Of a stretch of 51,695 nt of DNA, positions 1 through 51,695 are shown piece by piece (within the stretch, counting starts at the first letter, position 1; each line of letters opens with the position of its first letter). Below the pieces are notes generated by a model that saw only the letters and a program-made list of their open reading frames with translations, was not told the origin of the DNA and ran no database searches. The stretch spans positions 1 to 51,695 of the forward strand of contig NZ_QAXS01000025.1 of the NCBI RefSeq assembly GCF_003053565.1. The letters are read 5' to 3'. Both the position numbers and the translations under genes were made by a program. This DNA is from Halanaerobium saccharolyticum. Lineage in GTDB: Bacteria > Bacillota > Halanaerobiia > Halanaerobiales > Halanaerobiaceae.

Positions 1-59
1 AAAGGATAAGGTAGTGACTGAATATTCTGTAGATAGTATATGTTCTCAATAACTTAAAT

Positions 60-88
60 TTGACAATGCTTAAATATTTTTATGCAAT
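60..88 (+). promoter_or_regulatory. Possible promoter of the amidase operon
   Basis: A consensus -35 hexamer TTGACA lies at 60-65. About 15-17 bases later comes TATGCAAT (81-88), a weak -10. This is the only promoter-like element in the short leader before the amidase start at 120, where the ribosome binding site AAGGAGGGG is at 106-114. The -10 is poor, so the call is tentative. Confidence 0.35.
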
Positions 89-119
89 GCTAGTGATTTA
101 GAAGTAAGGAGGGGTTTCC

Positions 120-2375
120 TTGTCAGTTTCCAGAAAATATGGCACTGCAATTTTAATAATAATTTTATTTATATTAACACTAAGCAGTAGAGCTGCAGCT
201 CAAAATACAATCTATTTTAATGGTAATGATATTACTTCGGAAATAAAAACAGTAAAGCGTGAAGGTGAGCTGCTGATTAAAGCAAGGGACCTGGCGGAAT
301 TACTGGATGCAGATTTAACCTGGAGACCTGCTTTAAAATCACTGGAGATGGAGTCTCAGGATGTTACAATTAAAATTATGGCTCAGAGCCGATATATTCA
401 GATCGGGAATGACGCCTTAAGGACAGAAGCCGGTCTGCAGCTTGTTGATAATCAGGCTTATATTCCACTGGCAAAATCGATAGAAGCTTTTGGTTATCTG
501 CTTGAATATCAGCGAGACAAAGAAGAGTTATATATCTTTCAGCCAGAGACTACCATTAATAATGTATCCTGGCAGGAAGATGGGAATCAGCTTCAGATCA
601 AAATGGATGAGATAACCCCGTATAGAATTTTACATAGTGAAGATGGCAGTGAAATTACTATCGAAATTGATAAAGCAGAAATTGACCAGGAATTTAGTGA
701 TAATATTTCAAACAACAATTACTATTTAAGGGTTGTTAATGTTCCTGATAAGGCTTTATTGCGGCTGGTTATTAAAAGTAGAACTCCTATCCCTTTCCAG
801 ATAGATGGAGGAGTTTATGAACATGAGGACTCACTGGTACTCAGTTTCCTACCTCAGCTTAAAGATATCCGAATTAATGAAGATAATATTTTAAGTGTTG
901 AGGCGACTGGAGAAATGCCTGATGCCCGGACCAAATATATTTCTGAAAGCAAAAAAATGATTATAGATATTCCTTCAGTAGTTATCGGTAACTTTGATCT
1001 GGATATTGAAGAACATCCCCTGATTAAGGATATCATGGTAAAGCAGCATGATCTTGACCCGGTGATTTTAAGAATTGAAGCTACAATGGCAAATGGTGAC
1101 ATTTTTAAACCGATCAAAAGAGAAAAAAATAATCTACTGACATTTAAACCGGGACAGCGCTCGGAAATTACAGATCTTCAATATGCTGATGGAAGTTTTA
1201 GTTTCAGCTCTTCTTCAGCTCTGAATCCGGAACTATTTTTACTGGAAAGCCCACCTAGACTGGTAATGAATCTTTATCATGTTGACCGTGGTAGTGGAAT
1301 TAGGGATAAAATAGAGGTCAATAATTCTTTAATAAAAAATCTGAGAACTGCAAGATTTGATGAGCAGACAGTTAGAATTGTTGCTGATCTGGAAGAGCTT
1401 ACTGGTTATGAATGGGTTGAAGAACAGAAAGACGGGCTCTATCAGTACACAATTAACTTAAAAAATAAATTTAAAGAAATTGAAACTGAGGATAATGAAG
1501 ATTATCAGTATCTGAATATTTTAATGAATGGCAGAGCTGAATATGAGGTTAAGAAATTTAATTATCCTCACCGAATTGTTGTTGATTTTAAAAATACCTT
1601 AAATAATTTAGATAAATTTGATTCGATTGCTAAAAGTTCTTTAATCAAAAATATTAGAAGCAGTAATTATCAGCTAGAAGGAGAGGAAGTCACCAGGCTT
1701 GTATTTGAATTGAATGATTATTACAGCCATCAGGTTGAGACATATCAGGATCAGCACGGAATAAAAATTGCTCTGGCTAAGCACTATTTAAATCAGGAGA
1801 TGGAAGAAAAACGAGAATTCGAACGGCGGCTGATAGTAGTTGATGCAGGTCATGGAGGTTTTGACCCGGGAGCAATAGGAGCTACAGGTTTAAAAGAGAA
1901 GGTTCCTAATCTGGCAATTGCTAGAGAAATTGCCAGACAGCTGACAGAAAAAAATCACGAAGTGCTTTTAACCAGAAATTCAGATCAGTTCCATTCCTTA
2001 CAGCAGAGAGTAAAGTTTGCCAATGCAAGTAATGCAGACTTATTTATAAGTATTCACGCCAACTCATTTAATAACCCACAAACAGGTGGTGTAGAAACAT
2101 ATTATAATCAAAATGAGGATAATCAGAATAGATTTCTGGCAGAAAAAATACACGATAAGCTCGGTCGGGGTCTCAGTATTTATGATCGTGGAATTAAAGA
2201 AAGCAACTTTTATGTTATCAAATATACTAAAATGCCTTCTGCTCTGGTTGAAGTAGCCTTTTTGAGTAATCTCAAGGAGGAGAAGATGCTTCAAACAAGA
2301 GATTTTCAGAAACAGGCAGCATCACTTATTACAGAAGGAATCCTTGATTATCTTGAAGAGAATGGAGGAAGATAA
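120..2375 (+). CDS. N-acetylmuramoyl-L-alanine amidase, AMIN plus Amidase_3 domains
   Basis: A secreted or wall-bound peptidoglycan hydrolase that cuts the bond between N-acetylmuramic acid and L-alanine of the stem peptide. The 751-residue protein starts with a signal peptide (residues 1-27, ending SRAAAQ). A copper-amine-oxidase-N-like domain follows (about 30-140), then repeated AMIN-type beta-rich segments (about 150-560) that usually target wall or septum. The zinc Amidase_3 domain covers about 570-745. The expected metal ligands are visible: H578 in DAGHGG, E593 and H646 in SIHANS; the catalytic E711 sits in VEVAFLSN. The start is TTG, chosen because AAGGAGGGG lies just upstream. It heads an operon with the GerMN gene, which begins 1 nt after its stop. 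The long AMIN stretch makes it larger than typical family members. Family assignment is firm; its role in cell separation is inferred. Confidence 0.9.
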   Translation: MSVSRKYGTAILIIILFILTLSSRAAAQNTIYFNGNDITSEIKTVKREGELLIKARDLAELLDADLTWRPALKSLEMESQDVTIKIMAQSRYIQIGNDALRTEAGLQLVDNQAYIPLAKSIEAFGYLLEYQRDKEELYIFQPETTINNVSWQEDGNQLQIKMDEITPYRILHSEDGSEITIEIDKAEIDQEFSDNISNNNYYLRVVNVPDKALLRLVIKSRTPIPFQIDGGVYEHEDSLVLSFLPQLKDIRINEDNILSVEATGEMPDARTKYISESKKMIIDIPSVVIGNFDLDIEEHPLIKDIMVKQHDLDPVILRIEATMANGDIFKPIKREKNNLLTFKPGQRSEITDLQYADGSFSFSSSSALNPELFLLESPPRLVMNLYHVDRGSGIRDKIEVNNSLIKNLRTARFDEQTVRIVADLEELTGYEWVEEQKDGLYQYTINLKNKFKEIETEDNEDYQYLNILMNGRAEYEVKKFNYPHRIVVDFKNTLNNLDKFDSIAKSSLIKNIRSSNYQLEGEEVTRLVFELNDYYSHQVETYQDQHGIKIALAKHYLNQEMEEKREFERRLIVVDAGHGGFDPGAIGATGLKEKVPNLAIAREIARQLTEKNHEVLLTRNSDQFHSLQQRVKFANASNADLFISIHANSFNNPQTGGVETYYNQNEDNQNRFLAEKIHDKLGRGLSIYDRGIKESNFYVIKYTKMPSALVEVAFLSNLKEEKMLQTRDFQKQAASLITEGILDYLEENGGR

Positions 2376-2376
2376 T

Positions 2377-2916
2377 ATGGCTGCCAATAAGACTATCTTA
2401 AGTCCTGCTCAAAAAAGAAAGCTGCTGCTTGTTTTAAGGCTGTTACTGCTGACAGCAGCAGTGCTCTATCTTCTTTTTCTATTTTATAATAATTTCTCTG
2501 CCGATAATAAGCTTACAGTTTATTTTTCAACTGAAGATGCCAATTATCTGCGGCTGGAAGAAAGAGAAATTGACCAGGACAAAGATTTGTATCTGCAGAT
2601 ATTTGAAGAACTTAAAGCTGGCCCGGAAAGCAGTGAACTGGGGGCAACAATTCCTGACGGCAGTCAGCTGCTTGAATATGAGATAGAAGGTGAACTGATT
2701 GTCTTAAATTTCAATCGGGCTTTAAAGGATAACCACTGGGGTGGAAGTACTGGAGAATTACTTACTGTTTATTCAATTGTAAATTCTTATACTGCTCTGG
2801 AGCAAATTCAGAATGTCAGGATATTGATTGAAGGGGAAGAAGTTGAAAGTCTGGTTGGTCATCTTGACTTAAGCCAGCCCTTGATGTACAATCAAAAACT
2901 AACTGAGGGTAGTTAA
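2377..2916 (+). CDS. GerMN-domain membrane-anchored protein
   Basis: A 179-residue protein with a positively charged N-terminus, one membrane segment (about residues 17-38, rich in Leu) and an external GerMN domain (about 50-175). GerMN was first described in the Bacillus germination protein GerM and is widespread next to wall amidases, also in non-spore-formers; its biochemical activity is not established. Residues such as LNFNRAL and the later VNSYTAL segment fit the domain. The ATG at 2377 was chosen over in-frame ATGs at 2344 and 2362 because GGAGGA (2364-2369) is correctly spaced only for 2377. It sits 1 nt after the amidase stop, so translation is probably coupled. A role in envelope or peptidoglycan maintenance with the upstream amidase is inferred from context. 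Confidence 0.75.
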   Translation: MAANKTILSPAQKRKLLLVLRLLLLTAAVLYLLFLFYNNFSADNKLTVYFSTEDANYLRLEEREIDQDKDLYLQIFEELKAGPESSELGATIPDGSQLLEYEIEGELIVLNFNRALKDNHWGGSTGELLTVYSIVNSYTALEQIQNVRILIEGEEVESLVGHLDLSQPLMYNQKLTEGS

Positions 2917-2937
2917 TTAAATAATTAGGAGTTGGTT

Positions 2938-3792
2938 TTGTTGGAGGACTCAAATAGAGCAATTGGGCTGCTGGATTCAGGTGTTGGAGGCCTGACAGTT
3001 GCTCGCGAGATTTTTAAACTGCTGCCAGAAGAAGATATTATTTACTATGGTGATACTCTGCATCTTCCTTATGGACCAAAGGATTTAAATTTAGTCAGGG
3101 AATATGTAGAAAAAATAATAAACTATTTGATCACCGAAAAAAATGTCAAAGCGGTTGTTATTGCCTGCAATACAGCTACTTCTGCAGCTCTGGACTATGT
3201 TCAAAATAAATTTGATATACCAATTTTTGGAATGATAAAAAGTGCTGCTGCTAAAGCAGTAAAAATCAGCAGCAGTCAAAAAATTGCAGTTATCGGCACA
3301 GAAGGAACAGTAAACAGTCGTGCCTATCAGGAGGCAATATTGAAGTTGAACAGTGAGGCTGGTCTCTTCGCTGAGGCCTGCCCGGAATTTGTTGATCTGG
3401 TAGAAGAAGGCAAATTTGACGGTCCTGAAGTCAAAAAAACTGCCAAAAAATATCTGCAGCCGCTCAAAGAAGCTGAAGTTGATTCTTTGATTTTGGGCTG
3501 TACCCATTTTCCTTATCTAAGTCCAGTTTTGGCAGAGATAATGGGAGCTGAGGTAACTTTAATTAACCCTGCCCATGAGATGGCGGTTGAGGTTAAGGAA
3601 ACTCTAAATAAAATAGGCCTATTAAAGAATAAAGCTGCAGCTGAGGCTGAGCATAAGTTTATTGTGAGTGATCAGAGCAGAATTTCTAGAAGGTTTCTGG
3701 AACATGGACGCAGATTTTTAGGCCTGGAAGTATTAGAATTTAAAGAAGAAAATATTTTTAGTCAAGAATTCAATTGGGAGGAAATTATATAA
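2938..3792 (+). CDS. murI: Glutamate racemase
   Basis: Cofactor-independent racemase that converts L-glutamate to D-glutamate for peptidoglycan synthesis in the cytoplasm. The two catalytic cysteines are present: Cys77 in ACNTATSAA and Cys188 in LGCTHFPYL. The N-terminal [10 protein letters not shown] and YYGDT motifs, which hold the substrate-binding aspartate and serine, are also visible. The length (284 residues) matches the family. Several TTG codons are in frame (2932, 2938, 2941). The first directly abuts AGGAG (2927-2931), so 2938 or 2941 is more likely; 2938 is used here. It lies 21 nt after the GerMN gene and overlaps rph by one base, which fits a wall/RNA housekeeping operon. Confidence 0.93.
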
Positions 3793-4511
3793 TGCGTAAT
3801 GATGGAAGAAAAGTAAATCAATTAAGAGAAGTTGAAATTACCAGAAACTATACCAAATATGCCGAAGGTTCTGTTTTAGTAGAAACCGGTGATACTATGG
3901 TCTTATGTAATGTATCTATTGAAGACAGTGTTCCCTACTTTTTAAGAGGTCAGAATAAAGGCTGGTTAACTGCTGAATATTCTTTACTGCCCAGAGCTAC
4001 CCAGGATAGAAATATTAGAGAAGCTGCCAAAAGGAAATTAAGCGGCAGAACTCAGGAGATTCAGCGTCTGATTGGCAGGAGCTTAAGAGCAATTATCGAT
4101 CTTGATAAAATGGGAGAGCGCACAATCTGGGTAGACTGTGATGTCCTGCAGGCTGATGGTGGAACCAGAACTGCTTCAATTACCGGTGCCTATGTTGCTC
4201 TGGTAGATGCAGTTAATTTTATGCTTGCTGAAGGTAAGCTGGAGGAAAATCCTTTAAATGGATATATGGCGGCCACAAGTGTAGGTATAGTTGATGGAAC
4301 ACCAATGCTGGACCTCTGCTACGAAGAGGATTTTAAGGCTCAGGTAGATATGAATATTGCAATGACAGAAGCAGGAGAAATAATTGAGATCCAGGGAACA
4401 GCCGAAGAACATCCTTTCAGCAGAGATGAGCTTGATCAGCTCTATGATCTGGCAGAAAAGGGGATTTTAGAACTAATAGAAGAACAAAAGCTGGCTCTGG
4501 TAGGTGAATAG
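3792..4511 (+). CDS. rph: Ribonuclease PH
   Basis: Phosphorolytic 3'-5' exoribonuclease that trims the 3' ends of tRNA precursors, releasing nucleoside diphosphates. The 239-residue protein begins MRNDGRK and shows the conserved segments of the family: [31 protein letters not shown] and [16 protein letters not shown]. An upstream in-frame TTG at 3774 exists, but GGGAGG at 3777-3782 is placed for the ATG at 3792, which overlaps the murI stop by one base. It is followed 1 nt later by rdgB. The rph-rdgB pair is very common in bacteria. Four tRNA genes lie just downstream, although they have their own promoter. Confidence 0.95.
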
Positions 4512-4512
4512 T

Positions 4513-5112
4513 ATGGAGAAAATTATTATTGGCAGCGGTAACCAGCACAAGATAGAAGAAATCAAGGCCTTCTTTGCTGATCTTAACTTTGATTTTGAAG
4601 GTCTTGACCCGGAACTTGATCTGCCGGAGGTTGTAGAAGATGGCAAAACTTACAGAGAGAATGCCCTAAAAAAGGCAAGGCAGAGGGCAGAAGAACTAAA
4701 CCAGATTGTACTTGCTGATGATTCAGGTCTTTCTGTAGACTATCTGGATGGAGCCCCCGGAATATATTCGGCTCGTTTTGGGGGAGAAGATTTGGATGAT
4801 CAGCAGAAGTACTTAAAGATACTAAAGCTTTTAAAAGGACAGCCAGAGTCCAAAAGAAAGGCAGCCTTTATTTCAGTGATCGCTCTGGTAGATCCTTTTA
4901 GAAAGATTGAAATTACTGCAGAAGGTCGATGTGAAGGTATTATTGCCGAAGAGCCTGCCGGTGAAAATGGTTTTGGCTATGACCCTATCTTTTATCTACC
5001 TGAATATGGCCTGACTATGGCCCAGATTAGCCAGGCAGAAAAGAATAAAATCAGCCATCGAGGCCGGGCATTAAAGAAAATGAAAACCAAACTAAAAGAG
5101 AGCTACAACTAA
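4513..5112 (+). CDS. rdgB: XTP/dITP diphosphatase (non-canonical purine NTPase)
   Basis: Housecleaning enzyme that hydrolyses XTP, dITP and ITP to monophosphates, keeping deaminated purines out of DNA and RNA. The Ham1 family signatures are present: SGNQHKIEEI near the N-terminus, LADDSGLSVDYLDGAPG in the middle and GFGYDPIFYLPEYG with SHRGRA near the end. The length of 199 residues is normal. ATG 4513 was preferred over GTG 4504 because the GGTGA at 4503-4507 gives it a workable spacing. This is the last gene of the operon; an 8-bp inverted repeat (5155-5162 with 5183-5190) follows but has no T-tract after its right arm, so a classical terminator is not evident. Confidence 0.93.
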   Translation: MEKIIIGSGNQHKIEEIKAFFADLNFDFEGLDPELDLPEVVEDGKTYRENALKKARQRAEELNQIVLADDSGLSVDYLDGAPGIYSARFGGEDLDDQQKYLKILKLLKGQPESKRKAAFISVIALVDPFRKIEITAEGRCEGIIAEEPAGENGFGYDPIFYLPEYGLTMAQISQAEKNKISHRGRALKKMKTKLKESYN

Positions 5113-5171
5113 AAAATAGAAGTATTAACTATTTAATCTGTCCTAAAGGTTGATAAATGCCGTTTTTCTCT

Positions 5172-5200
5172 TTGACCGAAAGCGGCATTTACTATATACT
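5172..5200 (+). promoter_or_regulatory. Promoter of the tRNA Pro-Gly-Arg-His cluster
   Basis: TTGACC (5172-5177) and TATACT (5195-5200) are separated by exactly 17 bases, a good vegetative promoter about 50 bases before tRNA-Pro. The -35 lies inside the loop of a perfect 8-bp inverted repeat, AAATGCCG (5155-5162) with CGGCATTT (5183-5190). Confidence 0.7.
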
Positions 5201-5251
5201 ATTAATTGTCGTCGCGAAAAAAGTTATTAATTTTTGCGGCACAAAACACGT

Positions 5252-5328
5252 CGGAGCGTGGCGCAGTTTGGTAGCGCACCTGCTTTGGGAGCAGGGGGTC
5301 GAAGGTTCAAATCCTTTCGCTCCGACCA
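5252..5328 (+). tRNA. tRNA-Pro (anticodon TGG)
   Basis: Complete cloverleaf of 77 nt with encoded CCA. The acceptor arms are CGGAGCG and CGCTCCG, the D arm GCGC...GCGC, and the anticodon stem CCTGC/GCAGG surrounds the loop TTTGGGA with anticodon TGG. The T loop is TTCAAAT. It is the first gene of a four-tRNA cluster. Confidence 0.97.
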
Positions 5329-5352
5329 TTTTAAATTATAGCAAATTTTTAA

Positions 5353-5429
<77 letters not shown>

Positions 5430-5435
5430 TTTTAT

Positions 5436-5513
5436 GCGCCCGTAGCTCAGCCCGGATAGAGCAACGGACTTCTAATCCGTAGGCCACAGGTTCGAATCCT
5501 GTCGGGCGCGCCA
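5436..5513 (+). tRNA. tRNA-Arg (anticodon TCT)
   Basis: Complete 78-nt cloverleaf with encoded CCA. The acceptor arms are GCGCCCG and CGGGCGC. The anticodon stem ACGGA/TCCGT surrounds loop CTTCTAA, anticodon TCT. It reads AGA codons, which dominate arginine usage in this window. It is only 6 nt from tRNA-Gly. Confidence 0.97.
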
Positions 5514-5535
5514 TTTTAAAATTAAAACCAAATAT

Positions 5536-5613
5536 GGTGGATGTAGCTCAGTTGGCTAGAGCGCGGGATTGTGGCTCCCGAGGCCGTGGGTTCAAGCCCC
5601 ATCATCCACCCCA
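5536..5613 (+). tRNA. tRNA-His (anticodon GTG)
   Basis: Complete cloverleaf with encoded CCA and the histidine-specific extra G at position -1 (5536). The acceptor arms are GTGGATG and CATCCAC. The anticodon stem CGGGA/TCCCG encloses loop TTGTGGC with anticodon GTG. It is the last gene of the cluster, followed at once by an intrinsic terminator. Confidence 0.96.
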
Positions 5614-5618
5614 TTTAA

Positions 5619-5643
5619 ACACCTTTAACGGTGTCTTTTTTTA
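5619..5643 (+). terminator. Intrinsic terminator of the tRNA cluster
   Basis: A short hairpin ACACC (5619-5623) with GGTGT (5630-5634) is followed by a C and a run of seven or more T from 5636. It directly follows tRNA-His. Confidence 0.75.
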
Positions 5644-5778
5644 TGCCTAATTTTAGCAGGACTAAATTATTTGATTGATTTTTTCTGCCCTTTATTAATT
5701 TATCTTATTAATAATCTTGACTAATAACTTTTATAAAGGATATAATTAAGATAAATGATTTAATTTGTAGAAAACTTG

Positions 5779-5816
5779 TGCTATAATGAAATCACTCTGT
5801 CTTGACTTTAAGTCAA
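5779..5816 (+). promoter_or_regulatory. TetR-gene promoter with palindromic operator
   Basis: An extended -10, TGCTATAAT, lies at 5779-5787; no good -35 is seen 17 bases upstream. Just downstream, at 5802-5816, is a perfect palindrome TTGACTTTAAGTCAA (7-bp arms, 1-base centre). It would cover the start region of the transcript, where an autorepressing TetR protein typically binds. The site is 25 bases before the GTG start at 5841. Confidence 0.6.
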
Positions 5817-5840
5817 AAAAATAAGTGGGGGTTAATAAGA

Positions 5841-6479
5841 GTGGCAAAACAAACAAAAAAATCGCTTCAGAGGCGTAATACAATATTAAATGAAGCTGAA
5901 AAACTATTTATTGAAGAAGGCTTCGAAAAGACAACTGTTAAAGATATTGCAGCTCGAGCAGGAGTAGCAAAGGGTACGTTTTATTATTATTTTGATACTA
6001 AGGAAGATATTATTTCATCTCTTTTAGAAAAAAGGTACAGAAAAACCGAAAAAAAAGCAAGACATGTATTAGAAAACAAAGAAATGTCTTCTCTGGAAAA
6101 ATTAGAAAAGGTTATTTTACGCTTGATATTTAGCAGAAGGGGTAACTTTAAAGTTTATGAATTCTTTAAAATTGATGAAAATGCTAAATTTATGAAAGAA
6201 AGAAACAAAGAATTCTGGAATAAATTTATGCCTATTTTTACTGCTATAGTAAAAGAAGGTGTGGAAAGAGGAGAGTTTGAAACTGATTATCCGGAAGAAG
6301 TTACAGAGATTTTATTTATGGGAATAGATAATTTTCTGCATCGACATTATGCTAAGTTTACAACTGAAGAAATGTATATCGATAAATTTGCAGCTGTAGA
6401 GGAGTTATTAAACAGATCTTTAAATGTTAAAGGAAGAAAAGTGGACCTATCACTAATGAAACCTGATAATTCCCAGTGA
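5841..6479 (+). CDS. TetR/AcrR family transcriptional regulator
   Basis: A 212-residue one-component repressor. The N-terminal helix-turn-helix is clear (about residues 8-55): RRNTILNEAEKLF, TTVKDIAARAGVAKGTFYYYF and then KEDIISSLL. The C-terminal all-helical ligand domain (about 60-200) is variable and gives no hint of the ligand. The start is GTG at 5841, preceded by GGGGG (5827-5831). An in-frame TTG at 5802 falls inside the palindromic operator and lacks a ribosome binding site, so it is not used. A perfect 15-bp palindrome between promoter and start suggests autoregulation. The DUF1232 gene follows after 64 nt and is probably cotranscribed, making it the likely partner or target. Confidence 0.85.
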   Translation: MAKQTKKSLQRRNTILNEAEKLFIEEGFEKTTVKDIAARAGVAKGTFYYYFDTKEDIISSLLEKRYRKTEKKARHVLENKEMSSLEKLEKVILRLIFSRRGNFKVYEFFKIDENAKFMKERNKEFWNKFMPIFTAIVKEGVERGEFETDYPEEVTEILFMGIDNFLHRHYAKFTTEEMYIDKFAAVEELLNRSLNVKGRKVDLSLMKPDNSQ

Positions 6480-6543
6480 ATAATTTAGAGTACTAAAGAG
6501 GTAAGTAATCAGACTAAGATAATCAATAACAGGTGGTGAAAAT

Positions 6544-6963
6544 ATGAAAAAAGATTTTAATAACAATGAACTGCTTGCTTTTCTGGGCCGTTTGACCAAT
6601 AAATGGGGTACCGGACATGAAAGTGTAAGCAGAATTCTCGATCGAAGTCGTGAATTTATTGAAGCGAAAAATTATAAACTACCTTTTATAGATAAAGTTA
6701 CAGAACTGCTGGAAATGCTGAGTGAGTATTCAAAGGGTAATTTTGAACTTAATGAGGCTGCAGTAGGCTGGATAGTTGCAACCCTGGCCTATCTCATTTT
6801 GCCAACAGATCTTATACCTGATTTTTTACCTGGGATTGGTTTTACAGATGATGCAGCTGCTTTTATTCTTGCCTTCAGACAGCTTTCTCAGGAACTCGAG
6901 CATTTTCGCAGGTGGAAAGAGCTGGAATCAGAAACAATAGAGATAGAAATCGAAAAAGATTAA
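6544..6963 (+). CDS. DUF1232 (YkvA-like) small membrane protein
   Basis: A 139-residue protein with a charged N-terminal half and a DUF1232 domain at about residues 75-120. The hallmark is a hydrophobic stretch running into LILPTDLIPDFLPGIG followed by TDDAA, characteristic of the family also called YkvA. The function is unknown; members are often linked to membrane or ion homeostasis genes and found beside regulators. The ATG follows AGGTGGTGA with good spacing. It is probably in one transcript with the TetR gene 64 nt upstream, so it may be the gene that the regulator controls. No catalytic residue pattern is seen. The domain call is firm and the biological role open. Confidence 0.8.
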   Translation: MKKDFNNNELLAFLGRLTNKWGTGHESVSRILDRSREFIEAKNYKLPFIDKVTELLEMLSEYSKGNFELNEAAVGWIVATLAYLILPTDLIPDFLPGIGFTDDAAAFILAFRQLSQELEHFRRWKELESETIEIEIEKD

Positions 6964-7095
6964 ATTAATTTTAAAATTCACTGGAAATTTCCTCAGATTT
7001 ATTATATAATTGAAAAGATGAAAATTTTGCTGCAGGGATTTAGATTTCAATAATTATTAAATTTTGAAATTTAGCTGATAATTTTTAAAAAATCC

Positions 7096-7124
7096 TTGAC
7101 AAGAGCAAAAAGCTGTGCTAACAT
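7096..7124 (+). promoter_or_regulatory. Promoter of tRNA-Leu
   Basis: A consensus TTGACA (7096-7101) and a TAACAT -10 (7119-7124) are 17 bases apart; TGC directly before the -10 makes it an extended -10. It lies 60 bases before tRNA-Leu. Confidence 0.75.
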
Positions 7125-7184
7125 TATATGTGCTTTTTGTGAAAAAGAAAAAAAGAAGTTTTCACTCACAGCATTATTTACTAT

Positions 7185-7270
7185 GCGAAAGTGGCGGAAT
7201 TGGCAGACGCGCTAGATTTAGGATCTAGTGGGCAATCCCCGTGTGGGTTCGAGTCCCACCTTTCGCACCA
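7185..7270 (+). tRNA. tRNA-Leu (anticodon TAG)
   Basis: An 86-nt class II tRNA with a long variable arm and encoded CCA. Acceptor arms are GCGAAAG and CTTTCGC. The anticodon stem CTAGA/TCTAG surrounds loop TTTAGGA, anticodon TAG. The T loop is TTCGAGT. Confidence 0.97.
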
Positions 7271-7291
7271 TTTAATAATTCTGTCATTGAC

Positions 7292-7321
7292 CCCCGATAT
7301 TGGCCCGGTGCCAGATCGGGG
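7292..7321 (+). other. Stem-loop between tRNA-Leu and tig
   Basis: CCCCGAT (7292-7298) pairs with ATCGGGG (7315-7321), with an inner TGGC/GCCA extension. It is followed by ATTATTAAC rather than a T-run, so it is a poor intrinsic terminator. It could protect the 3' end of tRNA-Leu, partly terminate transcription, or shape the tig leader. Confidence 0.5.
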
Positions 7322-7384
7322 ATTATTAACATATAGAGAGTTTTTTTAAAAGTTTTATTTAAATATCAGTTAGGAGGAATATTA

Positions 7385-8665
7385 ATGGAAGTAAAAAAAG
7401 AAGTACTGGAAGGTAATAAAGTTAAACTGGAAGTTGAAATAGAAAGTGATCAGGTAGATGAGGCTCTTGAGCAGGCTTATCGTCAGGTAGTTAAAGATAT
7501 AGAGATTCCTGGTTTTAGAAAGGGTAAAGCTCCCCGCAAAATTATTGAACAGAGATTTGGGGAAGAAGTTCTGCATAAAGATGCACTTGATATTCTGATT
7601 CCTCAGGGATACAGTGAAGCTGTAGAGGAAGCAGATATTGAACCGATTGCTCAACCTGATATAGAAGATTTTTATATCTCTAAGGGAGAGGCTGCTACTT
7701 TCACTGCAATAGTAGAGGTTAAACCTGAAGTTGAACTTGGTGATTATAAAGGTTTAGGTATTGAAAAAGAAGATACTGATGTAAAAGATGAAGAAATTGC
7801 TCAGCGTCTGGAAAAAATGCAGGATGAACACAGCCAGCTAACTACTGCAGAGCGTGAAGAACTGCAGGAAGGCGATTTTGCAATTATTGACTTTACCGGT
7901 TATGTAGATGGGGAAGAATTCCCTGGTGGTTCTGCAGAAGAATACAGTTTAGAAATTGGCTCCGGAAGCTTTATTCCAGGATTTGAAGAACAGTTAGTTG
8001 GAATGAAGGTTGGAGAAGAAAAATCTGTAGAAGTAACATTCCCGGAAGATTATCATGCAGATGATCTTGCTGGAGCAGATGCTTCCTTTGATGTACTCCT
8101 TAAAGAAATTAAAGTTAAGCAGAGACCGGAATTAGATGATGACTTTGCTAAAGAAGCAAGTGATTACGAAACAATGGAAGAATTAAGAGTTAGCATTGAA
8201 GAAGAATTAGCTGAGCAGAAGGAAAATTCAGCTGAAAATAACTTTAGAGAAGAATTAATTAAAAAAGCAAGTGAAAACGCTGAAGTTAATATGACTGATA
8301 CTCTTGTAGATGAGCAGCTTGATCAAATGTTCCAGCGTTTATCTCAGTCTATTTCCCAGCAGGGTATGGATGTAGAAGACTACCTGGGCTATATGGGTAT
8401 GGACGAAGAAGGCTGGAGAGAACAGAATAAAGAAACAGCTTCTGAGAGAGCAAAAGAACTGTTAGTTCTGGAAGCTATTGCTGATGTAGAAGATATTGAA
8501 GTTACAGATGAAGAGATCGAAGATGAGGTAAATGAGATTGCAGAAATGCATGAACAGGATCCAGAACAAATTAAAGCTATTCTGCAGATGCAGGGACAGC
8601 TTTCTCAGCTCAAAGAAGATATCAGAAGACAAAAAACTATTGATTTCTTAATCGATAATAATTAA
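7385..8665 (+). CDS. tig: Trigger factor, ribosome-associated chaperone
   Basis: A peptidyl-prolyl isomerase and chaperone that docks at the ribosomal exit tunnel and folds nascent chains. The 426-residue protein has the three usual parts: an N-terminal ribosome-binding domain (about 1-130) containing PGFRKGKAPRKI, the docking signature; an FKBP-type PPIase domain (about 155-240, with DFAIIDFTGYVDGEEFPGG); and a helical C-terminal chaperone domain (about 260-420). The protein is very acidic, as expected for a halophile. The start ATG follows TAGGAGGAAT. It precedes clpP, clpX and lon in the order common in Firmicutes, so folding and degradation factors are grouped. Confidence 0.96.
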   Translation: MEVKKEVLEGNKVKLEVEIESDQVDEALEQAYRQVVKDIEIPGFRKGKAPRKIIEQRFGEEVLHKDALDILIPQGYSEAVEEADIEPIAQPDIEDFYISKGEAATFTAIVEVKPEVELGDYKGLGIEKEDTDVKDEEIAQRLEKMQDEHSQLTTAEREELQEGDFAIIDFTGYVDGEEFPGGSAEEYSLEIGSGSFIPGFEEQLVGMKVGEEKSVEVTFPEDYHADDLAGADASFDVLLKEIKVKQRPELDDDFAKEASDYETMEELRVSIEEELAEQKENSAENNFREELIKKASENAEVNMTDTLVDEQLDQMFQRLSQSISQQGMDVEDYLGYMGMDEEGWREQNKETASERAKELLVLEAIADVEDIEVTDEEIEDEVNEIAEMHEQDPEQIKAILQMQGQLSQLKEDIRRQKTIDFLIDNN

Positions 8666-8714
8666 ATTTTGATTAGAATGTTAAACAATAACTGTTTTTC
8701 ATTAGCTATTTAGA

Positions 8715-8766
8715 TATAATTATATACAGGTATCAGGTACAAAAATATTTTCGGATACCAGGTACC
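8715..8766 (+). promoter_or_regulatory. Leader of clpP with TATAAT box and paired repeats
   Basis: A TATAAT lies at 8715-8720. Downstream come GGTATC (8729-8734) with its inverse GATACC (8754-8759), and AGGTAC followed by A-rich sequence twice (from 8735 and from 8760). The block could be a hairpin or a repressor site for stress control of clpP. It does not match the CtsR consensus (GGTCAAA repeats). Confidence 0.35.
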
Positions 8767-8791
8767 AAAAAATAAAGGGAGGTTTTAAACG

Positions 8792-9388
8792 ATGAGCCTT
8801 ATTCCAATGGTAGTTGAACAGACTAATCGTGGGGAAAGATCTTATGATATTTATTCCCGACTTTTAAAGGATAGAATTGTATTTTTGGGTTCACCAGTAA
8901 CAGATGATGTAGCAAATACTGTTATTGCACAGCTGCTCTTTTTAGAAGCAGATAATCCAGATAAAGATATCTATTTATATATAAACAGTCCGGGCGGCTC
9001 AGTAACTGCTGCTCTGGCGATGTATGATACAATGCAGTATATTAAACCTGATGTTGTAACAATTGGTATGGGACAGGCTGCAAGTGCTGGTGCCCTGCTG
9101 CTTGCTGCTGGTGCAGAAGGAAAGCGTTATGCTCTTCCTTATGCAAGAGTTATGATTCATCAGCCAGCCGGTGGAGCACAGGGAAAAGCAACTGATGCTG
9201 AAATCCATATTAAAGAATTAATGAGAATTAGAGAATTGCTGAACAATATTCTCAGCAAACACACAGGTAAAAGTGCAGAACAAATTGGTAAGGATGTCGA
9301 AAAGGATAATTTCATGACTGCAGAAGAAGCTGTAGATTATGGATTGATTGATGAGGTAATTACCCGTAACGAATTAAAGGAAAAGTAA
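8792..9388 (+). CDS. clpP: ATP-dependent Clp protease proteolytic subunit
   Basis: Serine protease that forms the double heptameric chamber of ClpXP. The 198-residue length and the catalytic triad fit the family exactly: Ser98 in [10 protein letters not shown], His123 in MIHQP and Asp172 in EKDNFM. The N-terminus, [23 protein letters not shown], is the classic processing region. The start follows AGGGAGG (8777-8783). clpX follows after 21 nt, so both subunits of the protease are expressed together. The 126-nt gap upstream carries a TATAAT box and paired repeats that may be a stress-responsive control region. Confidence 0.97.
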
Positions 9389-9409
9389 TTTAGCCCGAGA
9401 GGTGATATA

Positions 9410-10681
9410 ATGTTCAAATTTGGCGATCATGATCACGAAGATGGGGAACTAAAGTGTTCCTTTTGTGGTAAAAGCCAGGATCAGGTAAAGAAACTTGTTG
9501 CCGGTCCAGGAGTCTATATCTGTGATGAATGTATAGAGCTCTGTAATGAAATTGTAGAAGAAGAATTAGACGAGGAATTGGAACTTGAATTTGAAAGTGT
9601 TCCAAAGCCCAAACAGATAAAAGAATATTTAGATCAATATGTAATAGGTCAGGAAAGAGCCAAGAAATCTTTATCAGTAGCTGTCTATAATCATTATAAA
9701 CGTGTCAACTCCAATATGATGGTTGACGATGTTGAATTACAGAAGAGTAATATAATGATGGTTGGACCTACTGGCTGTGGTAAGACACTGATGGCTCAAA
9801 CTCTTGCTAAAATAATAGATGTACCAATTGCAATAACTGATGCTACATCTTTAACAGAGGCCGGGTATGTAGGAGAAGATGTCGAAAACATTCTGCTCAA
9901 GCTTATTCAGGCTGCTGATTATGATGTAGAAAAAGCTGAAAAGGGTATTATCTATGTTGATGAAATTGATAAAATAGCTCGTAAATCAGAAAACACATCG
10001 ATTACTAGAGATGTTTCCGGTGAAGGAGTTCAGCAGGCCCTGCTTAAAATCATAGAGGGTACTGTTGCCAGTGTGCCACCACAGGGTGGGCGCAAACATC
10101 CTCATCAGGAATTTATTCAGATAGATACAACCAATATTCTCTTTATTGCTGGTGGAGCTTTTGATGGTCTGGAGAAATTGATTGACTCCCGCATCAGCGA
10201 AAAGGTAATGGGTTTTGGTGCTGATATCAAGACCAAAGAAGAGGATAAAAATATTGGAGATACTCTAAAGCATATTCAGCCTCAGGATTTACTGCACTAT
10301 GGTTTAATCCCTGAATTTATTGGTAGAATGCCTGTTCAGGTAACTTTAGATCAGCTTGAGGCAGAAGATATGGTGCGGATTATGAAGGAACCGCGCAATG
10401 CTTTAGTAAAACAGTATGAGAAGTTCTTTGCAATGGATGATATAGAGCTTGAGTTTACAGATGGAGCTTTAAAATCAATTGCTGCTAAGGCTTTAGAGCG
10501 TGATACAGGAGCTCGCGGCTTAAGATCAGTTGTAGAAAATGCTGTTTTAGATATTATGTATGATCTGCCTTCAAGACCAGAAATCAAAAAGTGTATTATT
10601 ACTAAAGAAGTTATAGAAGAAGATGCTGATCCAATTCTGGAGATTGAGGATGAGAGTCTGGAAGAGGAAGAAAGCGCTTAA
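9410..10681 (+). CDS. clpX: ATP-dependent Clp protease ATP-binding subunit ClpX
   Basis: AAA+ unfoldase that recognises tagged substrates and threads them into ClpP. The 423-residue protein opens with the zinc-binding domain: Cys16, Cys19, Cys38 and Cys41 form the C4 cluster. The AAA+ core has Walker A GPTGCGKT, Walker [10 protein letters not shown] and pore loop GYVGED. An MGF tripeptide in KVMGFGAD corresponds to the loop that docks on ClpP. The RGLRS arginine motif near residue 365 is the sensor 2. The C-terminus is unusually acidic. It starts 21 nt after clpP behind GAGAGGTGA and ends before an intrinsic terminator. Confidence 0.97.
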
Positions 10682-10740
10682 CAGCTAAAAGATTAAATAA
10701 AGTAAACGCTTTAATATTCTTAAGCTGTGAGAGATGATCT

Positions 10741-10792
10741 AGAGATAATATTACTCCTGATGAGTGAGTGGTATTATCTCTTTCGTTTTTTT
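10741..10792 (+). terminator. Intrinsic terminator after clpX
   Basis: AGAGATAATA (10741-10750) pairs perfectly with TATTATCTCT (10772-10781), with further weaker inner pairing. TTCG then a run of seven T follow (10785-10792). It separates clpPX from lon, so lon probably has its own promoter or depends on read-through. Confidence 0.8.
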
Positions 10793-10892
10793 GAATGATT
10801 TTGGAGGGGAAAGCTAAAGAATCCAGAATTATTAAAGTAGATGAATTTATTAGAAGCAAGTTTTTAAATATAATTGATAGAGGTGAAAATAA

Positions 10893-13244
10893 ATGTCTGA
10901 AGAAAATGAAATTAAAGAAGTTATGGAACTACCTCTACTTGCATCACGGGGTGTAATTGTTTTTCCACATATGGTAATTCCTTTACTGGTAGGCAGAGAT
11001 AAATCTGTGGCTGCCCTTGAGGAAGCAATGATGGAAGAAAAGAAAATTATTATTGCCGCTCAGAAGGATGAAACAGTAGAGAAGCCTGAAATAGATGATA
11101 TTTACCAGTTTGGTACAATTGCTGAGGTAAAACAGCTGGTTAAGCTCCCAAATGGAATGATTAAAGTAGTAGTAGAAGGTTTGGATAGAGCTGAAGTTAT
11201 TGATTATCTTGACACAGAAGAATATTTTCTGGTAGAAGCAGAAAGTCGACCGGAAGAAAAGGTTGAAGTAACTACTGATGTTAAAGCTTTAATGAGAACT
11301 GTAGTTAAAGAGTTTGAAAAATATATTAAATATAATCGCAATCTGCCGGCTGAAACAATTATGTCAGCCAGTAATATTGAAGAACCCGGCCGCCTGGCTG
11401 ATGTGATTTCTTCTCAGGTTGAATTGAAATATCAGCAGCTCCAGGAATTGCTGGAGGCAACAGATATTATTCAGCGGCTGGAAAAAATGCTGAGCCTGCT
11501 GCAGGATGAAATTGAAGTTTTAAAAATTGAGCAGGATATTAATAAAAGAGTCAAAAAGAAAGTTGAAAAAAATCAAAAAGAATATTATTTAAGAGAAAAA
11601 ATGAAGGTTATTCAGGATGAACTTGACGAAGATAAAAGCTCAACTGATGAAATAGAAGAGTATTATGAAAAACTGGAAGAGGCCGATTTGCCGGAAAATG
11701 TGGCTGAAAAAGTGGAGGAAGAGATTGAAAAGCTGGATCGAACACCAAATATGTCACCAGAGGCCACAGTTATTCGTAATTACTTAGACTGTGTTTTAGA
11801 TCTTCCCTGGAATAAAGAAAAAGAAGAAGAAATTGATATCAAAAATTCAGAGGAGATTTTGGAAACAGACCACTACGGTTTAAAAGATGTTAAAGAAAGA
11901 ATTTTAGAATATCTGGCAGTCCGCAAGATGGCTCCGGCTAAAAAGAGTCCAATTTTATGTCTGGTAGGTGCTCCCGGTGTTGGTAAAACCTCACTTGGAC
12001 GTTCAATCGCCAGAGCATTGGACAGAGATTTTGTCCGCCTATCCTTAGGTGGAGTTAGAGATGAGGCAGAAATTAGAGGTCACCGCCGGACCTATATTGG
12101 TTCTCGTCCAGGTAGAATAATTAATGCGATGCGTGATGCCGGCAGCAAAAATCCAGTTTTTCTGCTGGATGAAGTTGATAAGATGAGTTCAGATTTTAGA
12201 GGAGACCCAGCATCCGCTCTGCTTGAAGTTCTAGACCCAGAGCAGAACAAGGAATTTGGAGACCATTATCTGGAAGTACCATTTGATCTTTCTCAGGTTT
12301 TATTTGTGACAACAGCCAATGTGGCTCACACTATTCCAGCACCACTTCTGGACAGAATGGAATTAATTGAGATTCCCGGCTATACAGAAGATGAGAAATT
12401 AAAGATTGCAGAAGGTCATCTGCTGCCTAAAATTTATGAGGATCACGGTTTAGAAGAAGATCAGATTAATATTTCTTCAAATGCTATCTTAAAGGTAATT
12501 AGAGAATATACCAGAGAAGCAGGAGTAAGAAATCTGGAGCGTAAACTGGCTGCTGTTGCCCGCAAGGTAGCGAAAGAGTTTGTGGAAGGTAGAGATCACA
12601 AAGCTCTGGTTGCAGTCAACAGTGTAGAAAAATATCTGGGACTGGCAGATTATGAGCATCAGGAAAGTGATCTGGAAGATAGGGTTGGAGTAGCTACCGG
12701 TCTTGCCTATAATCAGGCAGGTGGAGATATTCTTGATATCGAGGTAGCTGTTGTTCCCGGCAAGGGAGAATTAACCCTAACAGGTTCTTTAGGTGATGTA
12801 ATGAAAGAGTCTGCCCAGGCAGCCTTAAGTTATGTCCGCTCCAAGCAGAATGAATTAAATCTGACTGATGGTTTTTATAAGAAATATGATATCCATATTC
12901 ACGTTCCTCAGGGTGCAGTTCCTAAAGATGGACCATCTGCAGGAATTACAATTGCAATTGCTCTTGCTTCAGCTCTAACAGGGCGTAAAGTTCGCGGTGA
13001 TTATGCAATGACTGGAGAAATTTCTTTAAGAGGTAGAGTGCTGCCGATCGGTGGTTTAAAAACAAAAATACTGGCCGGCCGCAGAGCAGGAATTAATAAC
13101 TTTATTTTACCTAAGAAAAATGAGAATAAATTTAAAGAAATTGAAAAAGAAATTACCCGAGGTTTAAATGTAACTTTTGTTTCCCATATGGATGAGGTAA
13201 TGGATATCCTGTTATTAGAGGATGAGAATCATGCAGATCAGTAA
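10893..13244 (+). CDS. lon: ATP-dependent protease La (Lon)
   Basis: Homo-hexameric AAA+ serine protease that degrades misfolded and regulatory proteins. The 783-residue chain has the LON substrate-binding domain (about 12-205, starting ELPLLASRGVIVFPHM), a helical linker, the AAA+ module (Walker A GAPGVGKTS, Walker B VFLLDEVDK) and the C-terminal protease domain. The catalytic Ser682 is in PKDGPSAGI and the catalytic Lys is in GGLKTKILAGRRAGI near residue 725. Length and order match LonA. AGAGGTGA (10879-10886) gives the start. It follows the clpX terminator and overlaps engB by 14 bases, so engB translation is probably coupled to it. Confidence 0.97.
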   Translation: MSEENEIKEVMELPLLASRGVIVFPHMVIPLLVGRDKSVAALEEAMMEEKKIIIAAQKDETVEKPEIDDIYQFGTIAEVKQLVKLPNGMIKVVVEGLDRAEVIDYLDTEEYFLVEAESRPEEKVEVTTDVKALMRTVVKEFEKYIKYNRNLPAETIMSASNIEEPGRLADVISSQVELKYQQLQELLEATDIIQRLEKMLSLLQDEIEVLKIEQDINKRVKKKVEKNQKEYYLREKMKVIQDELDEDKSSTDEIEEYYEKLEEADLPENVAEKVEEEIEKLDRTPNMSPEATVIRNYLDCVLDLPWNKEKEEEIDIKNSEEILETDHYGLKDVKERILEYLAVRKMAPAKKSPILCLVGAPGVGKTSLGRSIARALDRDFVRLSLGGVRDEAEIRGHRRTYIGSRPGRIINAMRDAGSKNPVFLLDEVDKMSSDFRGDPASALLEVLDPEQNKEFGDHYLEVPFDLSQVLFVTTANVAHTIPAPLLDRMELIEIPGYTEDEKLKIAEGHLLPKIYEDHGLEEDQINISSNAILKVIREYTREAGVRNLERKLAAVARKVAKEFVEGRDHKALVAVNSVEKYLGLADYEHQESDLEDRVGVATGLAYNQAGGDILDIEVAVVPGKGELTLTGSLGDVMKESAQAALSYVRSKQNELNLTDGFYKKYDIHIHVPQGAVPKDGPSAGITIAIALASALTGRKVRGDYAMTGEISLRGRVLPIGGLKTKILAGRRAGINNFILPKKNENKFKEIEKEITRGLNVTFVSHMDEVMDILLLEDENHADQ

Positions 13245-13833
13245 TGCTGAATTTTATAAAAGTGTCTATAAATATGAAGACTGCCCCAGGCTACAGCAGC
13301 CTGAGGTAGCCTTTAGCGGCCGCTCAAATGTTGGTAAATCATCATTAATCAACAGAATTACCAGGCAGAAAAAGCTGGCCAGGACAAGTAATACTCCGGG
13401 TAGAACTCAATCTCTAAATTACTTTAATATTGATGATAAGTTTTACCTGGTTGATTTACCCGGCTATGGTTTTGCAAATGTGCCGCAGAAAGTCAAAGAT
13501 GACTGGGCAGAGTTAATTGACACCTATTTAAACTATCGCGAAAACTTAATCGGAGTTGTTCAGATTATCGACTGCCGCCACAAACCAACTAAAGATGATA
13601 AAATGATGGTCGAATGGCTGCAGGCCAGTGGTTTAAGTTATTTAATTGCTGCCACCAAGGTAGATAAAATATCTAACAATAAAAAATTTAAACAGAAAAA
13701 ACTAATTTATAAAGAATTAAATTTAACAGATGAAGATAATTTTACTTTCTTTTCTGCCCAGACTGGAGAAGGAAGCAGAGAAGTTTATGAATATCTTGAT
13801 TTTTTAATGCAGCTGGCAAAAGATAGGGGCTAA
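13231..13833 (+). CDS. engB: Ribosome biogenesis GTP-binding protein EngB/YsxC
   Basis: Essential small GTPase that assists late assembly of the 50S ribosomal subunit. The G1 motif GRSNVGKSS, G2 region NTPGRTQS, G3 DLPGYGFA and G4 ATKVDK are all visible in a 200-residue protein of normal size. The first in-frame ATG (13222) directly abuts AGAGG; the second, at 13231, is correctly spaced from it and gives the family-typical N-terminus MQISNAEF, so 13231 is used. The gene overlaps the end of lon by 14 bases. The lon-engB order is conserved in many Firmicutes. Confidence 0.94.
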   Translation: MQISNAEFYKSVYKYEDCPRLQQPEVAFSGRSNVGKSSLINRITRQKKLARTSNTPGRTQSLNYFNIDDKFYLVDLPGYGFANVPQKVKDDWAELIDTYLNYRENLIGVVQIIDCRHKPTKDDKMMVEWLQASGLSYLIAATKVDKISNNKKFKQKKLIYKELNLTDEDNFTFFSAQTGEGSREVYEYLDFLMQLAKDRG

Positions 13834-13835
13834 AA

Positions 13836-14762
13836 ATGGAGCAGAGTTATACCACATATTTTGCTGAAATTTACGATGATGTAATGAAAAATGTTCCTTA
13901 TAATTACTGGTTCCGTTATTTAGGGGATTTACTAAAATATTATCAGCACCAGCCCGAGTCAGCACTGGAGCTTGCTTCCGGCACTTCAAATATGACTCTA
14001 AAATTAATTGAGCTGCAGTCACTGAATAGAATCACGGCTCTCGATTTATCTTCAGCAATGCTTTCTAAAGCTGCTGAAAAGTTGGAGGCTGAACTTTATA
14101 ACTCGCAAAAATTTAGTGACTTTAAGGCCCAAAATAATAACTCATCCTATCAGCTGCAGCAAAATAAGAGAAATTTAACCGTTAACTTTAAAGCTCAAAA
14201 CATGACTGATTTTAATTTCAAGGATAAATTTGATTTGATTGTTTCCTTCTTTGACAGCCTTAATTATCTGACTGATATTGATCAACTGCAGGGCTGTTTT
14301 GAAAGTGCTGCTCGATCTTTAAATAATGATGGCTTGTTCATCTTCGATATGAATTCAGTTGGCAGAATTAATACTATTGAAGAAAAATCATTTGTGATTG
14401 AGGGAGATAGTTATGAATGCTTCTGGGAGGATATTGTAAAGGCTAAAGAGAATTTATGGCAGGTGAAATTAAAAATCTGTCCGGATAATGACCAGCTTCC
14501 CTGTTTTGAAGAGACTCACAGTGAGCGGGGATATAAAATTGAAACTATTTTAAGACTGCTTAAAAATAGTGGTTTTAAAGCTGTAGATGTCTACAATGCT
14601 TTTAGCTTTGCTGTGGGCAAAAATCATTCGGATCGTCTTTATTTTGCAGCTGCTTTAGACGAAAAGAGGCTGCAGCAGAATCAGGGCAAGCTTAAAAAAT
14701 TATTTTATGGAGCCAGAAATAGAATAGATTATTTTTTAGTTAGCTTAAAATATTTGTTTTAG
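13836..14762 (+). CDS. Class I SAM-dependent methyltransferase
   Basis: A 308-residue protein with a Rossmann methyltransferase fold. Motif I is LELASGTSNMT (about residues 46-56), a variant of the usual ELGCGTG, followed by LDLSSAML (motif II). After an Asn/Gln-rich insertion (about 90-115) come FDLIVSFFDSLNYL (motif IV) and LFIFDMNS. The start YFAEIYDDVM resembles the YqeM/ubiE-like group found next to housekeeping genes in Firmicutes. The substrate cannot be told from sequence. It starts 2 nt after engB, so it is the last gene of the lon operon, and it ends before a strong bidirectional terminator. Confidence 0.75.
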   Translation: MEQSYTTYFAEIYDDVMKNVPYNYWFRYLGDLLKYYQHQPESALELASGTSNMTLKLIELQSLNRITALDLSSAMLSKAAEKLEAELYNSQKFSDFKAQNNNSSYQLQQNKRNLTVNFKAQNMTDFNFKDKFDLIVSFFDSLNYLTDIDQLQGCFESAARSLNNDGLFIFDMNSVGRINTIEEKSFVIEGDSYECFWEDIVKAKENLWQVKLKICPDNDQLPCFEETHSERGYKIETILRLLKNSGFKAVDVYNAFSFAVGKNHSDRLYFAAALDEKRLQQNQGKLKKLFYGARNRIDYFLVSLKYLF

Positions 14763-14809
14763 AATTATTTATTAAGAAAAACTGCTGCTAAAAACAAATA
14801 AAAGATAAA

Positions 14810-14844
14810 AAAAGCAGGAGCTTTAACTTAGCTCCTGCTTTTTT
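14810..14844. terminator. Bidirectional terminator between convergent genes
   Basis: AAAGCAGGAGCT (14811-14822) and AGCTCCTGCTTT (14830-14841) form a perfect 12-bp stem with a 7-nt loop. A T-run follows on the plus strand and a matching A-run precedes it, so it ends both the methyltransferase transcript and the minus-strand NDH-2 transcript. Confidence 0.9.
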
Positions 14845-14885
14845 CTTATTTAATTTAGCTTATCAAGAATAAATTAATCGTTAAT

Positions 14886-16664
14886 TTACTTTTTAACTAC
14901 TTTCTGCAGATCTTGATCTTTATCTTTTGGTCTACTCCAGATTTTACTCTTCAGCCAGGGCAGAACATAATAATCCAGGCCAAAGGAGCGTCCGGAACCG
15001 ATTAAAGCAATTGAAGCAAAGAAGAACCAGAATAGGGGACTAAAGTGTCCGGGCCAGTCACTGGACCAGTGTGCATACTGACCGGCCAGTAAAAAGTTAA
15101 CTGAAAATCCAGCCGAACCTAAGGCACCCAGACTTGCAAATAAACCAAAGATTAAAGAGAGCCCGATTCCGATCATACTTAAAGTTACAACAGTCTGGAA
15201 GAAGAGAGGAAACTTAAAGATTATAGCCTCGTTTAACCAGACATACCAGCCGACAGCATAGTCGCCAATCGGTGATGATGAAGCTCCAGAAACCAGATAA
15301 TCTCCACTTTGCAGCCAGCCATCTCTTACTTTAGTATAACCTTCATACAGCCACACGATTCCAACAAAAACACGTAAAAGAACCAGCCAGAGTGATCTGG
15401 AAGTCTCACTGACAAAACCAAATAGACTTGGCAGTAATCCTTTGTGAGAAGCCTGTTCTTTCATATAATCAGTAATTAAACTGTAAGTTTCTTTTAATCC
15501 ACCAATTTCAAAGCGGTAGAACATGTTAACAGAATGTTTCATAAACATAGCTGGAATTCCCGTTAAAGATAAGCCCATTACTTCAGCTACTGCATAGCTG
15601 CTTCCAACTGAAACCATTACTCCGTGTAAATTAGCTTCAAGTTCTTCTTTGGAGCCACCTTTAATATCAGCTATAATATTTTTAGCTGCACATTCACCTG
15701 TCTGCTGTGCAGATTCCACTAAAGCAGGTAAAATCTGATCATTATTCCAGGGAGCTGCTGCATTATCACCAATAGCATAGACATTAGAATAACTTTCTGT
15801 CTGCAGATATTTATTAACTTTAATTCTATTTGCCCGACTTGTAGCCAGACCAGAATTTGCAGCAAAGTCAGCTGCCTCTACACCACAGGTCCAGATGATG
15901 GTTCGAGCTTTGACTTCTAAGCCATCATTTAAAATTAATTTATTTTCTTCTATTTTATCAACAAACTCACCTGTCTTAACATTAACTCCCTTCTTTCTCA
16001 TATAATTACTTGCTTTTTTAACCAGTTCATCACTGAGATTTGGAAGTATTTGATCAAGACCTTCAAAGTTATAAATTTCTATTTCATCCCGCGGGATATT
16101 ATATTCTTTACTGTATTCATCAAGCCATTCAATTAATTCACCAACCATTTCGACACCGGTAAAACCTCCACCGGCAACTGCAAATGAAAGCAGTTCCTTT
16201 CTTTCAGCCTGATCATCTGTCATTCGTGCTTCCTGTAGACACTTTTCAACATGTCTTCTGATAGATTTAGAGTCATCCATTGACCAGAGAGTAAAGGCAT
16301 GTTCTTCAACACCTTCAACTCCACAGGAGATTGGCTTACTGCCGGCTCCCATAATCAAATAATCATAGCTGTACTGGTGATCATCAGAACTTAAAATCTG
16401 ATTATCGAAATCGATATCGTTGATCTCGTCCTGAACTATATTCACCCGAGTTGATGAGAAGATTCTTTCTAAATCAATTTCAAGAGCATCTTCTTCAATC
16501 CTCTTACCTGCCACCTCATGTAATTCTGTTAACAGGGTATGATACGAATTCCTGTCAATGAGAGTAATTGTAGAGTCAGGATGTTTTTTTAACTTTTTAT
16601 GGAGAGTTTGGGCAGCAGCTACTCCACCATATCCTGCTCCAAGTACTATAATGTTATTACTCAA
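14886..16664 (-). CDS. NADH dehydrogenase type II-like flavoprotein fused to a DoxX membrane domain
   Basis: A 592-residue fusion. Residues 1-340 form a two-dinucleotide-fold flavoprotein: GAGYGG (FAD, residues 8-13) and AVAGGGFTGVEMVGEL (NAD(P)H). TCGVEAA and YAIGDNAA (second FAD contact) follow, as in NDH-2, which passes electrons from NADH to quinone without pumping. After a linker region the C-terminal 170 residues hold about four membrane segments starting LVLLRVFVGIVWLYEG, typical of DoxX/DoxD-like proteins. The fusion anchors the enzyme in the membrane. The start is TTG behind AGGAGGT. A minus-strand promoter lies at 16801-16828. It is divergent from apbE and a polyprenyl synthase, so a quinone-linked redox role is inferred. 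It could also act as a quinone or sulfide oxidoreductase-like enzyme. Confidence 0.82.
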   Translation of the reverse strand: MSNNIIVLGAGYGGVAAAQTLHKKLKKHPDSTITLIDRNSYHTLLTELHEVAGKRIEEDALEIDLERIFSSTRVNIVQDEINDIDFDNQILSSDDHQYSYDYLIMGAGSKPISCGVEGVEEHAFTLWSMDDSKSIRRHVEKCLQEARMTDDQAERKELLSFAVAGGGFTGVEMVGELIEWLDEYSKEYNIPRDEIEIYNFEGLDQILPNLSDELVKKASNYMRKKGVNVKTGEFVDKIEENKLILNDGLEVKARTIIWTCGVEAADFAANSGLATSRANRIKVNKYLQTESYSNVYAIGDNAAAPWNNDQILPALVESAQQTGECAAKNIIADIKGGSKEELEANLHGVMVSVGSSYAVAEVMGLSLTGIPAMFMKHSVNMFYRFEIGGLKETYSLITDYMKEQASHKGLLPSLFGFVSETSRSLWLVLLRVFVGIVWLYEGYTKVRDGWLQSGDYLVSGASSSPIGDYAVGWYVWLNEAIIFKFPLFFQTVVTLSMIGIGLSLIFGLFASLGALGSAGFSVNFLLAGQYAHWSSDWPGHFSPLFWFFFASIALIGSGRSFGLDYYVLPWLKSKIWSRPKDKDQDLQKVVKK

Positions 16665-16717
16665 TTTTTTACCTCCTTTAATATTTGTATTTCTTTAATT
16701 TTATTAGAGTAATTTTT

Positions 16718-16780
16718 TCATGACCAGTTTTATTAAGATTTAATATATAATTTCACATGGATTATTAAAAAAAGTCATGA
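16718..16780 (-). repeat. Inverted repeat in the NDH-2 leader
   Basis: TCATGAC (16718-16724) and GTCATGA (16774-16780) are exact inverse copies 49 bases apart. They lie between the minus-strand promoter and the ribosome binding site of the NDH-2 gene. They could be two half-sites for a regulator or a long-loop stem. The 312-nt region between the NDH-2 gene and apbE holds only this, promoters and AT-rich sequence. Confidence 0.35.
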
Positions 16781-16800
16781 GTTATTTTTATCACATTATA

Positions 16801-16828
16801 ATTATAGCATAATGAAAATAAATTGCAA
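16801..16828 (-). promoter_or_regulatory. Promoter of the NDH-2/DoxX gene
   Basis: Read on the minus strand: TTGCAA (16823-16828), 16 bases, then TATAAT (16801-16806), with TGC just before the -10 (extended -10). It leaves a leader of about 130 bases. Confidence 0.65.
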
Positions 16829-16976
16829 ATTTCTTAGTGGATTACTCAGAATAATTATTTGCAAAGTTAAGCATTTATGATAAAATGTAAGTGGTTTACC
16901 CGGGATTAGTCTTTATTATCTTGTGTAAAAATTAACTTTATTATAGAATAACTATTAATAAATGGGATGTGATACT

Positions 16977-18026
16977 TTGTTCAAACACAAAAAAATAATT
17001 TTTTTAACTATACTTGCAGTATCTTTAATATTCTTAACAGCCTGTGGAAATAATGGAGAAGACATTCCCCAGGCAGAAGATAATGTATTTTTGATGGATA
17101 CTCTGGTCCAGATGCGGGCCCATGGAGAAAATGCAGAAGTTGCTGTTGAAGAAAGTATGAAAAGAATCAGAGAAATTGAAAATTTGATGAGTAAAACCAT
17201 AGAAACAAGTGATATTTATCAACTGAACAATAATCCAGAAACTGAAATTGAAATTGATAAAGAAAGTAAAAAGGTATTAGAGAAGGCACTGGAATATGCA
17301 GAATTAACTGCTGGAGATTTTGACCCAACAATTGGAGCTCTGGTTGAACTCTGGGGGATTGGAACAGAAAATGCTGCTGTCCCTGAGGAGTCTGAGATCA
17401 AAGAAGCTTTAGCCAATACAGGTTATGAACATTTAAGATTAAATGATAATTCAGCAGAGTTAACAAAGGCTGGAGTAAAAATTGATCTGGGCGGTATTGC
17501 CAAAGGTTATGCTGCTGAAGAAGTGAAAAAAGTTGTCCAGGAATACGAGATAGAGCATGCCTTTGTAAATCTGGGTGGAAATGTACTTGTTATCGGTAAC
17601 AAAGTTGATGGCTCACCCTGGAAGATTGGAATCCAGGATCCAAGAGAGGGTAGAGGAAATGTAATGGCAATTGTTGATGCTGTTGATAAGACAATTGTTA
17701 CTTCCGGCAACTATGAGAGATATTTTGAAGAAGATGGTAAACTTTATCATCATATTTTAGATCCAAAAACTGGATATCCGGCAGAAAATAATCTGCTCAG
17801 TGTAAGTATAATAAGTGAAAATTCCTTTGATGCTGATGCTCTTTCTACAGCTATTTATGTGATGGGACTGGAGCGTGGAATGAAATTTATTGAGAATCTG
17901 GAAGATGTTGATGTTATGTTTATAACAGAAGAGTTGGAAGTTTATCTATCTTCGGGTTTGAAAGAGATTGTAGAGATAAATGATTCAGATTTTAATGTAA
18001 TTGAAGGTGAGAAATTTGCTGATTGA
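16977..18026 (+). CDS. apbE: FAD:protein FMN transferase, lipoprotein (ApbE)
   Basis: Attaches FMN through a phosphoester bond to Ser/Thr of target proteins such as RnfG/RnfD or NqrB/NqrC, using FAD as donor outside the membrane. The N-terminus is a lipoprotein signal: charged, hydrophobic LTILAVSLIFLTAC with the lipobox LTAC. The ApbE family segments follow: DTLVQMRAHGE, FDPTIGALVELWGIG, KIDLGGIAKGYAAEEV, NLGGNVLVIG and HHILDPKTGYPAENN. TTG 16977 was preferred to ATG 16962 because GGGATGTG is spaced for the former and nothing precedes the latter; this choice is moderate. The gene overlaps the polyprenyl synthase gene by 11 bases. The flavinylated partner is not in this window. Confidence 0.9.
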   Translation: MFKHKKIIFLTILAVSLIFLTACGNNGEDIPQAEDNVFLMDTLVQMRAHGENAEVAVEESMKRIREIENLMSKTIETSDIYQLNNNPETEIEIDKESKKVLEKALEYAELTAGDFDPTIGALVELWGIGTENAAVPEESEIKEALANTGYEHLRLNDNSAELTKAGVKIDLGGIAKGYAAEEVKKVVQEYEIEHAFVNLGGNVLVIGNKVDGSPWKIGIQDPREGRGNVMAIVDAVDKTIVTSGNYERYFEEDGKLYHHILDPKTGYPAENNLLSVSIISENSFDADALSTAIYVMGLERGMKFIENLEDVDVMFITEELEVYLSSGLKEIVEINDSDFNVIEGEKFAD

Positions 18027-18975
18027 AGATAAGCTTTATCAGAAAATTTGTTCTAAATTAAATGAAAATATTTTAGAAATTACAAGTTCAAAACGACCAA
18101 TAATTAACCAGGCTGTTGAAGATCTGATTAGTGGTGGAGGAAAAAAGATGAGGCCATTTTTGATGTTTTTAGCAGCTTCATTTGGAGATTATGATAAAGA
18201 AAAAATGCTGCAGTTGGGAAGTGGAATTGAGCTGCTCCACATGGCCTCACTGGTCCATGATGATATTATTGATAATGCAGAACTCAGGCGGGGAAATGAA
18301 ACTGCTCAGCGTAAATTCGGAAAAAAAGAAGCAGTTTTTATTGGAGATTTTTTGCTTTCCCGAACTTTTGATATCTTTTTTGAATATCTGGATAAAAAAA
18401 CCTTAAGAAAAATGAATAAAAATGTTCGACTTCTATGTGAAGGAGAAATTGAACAGTCTGAAAAGCGTTTTGATCTTCAGATTGGGATTAGCGATTATTA
18501 CAGAAGGATTCGTCATAAGACAGCTCTGCTTTTTGCATTAAGCAGTTATTTAGGTGCTTATACAAGTGGGATTAGAGGTAAAAAACTTAATTTGTTATAT
18601 AAAGTAGGCTTAGAAATAGGTATGGCTTTTCAGATTCAGGATGATCTATTAGATTTTGAAGGTGATGAGGCAGCTACCGGAAAGATACTGGCTCAGGATT
18701 TAAAAGAGGGAGTAATTACTCTACCGGTAATTTTACTGCTTAATAAGGATAAATACAAAACCAAATATGCTGAATATAATAAAATTCAACTTGATGACAG
18801 GATTATTAAAGAAATTATTTTCGATGTAAAAAATTCTGGGGTTCTGGATGAAAGTAGAGAAATTTTACTTGAATTTATCAACAGAGTCCATAAATATCTG
18901 GATCAGTTACCGGATAACAAAGCAAAAAAGAAATTGAAAAAGCTTTTAGCAGCTCAGGTTGAGCGCAAATTTTAA
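18016..18975 (+). CDS. Polyprenyl diphosphate synthase
   Basis: Trans-type prenyltransferase that adds isopentenyl diphosphate units to an allylic primer, giving the side chain of menaquinone or another long isoprenoid. Both aspartate-rich motifs are intact: HDDIIDNAELRRG and FQIQDDLLDFEGDE. The GGGKKMRPFL segment near the N-terminus binds isopentenyl diphosphate. The length of 319 residues fits heptaprenyl synthase component II or octaprenyl synthase. TTG 18016, behind AAGGTGAGA, is preferred to TTG 18001. It overlaps apbE by 11 bases, and the NDH-2 gene is divergent nearby, so a quinone role is plausible. No other quinone biosynthesis genes are seen, so the product chain length stays unknown. 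Confidence 0.88.
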   Translation: MLIEDKLYQKICSKLNENILEITSSKRPIINQAVEDLISGGGKKMRPFLMFLAASFGDYDKEKMLQLGSGIELLHMASLVHDDIIDNAELRRGNETAQRKFGKKEAVFIGDFLLSRTFDIFFEYLDKKTLRKMNKNVRLLCEGEIEQSEKRFDLQIGISDYYRRIRHKTALLFALSSYLGAYTSGIRGKKLNLLYKVGLEIGMAFQIQDDLLDFEGDEAATGKILAQDLKEGVITLPVILLLNKDKYKTKYAEYNKIQLDDRIIKEIIFDVKNSGVLDESREILLEFINRVHKYLDQLPDNKAKKKLKKLLAAQVERKF

Positions 18976-19039
18976 GTTTAAATCTTCATTATATTACTTG
19001 ATATTTTAAATATTAAATTATAAAATATAAATAGCTTTT

Positions 19040-19116
19040 GGGGTTATAGCTCAGCTGGATAGAGCAACAGATTCCTAATCTGTAGGCCGGCGGTTCAAAT
19101 CCGCCTAACCCCACCA
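19040..19116 (+). tRNA. tRNA-Arg (anticodon CCT)
   Basis: Complete 77-nt cloverleaf with encoded CCA. Acceptor arms GGGGTTA and TAACCCC; anticodon stem ACAGA/TCTGT around loop TTCCTAA, anticodon CCT; T loop TTCAAAT. An accessory-looking minus-strand gene lies just downstream. Confidence 0.97.
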
Positions 19117-19142
19117 TTTATTTTAAATTACCCAAGGTAACT

Positions 19143-19173
19143 AGACCAGCCATTAAACCGGCTGGTCTTTTTT
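19143..19173 (+). terminator. Intrinsic terminator after tRNA-Arg
   Basis: AGACCAGCC (19143-19151) pairs with GGCTGGTCT (19160-19168), followed by a T-run to 19173. Confidence 0.9.
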
Positions 19174-19208
19174 GATTAATATCTAGTAAAATGTTTTTAA
19201 TCTCTATT

Positions 19209-19313
19209 TTAATCTACTTTAACAATCTTAATTTCCCAATCTCCCATAGCATTAACTTGTAAATAAAAACTTCCAGTCTTAGGCTGTAATAAGAACCTTA
19301 TTTTGTTAATTCT
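19209..19313 (-). pseudogene. Possible C-terminal gene remnant
   Basis: Read on the minus strand, an open segment of 34 codons ends at TAA (19209-19211) and encodes FLLQPKTGSFYLQVNAMGDW then EIKIVKVD. The pattern (phospho-sandwich-like strand, FYLxVNAxGDWEIKI, stop) looks like the end of a secreted or zinc-ribbon protein's last beta domain rather than random sequence. No start codon or upstream reading frame supports it: a stop lies just before it, inside the HsdR-N-like gene end. It may be debris from the exchange that brought in the neighbouring gene. Recognition is by eye only. Confidence 0.3.
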
Positions 19314-20385
19314 CTAGTTTTTCAAATATCTGTTTAAATCTATTTTTAAATTTATATAAATCATTAACTGAATCAATATATTCTTTTTCTTCATCTTCTC
19401 GGTGGCCTTTATCATTATATACTGGAAACTCGATATAATAGTTAGTGTAATTAAAATATAATCTACAAATCCACTTTCTAGTATTATCATCAAGTAAAAC
19501 ACTGAAATAATTTAGTGTATCTTTATATGTTATTCTTTCAGGATCTGTGAATTCGGAAAAAATTGATTTAATAGTGTAATATCCAGATAGTTCTTCCTCA
19601 GTAGTTTCATAAACTGGTGCATCATTAATTTCTTCAATTGCTTCTGCTACTTCTTCAGCCTCTTGTTCCTCTTTAGTATCTAAGGCACTTTCTAATTTTT
19701 CTCTTACCATACTATTTATAATTTGTGAGATTGATTTTTTAATAATATCCTGAAATTTATCCTTTACATTTTGAGTTTTTCTTCCTTCATAAACTTCACT
19801 CAAAACATATGTAACAAAATTTTCATCAGGATCTTCAAATTGGGAAGTAATTAATCTTTTTATAGCATTTGAGTACTTAAGTATTTCTGCAGTAGATAGG
19901 ATATTATCAATATTAAAAGCATCTTTATAGAACTTTTTTAGTTCAGAAATTTCCTGTTCCTTCAGGTTAGTCATATCTATTTCTAGAAATGGTTTGCGAT
20001 CCATTTTATTTTCAACTTCCAGATCAGTATAAAACTTATAAGTTACACCATTTGTTAAGATACCTATTTTTGCATTAGTAACTGTAAAATATCTGGTTAA
20101 TTGTTCATTATGTGGGTCAAGTTTATCATTATTACACCATTTTGCTTCAATTAGCATTTGAGTCTGGCCGTCTATAACAATTGCATAATCGACTTTTTCA
20201 CCTTTTTTGTTTCCAACATCAGCAGTAAATTCAGGTACAAACTCAATTGGGTTACGAGTGTCATAACCAAGCAGATCAAAGAAAGGCATAATAAAAGCAT
20301 TCTTTGCTGCTTCTTCACTATTGATTTGATCACTTATTTCAGTGATTTTATCCGATAATTCAAATAACCCATCTGTTAAATCCAT
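19306..20385 (-). CDS. Type I restriction HsdR N-terminal-like protein (COG4748-like)
   Basis: A 359-residue soluble protein. Residues about 10-150 resemble the N-terminal nuclease domain of type I restriction R subunits: a conserved helix EEAAKNAFIMPFFDLLGYD, then EFTADVG, VDYAIVIDGQ and LIEAKW. The D...E-x-K pattern (Asp in VDYAI, Glu and Lys in IEAKW) is the PD-(D/E)XK nuclease signature. No helicase, methylase or specificity subunit is nearby, so it is not a standard restriction system. The middle is an acidic coiled-coil-like stretch (EEQEAEEVAEAIEEIND), and the C-terminus has a beta-rich domain (about 275-345). ATG 20385 follows AAGGGGG; the upstream in-frame ATG at 20451 lacks one. It lies alone beside tRNA-Arg. 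The family is known as an uncharacterised stand-alone type; function open. Confidence 0.72.
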   Translation of the reverse strand: MDLTDGLFELSDKITEISDQINSEEAAKNAFIMPFFDLLGYDTRNPIEFVPEFTADVGNKKGEKVDYAIVIDGQTQMLIEAKWCNNDKLDPHNEQLTRYFTVTNAKIGILTNGVTYKFYTDLEVENKMDRKPFLEIDMTNLKEQEISELKKFYKDAFNIDNILSTAEILKYSNAIKRLITSQFEDPDENFVTYVLSEVYEGRKTQNVKDKFQDIIKKSISQIINSMVREKLESALDTKEEQEAEEVAEAIEEINDAPVYETTEEELSGYYTIKSIFSEFTDPERITYKDTLNYFSVLLDDNTRKWICRLYFNYTNYYIEFPVYNDKGHREDEEKEYIDSVNDLYKFKNRFKQIFEKLEN

Positions 20386-20576
20386 TTTGTTTCCCCCTTT
20401 AATAATTTTCTCATTATTCCGAATATTTTTACCAAAAAATAATTTTACCAACTTTCCCTATATTTAATGATACTACAAAAAGTGTATAAAATAAACAATT
20501 TATTTAAAAAAATATATTTTTAGAGATAATATTAATTTTTGTCTTAAATTAAAAAGTTTAATCATTCCAAAGTAAC

Positions 20577-20636
20577 TTGACAACAATTATTAGATTATGT
20601 ATAATCGCATTATAGTTTTTGGAATCGTTCCCAAAA
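20577..20636 (+). promoter_or_regulatory. Promoter and operator of the LacI-type regulator
   Basis: Full consensus TTGACA (20577-20582), 17 bases, TATAAT (20600-20605). The LacI-type operator TTGGAATCGTTCCCAA (20619-20634) follows immediately, covering the start region. The same 16-mer recurs before the PTS gene, so the regulator very likely represses itself and the sucrose operon. The gap between this promoter and the minus-strand gene is AT-rich and holds nothing else recognisable. Confidence 0.8.
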
Positions 20637-20664
20637 ATATTGTATAATGAAGGGAGGCTAAATA

Positions 20665-21672
20665 ATGACACTTACAATCAAAGAGATTGCTAAACTGGCA
20701 GGAGTATCAAAATCAACGGTCTCAAGGGTAATTAATGATTCTGAGCATGTCAGTGACCGGGCAAGAAAAAAAGTGAAAGAGGTTATTCAGGAAACTGGCT
20801 ATGTTCCTAACTCTCTGGCAAAAAATTTAAAAAGAAATAAAACTGATACGATTGGTGTTGTTCTTCCCAAAATAAATACAAGCACTTTTTCCTCAGCAGT
20901 AGAGGGAATCAGCAATATAATGTACCAGAAGGGCTATAATTTATTGCTGACAAATACAAAATTAAATATTAAAGATGAAATAACATATTTAAAGCTTTTA
21001 AAAGAAAAAAGAGTTAGAGGAATTATATTTTTTGCAACTGAAATTACAGAGGAGCATATTGAAGTTTTGAAGAAAATTGAGATTCCTGTAATTATTGTTG
21101 GCCAGGACAGCAGTGAACTTTTAGATTATCCCTGTCTAATTCAGGATGATTTTAATGCTGCAGCTTCAATTGTCGATTATTTAGTCAACGCGGGGCATAA
21201 AAAAATTGCTTATATTGGAGTAAAAGAAAGTGATGTAGCTGTAGGAAAACTTAGAAAAAAAGCTTATCTTAAGGTTTTAGCAGAAAATAAGTTGGAGATA
21301 AAAAAATCCTACCTGTATCAGGGAGACTTTAGTATCCAATCTGGCTACAGAGGAATGAAAAACATTTTAGAAAAGGCTGAGGAAACTCCAACAGCAGTAT
21401 TTGCAGTTACTGACCGTCTGGCTCTCGGAGCAATTAAGTTTCTTAAAGATAAGGGTTTTCAGGTTCCAGCAGATATTTCTGTAGTAGGAATTGGTAATTC
21501 AGATATTAGTCCCTGGGTAGTTCCAGAAATAACAACTATTAATTATGATCATCTTAAAACTGGAGAAAGAGCTGCTGAAATTTTATTGGATTGTCTGGAT
21601 GGCGGAATACATAAGACAAAAGAAGTTATGGATTATCAGATTATAGAGAGAAATAGTGTGAGGAAAATTTAG
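20665..21672 (+). CDS. LacI-family repressor of the sucrose operon
   Basis: A 335-residue regulator with the LacI helix-turn-helix at residues 1-26 (TIKEIAKLAGVSKSTVSRVI), hinge helix region to about residue 58 (YVPNSLAKNL) and a periplasmic-binding-protein-like ligand domain. Operators TTGGAATCGTTCCCAA lie right behind its own promoter and upstream of the PTS gene. That shows autoregulation and control of the two genes that follow, which encode sucrose uptake and hydrolysis. It is therefore functionally ScrR-like; the effector (fructose, sucrose-6-phosphate or fructose-1-phosphate) cannot be read from sequence. GGGAGG at 20652-20657 sets the start. Confidence 0.87.
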   Translation: MTLTIKEIAKLAGVSKSTVSRVINDSEHVSDRARKKVKEVIQETGYVPNSLAKNLKRNKTDTIGVVLPKINTSTFSSAVEGISNIMYQKGYNLLLTNTKLNIKDEITYLKLLKEKRVRGIIFFATEITEEHIEVLKKIEIPVIIVGQDSSELLDYPCLIQDDFNAAASIVDYLVNAGHKKIAYIGVKESDVAVGKLRKKAYLKVLAENKLEIKKSYLYQGDFSIQSGYRGMKNILEKAEETPTAVFAVTDRLALGAIKFLKDKGFQVPADISVVGIGNSDISPWVVPEITTINYDHLKTGERAAEILLDCLDGGIHKTKEVMDYQIIERNSVRKI

Positions 21673-21718
21673 TCTAGAAATTTATTAGAAGCAACAGTAA
21701 CTTTATATTTTTATTTAC

Positions 21719-21738
21719 TTTTGGAATCGTTCCCAAAA
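21719..21738 (+). promoter_or_regulatory. Operator 2 of the sucrose regulon
   Basis: TTGGAATCGTTCCCAA at 21721-21736 (with flanking TT and AA) is identical to the operator behind the regulator's own promoter. The central CG is typical for LacI family sites. Confidence 0.75.
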
Positions 21739-21750
21739 GAACTTTATTTA

Positions 21751-21772
21751 TTTTTGGAACCGTTACCATAAT
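21751..21772 (+). promoter_or_regulatory. Operator 3 of the sucrose regulon
   Basis: TTGGAACCGTTACCAT (21754-21769) is a close variant of the other two operators. Its central CG is 33 bases from that of operator 2, about three helical turns, so two dimers would sit on the same DNA face. It ends 34 bases before the PTS gene start. Confidence 0.7.
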
Positions 21773-21805
21773 AAAAATTTATTAATTAATTCAAGGAGGA
21801 TCAAG

Positions 21806-23734
21806 ATGGATTATAAAAAGGTTGCAGAAGAAGTAATTGAAGCAATAGGTGGTAAGGATAATGTTGATAGTGCTGCTCACTGTGCGACAAGATTAAGGCT
21901 GGTTTTAAAAGATGAAGATTTGAGTGACAAAAGTGCTGTAGAAAATATCGACGGGGTTAAGGGTGCTTTTGTTAACTCAGGTCAGTTTCAGATAATTATT
22001 GGGCAGGGGTCAGTAAATAAAGTTTACGCTGAGTTTATAAAAATTGCTAATATTTCTGAGGCGAGTAAGGGTGAGGTTAAGCGAGCGGCAATGAAAAACC
22101 TCAATCCCGCCCAGCGTTTTGCCAGAACACTATCAAATATTTTTGTGCCAATAATTCCAGCAATTGTTGCCAGTGGTCTGCTGATGGGTTTACTGGGTAT
22201 GATGACTACATATGGCTGGGTTGATTCGGATAGCGGTTTAATTACTTTATTAGATATGTTCTCTAATGCTGCATTTGTATTTTTACCTGTTATCGTTGCT
22301 TTTAGTGCAGCCAAAGAATTTAATGCAAATCCTTATCTGGCATCAGTGCTGGGGGCAATAATGATTCACCCGGCTCTGCAGAATGCCTGGACTTTAGGAG
22401 AGGGAATTGAACAGTCAATTGAAGTCTTTGGAATGCAGGTGGGAATGGTCGGTTACCAGGGTACAGTACTACCAATTTTAGTAGCTGTCTGGTTTTTAGG
22501 ATATGTTGAGAGGTCATTTAGAAAAATTGTTCCTGACGCACTGGATATTATTTTAACACCATTTTTAACAATTCTAACTACTGGATTTATATCCTTAGTA
22601 GGAATTGGACCGATTATGAGATTGATTGGAGATGGAATTTCAGCAAGTCTGCAGGGAATTTATGAGACAACAGGTATTTTAGCCGGTCTAATTTTTGGTG
22701 GATTATATTCTACCATTGTAATCAGTGGGGTTCACCACAGTTTCCATGCTATTGAAGCTGGCCTGATTTCCGAAGTGGGAATTAACTTGTTTTTACCTAT
22801 CTGGGCGATGGCAAATACAGCTCAGGGTGGAGCGGCACTGGCCGTTTATTTTATGACAAATAAACCTAAAATGAAGGCAATTGCACTTCCTGCTGCTACC
22901 TCCTGTCTGCTGGGAATTACAGAGGCGGCTATCTTTGGTGTTAATTTAAGGCTCGTTAAACCATTTATCGCAGCTGCTCTTGGTGGTTCAATCGGTGGAG
23001 CTTATGTTGTCTTTACCAATGTGGGGATGACTGCCTTAGGTTTAACAGCTCTTCCAGGAATGAGTATTGTTGAATCAGGATCACTGCTTAATTATATTAT
23101 CGGGATGCTTTTAGCCTTTGGTGGAGCCTTTATTTTCACCTGGATTATTGGTTTTGAAGAAGAGCCTGCTGCTGAGGCTGTAGTAGAAGATAATAATCTG
23201 GACATTGAAACTGCAGAAAAAGTTGAGGAAGCAGATAGTAAAACGGGTGCTGTTCAAAACTCTAAAAATAAAGAAAAGAAAAATGAAAAGTTAGTATCTC
23301 CGATTCAGGGAGAAGTAGTTGAGTTAACAGAGGTACCGGATCCAACCTTTGCCCAAAAAATTCTGGGAGAGGGAATAGCTTTTAAACCAGAAAAAGGAGA
23401 AGTTCGAGCTCCAGTTGAAGCAGAAGTGGTAAACTTATTTGATACAAAGCATGCTGTCGGTTTGAAAACAAAATCAGGAGTAGAAATCTTAATTCATATT
23501 GGACTGGATACAGTCCAGATGGGTGGAGAAGGTTTTGAAGCCTTTATTAAAGAAGGGGATACAGTAAAAGCAGGAGATAAGTTAATTTCAGTTGATTTAG
23601 AACTGGTGGAAGAAAAGGCTGAATCAATTATAACTCCGATGGTAATTACAAATACTGCTGATTTTCCCGAAATTTCTAGTCTGGCAGCAGGTCAGATTGA
23701 TTTTGGAGATGAAGTTTTAGAAATCAAAGTTTAG
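21806..23734 (+). CDS. PTS sucrose-type transporter, EIIBCA
   Basis: Imports and phosphorylates a sugar, here most likely sucrose to sucrose-6-phosphate. The order is EIIB (about 1-85, phosphorylated Cys26 in AAHCATRLRL), the membrane EIIC channel (about 105-455, roughly ten segments, with GVHHSFHAIE and the GITEAAIFG substrate segment), a Glu/Lys linker, and a glucose-type EIIA (about 495-642, active His564 in ILIHIGLDTV). The complete three-domain chain needs only HPr and EI from elsewhere. Operators 2 and 3 of the LacI-type repressor lie just upstream and AAGGAGG (21793-21799) sets the start. The sucrose-6-phosphate hydrolase gene follows after 10 nt. EIIC alone could also fit a beta-glucoside or trehalose transporter; the neighbour decides for sucrose. 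Confidence 0.88.
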   Translation: MDYKKVAEEVIEAIGGKDNVDSAAHCATRLRLVLKDEDLSDKSAVENIDGVKGAFVNSGQFQIIIGQGSVNKVYAEFIKIANISEASKGEVKRAAMKNLNPAQRFARTLSNIFVPIIPAIVASGLLMGLLGMMTTYGWVDSDSGLITLLDMFSNAAFVFLPVIVAFSAAKEFNANPYLASVLGAIMIHPALQNAWTLGEGIEQSIEVFGMQVGMVGYQGTVLPILVAVWFLGYVERSFRKIVPDALDIILTPFLTILTTGFISLVGIGPIMRLIGDGISASLQGIYETTGILAGLIFGGLYSTIVISGVHHSFHAIEAGLISEVGINLFLPIWAMANTAQGGAALAVYFMTNKPKMKAIALPAATSCLLGITEAAIFGVNLRLVKPFIAAALGGSIGGAYVVFTNVGMTALGLTALPGMSIVESGSLLNYIIGMLLAFGGAFIFTWIIGFEEEPAAEAVVEDNNLDIETAEKVEEADSKTGAVQNSKNKEKKNEKLVSPIQGEVVELTEVPDPTFAQKILGEGIAFKPEKGEVRAPVEAEVVNLFDTKHAVGLKTKSGVEILIHIGLDTVQMGGEGFEAFIKEGDTVKAGDKLISVDLELVEEKAESIITPMVITNTADFPEISSLAAGQIDFGDEVLEIKV

Positions 23735-23744
23735 GTGATTGCAG

Positions 23745-25217
23745 ATGAAAAGTGAAGATCAATTAATTAAAAAAGCCGAGCAGGCTGTAAGATCAAAAAA
23801 AGAAAAAGTAGAAAGCGATTATTATCGTTTAAATTATCATATAATGCCGCCCGCCGGTTTACTGAATGATCCCAATGGATTTATTCAATTTGATGGGGAC
23901 TACCATCTTTTCTATCAGTTTTATCCCTTTGATACCAGTCACGGAGCAAAATTCTGGGCCCATTTAAAAAGCAAGAATCTGGTGGACTGGCAGGAGCTTC
24001 CACTGGCTCTTGCTCCAGCTCAGAGTTACGAAAGCCACGGTTGTTATTCAGGGAGTGCTGTTGATAACCAGGGAACCCTGACTTTAATCTATACCGGCAA
24101 TGTCAAAGATGAGAATAACAGAAGAGAAACTTATCAGTGTCTGGCAGTAAGTAAAGATGGAATTAATTTTGATAAACTGGGGCCAGTAATTGAAAATCAG
24201 CCAGTCGGTTATACCAGACATTTTCGAGACCCCAAGGTCTGGAAAAAAGATGATGACTGGTATCTGGTTATCGGAACTCAAAATACCGAAAATAAAGGAA
24301 GAATACTACTTTTTAGCTCTAAAGATTTAAAAGACTGGCAGCTGCTCGGTGAGATTGCAGATAGTAAAATTAATGGTTTAAATGATATATATATGTGGGA
24401 GTGTCCTGATTTATTTACCCTAATGGGAAAAGAAGTTTTAATTGGCTCTCCCCAGGGAATAAAAGCAGCTGGGGATTTATATAATAATATTTACCAGAGC
24501 GGCTATTTTGTTGGCAGTTTAAATTATCAGACTGGAGAGTTTGATCAGCAAGATTTTGCTGAATTAGATCGAGGTTTTGATTTTTATGCAGCTCAGACAA
24601 CTGTTGACAAAAAGGGTAGACGAATTTTGATTGCCTGGATGGGAGTCCCGGATCAGCCGGAAAACTATCCCGAACGAGCAAACGGCTGGGTTCATACAAT
24701 GACACTGCCGAGAGTTTTAGAGCTCAATCAGGATCATAAGTTAATTCAAAAGCCAGCAGCTGAATTGAAAAAACTGCGGAAAGAAGAAGTTAGTTATCAT
24801 AATTTAAAGTTGAAAAACGAAAAAATAGAGTTAGATTCTATTAGCGGCGATTCTCTGGAATTAATTGTCAGCTTTAATGATTTGAATGCAAGCAGCTTTG
24901 GAGTTGAGTTAAGAGCTTCCGAGGACAACAGCCAGAAAACTGTAATAACTTATAACAGTAAAAATGAAAAGTTAACTTTTGATAAAAGGAAATCCGGCCA
25001 GGGAGAAGCTGGAATCAGAAGCTGTGCTTTAAAAAATAATGGAGATCTAAAACTGCATTTTTTCATTGACACTTCTTCGATAGAATTATTTGTAAATGAC
25101 GGCGTGGAGGTTTTCAGCAGTCGAGTTTATCCTGATCCAGCGAGTAAGAAAATTAATTTTTTCGCTAAAAATGGTTCAGTAAAGATTAAAGAGCTGAGAA
25201 AGTGGAAGCTTAGTTAA
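23745..25217 (+). CDS. scrB: Sucrose-6-phosphate hydrolase (GH32)
   Basis: Cytoplasmic glycoside hydrolase that splits sucrose-6-phosphate into glucose-6-phosphate and fructose. The three GH32 acids are present in their motifs: Asp42 in LLNDPNGF (nucleophile), Asp162 in FRDPKVW (transition-state stabiliser) and Glu219 in WECPDLF (acid/base). The five-bladed propeller spans about residues 25-340 and the beta-sandwich the rest, 490 residues in all. No signal peptide, as expected for a partner of a PTS. ATG 23745 has AGGTGA (23733-23738) at the right distance; the in-frame TTG at 23739 directly abuts it. It lies 10 nt after the PTS gene, in the LacI-controlled operon, and ends at a terminator. 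Confidence 0.94.
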   Translation: MKSEDQLIKKAEQAVRSKKEKVESDYYRLNYHIMPPAGLLNDPNGFIQFDGDYHLFYQFYPFDTSHGAKFWAHLKSKNLVDWQELPLALAPAQSYESHGCYSGSAVDNQGTLTLIYTGNVKDENNRRETYQCLAVSKDGINFDKLGPVIENQPVGYTRHFRDPKVWKKDDDWYLVIGTQNTENKGRILLFSSKDLKDWQLLGEIADSKINGLNDIYMWECPDLFTLMGKEVLIGSPQGIKAAGDLYNNIYQSGYFVGSLNYQTGEFDQQDFAELDRGFDFYAAQTTVDKKGRRILIAWMGVPDQPENYPERANGWVHTMTLPRVLELNQDHKLIQKPAAELKKLRKEEVSYHNLKLKNEKIELDSISGDSLELIVSFNDLNASSFGVELRASEDNSQKTVITYNSKNEKLTFDKRKSGQGEAGIRSCALKNNGDLKLHFFIDTSSIELFVNDGVEVFSSRVYPDPASKKINFFAKNGSVKIKELRKWKLS

Positions 25218-25270
25218 TCTTAATTAAAGCTTTCTATAGTTAGATTTAATAAGGTAAATATTTTATTTTT

Positions 25271-25306
25271 AAAAGAGTTTGGTCTAAATGGCTGAACTCT
25301 TTTTTC
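25271..25306 (+). terminator. Terminator of the sucrose operon
   Basis: AAAAGAGTT (25271-25279) pairs with AACTCTTTT (25295-25303), with T continuing to 25306. Confidence 0.8.
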
Positions 25307-25338
25307 TTTAAGCATATTTGATTTAAGTAAATTATACT

Positions 25339-25371
25339 TTGACACTCAGGTAATTAAAGTAGTATTATAAT
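25339..25371 (+). promoter_or_regulatory. Promoter of the two-component operon
   Basis: TTGACA (25339-25344) is followed after 18 bases by TATTAT (25363-25368), which overlaps a TATAAT at 25366-25371 (spacer 21, too long). It lies about 35-45 bases before the kinase gene. Confidence 0.5.
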
Positions 25372-25394
25372 GTTAGCCTGGCTTAAATATTATT

Positions 25395-26930
25395 TTGTCA
25401 GCAGTGGAGGTGTTAATTATATTTTCCAGACTTATTGATTTTATCAAAAAACCAAAAAGATCGATTAGAAGCAGAATAATAAGTATTTTTATAATTATTA
25501 TTATCATTTTAAATATAGTATTTTTTCTTTCTTTTATCAGAAGAGATAGAGAAATAGAAATTTATCAGGAGAATGTAGATGTAAATTTTGAGCTTAATCA
25601 GCTTTCATTGAAAATCACGGAAAATTCCCGCCATTTTGATCTATTTTTTCAGGAGCGGACTGAAGAAAATAGAGAGCTGTATCAGAATTCCCGCAGCGAA
25701 ATAACAGAGTTGATGCAGGAAATTGAAGCAGAGATCAGGCGTGATCAAAAAAGCAGGACTTTTTATAGAAATCTAAGTAATATGCTTGATTATCACGATC
25801 AGCTGGCTGCAGAATTATTTAACAGCAGTGTTTTTAACCAGACTACCTATCAGAAGCTGACTGATATTGATACCCTGTATTCGTATATGAACAGCCATAC
25901 TCAAAATCTGATTAATTCTTATCTTGCTTATCACAGCAGCAACTATGTAAACCTGCTGGTTGATACTCAAAACCGGTCTAAAACAATATATGCAGTAGTT
26001 ATTTTAATCAGCATTGCAGTTTTTATATTTGCAGTTTTGATGTCAAACAGTATTTTAAAGACTATAGAAAAATTGTCTTCTTCTGCTCGCTACCTCTCAC
26101 TGGGGCACTGGGAGATTGAGGATATAGAAGAGATCAATTACCGGGAGTTAAATATTTTAGGCCAGACATTTAACCTGATGAAAAAGAATATCAGAAACTA
26201 TATTCAGGAACTTAAAGAAAAATCGGAACTTGAAAATAAACTTAATCAGGAAAAAATGGAGAACATCGAAAAAGAGAGGCTTTTAAAAGAATCACAGCTT
26301 TTAAATCTGCAGATGCAGATGGATCCTCATTTTTTATTTAATACTTTAAATACTGTTTCCAGAACAGCGATGTTTGAGAATGCTGCGGAAACTCAAAACT
26401 TAATCATTGCTATTTCTAAAATCATGCGCTATAACCTTGATCATAAGGGGAAAATGGTGGAGTTGAAAAAGGAGATTGAAGTATTAAAAGCTTATCTTAC
26501 TATTCAGGAGACCCGTTTTAAAGAACAGATGGATTTTGAGATTATTACAGAAGGGAATCTGGATCAGATTGAAATTCCGCCAATGATTATTCAGCCGATT
26601 GTAGAAAATTCAATTATCCACGGGCTGGCTGATACTGATTCAGAAGGAAGAGTAATTATTGAAATTAAAAGATTTTCAAATAAAGTAGAAATCAGAGTTA
26701 GAGACAATGGAATTGGTATCGAAAGTGAAAAGCTAAATAAAATTTTAACTGAGCAGCCTCAAAATAAAGAAAAAGATGAAAGAGAAAGTCTTGGCATTTT
26801 AAATGTTATTAAAAGACTGAAACTTCATTATGGAAAAAATCTATTAAAAATCAATTCGAAAGTTAAACAGGGTACAGAAGTCATTATTGAAATTCCAATA
26901 AAAAAAGAAAAAGAAGACAGTAAAAAATAA
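25395..26930 (+). CDS. Sensor histidine kinase, YesM/LytS type
   Basis: Membrane sensor kinase partner of the response regulator that follows. Two membrane segments (about residues 30-52 and 195-215) flank an external helical domain of about 140 residues, then HAMP (about 215-270), a coiled coil and the His_kinase domain with phospho-acceptor His312 in MDPHFLFNTLN. The HATPase has IVENSIIHGL and RDNGIGI. The start is unclear: TTG 25395 and GTG 25404 lack a ribosome binding site, while a strong GGAGGTG at 25406-25412 is spaced for ATT 25416 or ATA 25419. The true N-terminus may therefore be a rare ATT start. Family members in Firmicutes usually control sugar or sugar-polymer uptake; the TRAP transporter downstream is the obvious target. 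Confidence 0.85.
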   Translation: MSAVEVLIIFSRLIDFIKKPKRSIRSRIISIFIIIIIILNIVFFLSFIRRDREIEIYQENVDVNFELNQLSLKITENSRHFDLFFQERTEENRELYQNSRSEITELMQEIEAEIRRDQKSRTFYRNLSNMLDYHDQLAAELFNSSVFNQTTYQKLTDIDTLYSYMNSHTQNLINSYLAYHSSNYVNLLVDTQNRSKTIYAVVILISIAVFIFAVLMSNSILKTIEKLSSSARYLSLGHWEIEDIEEINYRELNILGQTFNLMKKNIRNYIQELKEKSELENKLNQEKMENIEKERLLKESQLLNLQMQMDPHFLFNTLNTVSRTAMFENAAETQNLIIAISKIMRYNLDHKGKMVELKKEIEVLKAYLTIQETRFKEQMDFEIITEGNLDQIEIPPMIIQPIVENSIIHGLADTDSEGRVIIEIKRFSNKVEIRVRDNGIGIESEKLNKILTEQPQNKEKDERESLGILNVIKRLKLHYGKNLLKINSKVKQGTEVIIEIPIKKEKEDSKK

Positions 26931-26966
26931 AGCTTAATTTATTTTAGTTTGTCAGGGGAGGAAAAA

Positions 26967-28463
26967 ATGATAAAGGTATTGATAGCAGAAGATGAACATT
27001 TAGAGAGAAAAGCGATAAAGTTTTTTATAAATAAACTCTATCAGGATGAGTTAGAAATTGCTGCTGAAGTCAGTAATGGAGAAGAAGCTGTATTTCAGGC
27101 TTTAGAAAATAATGTTGATCTGGTCTTGATGGATATAAAAATGCCGAAACTAAATGGGCTGGAGGCGGCAGAAAAATTAAAAGAAAAAGTCCCGGGAACT
27201 GAAATTATCATTCTGACTGCTCACAGTGAATTTGATTACGCACAAAAATCAATTAAAATTGGAGTCAGCGACTATCTCGTTAAGCCATATGTTGAAGCAG
27301 ATTTTAAAGAAGTAGTTGATACTGCTCTTGCTAAAATTAAAACTCAGAAAAAGAAGAATGAAAAAGAAAGAGCACTGCTGGAGAAAATTAAGAATATCTC
27401 GCCTGTCTTAGAAAAAGAAATTATTTTAAATATAATTTATAATACAGAATCTTCCTTAAAAAGTTTTCTAAAACACACCAGACTGCTGGGGATTGAAGCT
27501 GAAAAATTTATTTTCATAACTTTTAATTATGACGAACAGCAAAAAATAGACACTGAGCTGTATAATTTTATTCGAGACCAGCTTAAAGGCTGCTTTGATA
27601 ATATAATATCTTATAATGGTTTAATTAACAGTATATTTTTAGTTATAGATGATCAACTTCCGGAAAAAATTAATTCAGCAGAATATAAAAAAATAGAAGC
27701 TGCAGTTAAAAATAGAGAAAAGAATATTTTAGTTAAAAAAAGCAGTATTTCTTCTGATTTTAAAATTATTAGTGATATCTACAATCAGACAAAGGAAAAA
27801 GCTGCTGATGCACAATTTTCAATTAATACTTACCCCTATCAGAGTGAGAAGAAGGTTTTTGCCAAAATAATTGATAAAAATTATGAGCAGGCTAAAAAGG
27901 AATTTAATAAAATTTATAATTACTTAGTTCAGGAAGAAAAAAATAACCTGAGTCGAATTAAGTCCTTTTTGCGGAGATTTTTAATCTTTTTAAACCGACG
28001 CTTAATGGAATATTATAATCAGCAGCAGCCTTTTTTAGAGATGCAGACTTTAGAAAATGAAATTGAACTGATTAATAATCTGGAAGGTTTAAAAATATAT
28101 TTTGAACAGATTATAGAAAATCTAATTGATGATCTCTGCAATAATGCCAAAGAACAAAAAGTAGAAATTATTGAAACTGTTAAAGATTATATAGATCAAA
28201 ATTATAAAGATGATATAAGTCTGGAAGATGTGGCTGAGTATATTTCCTTCAGCAAATATTATCTGAGCAAATTATTTAAAGAGGTTGAGGGGATTAATTA
28301 TAAAGATTATTTAATCAAAGTCAGAATGGAAGAAGCAAAAAAGCGCTTAAAAAATGGAGATAAAATTAAAGTTGTTGCCTGTGAGGTTGGGTATTCAGAC
28401 CGTAACTATTTTAGCCGGGCCTTTAAAAAATATACCGGAATTTCACCTGGAAAGTTTCAATAA
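26967..28463 (+). CDS. Response regulator, AraC-type output (YesN family)
   Basis: DNA-binding partner of the kinase 36 nt upstream. The receiver domain (about 1-125) has the acidic pair in IAEDEH, phospho-acceptor Asp56 in LVLMDIKMP and the Lys in YLVKPY. A long middle helical region (about 130-385) of unclear role separates it from the two AraC helix-turn-helix motifs at the C-terminus (about 395-495), seen in SLEDVAEYISFSKYYLSKLF and VACEVGYSDRNYFSRAFKK. ATG 26967 follows GGGGAGG; an in-frame upstream start at 26949 would swallow that site. It probably activates the TRAP operon 130 nt downstream; no operator repeat could be identified. Confidence 0.9.
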   Translation: MIKVLIAEDEHLERKAIKFFINKLYQDELEIAAEVSNGEEAVFQALENNVDLVLMDIKMPKLNGLEAAEKLKEKVPGTEIIILTAHSEFDYAQKSIKIGVSDYLVKPYVEADFKEVVDTALAKIKTQKKKNEKERALLEKIKNISPVLEKEIILNIIYNTESSLKSFLKHTRLLGIEAEKFIFITFNYDEQQKIDTELYNFIRDQLKGCFDNIISYNGLINSIFLVIDDQLPEKINSAEYKKIEAAVKNREKNILVKKSSISSDFKIISDIYNQTKEKAADAQFSINTYPYQSEKKVFAKIIDKNYEQAKKEFNKIYNYLVQEEKNNLSRIKSFLRRFLIFLNRRLMEYYNQQQPFLEMQTLENEIELINNLEGLKIYFEQIIENLIDDLCNNAKEQKVEIIETVKDYIDQNYKDDISLEDVAEYISFSKYYLSKLFKEVEGINYKDYLIKVRMEEAKKRLKNGDKIKVVACEVGYSDRNYFSRAFKKYTGISPGKFQ

Positions 28464-28592
28464 GCAGTTATTTAGCTTCAATTTTCTGAAAACAAACAAA
28501 GAAATGAATAAGATAACAACTTAGTCTATAGTTTTTAGCTTTTTCTCCTGATACAATAAATTTAGAAAATAAATTAAGGGGGAAGAAAAATT

Positions 28593-29576
28593 ATGAAAAA
28601 AGTTTTAGTTTTAGTTCTAGCTAGTCTTTTAATTTTCTCATTTGCCGTTTCAGCTCAGGAGATGACCCTGCGTCTGGCAGACAATCAGCCTGAAGGTTAT
28701 CCTACTGTGGTTGGAGCAAAAGAATTTGCCCGTCTGGTAGAAGAAAGAACTGATGGTAGAATCGAGATTGAAGTTTATCCTGGTGGAGTTCTAGGTGATG
28801 AGAGTTCTACAATCGAACAGGTTCAGTTTGGTGCAATTGATTTTGTTAGAACCTCTATTACTCCAATGGCAAACTTTGAGCCAGCAATGAATGTTTTATC
28901 TCTTCCATATCTCTATCCCAGTGAAGAATACATGTTCCAGGTATTATTCAGTGAGGTAGGAGAGGGAGTATTAGATGGTCTTAAAGAAGCAGGTATTGTT
29001 GGATTAACCTGGTATGACTCTGGTGCTCGCAGTTTCTACACTGCAGATACTAAAGTTACAAGCCCTGAAGACTTAGAAGGTTTAAGAATTAGAGTTCAGG
29101 AAAGTCAGTTAATGATGGATATGGTAGAAGCACTTGGTGCATCTCCTACTCCAATCGCCTGGGGTGAGGTTTACAGTGCTCTGCAGACTGGTGTTGTAGA
29201 TGCTGGTGAGAACAACTATCCTGGCTGGTACTATAACAGTCACCACGAAGTAGCTCCATACTTTGTTGAAGACGCACATAACCGTATTCCTGAGTTAATT
29301 ATTATGAGTAAAATCACCTGGGATAAGTTAAGTGCAGAAGATCAGGAAATTATCAAGCAAGCTGCTGTAGATTCTACTGAAGTACAGCGTGAAGCCTGGG
29401 ATAAGCGTACTGAAGAAGCTAAGAAGTTAGCTGTTGAAGAAGGCGCAACAATTACTACTTTAAATGCTGAACAAAAGCAGGCTTTCCAGGACAAAGTAAA
29501 AGGTCTGTATCCTAAGTACAGTGAAGGATATGAAGATCTCTTAGATAGTATTTTAAACTTTGAAATGGAAGAATAA
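28593..29576 (+). CDS. dctP: TRAP transporter substrate-binding protein, DctP family
   Basis: Periplasm-like, membrane-tethered or secreted solute receptor for a TRAP transporter, which uses an ion gradient rather than ATP. A signal peptide covers about residues 1-21 (ending SFAVSAQ). The DctP fold shows RLADNQPEGYP, the conserved GLRIRVQES arginine that binds the carboxylate of the solute, and ALQTGVVDAGENNYPGWY. The ENN pattern is common in receptors for sugar acids, such as glucuronate-type, so an acidic sugar is the likely solute (inference). The start follows AAGGGGG. A perfect 11-bp hairpin after the gene probably lets this receptor be made in excess over the membrane subunits. Confidence 0.9.
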   Translation: MKKVLVLVLASLLIFSFAVSAQEMTLRLADNQPEGYPTVVGAKEFARLVEERTDGRIEIEVYPGGVLGDESSTIEQVQFGAIDFVRTSITPMANFEPAMNVLSLPYLYPSEEYMFQVLFSEVGEGVLDGLKEAGIVGLTWYDSGARSFYTADTKVTSPEDLEGLRIRVQESQLMMDMVEALGASPTPIAWGEVYSALQTGVVDAGENNYPGWYYNSHHEVAPYFVEDAHNRIPELIIMSKITWDKLSAEDQEIIKQAAVDSTEVQREAWDKRTEEAKKLAVEEGATITTLNAEQKQAFQDKVKGLYPKYSEGYEDLLDSILNFEMEE

Positions 29577-29636
29577 GTTAAGATTTAAATAACTTATGCA
29601 TGCATTTTATTAAGTTAGATAATAGTTGTAAATAAA

Positions 29637-29661
29637 GGTGGAAGGAGATTCTCCTTCCACC
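29637..29661 (+). other. Hairpin between dctP and dctQ
   Basis: GGTGGAAGGAG (29637-29647) and CTCCTTCCACC (29651-29661) are a perfect 11-bp stem with a 3-base loop. No T-run follows, so it is likely an mRNA-stabilising or partial-termination element that sets receptor excess over the membrane subunits. Confidence 0.7.
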
Positions 29662-29682
29662 CCTTAAAAAAGGGTGAATTTT

Positions 29683-30231
29683 ATGGGAGAAAAAAAGGAA
29701 AACCAAAGTTTTTTAACTAAAATTTTAGATATTTCTGAGAATTTGATTAGCTATCTGGCTATGGTTTTTTTAGTGGCAATGATAGTGATTGTTAGTACAA
29801 CTGTATTTACCAGATATTTATTTAATTTTACTTTTCGCTGGTCAGATGAGGTTGCACTGCTAATGATGATCTGGTTTGGTTTTCTGGGAATGGCTCTTGG
29901 GGTGAAAAACTCTGTTCACTTAAGTATTGAATTTTTTATGAGTCTTATTCCAGATAATTATCAAAAGATTGTATATAAGATTGAAGATTTATTGGTAGGT
30001 ATTTTTGGTTCTTTTATGTTAAAATATGGCTGGGATTTATATAATGCAACTAAAACTACAGTTTTACCGGCCACACAGTGGACAAGAGGTCTTTTATTTA
30101 TTATGTTTCCACTTTCTGGTATCTTAATTATAATTTATTCTACAGCAAAGTTTTTTGGAGTTTTACGGGAAGAACACCTGACAATTCAAAGTGAAACAGA
30201 AAAAAAGAAAAAAGCAGAGGGGGAAAACTAG
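29683..30231 (+). CDS. dctQ: TRAP transporter small permease subunit DctQ
   Basis: Four-helix membrane protein of 182 residues that pairs with the large permease. Membrane segments are seen near residues 20-45 (LAMVFLVAMIVIVS), 55-80 (RWSDEVALLMMIWFGFLGMALG), 95-120 and 135-160 (LLFIMFPLSGILIII). RWSDEVA is the family signature. ATG 29683 with GGTGA (29673-29677) was chosen over in-frame GTG 29674. It is 106 nt after dctP and directly abuts dctM, so the two membrane subunits are cotranslated. Confidence 0.9.
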   Translation: MGEKKENQSFLTKILDISENLISYLAMVFLVAMIVIVSTTVFTRYLFNFTFRWSDEVALLMMIWFGFLGMALGVKNSVHLSIEFFMSLIPDNYQKIVYKIEDLLVGIFGSFMLKYGWDLYNATKTTVLPATQWTRGLLFIMFPLSGILIIIYSTAKFFGVLREEHLTIQSETEKKKKAEGEN

Positions 30232-31521
30232 ATGGATCCGGCAGTATTAATATTATTAGGTTCTTTTTTATTCATGTTATTTATTCGTATCCCCATTGCT
30301 TTTAGTCTGGGTCTTTCAACAATGTTTACAGCATTTTATGTTGGACTACCGCCAATGGTGGTAATGCAGCAGATGGTAAAAGGGATCAATTCTTTTTCTC
30401 TGATGGCTATTCCATTTTTTATTATTGCAGGAGAGATTATGGGTCAGGGAGGAATTTCTGATAGATTGATAAAATTTTCTAATGTAATTATCGGCTGGAT
30501 GCGCGGTGGTCTGGCAATGGTAAATATTTTAGCGAGTATGTTTTTTGGTGGAATTTCAGGTTCTTCTGTAGCAGATGTTTCATCTATTGGTTCAATTATG
30601 ATTCCAATGATGGAGAAAAAAGGATTTGATAAAGATTATTCAATCAATGTAACAATCACTTCTTCAGTACAGGGAATTATTATTCCCCCCAGCCATAATA
30701 TGATTATTTATTCACTGGCTGCAGGTGGAGGAATTTCAGTTGCAAAATTATTCCTGGGAGGTATAGTTCCGGGAGTACTTTTAGGAATTGCGCTGATGAT
30801 TTTAAGTTATGCGATAGCAGTTAAACGGGATTATCCGCGAGAAGAAAAAGTTTCTTTTAAAGAAGCTCTGCGGATAACCAGAGATAGTATTCTTGGATTA
30901 CTGACAGCTGTGATTATTATCGGTGGAGTAACTACTGGTGTTTTTACAGCAACTGAATCAGCAGCTATTGCTGCCGTCTATGCTTTTATAATTACATTCT
31001 TTGTTTATCGAGATATACCTATTTCAAAGTTTGTTGATATTTTAAGAAGTTCACTCAGTACTTTAGCCATGGTTGTAGCGATTATTGCAACCTCAAGTGC
31101 CTTTGCCTGGATGATGTCTTACCTGCAGGTACCGGCTATGATTACAGATGCACTCCTGGATTTATCTAATAATCCAATTATTATTATGCTATTAGTTAAC
31201 CTAATTTTACTATTCCTTGGTACAATTATGGATATGGCTCCACTGATCTTAATTGCAACCCCAATTTTATTGCCGGTTGTAAGAAGTATTGGAATGGATC
31301 CAATTACCTTTGGTGTTGTGATGATGCTTAACCTTGGAGTAGGATTATTAACTCCACCAGTTGGCTCAACCTTATTTGTTGGCTGTTCAATTGGTAATGC
31401 TCCAATAGAAAAAATCGCAAAATCACTGATGCCATTTTATGCAGTACTTATAATTATGGTATTACTATTATCCTTTGTCCCTGCTTTAACTCTCTGGCTG
31501 CCTAACTTTTTAATGGGCTAA
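30232..31521 (+). CDS. dctM: TRAP transporter large permease subunit DctM
   Basis: The ion-coupled channel of the TRAP system, 429 residues with about 12 membrane segments. Typical DctM features are GEIMGQGGISDRLIKFSN, FFGGISGSSVADVSSIGSIM, SVQGIIIPPSHNMIIYSLA and LGVGLLTPPVGSTLFVG. The last two are the paired PPS/PPVG hairpin signatures of the ion-transporter fold. It begins at the base after the dctQ stop and ends before a strong terminator, so dctPQM is a complete operon. It probably takes up the solute bound by DctP with sodium, as expected for a halophile (inference). Confidence 0.93.
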   Translation: MDPAVLILLGSFLFMLFIRIPIAFSLGLSTMFTAFYVGLPPMVVMQQMVKGINSFSLMAIPFFIIAGEIMGQGGISDRLIKFSNVIIGWMRGGLAMVNILASMFFGGISGSSVADVSSIGSIMIPMMEKKGFDKDYSINVTITSSVQGIIIPPSHNMIIYSLAAGGGISVAKLFLGGIVPGVLLGIALMILSYAIAVKRDYPREEKVSFKEALRITRDSILGLLTAVIIIGGVTTGVFTATESAAIAAVYAFIITFFVYRDIPISKFVDILRSSLSTLAMVVAIIATSSAFAWMMSYLQVPAMITDALLDLSNNPIIIMLLVNLILLFLGTIMDMAPLILIATPILLPVVRSIGMDPITFGVVMMLNLGVGLLTPPVGSTLFVGCSIGNAPIEKIAKSLMPFYAVLIIMVLLLSFVPALTLWLPNFLMG

Positions 31522-31609
31522 GCCAAAAAGGATAATATTTAGATAAAGTAATACAAAAATATTAGATGATACTAAAAGCAAATATCTCCTTATTAAATTT
31601 ATATTTGCG

Positions 31610-31647
31610 AAAAAAGACACTCCCTATCCCTGGAGTGTCTTTTTTTT
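31610..31647 (+). terminator. Terminator of the TRAP operon
   Basis: AAAGACACTCC (31613-31623) pairs with GGAGTGTCTTT (31632-31642) around an 8-base loop, followed by T to 31647. The leading A-run may also let it act in reverse. Confidence 0.9.
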
Positions 31648-31677
31648 AGACTTTTATTTAGCTATAACTAAAATAGT

Positions 31678-31705
31678 TTGACAGTTACTAAATAAAAATG
31701 ATAAG
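31678..31705 (+). promoter_or_regulatory. Possible promoter of the GH127 gene
   Basis: TTGACA (31678-31683) is followed after 16 bases by GATAAG (31700-31705), a weak -10. It is the best candidate before the GH127 gene start. Confidence 0.4.
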
Positions 31706-31755
31706 CTTAATTTAAATTAATAATAATCAGATAATTAAAAAAGGGGCATTTAAAA

Positions 31756-33705
31756 ATGAAAAAGCACTTAAAAAAAGTAGATTTGAAAAATGTAAAATTA
31801 AATGCTGGGTTATTAGCACAAAAAAATAAACTTGTTCGAAAAGAGGTTATTCCTTATCAGTGGCAGGCTTTAAATGATGAACTTCCAGATACAGAACCAA
31901 GTCATGCTGTAGAAAACTTCAAAATTGCTGCCGGTAGATCTGAAGGAGAGTTTCAGGGGATGGTTTTTCAGGATAGTGATGTAGCTAAATGGCTTGAGGC
32001 AGTAGCCTATCAGTTAACAGTTAATTCTGATCCTGAATTGGAAAAAAGAGCAGATGAGGTTATTGATCTGATTGGAGAGGCTCAGCAGGAAGATGGTTAT
32101 TTAAATACATATTTTATTGTAAAAGAGCCGGAGATGAAGTGGAAAAACCTGGCTGAATGTCATGAACTTTACTGTGCCGGGCATTTAATTGAAGCTGCAG
32201 TAGCCTATTATAAGGCCACAGGTAAAGATAAGTTTTTAAATATCATGCAGAAAAATGCTGATTTAATCGAGAGTAAATTTGGTCCGGAGGCTGATAAATT
32301 AAAGGGCTATCCCGGTCATCAGGAAATTGAGCTGGCATTAATCAAACTATATGAAGTAAGTGGTAAAGAAAAATACAGAGATCTGGCAAAGTTTTTTATT
32401 GACCAGCGGGGAAAAGATCCTTTCTATTTTGATCAGGAATGGGAAGAGAGAGGAAAAATAGATCACTGGGATGATTTCCATCAAAATGTTAAAAGAGATT
32501 ACTATCAGGCTCATGCTCCGGTGAGAGAGCAGAAAGCAGCAGCCGGTCATGCAGTGAGAGCACTATATATGTACAGCGGCATGGCAGATGTGGCTAGAGT
32601 TACGGGGGATCAGTCTTTAATTGGCGCCTGTAAGCAGCTCTGGGACAATACTACCAGTAAGCAAATTTATATAACAGGAGGGACCGGGTCCAGTGTTCAG
32701 GGAGAATCATTTACTTTTGACTATGATCTGCCCAATGATACAGCTTATACAGAAACCTGTGCAGCAGTAGCCCTGGTATTTTTTGCTCAGCGCATGCTTC
32801 ATTTAGAGAAAAAAGGAGAATATGCAGATATAATGGAAAAAGCTTTATATAATGGGGCTTTAAGCGGAATGTCTCAAAATGGTAAGCGCTTCTTTTATGT
32901 AAATCCACTGGAAGTGCAGCCGGAAGTCTGTGAGCAGAGAGAAGATCACAAACATGTAAAACCAACGAGGCAAAAATGGTTTGGCTGTGCCTGCTGCCCT
33001 CCAAATCTAGCTCGTCTGCTTGCTTCAATCGGCAGCTATATCTATTCTCAGAATGAGGAACAGTTATTTGTTAATCTTTATGCTGATAATCAGTCTGAAT
33101 TTGAGTTTAAAGGTCAAAATGTTGAAGTCAGCCAAAAAACTAATTATCCCTGGGATGAAGAAATTGAAATTAAGCTTAAGGCAGAAAAAGAGGTAGAATT
33201 TGAGCTTGCTCTAAGAATTCCCGGCTGGTGCAGAAAAGCTGCCCTGCAGCTAAATGGTAAAAATATTGATTTAACAGAAATAATTGAAGCTGGTTATGCA
33301 AAAATTAAAAGAAAGTGGCAGAAGGACAGGATAAAATTAATTTTAAAAATGCCGGTGGAAAAGATCTATGCCAATCCAGAAGTTAGAGAGGATATTGGTA
33401 AAGTTTCTCTGCAGCGCGGGCCAATTGTCTATGCCTTAGAAGAAATTGATAATGGCAAGAATTTGCCGGCAGTCTATCTTGCTGATGATGCAGAATTAAA
33501 GGCAGAATATAAAGAAGATCTGCTGGGAGGGGTAACTGTAGTTAAAGGAAGTGCCTATAAGCTCGATAAAGATAGTTTTGGCAGCAGTCTTTACAGTACT
33601 CAAAAACCTGAATTTAAACAAATTGAGATTCAGGCTGTTCCCTATTATACCTGGGATAATCGAGAAAGTGGAGAAATGCTGGTCTGGCTGAATCGGAAAA
33701 TCTAG
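31756..33705 (+). CDS. Beta-L-arabinofuranosidase, GH127 (DUF1680)
   Basis: Retaining glycosidase that removes terminal beta-L-arabinofuranose units with a cysteine nucleophile held by zinc. The zinc/catalytic set of the family is present with the right spacing: Glu333 and Cys335 in TETCAAV and Cys413-Cys414 in GCACCPPN. An (alpha/alpha)6 barrel fills about residues 20-420 and beta-sandwich domains follow, 649 residues in all. There is no signal peptide, so the substrate must be imported as an oligosaccharide or glycoside. The gene has its own promoter candidate and is followed by a terminator. The arabinose operon 8 kb downstream could use the released arabinose. GH127 also includes 3-C-carboxy-5-deoxy-L-xylose-releasing enzymes, so the exact substrate is uncertain. 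Confidence 0.86.
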   Translation: MKKHLKKVDLKNVKLNAGLLAQKNKLVRKEVIPYQWQALNDELPDTEPSHAVENFKIAAGRSEGEFQGMVFQDSDVAKWLEAVAYQLTVNSDPELEKRADEVIDLIGEAQQEDGYLNTYFIVKEPEMKWKNLAECHELYCAGHLIEAAVAYYKATGKDKFLNIMQKNADLIESKFGPEADKLKGYPGHQEIELALIKLYEVSGKEKYRDLAKFFIDQRGKDPFYFDQEWEERGKIDHWDDFHQNVKRDYYQAHAPVREQKAAAGHAVRALYMYSGMADVARVTGDQSLIGACKQLWDNTTSKQIYITGGTGSSVQGESFTFDYDLPNDTAYTETCAAVALVFFAQRMLHLEKKGEYADIMEKALYNGALSGMSQNGKRFFYVNPLEVQPEVCEQREDHKHVKPTRQKWFGCACCPPNLARLLASIGSYIYSQNEEQLFVNLYADNQSEFEFKGQNVEVSQKTNYPWDEEIEIKLKAEKEVEFELALRIPGWCRKAALQLNGKNIDLTEIIEAGYAKIKRKWQKDRIKLILKMPVEKIYANPEVREDIGKVSLQRGPIVYALEEIDNGKNLPAVYLADDAELKAEYKEDLLGGVTVVKGSAYKLDKDSFGSSLYSTQKPEFKQIEIQAVPYYTWDNRESGEMLVWLNRKI

Positions 33706-33730
33706 TTAAAAATTGATGTGAATAATAACT

Positions 33731-33772
33731 AAACTCCCTCTGCTCAGCTTAAGTGCTGAAAAGAGGGAGTTT
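33731..33772. terminator. Terminator between GH127 and the minus-strand SDR gene
   Basis: AAACTCCCTCT (33731-33741) pairs with AGAGGGAGTTT (33762-33772), with an inner CAGC/GCTG pair. T-rich sequence follows on the plus strand; an A-run precedes it, so it may serve the convergent gene too. Confidence 0.8.
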
Positions 33773-33868
33773 TAATTTAATAGTATTATTTTTTAGAGAA
33801 ATTCTTTTCGAGCAAATTCTTTGCCAGTATCAGAGAGAAAAACCTTATCAATTAATTTTTAAGCATGA

Positions 33869-34864
33869 TTAGCTTCCGTTTTCAGCAATTATTTGGTCCA
33901 TTAATTTATTCCAATCTTCATCAATCTGCTTTTCTTCCGGATGATTGTCATACCAGTTAATTGATTTTTTTACTCCTTCAGCAAAAGAAACAGTGGCTTT
34001 AAATTCAGGCACAAAACGCTTGATTTTGGAGTTATCAAAAACAACACTTACTGCTTTATCCCCAAGCAGAGAACCTCTGAAACGCTGGTCATATTCTGCA
34101 ATTTTCTCAGATGCTACATGGACAAGGTCAAGTTTTTCTACACCTGCTGCTCTGGCAATTGCTCTAAATATCTGATCCCAGTTTAATGTCTCATCTGAAG
34201 TAATCTGGAAAGCATGGCCCAGAGTCCTCATATTTCCGAGCAGGGGAACAAAAGCTCTGGCAAAATCACTATTGTGGGTCATTGTCCAGAGAGAGCTGCC
34301 GTCTCCATGGACCAGAATCTTCTTGCCGCGTCTCATTCTATCCACCAGTGACCAGGGAGCCTGATGGCTGTTAAGCGCTGCTGGAATTGAAGTTTTACCA
34401 TAAGTATGAGAGGGTCTGATGATTGTAATTGGAAAATCATTTTTTCTGTATTCTGCCATCAAAAGGTTTTCACAGGCTATTTTATTTTGCGAATATTCCC
34501 AGTAAGGATTTGCCAGCGGAGTTGATTCGTCAATTAAATAACTTGTCTGCGGTTTCTGATAGGCAGAGGCTGAACTGATAAAAATATACTGATCTGTTTT
34601 ACCTCTAAAAATTTCAATATCATTTCTAACATGTTCGGGCGTAAAAGCAACCCAGTCAACTACAGCATCAAAATCATAGCCTTTAAGTTTTTCCTTCGCC
34701 TCTTCGGGATTTCTAATATTTCCTTCAATAATTTTAGCCTCAGCTGGAGCCAGGTGATTGCTGTTACCCCGGTTAAAAAGATATAAATCTATTCCTTTTT
34801 TTACAGCCAGTTCTGATACAGCCTGACTAATAGTACCTGTACCGCCAATAAATAATACTTTCAT
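33869..34864 (-). CDS. NAD-dependent epimerase/dehydratase (extended SDR)
   Basis: A 331-residue Rossmann enzyme. The cofactor loop is FIGGTGTIS (residues 6-14), followed by NRGNSNH, which suits NAD(P). The central ISSASAY contains the catalytic Ser; the usual YxxxK appears as YSQNKIACE, so the active site is complete. SYGKTSIP and a late HGDGSSLWT loop are like epimerases of the CSP41/uronate group. The protein has no signal peptide. Its real substrate cannot be deduced; neighbours suggest sugar acids. The start follows AGGGAG on the minus strand. It faces GH127 and is divergent from the cupin gene. Confidence 0.8.
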   Translation of the reverse strand: MKVLFIGGTGTISQAVSELAVKKGIDLYLFNRGNSNHLAPAEAKIIEGNIRNPEEAKEKLKGYDFDAVVDWVAFTPEHVRNDIEIFRGKTDQYIFISSASAYQKPQTSYLIDESTPLANPYWEYSQNKIACENLLMAEYRKNDFPITIIRPSHTYGKTSIPAALNSHQAPWSLVDRMRRGKKILVHGDGSSLWTMTHNSDFARAFVPLLGNMRTLGHAFQITSDETLNWDQIFRAIARAAGVEKLDLVHVASEKIAEYDQRFRGSLLGDKAVSVVFDNSKIKRFVPEFKATVSFAEGVKKSINWYDNHPEEKQIDEDWNKLMDQIIAENGS

Positions 34865-35104
34865 TTATAATACACTCCCTTTTTAGATTAATGTCATTAA
34901 TAATATTTTATTTCTCTTATTTAATATATTCACTATCAGATATTTTTCTCCTTTAAATCAAATTGATTTTGTGAAAAAATTTAAGACTTAAAATAATTCT
35001 GGCAAAAGTATGCTAAAAGATTGCTTTAAAATTAATTTTATGAGAAAATATTGTATAGATAATAAGAGTAATTACTATATTATATCAAGTGAGGAGAGAG
35101 AAGA

Positions 35105-35440
35105 GTGGAAAAAATTATTGTTAAAAATAGTGAAATTGAATTTGAAGAACTGGAAGCAAAGGTAAAAAGAAAGATTTTAAGTCGCGGAGGGACAATGATG
35201 GCAGTTGAGGTTCACTTTAAAAAAGGAGGAGTCGGTAAGAAACACAGCCATGACCAGCATGAACAGATTTGTTATATTCTAAAAGGTGAGTTTGAAGTAG
35301 AGGTTGGTGGAGAAACCAGTACCCTAAAAGCGGGAGATAGTTTTTATGCAGGGAAAAATATTGAACATGGGGTTAAGGCGCTTACAGATGCAGTAATTTT
35401 GGATGTGTTTACACCTCAGAGAGAAGATTTTTTGGCATAA
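35105..35440 (+). CDS. Small cupin-domain protein
   Basis: A single-domain beta-barrel of 111 residues. The two cupin motifs are visible: GVGKKHSHDQHEQICYILKG gives motif 1 with the His/His/Glu metal set, and AGDSFYAGKNIEHGVKAL gives motif 2 with a His. This is a mononuclear metal site like those of sugar-binding or isomerase cupins, for example KdgF-type uronate-ring openers, which are similar in size and often sit in sugar-acid loci. The function is not proved. GTG is the start, behind GAGGAG. It is divergent from the SDR gene and upstream of the ROK regulator. Confidence 0.75.
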   Translation: MEKIIVKNSEIEFEELEAKVKRKILSRGGTMMAVEVHFKKGGVGKKHSHDQHEQICYILKGEFEVEVGGETSTLKAGDSFYAGKNIEHGVKALTDAVILDVFTPQREDFLA

Positions 35441-35591
35441 GTTTTTGCTTAATATTGAAATACACAAATATTTTAAAGATTTTTTCACAAAAAAGCAGGA
35501 ATATTATTGAGAAGCGAGAATATATAATACAGAAGATAATTTAAGGCTTAAATTAAAACTTAAATTAATAAGGAGATAAGGATTGATAATT

Positions 35592-36758
35592 ATGAACAAA
35601 CAGCGTGTAGGAAATTCAACTTTTATCCACAATTTAAATCAGGGTTCAATATTTAAAATTATTCACCGCCACGGGCCTATAACCCGGAAAGAACTGGCAG
35701 AGAATACAAGTTACAGTGCTGCGACAATTACCAATCATGTCAAAAAATTAATTGAAGAGGAATATGTAATTGAAACTGAAAAGGGGAGCTCAAACGGTGG
35801 GCGGAAACCTGTCTATATTAAAGTTAATCCCCAAAAAGGTTATATGTTATCTTTAAATATTGGAGTTAATCACAGTCAGCTGTACTTATTTGATCTGGCC
35901 TTTGAAATTTTAGAGGGGAAAAATATTGATATAGACCATGAGCAGGATGCCGAGTTTAATCTTTTGAAAATTAAAGCTGAGATTGAAAAGTTGCTGGAAA
36001 AGCATCAGATTAAGCGCGAAAAAATTCTGGGACTTGGAGTTGGTGTGCCGGCTTTAATTAACCGTGAGCATAACAGTCTGGAATTTGCTCCTAATCTGGG
36101 CTGGCATGATCTTGAGATTCCAAAGTTTTACTCTCAATATTTCGATTTTCCCGTGCTGCTGGAAAATGAAGCTAAAGCGGCTGTAATTGGGGAAAAAGAA
36201 TTTATTTATCCGGATATTGAGAATCTGGTTTTTGTTTCAATCAATGAAGGTATCGGCTGTGGAATTCTGCTTGACGGTAAGCTTTATACAGGCGCCAGCG
36301 GCAACGCAGGTGAGTTTGGTCATTTAATCATTGATAGTGATGGTCCAAAATGTCACTGTGGGAATGACGGCTGCTGGGAGACTCTGGCTTCTGAGTCCTT
36401 TCTGCGCGATGAGGTTAACCGATATTTAAAGAAGGATTTAAGCATCGATCAGATCTATGAGCTGGATTTTGAAAAAGATGAAAAATTAAGAAGTATAATC
36501 GAAAGAAGCGGCTGTAATATTGGTATTGGACTGGTTAATATAATTAACAGTTTAAGTCCCGAGCATATTGTTATTGGTGGCGGGATTATCAGAGCTGAGG
36601 GTTATTTAATGGACAACATCAATAAAATAGTTGATCAGAAATCTTTAAATATTTCACGTGAGTTTGTTGATCTTAAGTTTACTGAGCTGGAAGGACTGGC
36701 AACTATTTATGGTCTGGCAGCCCAGATATTCAATCTCAGTGTAGAAATTGTGACATAA
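35592..36758 (+). CDS. ROK-family transcriptional regulator (XylR-like)
   Basis: A sugar-responsive repressor of 388 residues. The N-terminal winged helix (about 15-75) shows GPITRKELAENTSYSAATITN, followed by the ROK sugar-kinase-like domain (ILGLGVGVPALIN, GIGCGILLDGKLYTGASGNAGEFGH). The ROK zinc motif is CHCGNDGCWETLAS. It lies 55 nt before xylulokinase, as XylR-type regulators often do. Both ATG 35592 (behind AAGGA 35578-35582) and TTG 35583 (behind AGGAG 35571-35575) are possible starts. The effector is probably xylose or a related pentose (inference). Confidence 0.85.
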   Translation: MNKQRVGNSTFIHNLNQGSIFKIIHRHGPITRKELAENTSYSAATITNHVKKLIEEEYVIETEKGSSNGGRKPVYIKVNPQKGYMLSLNIGVNHSQLYLFDLAFEILEGKNIDIDHEQDAEFNLLKIKAEIEKLLEKHQIKREKILGLGVGVPALINREHNSLEFAPNLGWHDLEIPKFYSQYFDFPVLLENEAKAAVIGEKEFIYPDIENLVFVSINEGIGCGILLDGKLYTGASGNAGEFGHLIIDSDGPKCHCGNDGCWETLASESFLRDEVNRYLKKDLSIDQIYELDFEKDEKLRSIIERSGCNIGIGLVNIINSLSPEHIVIGGGIIRAEGYLMDNINKIVDQKSLNISREFVDLKFTELEGLATIYGLAAQIFNLSVEIVT

Positions 36759-36813
36759 TTTTGGTTATAATTTAAGCTGTTATGACTAATAAATTTGATG
36801 AGGAGGATTTATT

Positions 36814-38307
36814 TTGCAGTATACTTTAGGTTTAGATATTGGTACAAGTGCAGTTAAGGCACTTTTAATGGATCAAAACGGAGAGATAGTGGCAGAAAAT
36901 AGTGAGGGTTATCCACTTACAACTCCCCAGTCTGGCTGGGCAGAGCAGAATCCGGAAGACTGGTGGCAGGCAAGTCAGAAGGTCATCAAAGATTTGATTG
37001 CAGAAAATGAGATTGACAGTTCAAAAATTGAGGCATTAAGTTTTTCCGGTCAAATGCATTCTTCCGTCTTTTTGGATGAAAATATGGAAGTTATTAGACC
37101 GGCAATTTTATGGAGTGATACCAGAACTTCAGCTGAATGTGAGGAAATTTATGAGCGAGTTGGCGGAATTAAAGAGTTAGCTAATTTAGTTTCCAATCCG
37201 GCCCTGGAAGGCTTTACAGCCCCCAAAATTTTGTGGCTCAGAAACAATGAGCCGGAAAACTTTGAGAAATTAGAAAAAGTATTATTACCCAAAGATTACA
37301 TAAGATATAAGCTTAGCGGAGAGCTGGGAATGGATCTATCTGATGCTGCTGGGACCTTACTCTGTGATGTAAAAGCAGAAGACTGGTCAGCAGACGTAAT
37401 GGAAAAATTAGATCTGAAGCCGTCAATTATGCCTCCTGTCTTAAAATCAGTTGATATAGTGGGACCTGTAACTGCAGAAGCAGCAGAAAAAACAGGTTTA
37501 GCGACTTCAACAAAAATAGTGGCTGGAGGAGCAGATAATGCCTGTGGTTCAGTTGGGAGCGGAATTATCAAGTCCGGTCGAGTAATGGCAAGTCTTGGTT
37601 CATCGGGAGTTGTAGTTGCTCAGACCGACCAGGCTGAAGCAGATCCTGAAGGAAGAATTCACCTCTTTAATCATGCAGTTCCGGGAAGTTACTATATGAT
37701 GGGAGTAGTACTTTCAGCAGGAATGTCATTTAAGTGGCTGAAAGAAGAAATGTTTAATGATGAACTTGATTTTGAAACTTTAAATAAAGAAGCAGCAGCT
37801 GTACCAGCCGGAAGTGAAGGCTTAACTTTCTTACCCTATTTATATGGTGAGCGGACTCCCCATGCTGATGCAGATGCCAGAGGAGTATTCTTCGGCATTT
37901 CCGGAAAACATAAAAGAGGCCACTTTATCCGCAGTGTAATGGAGGGTGTCAGTTTTGCTTTGAGAGACTCTTTAGAATTAATTAAAGCCCGCGGTGTTGA
38001 AGTTAATGAGATACGTCTAATTGGTGGAGGAGCCAAAAGTGAACTCTGGCAGCAGATTACAGCAGATATCTTTGGTGAAACAATCAGCCTTTTAAATATT
38101 GAGCAGGGACCTGCCTTTGGGGCAGCAATTATTGCTGGAGTTGGGGCTGGAGTCTTTTCTGACTTCGAATCAATAGTAGAGGAACTGGTTGATGTAGTCA
38201 AAACTGTAGATCCGATAGCTGAGAATGTTGAAAAGTATAATAAAAACTATGAGATTTATCAGAATCTTTATGGAGATTTAAAAGAGAGATTTAAAGACTT
38301 AAAATAA
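36814..38307 (+). CDS. xylB: Xylulokinase, FGGY family
   Basis: Phosphorylates D-xylulose to D-xylulose-5-phosphate with ATP. The 497-residue protein has the two-domain FGGY layout: GLDIGTSAVKALLMDQNGE at the N-terminus, GWAEQNPEDWW, SGQMHSSVFLD (the MH substrate motif), and DTRTSAEC. C-terminal segments are GVVLSAGMSFKWL, YGERTPHADADARG and GGGAKSELWQQITADI. TTG start behind AGGAGG. The ROK regulator just upstream and a terminator downstream make a two-gene unit. Xylose isomerase is not in this window, so xylulose must come from elsewhere. Confidence 0.92.
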   Translation: MQYTLGLDIGTSAVKALLMDQNGEIVAENSEGYPLTTPQSGWAEQNPEDWWQASQKVIKDLIAENEIDSSKIEALSFSGQMHSSVFLDENMEVIRPAILWSDTRTSAECEEIYERVGGIKELANLVSNPALEGFTAPKILWLRNNEPENFEKLEKVLLPKDYIRYKLSGELGMDLSDAAGTLLCDVKAEDWSADVMEKLDLKPSIMPPVLKSVDIVGPVTAEAAEKTGLATSTKIVAGGADNACGSVGSGIIKSGRVMASLGSSGVVVAQTDQAEADPEGRIHLFNHAVPGSYYMMGVVLSAGMSFKWLKEEMFNDELDFETLNKEAAAVPAGSEGLTFLPYLYGERTPHADADARGVFFGISGKHKRGHFIRSVMEGVSFALRDSLELIKARGVEVNEIRLIGGGAKSELWQQITADIFGETISLLNIEQGPAFGAAIIAGVGAGVFSDFESIVEELVDVVKTVDPIAENVEKYNKNYEIYQNLYGDLKERFKDLK

Positions 38308-38346
38308 TCTATATTCTAAAAATATAAACAATAGGAGTTCTTGAGG

Positions 38347-38373
38347 CCGTCGGTGATTATGCCGGCGGTTTTT
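38347..38373 (+). terminator. Terminator after xylB
   Basis: CCGTCGG (38347-38353) pairs with CCGGCGG (38362-38368; one G-T pair) and five T follow. Confidence 0.8.
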
Positions 38374-38482
38374 GTTGTAAAGAATTAAAATAAATGATAA
38401 GATTAGTGATAAGAATTATAATCTATTAAATCAGAGCAGTAGAGTTATGAGTATTTATTCTAGAAGAGAAAGGAAGATTTTT

Positions 38483-38752
38483 GTGAAAGCTATTATTAGT
38501 GTAATTGGTGTTGATCAGATTGGGATTATTGCTGAGGTAAGTACACTGCTGGCTGAAAAAAAGGTGAATATCCTTGATATCAGTCAGACAATACTGGATG
38601 ATTATTTTACAATGACCATGCTGGTGGAGCTTGATTCTCTGGAAATTCCTTTAGAGGAATTAAAAAAAGAGTTAAAGCAGAAGGGCGAAAAGTTGGGAGT
38701 CTCAATTAAATTACAGCATGAAGATATTTTCCGCTCCATGCACAGAATTTAA
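38483..38752 (+). CDS. Small ACT-domain protein (UPF0237)
   Basis: A single ACT domain of 89 residues: KAIISVIGVDQIGIIAEVS begins the beta-alpha-beta-beta-alpha-beta fold, and LLAEKKVNILDISQTI continues it. ACT domains bind small ligands such as amino acids. The GTG at 38483 (AAGGAAG at 38470-38476) gives the typical family size and N-terminus; an ATG at 38447 has no ribosome binding site. It is followed after 58 nt by a UPF0210 gene, a pairing seen in many Firmicutes and archaea. The two probably work together, but the function of the pair is unknown. Confidence 0.85.
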   Translation: MKAIISVIGVDQIGIIAEVSTLLAEKKVNILDISQTILDDYFTMTMLVELDSLEIPLEELKKELKQKGEKLGVSIKLQHEDIFRSMHRI

Positions 38753-38810
38753 TTATAGGCTGGTTTTTGAGTAATAATTTTAGTTTTTGAGTTTGAGAGG
38801 AAGTGAGTTA

Positions 38811-40169
38811 ATGTTAAATACATACGAGATTATGGAAACAATCAGAATGCTGGAAGAGGAAAAACTGGATATCAGAACAGTGACTATGGGAATTTCTCTA
38901 AGTGACTGTGCAGATAGTGATGGTGCCAAAGCAAGAGAAAATATTTATAATAAAATTGTTAAATATGCGGGTGATTTAGTTAAGACCGCAGAAGAGATTG
39001 AGTTAAAATACGATATACCGATCATTAATAAGAGAATTTCGGTTACTCCCATATCGCTTGTTGCAGCTGCTTCTGAAGATTTAGACTACATAGAATTTGC
39101 TAAAACACTGGACAGGGCAGCTAAAGAAGTAGGAGTTGACTTTATTGGCGGCTTTTCAGCGCTGGTTCATAAGGGAATGACAGAAGCTGATAAGAAACTG
39201 ATCAAATCAATTCCGGAAGCTCTGGCCCAGACAGAAAGGGTCTGTTCTTCAGTTAATATTGGTACGACTAGAGCCGGTCTAAATATGGATGCAGTTGCTG
39301 AGATGGGTGAAGTAGTAAAAAAATGTGCTGATCTGACTGCTGATAATGGTGGTGTTGCAGCCAGTAAGCTGGTTGTTTTTGCCAATGCACCGGAGGATAA
39401 TCCCTTTATGGCAGGTGCCTTCCACGGAGTTGGTGAAGGTGAATGTATGATTAATGTAGGTATTTCTGGTCCGGGAGCTGTCAAGGCAGCCTTAACTAAG
39501 GTTAAAGGAGAGCCCTTTGATGTAGTTGCTGAAACTATTAAAAAGACTGCTTTTAAGATTACCCGGATGGGCCAGCTGGTGGCCAAAGAAGCTTCTGAGA
39601 TGCTCGGAGTTACAGCAGGTATTGTTGATCTTTCGCTGGCTCCAACCCCGGCAGTTGGCGACAGTGTTGCTAGAATCTTAGAAGAAATGGGAGTTGAAGT
39701 TGCTGGTGCTCATGGAACAACCGCTGCCCTTGCTCTTTTAAATGATGCAGTTAAAAAAGGTGGGGTAATGGCATCTTCTCATGTCGGCGGTTTAAGTGGA
39801 GCTTTTATACCTGTTAGTGAAGATGCTGGGATGATAGAAGCTGTAGAAAAAGGGGCATTAAGTTTGGAAAAATTAGAAGCAATGACTGCAGTCTGTTCGG
39901 TAGGACTTGATATGATAGCTGTTCCCGGTAAAACTACTGCAGATACAATTTCGGCAATTATTGCTGATGAAGCTGCAATTGGAATGGTAAACCACAAGAC
40001 AACAGCTGTTAGGGTAATTCCAGTTCCCGGTAAAGATGTGGGAGAGGAAGTTGTATACGGGGGTTTATTTGGTCGAGCTCCAATTATGAAAGTAAGTGAT
40101 TATTCAAGTTCCGACTTTATTGCCAGAGGTGGCCGAATTCCGGCACCACTGCAGAGCCTTAAAAACTAA
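38811..40169 (+). CDS. UPF0210 (DUF711, PFL-like) protein
   Basis: A 452-residue protein of the DUF711 family, whose fold resembles pyruvate formate-lyase. Visible family segments are [10 protein letters not shown] near the start, [62 protein letters not shown], and [20 protein letters not shown]. No PFL-type glycyl-radical motif was noticed, so it is not a true formate-lyase. ATG 38811 follows GAGGAAGTGAG and fits the family length. It is cotranscribed with the ACT protein 58 nt upstream and ends before a terminator. The biochemical role is unknown. Confidence 0.88.
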
Positions 40170-40200
40170 GGTATTTATTTTATATAATTGAAGATTATTG

Positions 40201-40246
40201 AGACAGTATTGCTCTGAATTATGCGGAGTTGTACTGTCTTTTTTTA
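40201..40246 (+). terminator. Terminator after the UPF0210 gene
   Basis: AGACAGTA (40201-40208) pairs with TACTGTCT (40232-40239), with inner pairing GCTCTG/CGGAGT, then a run of T (40238-40245). Confidence 0.85.
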
Positions 40247-40291
40247 TTTTCTTTTAAATTTCAGAAAATATTATAAAATTTAAAATTATCC

Positions 40292-40349
40292 TTGATTTTC
40301 AAAACAGATTGTTGTACAATATAACCAACAAGTTAACATACAACTTGTT
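40292..40349 (+). promoter_or_regulatory. Promoter and operators of the arabinose operon
   Basis: TTGATT (40292-40297), 17 bases, TACAAT (40315-40320). The -10 overlaps the palindrome TTGTACAA (40312-40319). Just downstream is the inverted repeat AACAAGTT (40327-40334) / AACTTGTT (40342-40349). Both are placed for a GntR-type repressor, so the AraR encoded next probably controls its own operon. Confidence 0.7.
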
Positions 40350-40371
40350 TAAAAGTGGGGAGAGTTGTTGT

Positions 40372-41448
40372 ATGAAAAAAGCAAAGTATCAGCAAATTAT
40401 AGATTATTATAAAGATTATATAAAACATCATGAGTTAAGTGATGGTGATTTACTGCCCTCAGAATCTGATGTGGCAGAAGAATTTAATTTCAGCAGGGAT
40501 ACTGTGCGCCGCGCTCTAAAAGAGCTGGAAAAGGAAAAAGTTGTTTCCCGAGAAAGAGGAAAGGGGACATTTTTTAAGGACGAACAAAATACAGTTAAAG
40601 AAAAACGAATTGCAGTTATTACTACATATCTTTCCAATTATATTTTTCCCAATATTATCTCCGGGATTGAAGAGGTTGTCAGTTCAAAGCACTATACTCT
40701 AAATCTGGCCAATACAGATAATGATCCCAATAAAGAACGAAAACACTTAAGAAAAGTTATAGATAATCAAGTTGATGGTTTGATAATTGAGCCAACAAAA
40801 AGTGCAGTCGACACCCACAACATGGATTTATATCAGGAACTTAAAGAAAAAAATATTCCTTTTGTAATGCTAAATGCCTATTATAGAGAACTTGATCCAT
40901 CCTATGCCATAGTCAATGATTATAAGGGTGGCTATAAGGCAACTCAATATTTGCTTCAGCTGGGCCATACAAACATTGCTGGTATTTTTAAAGAAGATGA
41001 TCTGCAGGGGATATTTAGACTTAAGGGTTTTAAAAAAGCACTCTCAGATTATGATCTTGACCCAGAAGCCGCAGATATTGGAACTTATATAACTAGCCAG
41101 ATATCATCTTATCCCTATCACTGTATGGATAAAATGTTATCTCACCAAAATCAGCCGACAGCAGTTGTCTGTTATAATGATGAAATTGCAGTAGATGTTG
41201 TCAAGGCAATTATTGATAATGGTTTAAAAGTACCAGAAGATATTTCCGTTGTTTCTTTTGATGATTCCATTCTGGCTACAGCAACAAATGTTAGGCTTAC
41301 CTCAGTTAGACATCCTAAAGAAGAACTGGGCAGACATGCAGCCAGATTATTATTTAATATGATAGAAATTGGAATTGAAAAACCCAGATTTTTATATGAT
41401 CCAGAACTGGTAGTTAGAGATTCATGTAAAGAGTTAAGAAGGAGGTAG
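40372..41448 (+). CDS. araR: AraR-type repressor (GntR DNA-binding plus LacI ligand domain)
   Basis: A chimeric regulator of 358 residues. The GntR winged helix is at about 1-70 (YQQIIDYYKDYIK, LLPSESDVAEEFNFSRDTVR and the wing RGKGTFF). A LacI/PBP-type sugar-binding domain follows at about 78-358 (RIAVITTYLSNYIF, NQVDGLIIEP, YKGGYKATQYLL and VSFDDSILATATNVRLTSVRHP). This two-part design is characteristic of AraR, which binds L-arabinose. ATG 40372 was preferred to an in-frame TTG at 40309 because GGGGAGAG (40357-40364) precedes it. The gene is the first of the arabinose operon and starts right after its own presumed operator. Confidence 0.9.
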   Translation: MKKAKYQQIIDYYKDYIKHHELSDGDLLPSESDVAEEFNFSRDTVRRALKELEKEKVVSRERGKGTFFKDEQNTVKEKRIAVITTYLSNYIFPNIISGIEEVVSSKHYTLNLANTDNDPNKERKHLRKVIDNQVDGLIIEPTKSAVDTHNMDLYQELKEKNIPFVMLNAYYRELDPSYAIVNDYKGGYKATQYLLQLGHTNIAGIFKEDDLQGIFRLKGFKKALSDYDLDPEAADIGTYITSQISSYPYHCMDKMLSHQNQPTAVVCYNDEIAVDVVKAIIDNGLKVPEDISVVSFDDSILATATNVRLTSVRHPKEELGRHAARLLFNMIEIGIEKPRFLYDPELVVRDSCKELRRR

Positions 41449-41458
41449 TTAAATCCAA

Positions 41459-42961
41459 ATGAGCAAACTTTTAGAAATGAGAGGAATCAGCAAGTCTTTT
41501 TATGGAACTCAGGCTCTAAAAGATGTAAATATTCAGATTGAGCCGGGAGAAATTCAGGCAGTTTGTGGTGAAAATGGTGCTGGTAAATCAACACTAATGA
41601 ATATAATGACAGGAATTTTACAGCCAAATGAAGGAGAAATTATATTTGAAGGTGAAAAATTAAGTAATTTGGATCCCCGTACTGCCCAGGAAAAAGGTAT
41701 AAGTATTGTTCATCAGGAGCTCAGTCTCTGTCCGGAAGTTAGTGTTGCAGAAAATATTTTTATGGGCCGGGTTCCGGAAAAGAGAAAAGGGATGGTAAAC
41801 TTTAAGCAGATGCGTCAGGAAGCTGATAAAGTATTGAAGAGGTTGAATCTTGATATAGATGTCAGGCAGCCGCTGGGTAAACTCGGTATTTCAGAGCAGC
41901 AGATGGTTGAAATAGCAAAGGCTCTATCCATTAATGCTAAAATTTTGATTCTTGATGAGCCAACATCTTCTCTAACAGAATCTGAGTCACAAATCTTATT
42001 TGATAATTTAATGAGATTAAAAGAAGAGGGTATAGCAATCTTTTTCATTAGTCACCGACTTAAAGAAATTTTTAAAATTTGTGATAGTTTTACTGTTTTA
42101 AGAGATGGTGTTCATGTTGGAGACGGACGAGTAGAAGATGTTGATCCAGATGATATTGTGCGGATGATGGTTGGCAGAGAACTTGATCAGGCCTATCCCG
42201 ACAGAACAACTGAAGTTGGTCAAAATATCCTTTCTGTTGAAAACATAAGCCGCAAAGATGAATTTGAAAACATAAGTTTTAGAGTTAACGAAAAAGAAAT
42301 AGTTGGTTTATTTGGTTTGATTGGTGCTGGTAGATCAGAGGCGATGCAGACTGTTTTTGGTATCAATCAGCCCGACAGTGGTAGGATTACACTTTTTGGT
42401 AAGGATATAACAGCCAATAATACCAGAGAAAATATAGATCAGGGTTTAATTTATATTACTGAAGATAGAAAAGAACAGGGACTATTTTTAGATATGGATT
42501 TAAATGCAAATGTTGTGGCTGCTGATTTAGAACAGGTTTCGCAAAATTCTTTAATCAAAAAGAAAAAAGTTAAAGCTATTGGAGAAAAATTTGTAGAGAT
42601 TATGAATACAAAATATGCCAGCCTTGACCAGCCAGTTAAAAGTTTGAGTGGAGGTAACCAGCAGAAAGTTTTACTTGCCAAATGGTTGGCTGTTGATCCC
42701 AGAGTTTTAATTTTAGATGAGCCAACTAGAGGAATCGATGTTGGGGCTAAATTTGAAATCCATACAGCTTTAAGAGAGTTATCAAATAATGGACATGCAG
42801 TAATGTTTATTTCCTCTGAGTTACCCGAAATTTTAGGTTTAAGTGACCGGATTTTAGTAATGCACCAGGGGAAACTGGTTGGGGAACTTGATGCAGATAC
42901 AGCAACCGAAGAAGAAGTTATGATGTATGCTTCTGGCAGAAAAAATGATTTTAAAAATTAA
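41459..42961 (+). CDS. Sugar ABC transporter ATP-binding protein (AraG-like)
   Basis: The ATPase of a CUT2-type pentose importer, 500 residues with two ABC cassettes. Cassette one has Walker A GENGAGKST and Walker B ILILDEPTSSLTE. Cassette two has a degenerate Walker A, GLIGAGRSE, and a good signature LSGGNQQKVLLAKWL with VLILDEPTRGID. The degenerate second site is typical of AraG, RbsA, MglA and XylG. AAGGAGGT lies 12 bases before the ATG. It is 10 nt after araR and 22 nt before the permease. Substrate L-arabinose is inferred from the operon. Confidence 0.9.
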   Translation: MSKLLEMRGISKSFYGTQALKDVNIQIEPGEIQAVCGENGAGKSTLMNIMTGILQPNEGEIIFEGEKLSNLDPRTAQEKGISIVHQELSLCPEVSVAENIFMGRVPEKRKGMVNFKQMRQEADKVLKRLNLDIDVRQPLGKLGISEQQMVEIAKALSINAKILILDEPTSSLTESESQILFDNLMRLKEEGIAIFFISHRLKEIFKICDSFTVLRDGVHVGDGRVEDVDPDDIVRMMVGRELDQAYPDRTTEVGQNILSVENISRKDEFENISFRVNEKEIVGLFGLIGAGRSEAMQTVFGINQPDSGRITLFGKDITANNTRENIDQGLIYITEDRKEQGLFLDMDLNANVVAADLEQVSQNSLIKKKKVKAIGEKFVEIMNTKYASLDQPVKSLSGGNQQKVLLAKWLAVDPRVLILDEPTRGIDVGAKFEIHTALRELSNNGHAVMFISSELPEILGLSDRILVMHQGKLVGELDADTATEEEVMMYASGRKNDFKN

Positions 42962-42983
42962 TAAAATGGAGGGGTAAAAGGGA

Positions 42984-43952
42984 ATGGAAAATACACAGAA
43001 TTCTAGTATTCTAAAAAAGTTATTTGGATTACGAGAAGCTTCATTAGCACTGATAATAATAGCATTTGCAGCCTTATTGAGCTTTATGGCTCCAGGATTC
43101 TTAAGTACTTATAATATTAATACTACTTTAATTGGTTTATCGATGGATGGAATCCTGGCTGTAGGTATGACATTAGTTTTAGTTGTTGGTGGAATTGATC
43201 TTTCAGTTGGATCAGTTATGGCTTTTGCTAATGTGCTTGCTGGTATGACAATGGTTACTCTGGGTTTGAATATCTGGTTATCAGTATTTATTTCGATTGC
43301 TTTATCAGTTGCTATTGGTTTTAGTATTTCGCAATTTATTACAAAAATAAAATTGAGCCCATTTATTACAACTTTGAGTATGATGTCTATCGGCCGGGGT
43401 TTAGCCTATATTATCACTAAAGGTTCTCCGGTTAGCATTGGAGAGATTTCTCAAACCTTTGACTTTATCGGTGGTGGAAAGACCTTTGGTATTCCCAACC
43501 CGGGTTTGATTTTGATTCTTTTAGTTATTGTAATGGATTTTTTAATGAGAAATTCTAAAACTTTTAGAAAAATTTACTATGTTGGTTCCAATGAGGAAGC
43601 AGCAAAGTTTTCCGGTATTAATGTAAATAAAACAAAAATTATGGTCTATATTTTATGTTCTTCTTTAGCTGGTTTTGCTGGGATATTAAATCTGGCTCGT
43701 TTTGGAGTTGCTACTCCTACTGTAGGTACTGGAGCTGAGCTGCGTGCTATTGCAGGAGCTGTAATTGGTGGTGCCAGTCTTACCGGTGGAGAAGGAACTG
43801 TACTGGGAGCATTTTTAGGAATTATACTTGTGGCTTTAGTAAATAATGCGCTGGTTCTGCTTGGTGTTTCCGTTTACTGGCAGCAGCTGGTAGTAGGTTT
43901 AGTACTTCTAAGTGCTGTAATTATTGATATGAAAGTACATGGAAGTAAATAA
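42984..43952 (+). CDS. Sugar ABC transporter permease (AraH-like)
   Basis: Single permease of a CUT2 sugar importer, 322 residues with about eight to ten membrane segments. GVGGIDLSVGS-type signature appears as VGGIDLSVGSVMAFANVLAG, and the C-terminal GGASLTGGEGTVLGAFLG is also typical of RbsC/AraH/XylH. It forms a homodimer with the ATPase encoded immediately before it. Substrate is inferred from the arabinose context. It starts 22 nt after the ATPase gene and is followed after 65 nt by the binding protein gene. Confidence 0.9.
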   Translation: MENTQNSSILKKLFGLREASLALIIIAFAALLSFMAPGFLSTYNINTTLIGLSMDGILAVGMTLVLVVGGIDLSVGSVMAFANVLAGMTMVTLGLNIWLSVFISIALSVAIGFSISQFITKIKLSPFITTLSMMSIGRGLAYIITKGSPVSIGEISQTFDFIGGGKTFGIPNPGLILILLVIVMDFLMRNSKTFRKIYYVGSNEEAAKFSGINVNKTKIMVYILCSSLAGFAGILNLARFGVATPTVGTGAELRAIAGAVIGGASLTGGEGTVLGAFLGIILVALVNNALVLLGVSVYWQQLVVGLVLLSAVIIDMKVHGSK

Positions 43953-44017
43953 TTAATTTTGATTATTTAGATGTATTATTACATCTTAAATAAAATAAAA
44001 AGATGGAGGGGTTTAGT

Positions 44018-45010
44018 TTGAAAAAATTATTAGTTCTAGTTATGGTTTTTGCTTTAACACTGAGTTTTGTTGGTATGGCAGCTGCACAGGAAGGTTCACC
44101 ACTGCAGGGTAGTGCTGAAGATGAGTATGTGATGGTTACATTTGTTTCTGGTATTGAATACTGGAAGCCAGCTTACAGAGGTATGGAAGAAGCTGCAGCA
44201 AATCTGGGAGTTTCAAGCCGCTACACTGGTGCCACTGATTATGATATTAATCAGCAGGTAACAGTTTTAGAACAGGTTATATCTCAGCAGCCTGCTGGAA
44301 TTCTTTTAACTGCAATTAACCCTGACGCTCTTGCTGGTCCAATTAATAGAGCTATGGAAGCCGGCATTCCGGTAGTAACTTTTGATGCTGACTCACCTAA
44401 TTCTGATCGTTATTCTTTCTTAGCTACTTCAAACTATGAAGCTGGTGTAAAAGCAGCAAATTATTTAGCAGAACTGAATAATGAGGAAGGTAATCTTGGC
44501 CTAATCACTATTCCCGGTCAGTTAAATCATGAAGAAAGAGCTCGTGGTTTCCAGGAAACAATAGCCAATGATTATCCTAATATGGAAGTTGTTTCAGTTC
44601 AGGATGGTCAATCTGATCAGGCTGCTTCTGCTAGAGCAATGGGTTCAATGATTCAGGCTAATCCTGATTTAGTAGGAGTATTCACCACTGAAGCTTCCAC
44701 TGGTGTAGGTGCAGCAACAGCAGTTGAAGAAGCAGATATGGTAGAAAATATTGATATAGTTAGTTTTGATACTGATCCTGGTACACTTGACTTTGTGGAA
44801 GCTGGAGTTATTGACGCAACACTTGCTCAGGGTACCTGGAATATGGGTTACTGGGGACAGATGTTCCTGTATCACTTAAGTGAAGGTCTTTTAAACCCAA
44901 TTGAAAACGGAAACTGGGAAGAAGCAGGAATTAATCCTCTACCAGATTATGTTGATACTGGTGTAAACTTAGTAACTGAAGAAAATGTTGAATTCTACAT
45001 GGCTGACTAA
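44018..45010 (+). CDS. Sugar ABC transporter substrate-binding protein
   Basis: Receptor of the CUT2 importer, 330 residues. A signal peptide covers about residues 1-24 (ending FVGMAAAQ). The fold is the ribose-binding-protein type: YVMVTFVSGIEYWKPAYRG, QVISQQPAGILLTAINPDAL, IPVVTFDADSP (Asp pair for sugar binding) and VEEADMVENIDIVSFDTDPGT. TTG 44018 follows GGAGGGG (44006-44011); ATG 44003 would include this site and is rejected. L-arabinose is the most likely sugar since the operon holds araA and araD. A GC-rich hairpin lies after the gene. Confidence 0.9.
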   Translation: MKKLLVLVMVFALTLSFVGMAAAQEGSPLQGSAEDEYVMVTFVSGIEYWKPAYRGMEEAAANLGVSSRYTGATDYDINQQVTVLEQVISQQPAGILLTAINPDALAGPINRAMEAGIPVVTFDADSPNSDRYSFLATSNYEAGVKAANYLAELNNEEGNLGLITIPGQLNHEERARGFQETIANDYPNMEVVSVQDGQSDQAASARAMGSMIQANPDLVGVFTTEASTGVGAATAVEEADMVENIDIVSFDTDPGTLDFVEAGVIDATLAQGTWNMGYWGQMFLYHLSEGLLNPIENGNWEEAGINPLPDYVDTGVNLVTEENVEFYMAD

Positions 45011-45021
45011 ATAAACAATAC

Positions 45022-45046
45022 GGGGAGAGGTTTGCAGCTTCTCCCT
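45022..45046 (+). other. Stem-loop after the binding-protein gene
   Basis: GGGAGA (45023-45028) pairs with TCTCCC (45040-45045), followed by TATTAATTAA without a long T-run. Together with a 168-nt gap before araA, it may lower downstream expression or stabilise the receptor mRNA. Confidence 0.45.
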
Positions 45047-45178
45047 ATTAATTAAATTTTTGAAGGCTAATTAATAATTGAAAATTTAATTAATACAAAA
45101 TTTTTTAGCTTTACTTTTAATTATAAATAAAATACTTTAGAGTTAATAAAAAACTATAAAGTAATAAGGAGGAAAAAA

Positions 45179-46675
45179 ATGAAAAATATTTTTGAAAAAC
45201 AGGAATTGTGGTTTGTAACAGGAAGCCAGCATCTATATGGTGACGAGGTTTTAAAAGATGTAGCAGAAAACAGCAAAAAAATAGCCGAAGGTCTTTCAGC
45301 GGCCAAGGAAATTCCGGTAGAAATTAGATTTAAAAATGTGGTAACAACTGCAGAAGAAATTAGAAAAGTTGTTTTAGAAGCCAATAATAATGACAGCTGT
45401 ATTGGAATTATTACCTGGATGCATACCTTTTCACCGGCTAAAATGTGGATTGCCGGTCTAAAAGCTATGCAGAAACCATTACTGCATCTGCATACTCAGT
45501 TTAACCGTGATATTCCCTGGGATGAGATTGACATGAACTTTATGAATACAAACCAGGCTGCTCACGGTGGTCGCGAATACGGATTTATGGTCAGCAGAAT
45601 GGATAAAAATCGCAAAGTTGTAGCAGGACACTGGCAGGACGAGGAAGTTCAGCGCCGAATTGGTGTCTGGACCAGAGCTGCAGCTGCCTGGGCGGATTCA
45701 CAGGGAGCCAAATTTGTAAGATTCGGTGACAACATGCGTAATGTTGCAGTAACTGAAGGTGATAAGGTTGAAGCTCAGATGAAATTTGGTTATGAAGTTC
45801 ACTATTATGGTATTGGTGATCTGGTTGAATATATTGAAGCTGTTGATTCGGCAGAAATTGCTGAGCTGATTGAAGTCTATAAACAGGAATATAATGTGCA
45901 GAAAGATCTGCTTGAAGGTGAAGGCAAAGAATCTTTAAAAGAGTCAGCCAGAATTGAAATTGGTCTGCGCAAGTTTTTAGAAGACGGAGATTTTAAAGGC
46001 TTTACGACTAACTTTGAAGATCTACACGGTATGAAACAGCTTCCCGGTCTGGCAGTTCAGCGCCTGATGAAGGATGGATATGGCTTTGGTGGTGAAGGTG
46101 ACTGGAAGACTGCTGCTTTAGTCAGAGCAATGAAGGTAATGGGTTATGGTCTGGAAGGTGGAACTTCCTTTATGGAATTCTACACCTATCACCTTGATCC
46201 AAAAGACACTAAAGTTCTGGGTGCACATATGCTAGAAATCTGTGAAAGCATTGCTGATGGAAAGGCTAATTTAGAAATGCATCCTTTAGGAATTGGCGGC
46301 AAAGAAGATCCAGCCAGACTTGTTTTTGATGTAGCTTCCGGCCCGGCTGTTAATGCAACAATAACTGATATGGGTAATAGATTCAGAATGATTGTTAATG
46401 AAATTGAAGTTGAGGCACCTGAGTATGAAATGCCTGAACTGCCTGTAGCCAGAGTCTTCTGGAAACCAGAGCCATCACTTAGAGAAGCAGTTGAATCCTG
46501 GATTTATGCAGGTGGGGCACATCATACAGGTTTTTCAAAGGCGGTTACCACTGAGCATTTAAGAGACTTTGCCGAAATAGCAGATATCGAACTGCTGACA
46601 ATAGATGCTGAGACTAAAGTAAATGAATTCAAAAAGGAACTTAAGTGGAATGACATTTACTATAAATTAAAGTAA
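45179..46675 (+). CDS. araA: L-arabinose isomerase
   Basis: Converts L-arabinose to L-ribulose with a divalent metal. The 498-residue length and several family motifs fit: [12 protein letters not shown] at the N-terminus, [13 protein letters not shown]-like [39 protein letters not shown] and [19 protein letters not shown]-terminal [13 protein letters not shown] carries a metal-site His. RBS AAGGAGG lies 8 bases before the ATG. It follows the ABC transporter genes and precedes araD by 216 nt. The gap contains two inverted repeats. Confidence 0.96.
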
Positions 46676-46713
46676 ACAAAATTAATTTGATTAAAGTTAT
46701 ATTAACTGAGCAG

Positions 46714-46738
46714 TAAATATCTTAAATAAAGATATTTA
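46714..46738 (+). repeat. AT-rich hairpin after araA
   Basis: TAAATATCTT (46714-46723) and AAGATATTTA (46729-46738) are a perfect 10-bp stem with a 5-base loop. No T-run follows, so it is not a strong terminator. Confidence 0.6.
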
Positions 46739-46764
46739 AATAGATTTCTCATTAATAATTCTCT

Positions 46765-46832
46765 CCATATAAACGCTTTTTGACAGTAATATGAAGTACC
46801 CCCTTTTGAGCTGTTAAAAGTCGTTTATATGG
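46765..46832 (+). repeat. Long imperfect inverted repeat before araD
   Basis: Arms 46765-46786 and 46811-46832, each 22 nt, match in 19 positions. The outer 11 bp (CCATATAAACG / CGTTTATATGG) are perfect, and the inner 5 bp too. The loop is 24 nt. It is in the leader of araD, whose ATG is at 46892. Confidence 0.75.
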
Positions 46833-46891
46833 TGGAATTAAATCTTGAATTACAGTTTTGGAGAATTTTGAAAGATTCTGGAGGGAGAAAA

Positions 46892-47581
46892 ATGCTAGAA
46901 AAACTTAAAAAAGAAGTTTTAGAGGCCAATCTGGAATTACCTAAAAGAGGCTTAGTAACATATACCTGGGGTAATGTCAGCGGAATAGATCGAGAAAAGG
47001 GCTTATTTGTAATTAAACCAAGTGGAGTTGAATATGCTGAAATGACAGCAGATGATATGGTTGTTGTTGATCTTGATGGGAATAAGGTAGAAGGTGAATT
47101 AAAGCCATCTTCAGATACTGCAACCCATCTTTATTTATATAATCATTTTAAAGAAATTGGTGGGATTGTGCACACTCATTCCAGCTGGGCAACAAGCTGG
47201 GCTCAGGCAGGTAAAGGAATTCCGGCTTTTGGTACAACTCATGCCGATTATTTTTATGGAGAAATACCCTGCACCCGAAAAATGACAGCTGCAGAAATTG
47301 AAGGAGAATATGAAAGAGATACAGGTAAAGTGATAGTTGAGAGATTTGAAGGAATTGATCCAACTCAGAGGCCTGGAGTTCTGGTCAACAATCACGGTCC
47401 CTTCAGCTGGGGAACTGATGCAGCTAATGCAGTTCACAATGCTGTTGTAATGGAAGAAGTTGCTAAAATGGCTTACCGGGCTGTCAATTTAAATCCAGCC
47501 TTACAGCAGATTGATCAGGTATTACTGGATAAGCATTTTTTAAGAAAGCACGGTAAAAATGCCTATTATGGTCAGGAATAA
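46892..47581 (+). CDS. araD: L-ribulose-5-phosphate 4-epimerase
   Basis: Zinc enzyme that epimerises L-ribulose-5-phosphate to D-xylulose-5-phosphate by retro-aldol chemistry. The zinc ligands are visible: His94 and His96 in [14 protein letters not shown] and His168 in NNHGPFSWG. The N-terminus [18 protein letters not shown] is typical of the aldolase II family. The length of 229 residues fits. GGAGGGAG (46880-46887) sets the start at ATG 46892; an upstream in-frame ATG (46829) lies inside the inverted repeat and is rejected. It is followed after 26 nt by the FGGY kinase gene. Confidence 0.95.
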
Positions 47582-47607
47582 CGATATTTTTAGATGGAGG
47601 TTAAATA

Positions 47608-49209
47608 ATGACTACAGCTAATCAGAAAGCTATAGAAAATGGAAATACAGTTTTAGGTATCGAATTTGGTTCGACCAGAATCAAGGCTGTGCTTTTAAAT
47701 GGAGATAATAATCAAATCATTGCCTCCGGCAGCCACAGCTGGGAAAACAGCTATGAAGATGGAATCTGGACTTACAGTCTGGATGATATCTGGACAGGTC
47801 TGCAGGCGAGCTATAAAGATCTGGCTCAAAATGTGGAAGCAGAGTACGGAGTAAAAATAAAAAATATCGCCTCGATAGGTTTCAGTGCCATGATGCACGG
47901 CTATATGCCTTTTGATAAAGAAGGAGAGCTTTTAGTTCCTTTTAGAACCTGGCGTAATAATATAACAGAAGAGGCAAGCAGAAAATTAACTGAAGAATTT
48001 AATCATCCAATTCCTCAGCGCTGGAGTATTGCCCATTTATATCACGCAATTTTGAATAAAGAAGAACATATTTCAGAGATTGATTTTTTAACAACCTTAG
48101 AAGGTTTTATTCACTGGAAACTATCAGGGGAAAAGGTAATAGGAATTGGAGAAGCATCAGGTATGTTCCCTGTTGATGTGAAAACAAATAGTTATAATCG
48201 AAAGATGCTGGATAAATTTAGTGACTTAATTTCTGACTATAATCTTCCCTGGGAAATCAATGAAATTTTACCAAAACCACTGCTGGCAGGCGAAGAAGCT
48301 GGTAAATTAACTGCGGCAGGAGCAAAAATGCTGGATCCAACAGGAACACTTGAAGCAGGAAGCTTGATCTGCCCACCAGAGGGAGATGCTGAAACCGGAA
48401 TGGTTGCAACAAATAGTGTTGCTCCCCGAACCGGTAATGTATCTGCAGGAACTTCGGTTTTTGCAATGGTTGTTTTAGAAGATGAATTATCCAAACCACA
48501 TCCGGAATTAGATCTGGTAATGACCCCAACCGGCAAATTAGTGGCAATGGCTCATTCCAACAACTGCTCATCCAACCTGGATAAATGGATCAATATTTTT
48601 CAGGAAGCAGTTGAATCTTTAGGTTTTGAAGTAGATAAAAATACACTTTATGAAACTCTCTACAACAAAGCTCTGGAGGGGGATAAAGACTGTGGCGGCC
48701 TTCTAGCCTATGGTTATTTATCCGGAGAGCATATAACGGGTTTTGAAGAAGGAAGACCTCTATTGACAATGGAAGCTGACAGTAATTTTAATCTGGCTAA
48801 CTTTATGCGGGTTAATTTACAGAGTGCTCTGGGGGCAATGAAAATGGGAATGGATATTCTCTTAAAAGAAGAAAATGTTAAGCTTGATAAGATGCTCGGA
48901 CACGGTGGTCTCTTTAAAACCGAAGGAGTGGCTCAGAAGTTTATGGCAGCAGCAGTAAATGCTCCAGTTTCAGTAATGGAAACTGCTGGTGAAGGTGGAG
49001 CCTGGGGAATAGCACTACTTGCATCCTATCACTTAAATAAAGAAGAAGGACAGAGTCTGGAAGAATTCCTCAATCAGAATATTTTTACCGATCAGAATGA
49101 AAAGGTAATTAAGCCTGATCCGGATGATGTTAAGGGCTTTGAAGAATTCATGCAGCGCTATAAAGCCGGTCTGCCGATTGAAAGAGCAGCAGTAGAAAAC
49201 CTGGATTAG
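47608..49209 (+). CDS. FGGY-family carbohydrate kinase, likely ribulokinase
   Basis: Phosphorylates a ketose; in this operon most likely L-ribulose to L-ribulose-5-phosphate. FGGY features: [19 protein letters not shown] at the N-terminus (ATP loop), [15 protein letters not shown] with the MHG motif, RTWRNN, and the later [16 protein letters not shown] and [16 protein letters not shown] segments. At 533 residues it is close in size to AraB, but its pattern is unlike the classic E. coli AraB and closer to the clostridial AraK type, so no symbol is given. ATG behind ATGGAGGTT. It completes the araA-kinase-araD pathway. It could also be a xylulokinase paralogue. Confidence 0.85.
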
Positions 49210-49231
49210 CCTATAATCAATACCCTTTTAA

Positions 49232-49261
49232 TTAACCTCAACTTAATTTGGTTGGGGTTAA
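49232..49261 (+). terminator. Weak terminator or stem-loop after the kinase gene
   Basis: TTAACCTCAAC (49232-49242) pairs with GTTGGGGTTAA (49251-49261) with one T-G pair; ATTTATTTA follows instead of a clean T-run. It may limit read-through to the last gene of the operon. Confidence 0.5.
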
Positions 49262-49370
49262 TTTATTTAGAATGCAGGAAAAACAACATTAACGGTTAAG
49301 TATTAAAATAAGATAATTTAAGTCTTAAAAAAACTTTTTGATTTGTAAATATTAGGAGGTTAAGTTCAAA

Positions 49371-50699
49371 ATGGATATTCAAAAAATTTCAGGTAAAAAA
49401 TGTTCCTGTGGCAGAGTCCACCAGATCCCCATTAAAGATGTGCTAATTGAAGAAAATGCTTTAGATCAGGCAGCTGAATTACTTAAAAAGACTACTAATC
49501 AGCGGAAAATATATTTAACTGTTGATCAAAACACTAAAAAGGCAGCTGGAGCTGAGTTGAAAGAGAAGTTATTAAAGGCAGACTTTGAGGTAGTAGAAAT
49601 CTTACTTAAAGAAAGAAAAGGTAATGATCATTTAGTTCCAGAGCCAGGAGCTTTGTATAAAATCATCGAAAATATTGAGCATGACGGCTATGTACTGGCC
49701 TGCGGCTCAGGTTCAATAAACGATTTAACAGCCTATGCTGCTCACAAAATGCAGCTTCCTTATTCAATTGTTGCTACCGCTCCTTCAATGGACGGTTATG
49801 CATCTTCGGTGTCTTCAATAACAGTTGATGGAGTTAAGCAGACCTATAATACAACTCCACCAGAATTGATTATTGCTGATTTGAATATTTTAAAAGCTGC
49901 TCCCTGGAAATTAATTCAGTCAGGTCTGGGTGATCTGCTGGGTAAGGTTTCTTCACTACTTGAATGGAAACTCGGGGTTGCGATTTTTGATGAGTATTTC
50001 TGCCAGGAAGCTTTTGAGATGGTAGAAAGTCTTTTAAATGATCTCTTCAATAATTCCGAAAAAATTATTGCCCGCGAAAAAGAAGGAATTGAGATTCTAA
50101 CTAAGGGTTTAATCTATTCCGGAATTTCGATGATGATGGTCGGCAGTTCACGACCTGCTTCGGGAACCGAGCACCATATTTCTCACTTTTTTGATATGTA
50201 TGCCGGGATCTTTGGTGAGCATGTTCCTACCCACGGGATTAAGGTGGGAACAGCTGCCTTAATTAGCAGTGATTATTATTTAAAATTACTGGAAACTGAT
50301 TTTTCTCAGTTTGAAATTACTCACAACCGAAAAGCAAGAGAAAAAGAAATTAAAGCAGCCTATCTCGATAAAGCTGATGGTATTTTAGAACTGCTGGATC
50401 AGCGCTGGGAGCATGATTTGATTACAAAAGATGACTTATTAGCTGCTGAAGCTGAGATTAAAAACAATATTCAGAAATTTAAGGAGTATCTTTTAGGTGT
50501 GGAAACTATCTTAGAAGATTTCGGTTTTTTTGAAAGAGAAGATGTCAAAAATTTAAATCGCGAATGGCTCAAAACAGCAGTAAATCACTGTTTTGAAATC
50601 CGCTTCCGCTATACGATTTCAACCCTTTTAAGACAGGTGGGGCTGCTTGATAAGTGGGGAGAAGAAGGAATAGCTAAACTGGAAGAAAAGTTAGCTTAA
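49371..50699 (+). CDS. egsA: sn-Glycerol-1-phosphate dehydrogenase (AraM/EgsA-like)
   Basis: Reduces dihydroxyacetone phosphate to sn-glycerol-1-phosphate with NAD(P)H. The 442-residue protein is of the iron/zinc-dependent alcohol dehydrogenase-like superfamily. An NAD(P) loop is at GSGSINDLTAYAAHKM, then VATAPSMDGYASSVSSITVDG. Metal-binding histidines are in GTEHHISHFFD and HVPTHGIKVG. Bacillus AraM, encoded in the ara operon of B. subtilis, is the known homologue and makes glycerol-1-phosphate for a bacterial lipid. RBS AGGAGG lies before the ATG. Its position 161 nt after the kinase gene and a terminator after it make it the last gene of the operon. Confidence 0.9.
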   Translation: MDIQKISGKKCSCGRVHQIPIKDVLIEENALDQAAELLKKTTNQRKIYLTVDQNTKKAAGAELKEKLLKADFEVVEILLKERKGNDHLVPEPGALYKIIENIEHDGYVLACGSGSINDLTAYAAHKMQLPYSIVATAPSMDGYASSVSSITVDGVKQTYNTTPPELIIADLNILKAAPWKLIQSGLGDLLGKVSSLLEWKLGVAIFDEYFCQEAFEMVESLLNDLFNNSEKIIAREKEGIEILTKGLIYSGISMMMVGSSRPASGTEHHISHFFDMYAGIFGEHVPTHGIKVGTAALISSDYYLKLLETDFSQFEITHNRKAREKEIKAAYLDKADGILELLDQRWEHDLITKDDLLAAEAEIKNNIQKFKEYLLGVETILEDFGFFEREDVKNLNREWLKTAVNHCFEIRFRYTISTLLRQVGLLDKWGEEGIAKLEEKLA

Positions 50700-50721
50700 A
50701 CAAAAATAAGATTATTTAATT

Positions 50722-50756
50722 GAGTGCTGGAATTAAATATTTCAGCACTTTTATTA
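50722..50756 (+). terminator. Terminator of the arabinose operon
   Basis: AGTGCTG (50723-50729) pairs with CAGCACT (50743-50749), followed by TTTATTAG. T-run short but clear. Confidence 0.7.
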
Positions 50757-50768
50757 GTTTAAAACTAA

Positions 50769-50803
50769 AAAATATTGTAGTAAGGAGTTAAAATATTGTA
50801 GTA
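50769..50803. repeat. 14-bp direct repeat next to the IS end
   Basis: AAAATATTGTAGTA occurs at 50769-50782 and again at 50790-50803, period 21. The second copy ends right before GTTGACATCCTCCCC, the presumed right end of the IS element. Confidence 0.6.
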
Positions 50804-50804
50804 G

Positions 50805-51155
50805 AAGTTGACATCCTCCCCGCCCGTTCCTATTGTTACGAACGAGGATTCCTTCCTTAAAGAAACTTTCACCGAAACTCTCTTTTGTATTATGCAATGA
50901 TAGTTTCGGTACTAGGCCATTGAGGCCGTCACGAGGTTGTCGAATGATTAGAAGGCAGTCTATTTCTAGTAGCCCAATTTGTCTTCGACTTCAGGCTGTG
51001 CCATCAGCCCTCCTGAGATAGCCGACTATACATTTCACTAACTCTCCTTTTTATAACGCATTGTTGAGTTAGTATGAAGGGCATCGAGCCCTCCTCATTA
51101 GTATAATCCTAACATTATGCTAATATAGGCACTCAGGCACTTAGACTATTACCAT
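50805..51155 (-). ncRNA. Hairpin-rich region downstream of tnpB, candidate omega/reRNA and right end
   Basis: This 350-bp stretch has no credible gene. On the tnpB (minus) strand it holds a chain of stems, plus-strand coordinates: ATTAGTATAAT/ATTATGCTAAT (51097-51107, 51114-51124), AGGGC/GCCCT (51078-51092), ACTAACTC/GAGTTAGT (51037-51044, 51066-51073), TCAGGCTG/CAGC..CTGA (about 50989-51015), ACCGAAACT/AGTTTCGGT (50871-50879, 50902-50910) and CGTTC/GAACG (50825-50829, 50840-50844). The last sits in a GAATCCTCG...GGGGAGGATGTCAAC context typical of IS200/IS605 right ends. In known elements the guide RNA of TnpB is transcribed from the 3' end of tnpB into the right end, so this is the expected place. 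Transcription and exact ends are inferred. Confidence 0.5.
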
Positions 51156-51695
51156 CTAAGCAGATTGTTGCTCTAAATATTTATTAGCTATATTACGACT
51201 TGCATTTAAATCAGAGTGGATATGATTACCACACTCGCAAGAGTATAGATTAGCTTTGCGGTTAGATTTTTTAATTTTGTTGCATTTAGAACAACTCTGG
51301 GAGGTATATTTAGGATTTATATATTCTACCTTAATCCCAGCTAATTCAGCTTTATATTGAATAAATTGTTGAAGTTGATAGAAAATCCAGCTGTGGATGT
51401 TTCTATCTGCTCTATTAATACTCTTAGCAGTATTTCGGATATTTTCTAGATTCTCCATAATTATAGTTCCAACTTGCTCCTGCACAGCAAGATTAATAAG
51501 CTGGCGGCTAATTTTATGGTTTAAATCAGTCATCCATCTCTGCTCTTTATCATTAATATTTTTAATAGCTTTAACTTTTTTAGATTGACCCAGTTTTCTT
51601 CTTAACATACGATACTTTTTGCGGATAAAACCTGCCTGTTTACCATTGTGGAATTGGCGATTAATTTCTTTGCCTTGAGGATTTTTAACACTGGC
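51156..51695 (-). CDS. tnpB: IS200/IS605-type TnpB (partial, 5' part beyond the window)
   Basis: RNA-guided nuclease/transposase-associated protein of the OrfB family. The window holds the last 179 codons; the frame is still open at the right edge (ASVKNPQGKEINRQF). Visible are the RuvC Glu in IIMENLENIR, the C-terminal zinc ribbon (CSKCNKIKK, then CECG) and the final RuvC Asp in HIHSDLNASRNIA. The first RuvC Asp is outside the window. An internal ATG at 51608 is not the start because the coding frame continues upstream. The stop is followed by the hairpin region. No TnpA (Y1 transposase) is seen in the window, so it could be a TnpB-only element. Confidence 0.88.
   Translation of the reverse strand, partial: ASVKNPQGKEINRQFHNGKQAGFIRKKYRMLRRKLGQSKKVKAIKNINDKEQRWMTDLNHKISRQLINLAVQEQVGTIIMENLENIRNTAKSINRADRNIHSWIFYQLQQFIQYKAELAGIKVEYINPKYTSQSCSKCNKIKKSNRKANLYSCECGNHIHSDLNASRNIANKYLEQQSA

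Follow-up and report, generated by a model that had tools for sequence, protein, structure and literature searches.

We asked what a quinone-linked NADH dehydrogenase would do in Halanaerobium, a genus of fermentative anaerobes. The question is raised by a locus of Halanaerobium saccharolyticum within a stretch of 51,695 nucleotides (hereafter the window). In it a sequence-only reading had seen a type 2 NADH dehydrogenase (NDH-2) fused to DoxX and divergent from apbE and a polyprenyl synthase gene, and had proposed a small quinone-linked redox or oxygen-defence pathway. All three genes were recovered in that arrangement (Table 1), which is conserved among relatives.

Table 1. Features of the ndh2 locus in the window, and of a putative importer locus (last row)
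Feature	Position	Strand	Remark
ndh2, NDH-2 with C-terminal DoxX-type membrane domain, 592 aa	14886..16664	-	TTG start
C-terminal membrane domain of Ndh2, residues ~418-592	14886..15413	-	DoxX/DoxD-like helical bundle (predicted)
VESAQQ codons, Ndh2 residues 316-321	15702..15719	-	replaces NDH-2 quinone-site motif AQxAxQ
ndh2-apbE divergent intergenic region	16665..16961	.	promoter-like sequences in both directions, by eye
apbE, extracytoplasmic FAD:protein FMN transferase, lipoprotein-like, 354 aa	16962..18026	+	PF02424, 321 bits
hepT/dmkB-like long-chain trans-polyprenyl diphosphate synthase, 324 aa	18001..18975	+	PF00348, 217 bits
Candidate ABC importer: binding protein (L052:8307-9254), ATPase, permease	L052:6828-9254		G000:C3

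The genes of the locus

Ndh2 carries a Pyr_redox_2 domain (Pfam; residues 4-323, 138 bits), and its NDH-2 part is closest in the PDB to the enzyme of Caldalkalibacillus thermarum (4nwz, E 6e-69). By eye, its start codon is preceded by AAAGGAGG. ApbE bears a lipobox-like FLTAC and finds its best PDB match in 7esa, titled 'FAD:protein FMN transferase', which we take to be Listeria FmnB. The start of the hepT-like gene overlaps the end of apbE (18001 versus 18026). The nearest PDB entry to its product is 9kp1, heptaprenyl diphosphate synthase component 2, and small residues, A and S, precede the DDIID motif at positions -5 and -4; because the score was 252 bits against an equivalog cut-off of 457, the chain length of the prenyl product is not fixed. 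On the other side, the methyltransferase gene adjoining ndh2 (13836-14762) reached 30 bits against a MenG cut-off of 158. A half-match to a Rex-type operator, seen by eye in the intergenic region, was absent from aligned relatives and was dropped.

The canonical NDH-2s of C. thermarum (4nwz) and Bacillus subtilis (YjlD) have the FAD/NADH core in common with the window protein, in which E172 is kept, but they have no DoxX-type membrane domain, just as the sequence-only reading had supposed of ordinary NDH-2. DoxX itself (PF07681, residues 427-522) scored 21.2 bits in the window protein against a Pfam gathering cut-off of 23.6. At E<=0.01, the membrane domains of 28 family members matched DoxX in 23 cases, DoxD in 19, MauE in 9 and HTTM in one, and the C-terminal part of the predicted structure (pLDDT 80.6 for Ndh2) is modelled as a helical bundle. 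The DoxX and DoxD matches, together with this model, argue that the name DoxX-type holds at the level of the family. The C-terminal model gave no Foldseek match at E<=0.001. It was aligned with NACHO/TMEM35A (Z 10.4, rmsd 4.0, 122 residues) and with vitamin K-dependent carboxylase (Z up to 7.9, rmsd 4.1, 129 residues), from which no function can be deduced because such Z scores can reflect a common helical arrangement.

An Ndh2 of the FLEET type

The fusion might have been an oddity of Halanaerobium. This was ruled out, as the same Ndh2 type occurs in loci for flavin-based extracellular electron transfer (FLEET) of distant Firmicutes, across which the ndh2-hepT linkage also holds. We compared 28 full-length loci encoding this membrane-domain (TM-type) Ndh2, taken from the genome collection, with 50 canonical NDH-2 loci with similar flanks. 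The TM-type gene was flanked by HepT in 24 loci, ApbE in 18, EetB-type genes in 13, EetA-type genes in 11 and MenA in 7, whereas none of these five was found in the 50 canonical loci. Judged by its sequence and neighbours, the window fusion belongs to the type of Ndh2 that FLEET loci encode. The discovery work on FLEET reportedly concerned the Listeria monocytogenes locus lmo2634-lmo2641. As in that species and in Lactiplantibacillus plantarum, a membrane-domain Ndh2, ApbE/FmnB and HepT/DmkB stand together in the window, and MenA/DmkA is encoded elsewhere in the genome (here on contig C11). The window locus differs in having no PplA-type carrier, none being found by search, and in that its EetA/B-type genes, part of the locus in the FLEET systems, lie in the Rnf operon; moreover, head-group synthesis was not found in its genome. 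An excerpt of PMC8238504 defines extracellular electron transfer (EET) by an NADH dehydrogenase with a transmembrane helix inside a flavinylation gene cluster. This describes the locus in the window, where a gene taken to be of the K03885 type, with such a helix, adjoins apbE. The word 'DoxX' is absent from the main texts of PMC8238504, PMC8837199 and some further papers on the subject, and 'Halanaerob' from those of PMC8238504 and PMC11334425.

The quinone site also sets this family apart. VE occupies the first two positions of the motif, VExAxQ, in all 28 TM-type loci (a set without the Listeria and lactobacillus Ndh2), in contrast to AQ in 49 of the 50 canonical loci. In the excerpted text of PMC5299459, the motifs AQxAxQ, AQxAxR and APxAxQ account for 87% of NDH-2s, and VExAxQ is outside these main motifs. 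The replacement of the quinone-clamping Q317 by the invariant E317 may mean a change of acceptor. One could thus imagine that the VExAxQ site lets Ndh2 directly reduce quinones that are small and water-soluble, or some other oxidant, the prenylated quinone not being its partner; the use of L. plantarum Ndh2 with synthetic 1,4-naphthoquinones (PMC12455635, in part) is in keeping with this. However, the linkage of the prenyl synthase in most TM-type loci, and of a MenA-type prenyltransferase in a quarter of them, speaks against it, and we regard this reading as unlikely.

A probable quinone pathway

MenA of this genome, at 338 bits, clears its cut-off of 289 and groups in a tree with the MenAs of FLEET loci. 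MenD over cut-off was found in none of 41 genomes, and MqnA/MqnD (PF02621) had no match in the genome of the window, which is estimated to be 98.7% complete. MenG exceeded its cut-off in 5 of the 41 genomes and not in this one, which fits demethylmenaquinone. A quinone pathway was what the sequence-only reading depended on, and it was recovered by half: MenA and the chain synthase are there, and MenD and MqnA/D were not found. That reading is thus supported in part: a quinone-linked type of NADH dehydrogenase in a fermentative genus stands, and the Rnf genes that it had suggested looking for are present. UbiA occurred in all 24 genomes with this Ndh2 and in 10 of 17 without it (Fisher p 0.0009); at the genus level the figures were 10/0 and 6/4 (p 0.087). 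We count its occurrence in genomes without this Ndh2 against the reading proposed below.

Because genes for its own head-group synthesis were not found, the organism probably borrows the quinone head group from its neighbours. According to excerpts of PMC10746273, L. plantarum, a FLEET fermenter unable to make its own quinones, contains MK-6/7 after growth with DHNA, and its dmkA and dmkB mutants continue EET with added quinone; MenA and HepT may therefore not be needed. The same excerpts describe the uptake route for DHNA-type precursors in L. plantarum as yet to be identified. In all nine genomes having it, a MenA-like prenyltransferase adjoins an ABC importer, and a related importer stands alongside UbiX-MqnP-MqnL in three genomes. 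We consider this transporter a candidate head-group importer. Tentatively, and with more doubt than confidence, we suggest that Halanaerobiales with this Ndh2 are head-group auxotrophs that would import a naphthoate-type precursor through this dedicated ABC transporter, prenylate it by the MenA-like enzyme, or by MqnP and then MqnL/UbiX, and use it with the VExAxQ Ndh2.

The missing carrier, ApbE and Rnf

Among order-level relatives, 13 of 14 ndh2 loci also have apbE and hepT, and 7 of these 13 keep a two-GAT FMN_bind protein, whose gene lies in the ndh2-apbE gap. The window has no such gene. A decayed copy in the gap was rejected, as a profile search of 21 six-frame-translated loci found no FMN_bind remnant. 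The gap of G007 holds an ORF of 151 aa (L069:11905-12360) with no Pfam match, transposase-like by eye. Genome-wide, the only FMN_bind proteins were RnfG and a fusion of RnfD with four FMN_bind units, none at the locus. SGAT motifs were seen in the fusion.

The sequence-only reading had placed apbE beside ndh2 for flavin attachment, and this did not hold up. ApbE attaches FMN to FMN_bind and RnfD-type proteins and this is the only ApbE of the genome, which makes Rnf subunits its likely substrates. NusG_II and PF07456 genes come after the Rnf operon, and the sole PF07456 gene over cut-off, with NusG_II adjoining, lies there and not in the ndh2 locus. These Rnf neighbours are alike in the Rnf-linked EetB/ApbE FAD supply of PMC9973259, excerpts of which place EetB next to Rnf in 572 Clostridia genomes; the window ApbE, in contrast, adjoins ndh2 and not rnf. 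As for the carrier, the available part of PMC8837199 states that among lactic acid bacteria iron was reduced only by species with both ndh2 and pplA, and that Lactococcus, without pplA, showed little or no iron reduction. Loss of the carrier may therefore mean no export to iron.

Could the three genes be mere neighbours, with apbE serving Rnf, the synthase making another lipid, and Ndh2 a relic of the FLEET locus of an ancestor? The single ApbE with its Rnf-type substrates, the presence of ApbE in 40 of 41 genomes, including those without this Ndh2, and the loss of the FMN_bind carrier are all consistent with this. Nevertheless, those of the Halanaerobium loci read that lack the carrier (the window, L059, L068 and L069) retain both Ndh2 and HepT, and MenA is kept in every Halanaerobium genome searched but the fragmented G003. 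In the seven closest relatives, Ndh2 shows 84-94% identity and runs to its full length, or close to it, free of internal stops. Together with the linkage to hepT in distant Firmicutes, this makes mere neighbourhood quite improbable.

Discussion

Where would the electrons go? Cytochrome bd was not found in the genome, and NrfD and the heme-copper oxidase COX1 were rejected as quinol acceptors (0/21 each over cut-off); since no dedicated quinol oxidase was found, chance oxidants remain. Reduced naphthoquinones autoxidise, and it might be argued that Ndh2 reduces a quinone whose reaction with oxygen scavenges it, a defence against oxygen or peroxide. The oxygen defence of the sequence-only reading gained no positive evidence, however, and we hold it to be very unlikely, as inspection of the loci read brought up neither an oxidase nor a peroxidase gene, superoxide would arise from autoxidation, and in L. 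plantarum quinones are a source of oxidative stress (PMC10746273, in part).

We propose, as the probable reading, that the locus represents the core of an electron-export module of the FLEET type that has lost its dedicated flavoprotein carrier, and in which Ndh2 reduces a quinone with a salvaged head group. The sequences themselves establish the identities of the genes, their linkage, the family membership and which genes are present or absent, whereas substrate, type of quinone, import of the head group and final acceptor are inferred. Ndh2 would oxidise cytosolic NADH and pass the electrons to a membrane naphthoquinone beside its DoxX-type domain. This quinone would most likely be a demethylmenaquinone, which MenA would make by joining the HepT chain to a salvaged head group, DHNA for example. 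From the reduced quinone the electrons would then either leave the cell or meet a chance oxidant, and the re-oxidation of NADH would let fermentation run toward more oxidised products. ApbE would act mainly on Rnf subunits, here also on the RnfD four-FMN fusion, a possible outside carrier.

Should this hold, a fermentative genus would possess a sink for NADH that depends on a quinone whose head group comes from neighbours, and communities of hypersaline sites and oil fields would be linked by such cross-feeding. The difference between VE and AQ is a sharp sequence mark for testing what FLEET-type Ndh2 reduces. A gene candidate would also be offered for the precursor uptake route: if the import proposal is true, the ABC importer would be a first candidate for the uptake of DHNA-like precursors in quinone-dependent fermenters.

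Results

The sequence-only reading had described a type II NADH dehydrogenase (NDH-2)/DoxX fusion divergent from apbE and a polyprenyl synthase gene, and gene calls with Pfam and NCBIfam searches found all three where it had put them. The window spans contig C25 from end to end; the genome it belongs to is 3.2 Mb in size, with a completeness estimate of 98.7%. In the GTDB genome scan, Ndh2 identity was 94% with Halanaerobium kushneri and 91% with H. saccharolyticum, which puts the source in Halanaerobium or very close to it. The bacterial NDH-2 4nwz matched residues 4-391 (PDB sequence search, E 6e-69), and the full-length model (mean pLDDT 80.6) overlaid bacterial NDH-2 structures at ~2 Å. 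The final ~170 residues form a helical domain; Pfam matches among family members were to DoxX (23/28), DoxD (19/28) and MauE (9/28). For this domain modelled by itself (mean pLDDT 71), the top alignments were to NACHO/TMEM35A, at Z 10.4 and rmsd 4.0 (122 aligned), and to vitamin K-dependent carboxylase, at Z up to 7.9 and rmsd 4.1 (129 aligned). Z values of this size are common among helical bundles, and Foldseek returned no match at E<=0.001; the model is thus compatible with a DoxX-type fold, and nothing firm on quinone binding follows from it.

The GTDB scan gave 80 loci, 28 with a full-length Ndh2 of the window type in one ORF and 50 with an ordinary NDH-2; L110 and L111, which have no intact long ORF, were left out of both counts. 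Hosts of the 28 include Halanaerobium, Orenia, Fonticella, Caldicoprobacter, Anaerosolibacter, Clostridium, Romboutsia and Paenibacillus popilliae. Profile searches found HepT near 24 of the 28, ApbE near 18, PF07456/EetB type near 13, NusG_II/EetA type near 11, MenA near 7 and FMN_bind near 1; these are lower bounds, some loci being clipped by contig ends, and the profiles, derived from Halanaerobiales and relatives, could overlook distant FMN_bind proteins. The same profiles matched nothing at the 50 ordinary loci, whose flanks were equal; the median locus was 13.2 kb long in either group. The 28 are loci of the FLEET (flavin-based extracellular electron transfer) type.

The two groups also differ at the quinone site. 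The AQxAxQ motif of ordinary NDH-2 carries a glutamine (Q317 in C. thermarum) that, with I379, clamps the quinone head, according to PMC6167311; among 1762 NDH-2s, PMC5299459 gives AQxAxQ 62%, AQxAxR 15% and APxAxQ 10%. In our alignment, V316-E317 occurs at 28/28 window-type loci, as against A-Q at the same place in 49/50 ordinary ones. E172 is conserved in all 28 and the last Q of the motif in 20; the window motif is VESAQQ.

Within the order, 24 of 41 genomes (source genome counted) have this Ndh2. In the 14 loci read, lon-engB-methyltransferase lies beside ndh2 in most Halanaerobiales and apbE-hepT is divergent from it; 13 hold all three genes, and the other, L064, is cut by a contig edge. 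The adjoining methyltransferase scores weakly as UbiE-like. An FMN_bind protein with two invariant GAT motifs sits between ndh2 and apbE in 7 of the 13. The set is complete in G039 (ndh2 on one side, FMN_bind-apbE-NusG_II-PF07456-hepT on the other), and G017 has UbiD-UbiA-UbiX in addition, its UbiD exceeding the MqnL equivalog cut-off (677 vs 496 bits). The FMN_bind gene is absent from the window locus and from L059, L065, L066, L068 and L069, where a search for a remnant found none. Seven Halanaerobium genomes (G001, G002, G007-G011) have one FMN_bind match per whole genome, which by its open-frame length (185-186 aa) is the RnfG-type gene. Separately, an HSDR_N-type restriction-like protein stands alone downstream of tRNA-Arg in the window, with no equivalent among 20 compared loci.

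Locations of features in the window and in related loci
Feature	Genome:contig	Location	Strand
Methyltransferase	G000:C25	window 13836-14762	
ndh2	G000:C25	window 14886-16664	-
apbE	G000:C25	window 16962-18026	+
hepT	G000:C25	window 18001-18975	+
tRNA-Arg	G000:C25	window 19040-19116	
HSDR_N-type protein	G000:C25	window 19306-20451	-
Importer and MenA-like UbiA	G000:C3	L052:6828-10270	
MenA-like UbiA	G000:C3	L052:9371-10270	
MenA	G000	L053:9044-9982	
Second Rnf-like cluster	G000:C1	L055:6735-11729	
FMN_bind/FAD_binding_2 reductase and following genes	G004:C18	L062:7606-10360	

The source-genome MenA exceeds its cut-off (338 bits, cut-off 289) and clusters with FLEET-locus MenAs in the tree. MenD was above cut-off in 0/41 genomes and MenG in 5, the source genome not among them; PF02621 had no match in the source genome. 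As to quinol acceptors, cytochrome bd was found in 0/41 genomes and COX1 in 0/21, and NrfD was above cut-off in 0/21. Small residues before DDIID mark a long-chain product; from these and its PDB neighbours, HepT would be a long-chain synthase, although its score falls below the equivalog cut-off (252 vs 457 bits). UbiA occurs in 24/24 genomes with the window-type Ndh2 vs 10/17 without, a difference significant per genome and not per genus.

A second, MenA-like UbiA of the source genome, below every NCBIfam cut-off, adjoins an ABC importer (permease, ATPase, NMT1/SsuA-type binding protein). Across 41 genomes the binding protein has 13 close homologues (60-100% identity, source genome counted). 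The importer adjoins the UbiA in all nine genomes with a close UbiA homologue (G000, G001, G003, G004, G005, G008, G011, G024, G027); the UbiA is split over two ORFs in G003, and the neighbours are arranged differently in G024 and G027. In the remaining four (G012, G013, G014, G030) the importer stands without this UbiA. A second binding protein (31-36% identical) adjoins UbiX-MqnP-MqnL in G004 and G005 and lies close by in G017, three genomes with no PF02621 match; beside those of G015 (two) and G012 (one), no prenyltransferase was found within the stretches read.

Discussion

The source genome has one apbE copy, and Rnf by itself can suffice to explain it, given the likely ApbE substrates, RnfG (AGAT), RnfD (SSAT) and an RnfD fusion with four FMN_bind domains (SGAT each), and the NusG_II and PF07456 genes that come after the Rnf operon (L054). 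The same Rnf/PF07456 (EetB-type) adjacency is reported for Clostridia, EetB adjoining Rnf in 572 genomes and exporting FAD for the ApbE homologue FmnB (PMC9973259). The second Rnf-like cluster encodes an RnfC-like protein and that fusion (847 aa); long open frames (570-850 aa) with FMN_bind matches also occur in G003, G004, G006, G013 and G022. In G004, an FMN_bind and FAD_binding_2 reductase followed by NusG_II- and PF07456-cluster genes is a possible extracellular flavinylated reductase.

For Ndh2 itself, we consider it probable that it is of the FLEET type with a quinone partner. The association of a single importer family with two different routes of prenylation, a matter of genomic linkage, suggests that the imported substrate is an aromatic quinone precursor. 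Importers of this type likewise carry sulfonates and thiamine precursors. Head-group salvage through the importer is proposed only tentatively, and we lean somewhat against it.

In lactic acid bacteria, iron reduction tracked ndh2 together with pplA, and Lactococcus without pplA reduced little (PMC8837199). By analogy with this pattern, the stripped window locus may be unable to reduce iron if neither the RnfD-4xFMN protein nor a soluble quinone substitutes. PMC8238504 recognizes an EET system wherever a flavinylation gene cluster includes an NADH dehydrogenase that has a transmembrane helix, and on those terms the window locus would count as one. It is ordinary in kind and new in variant.
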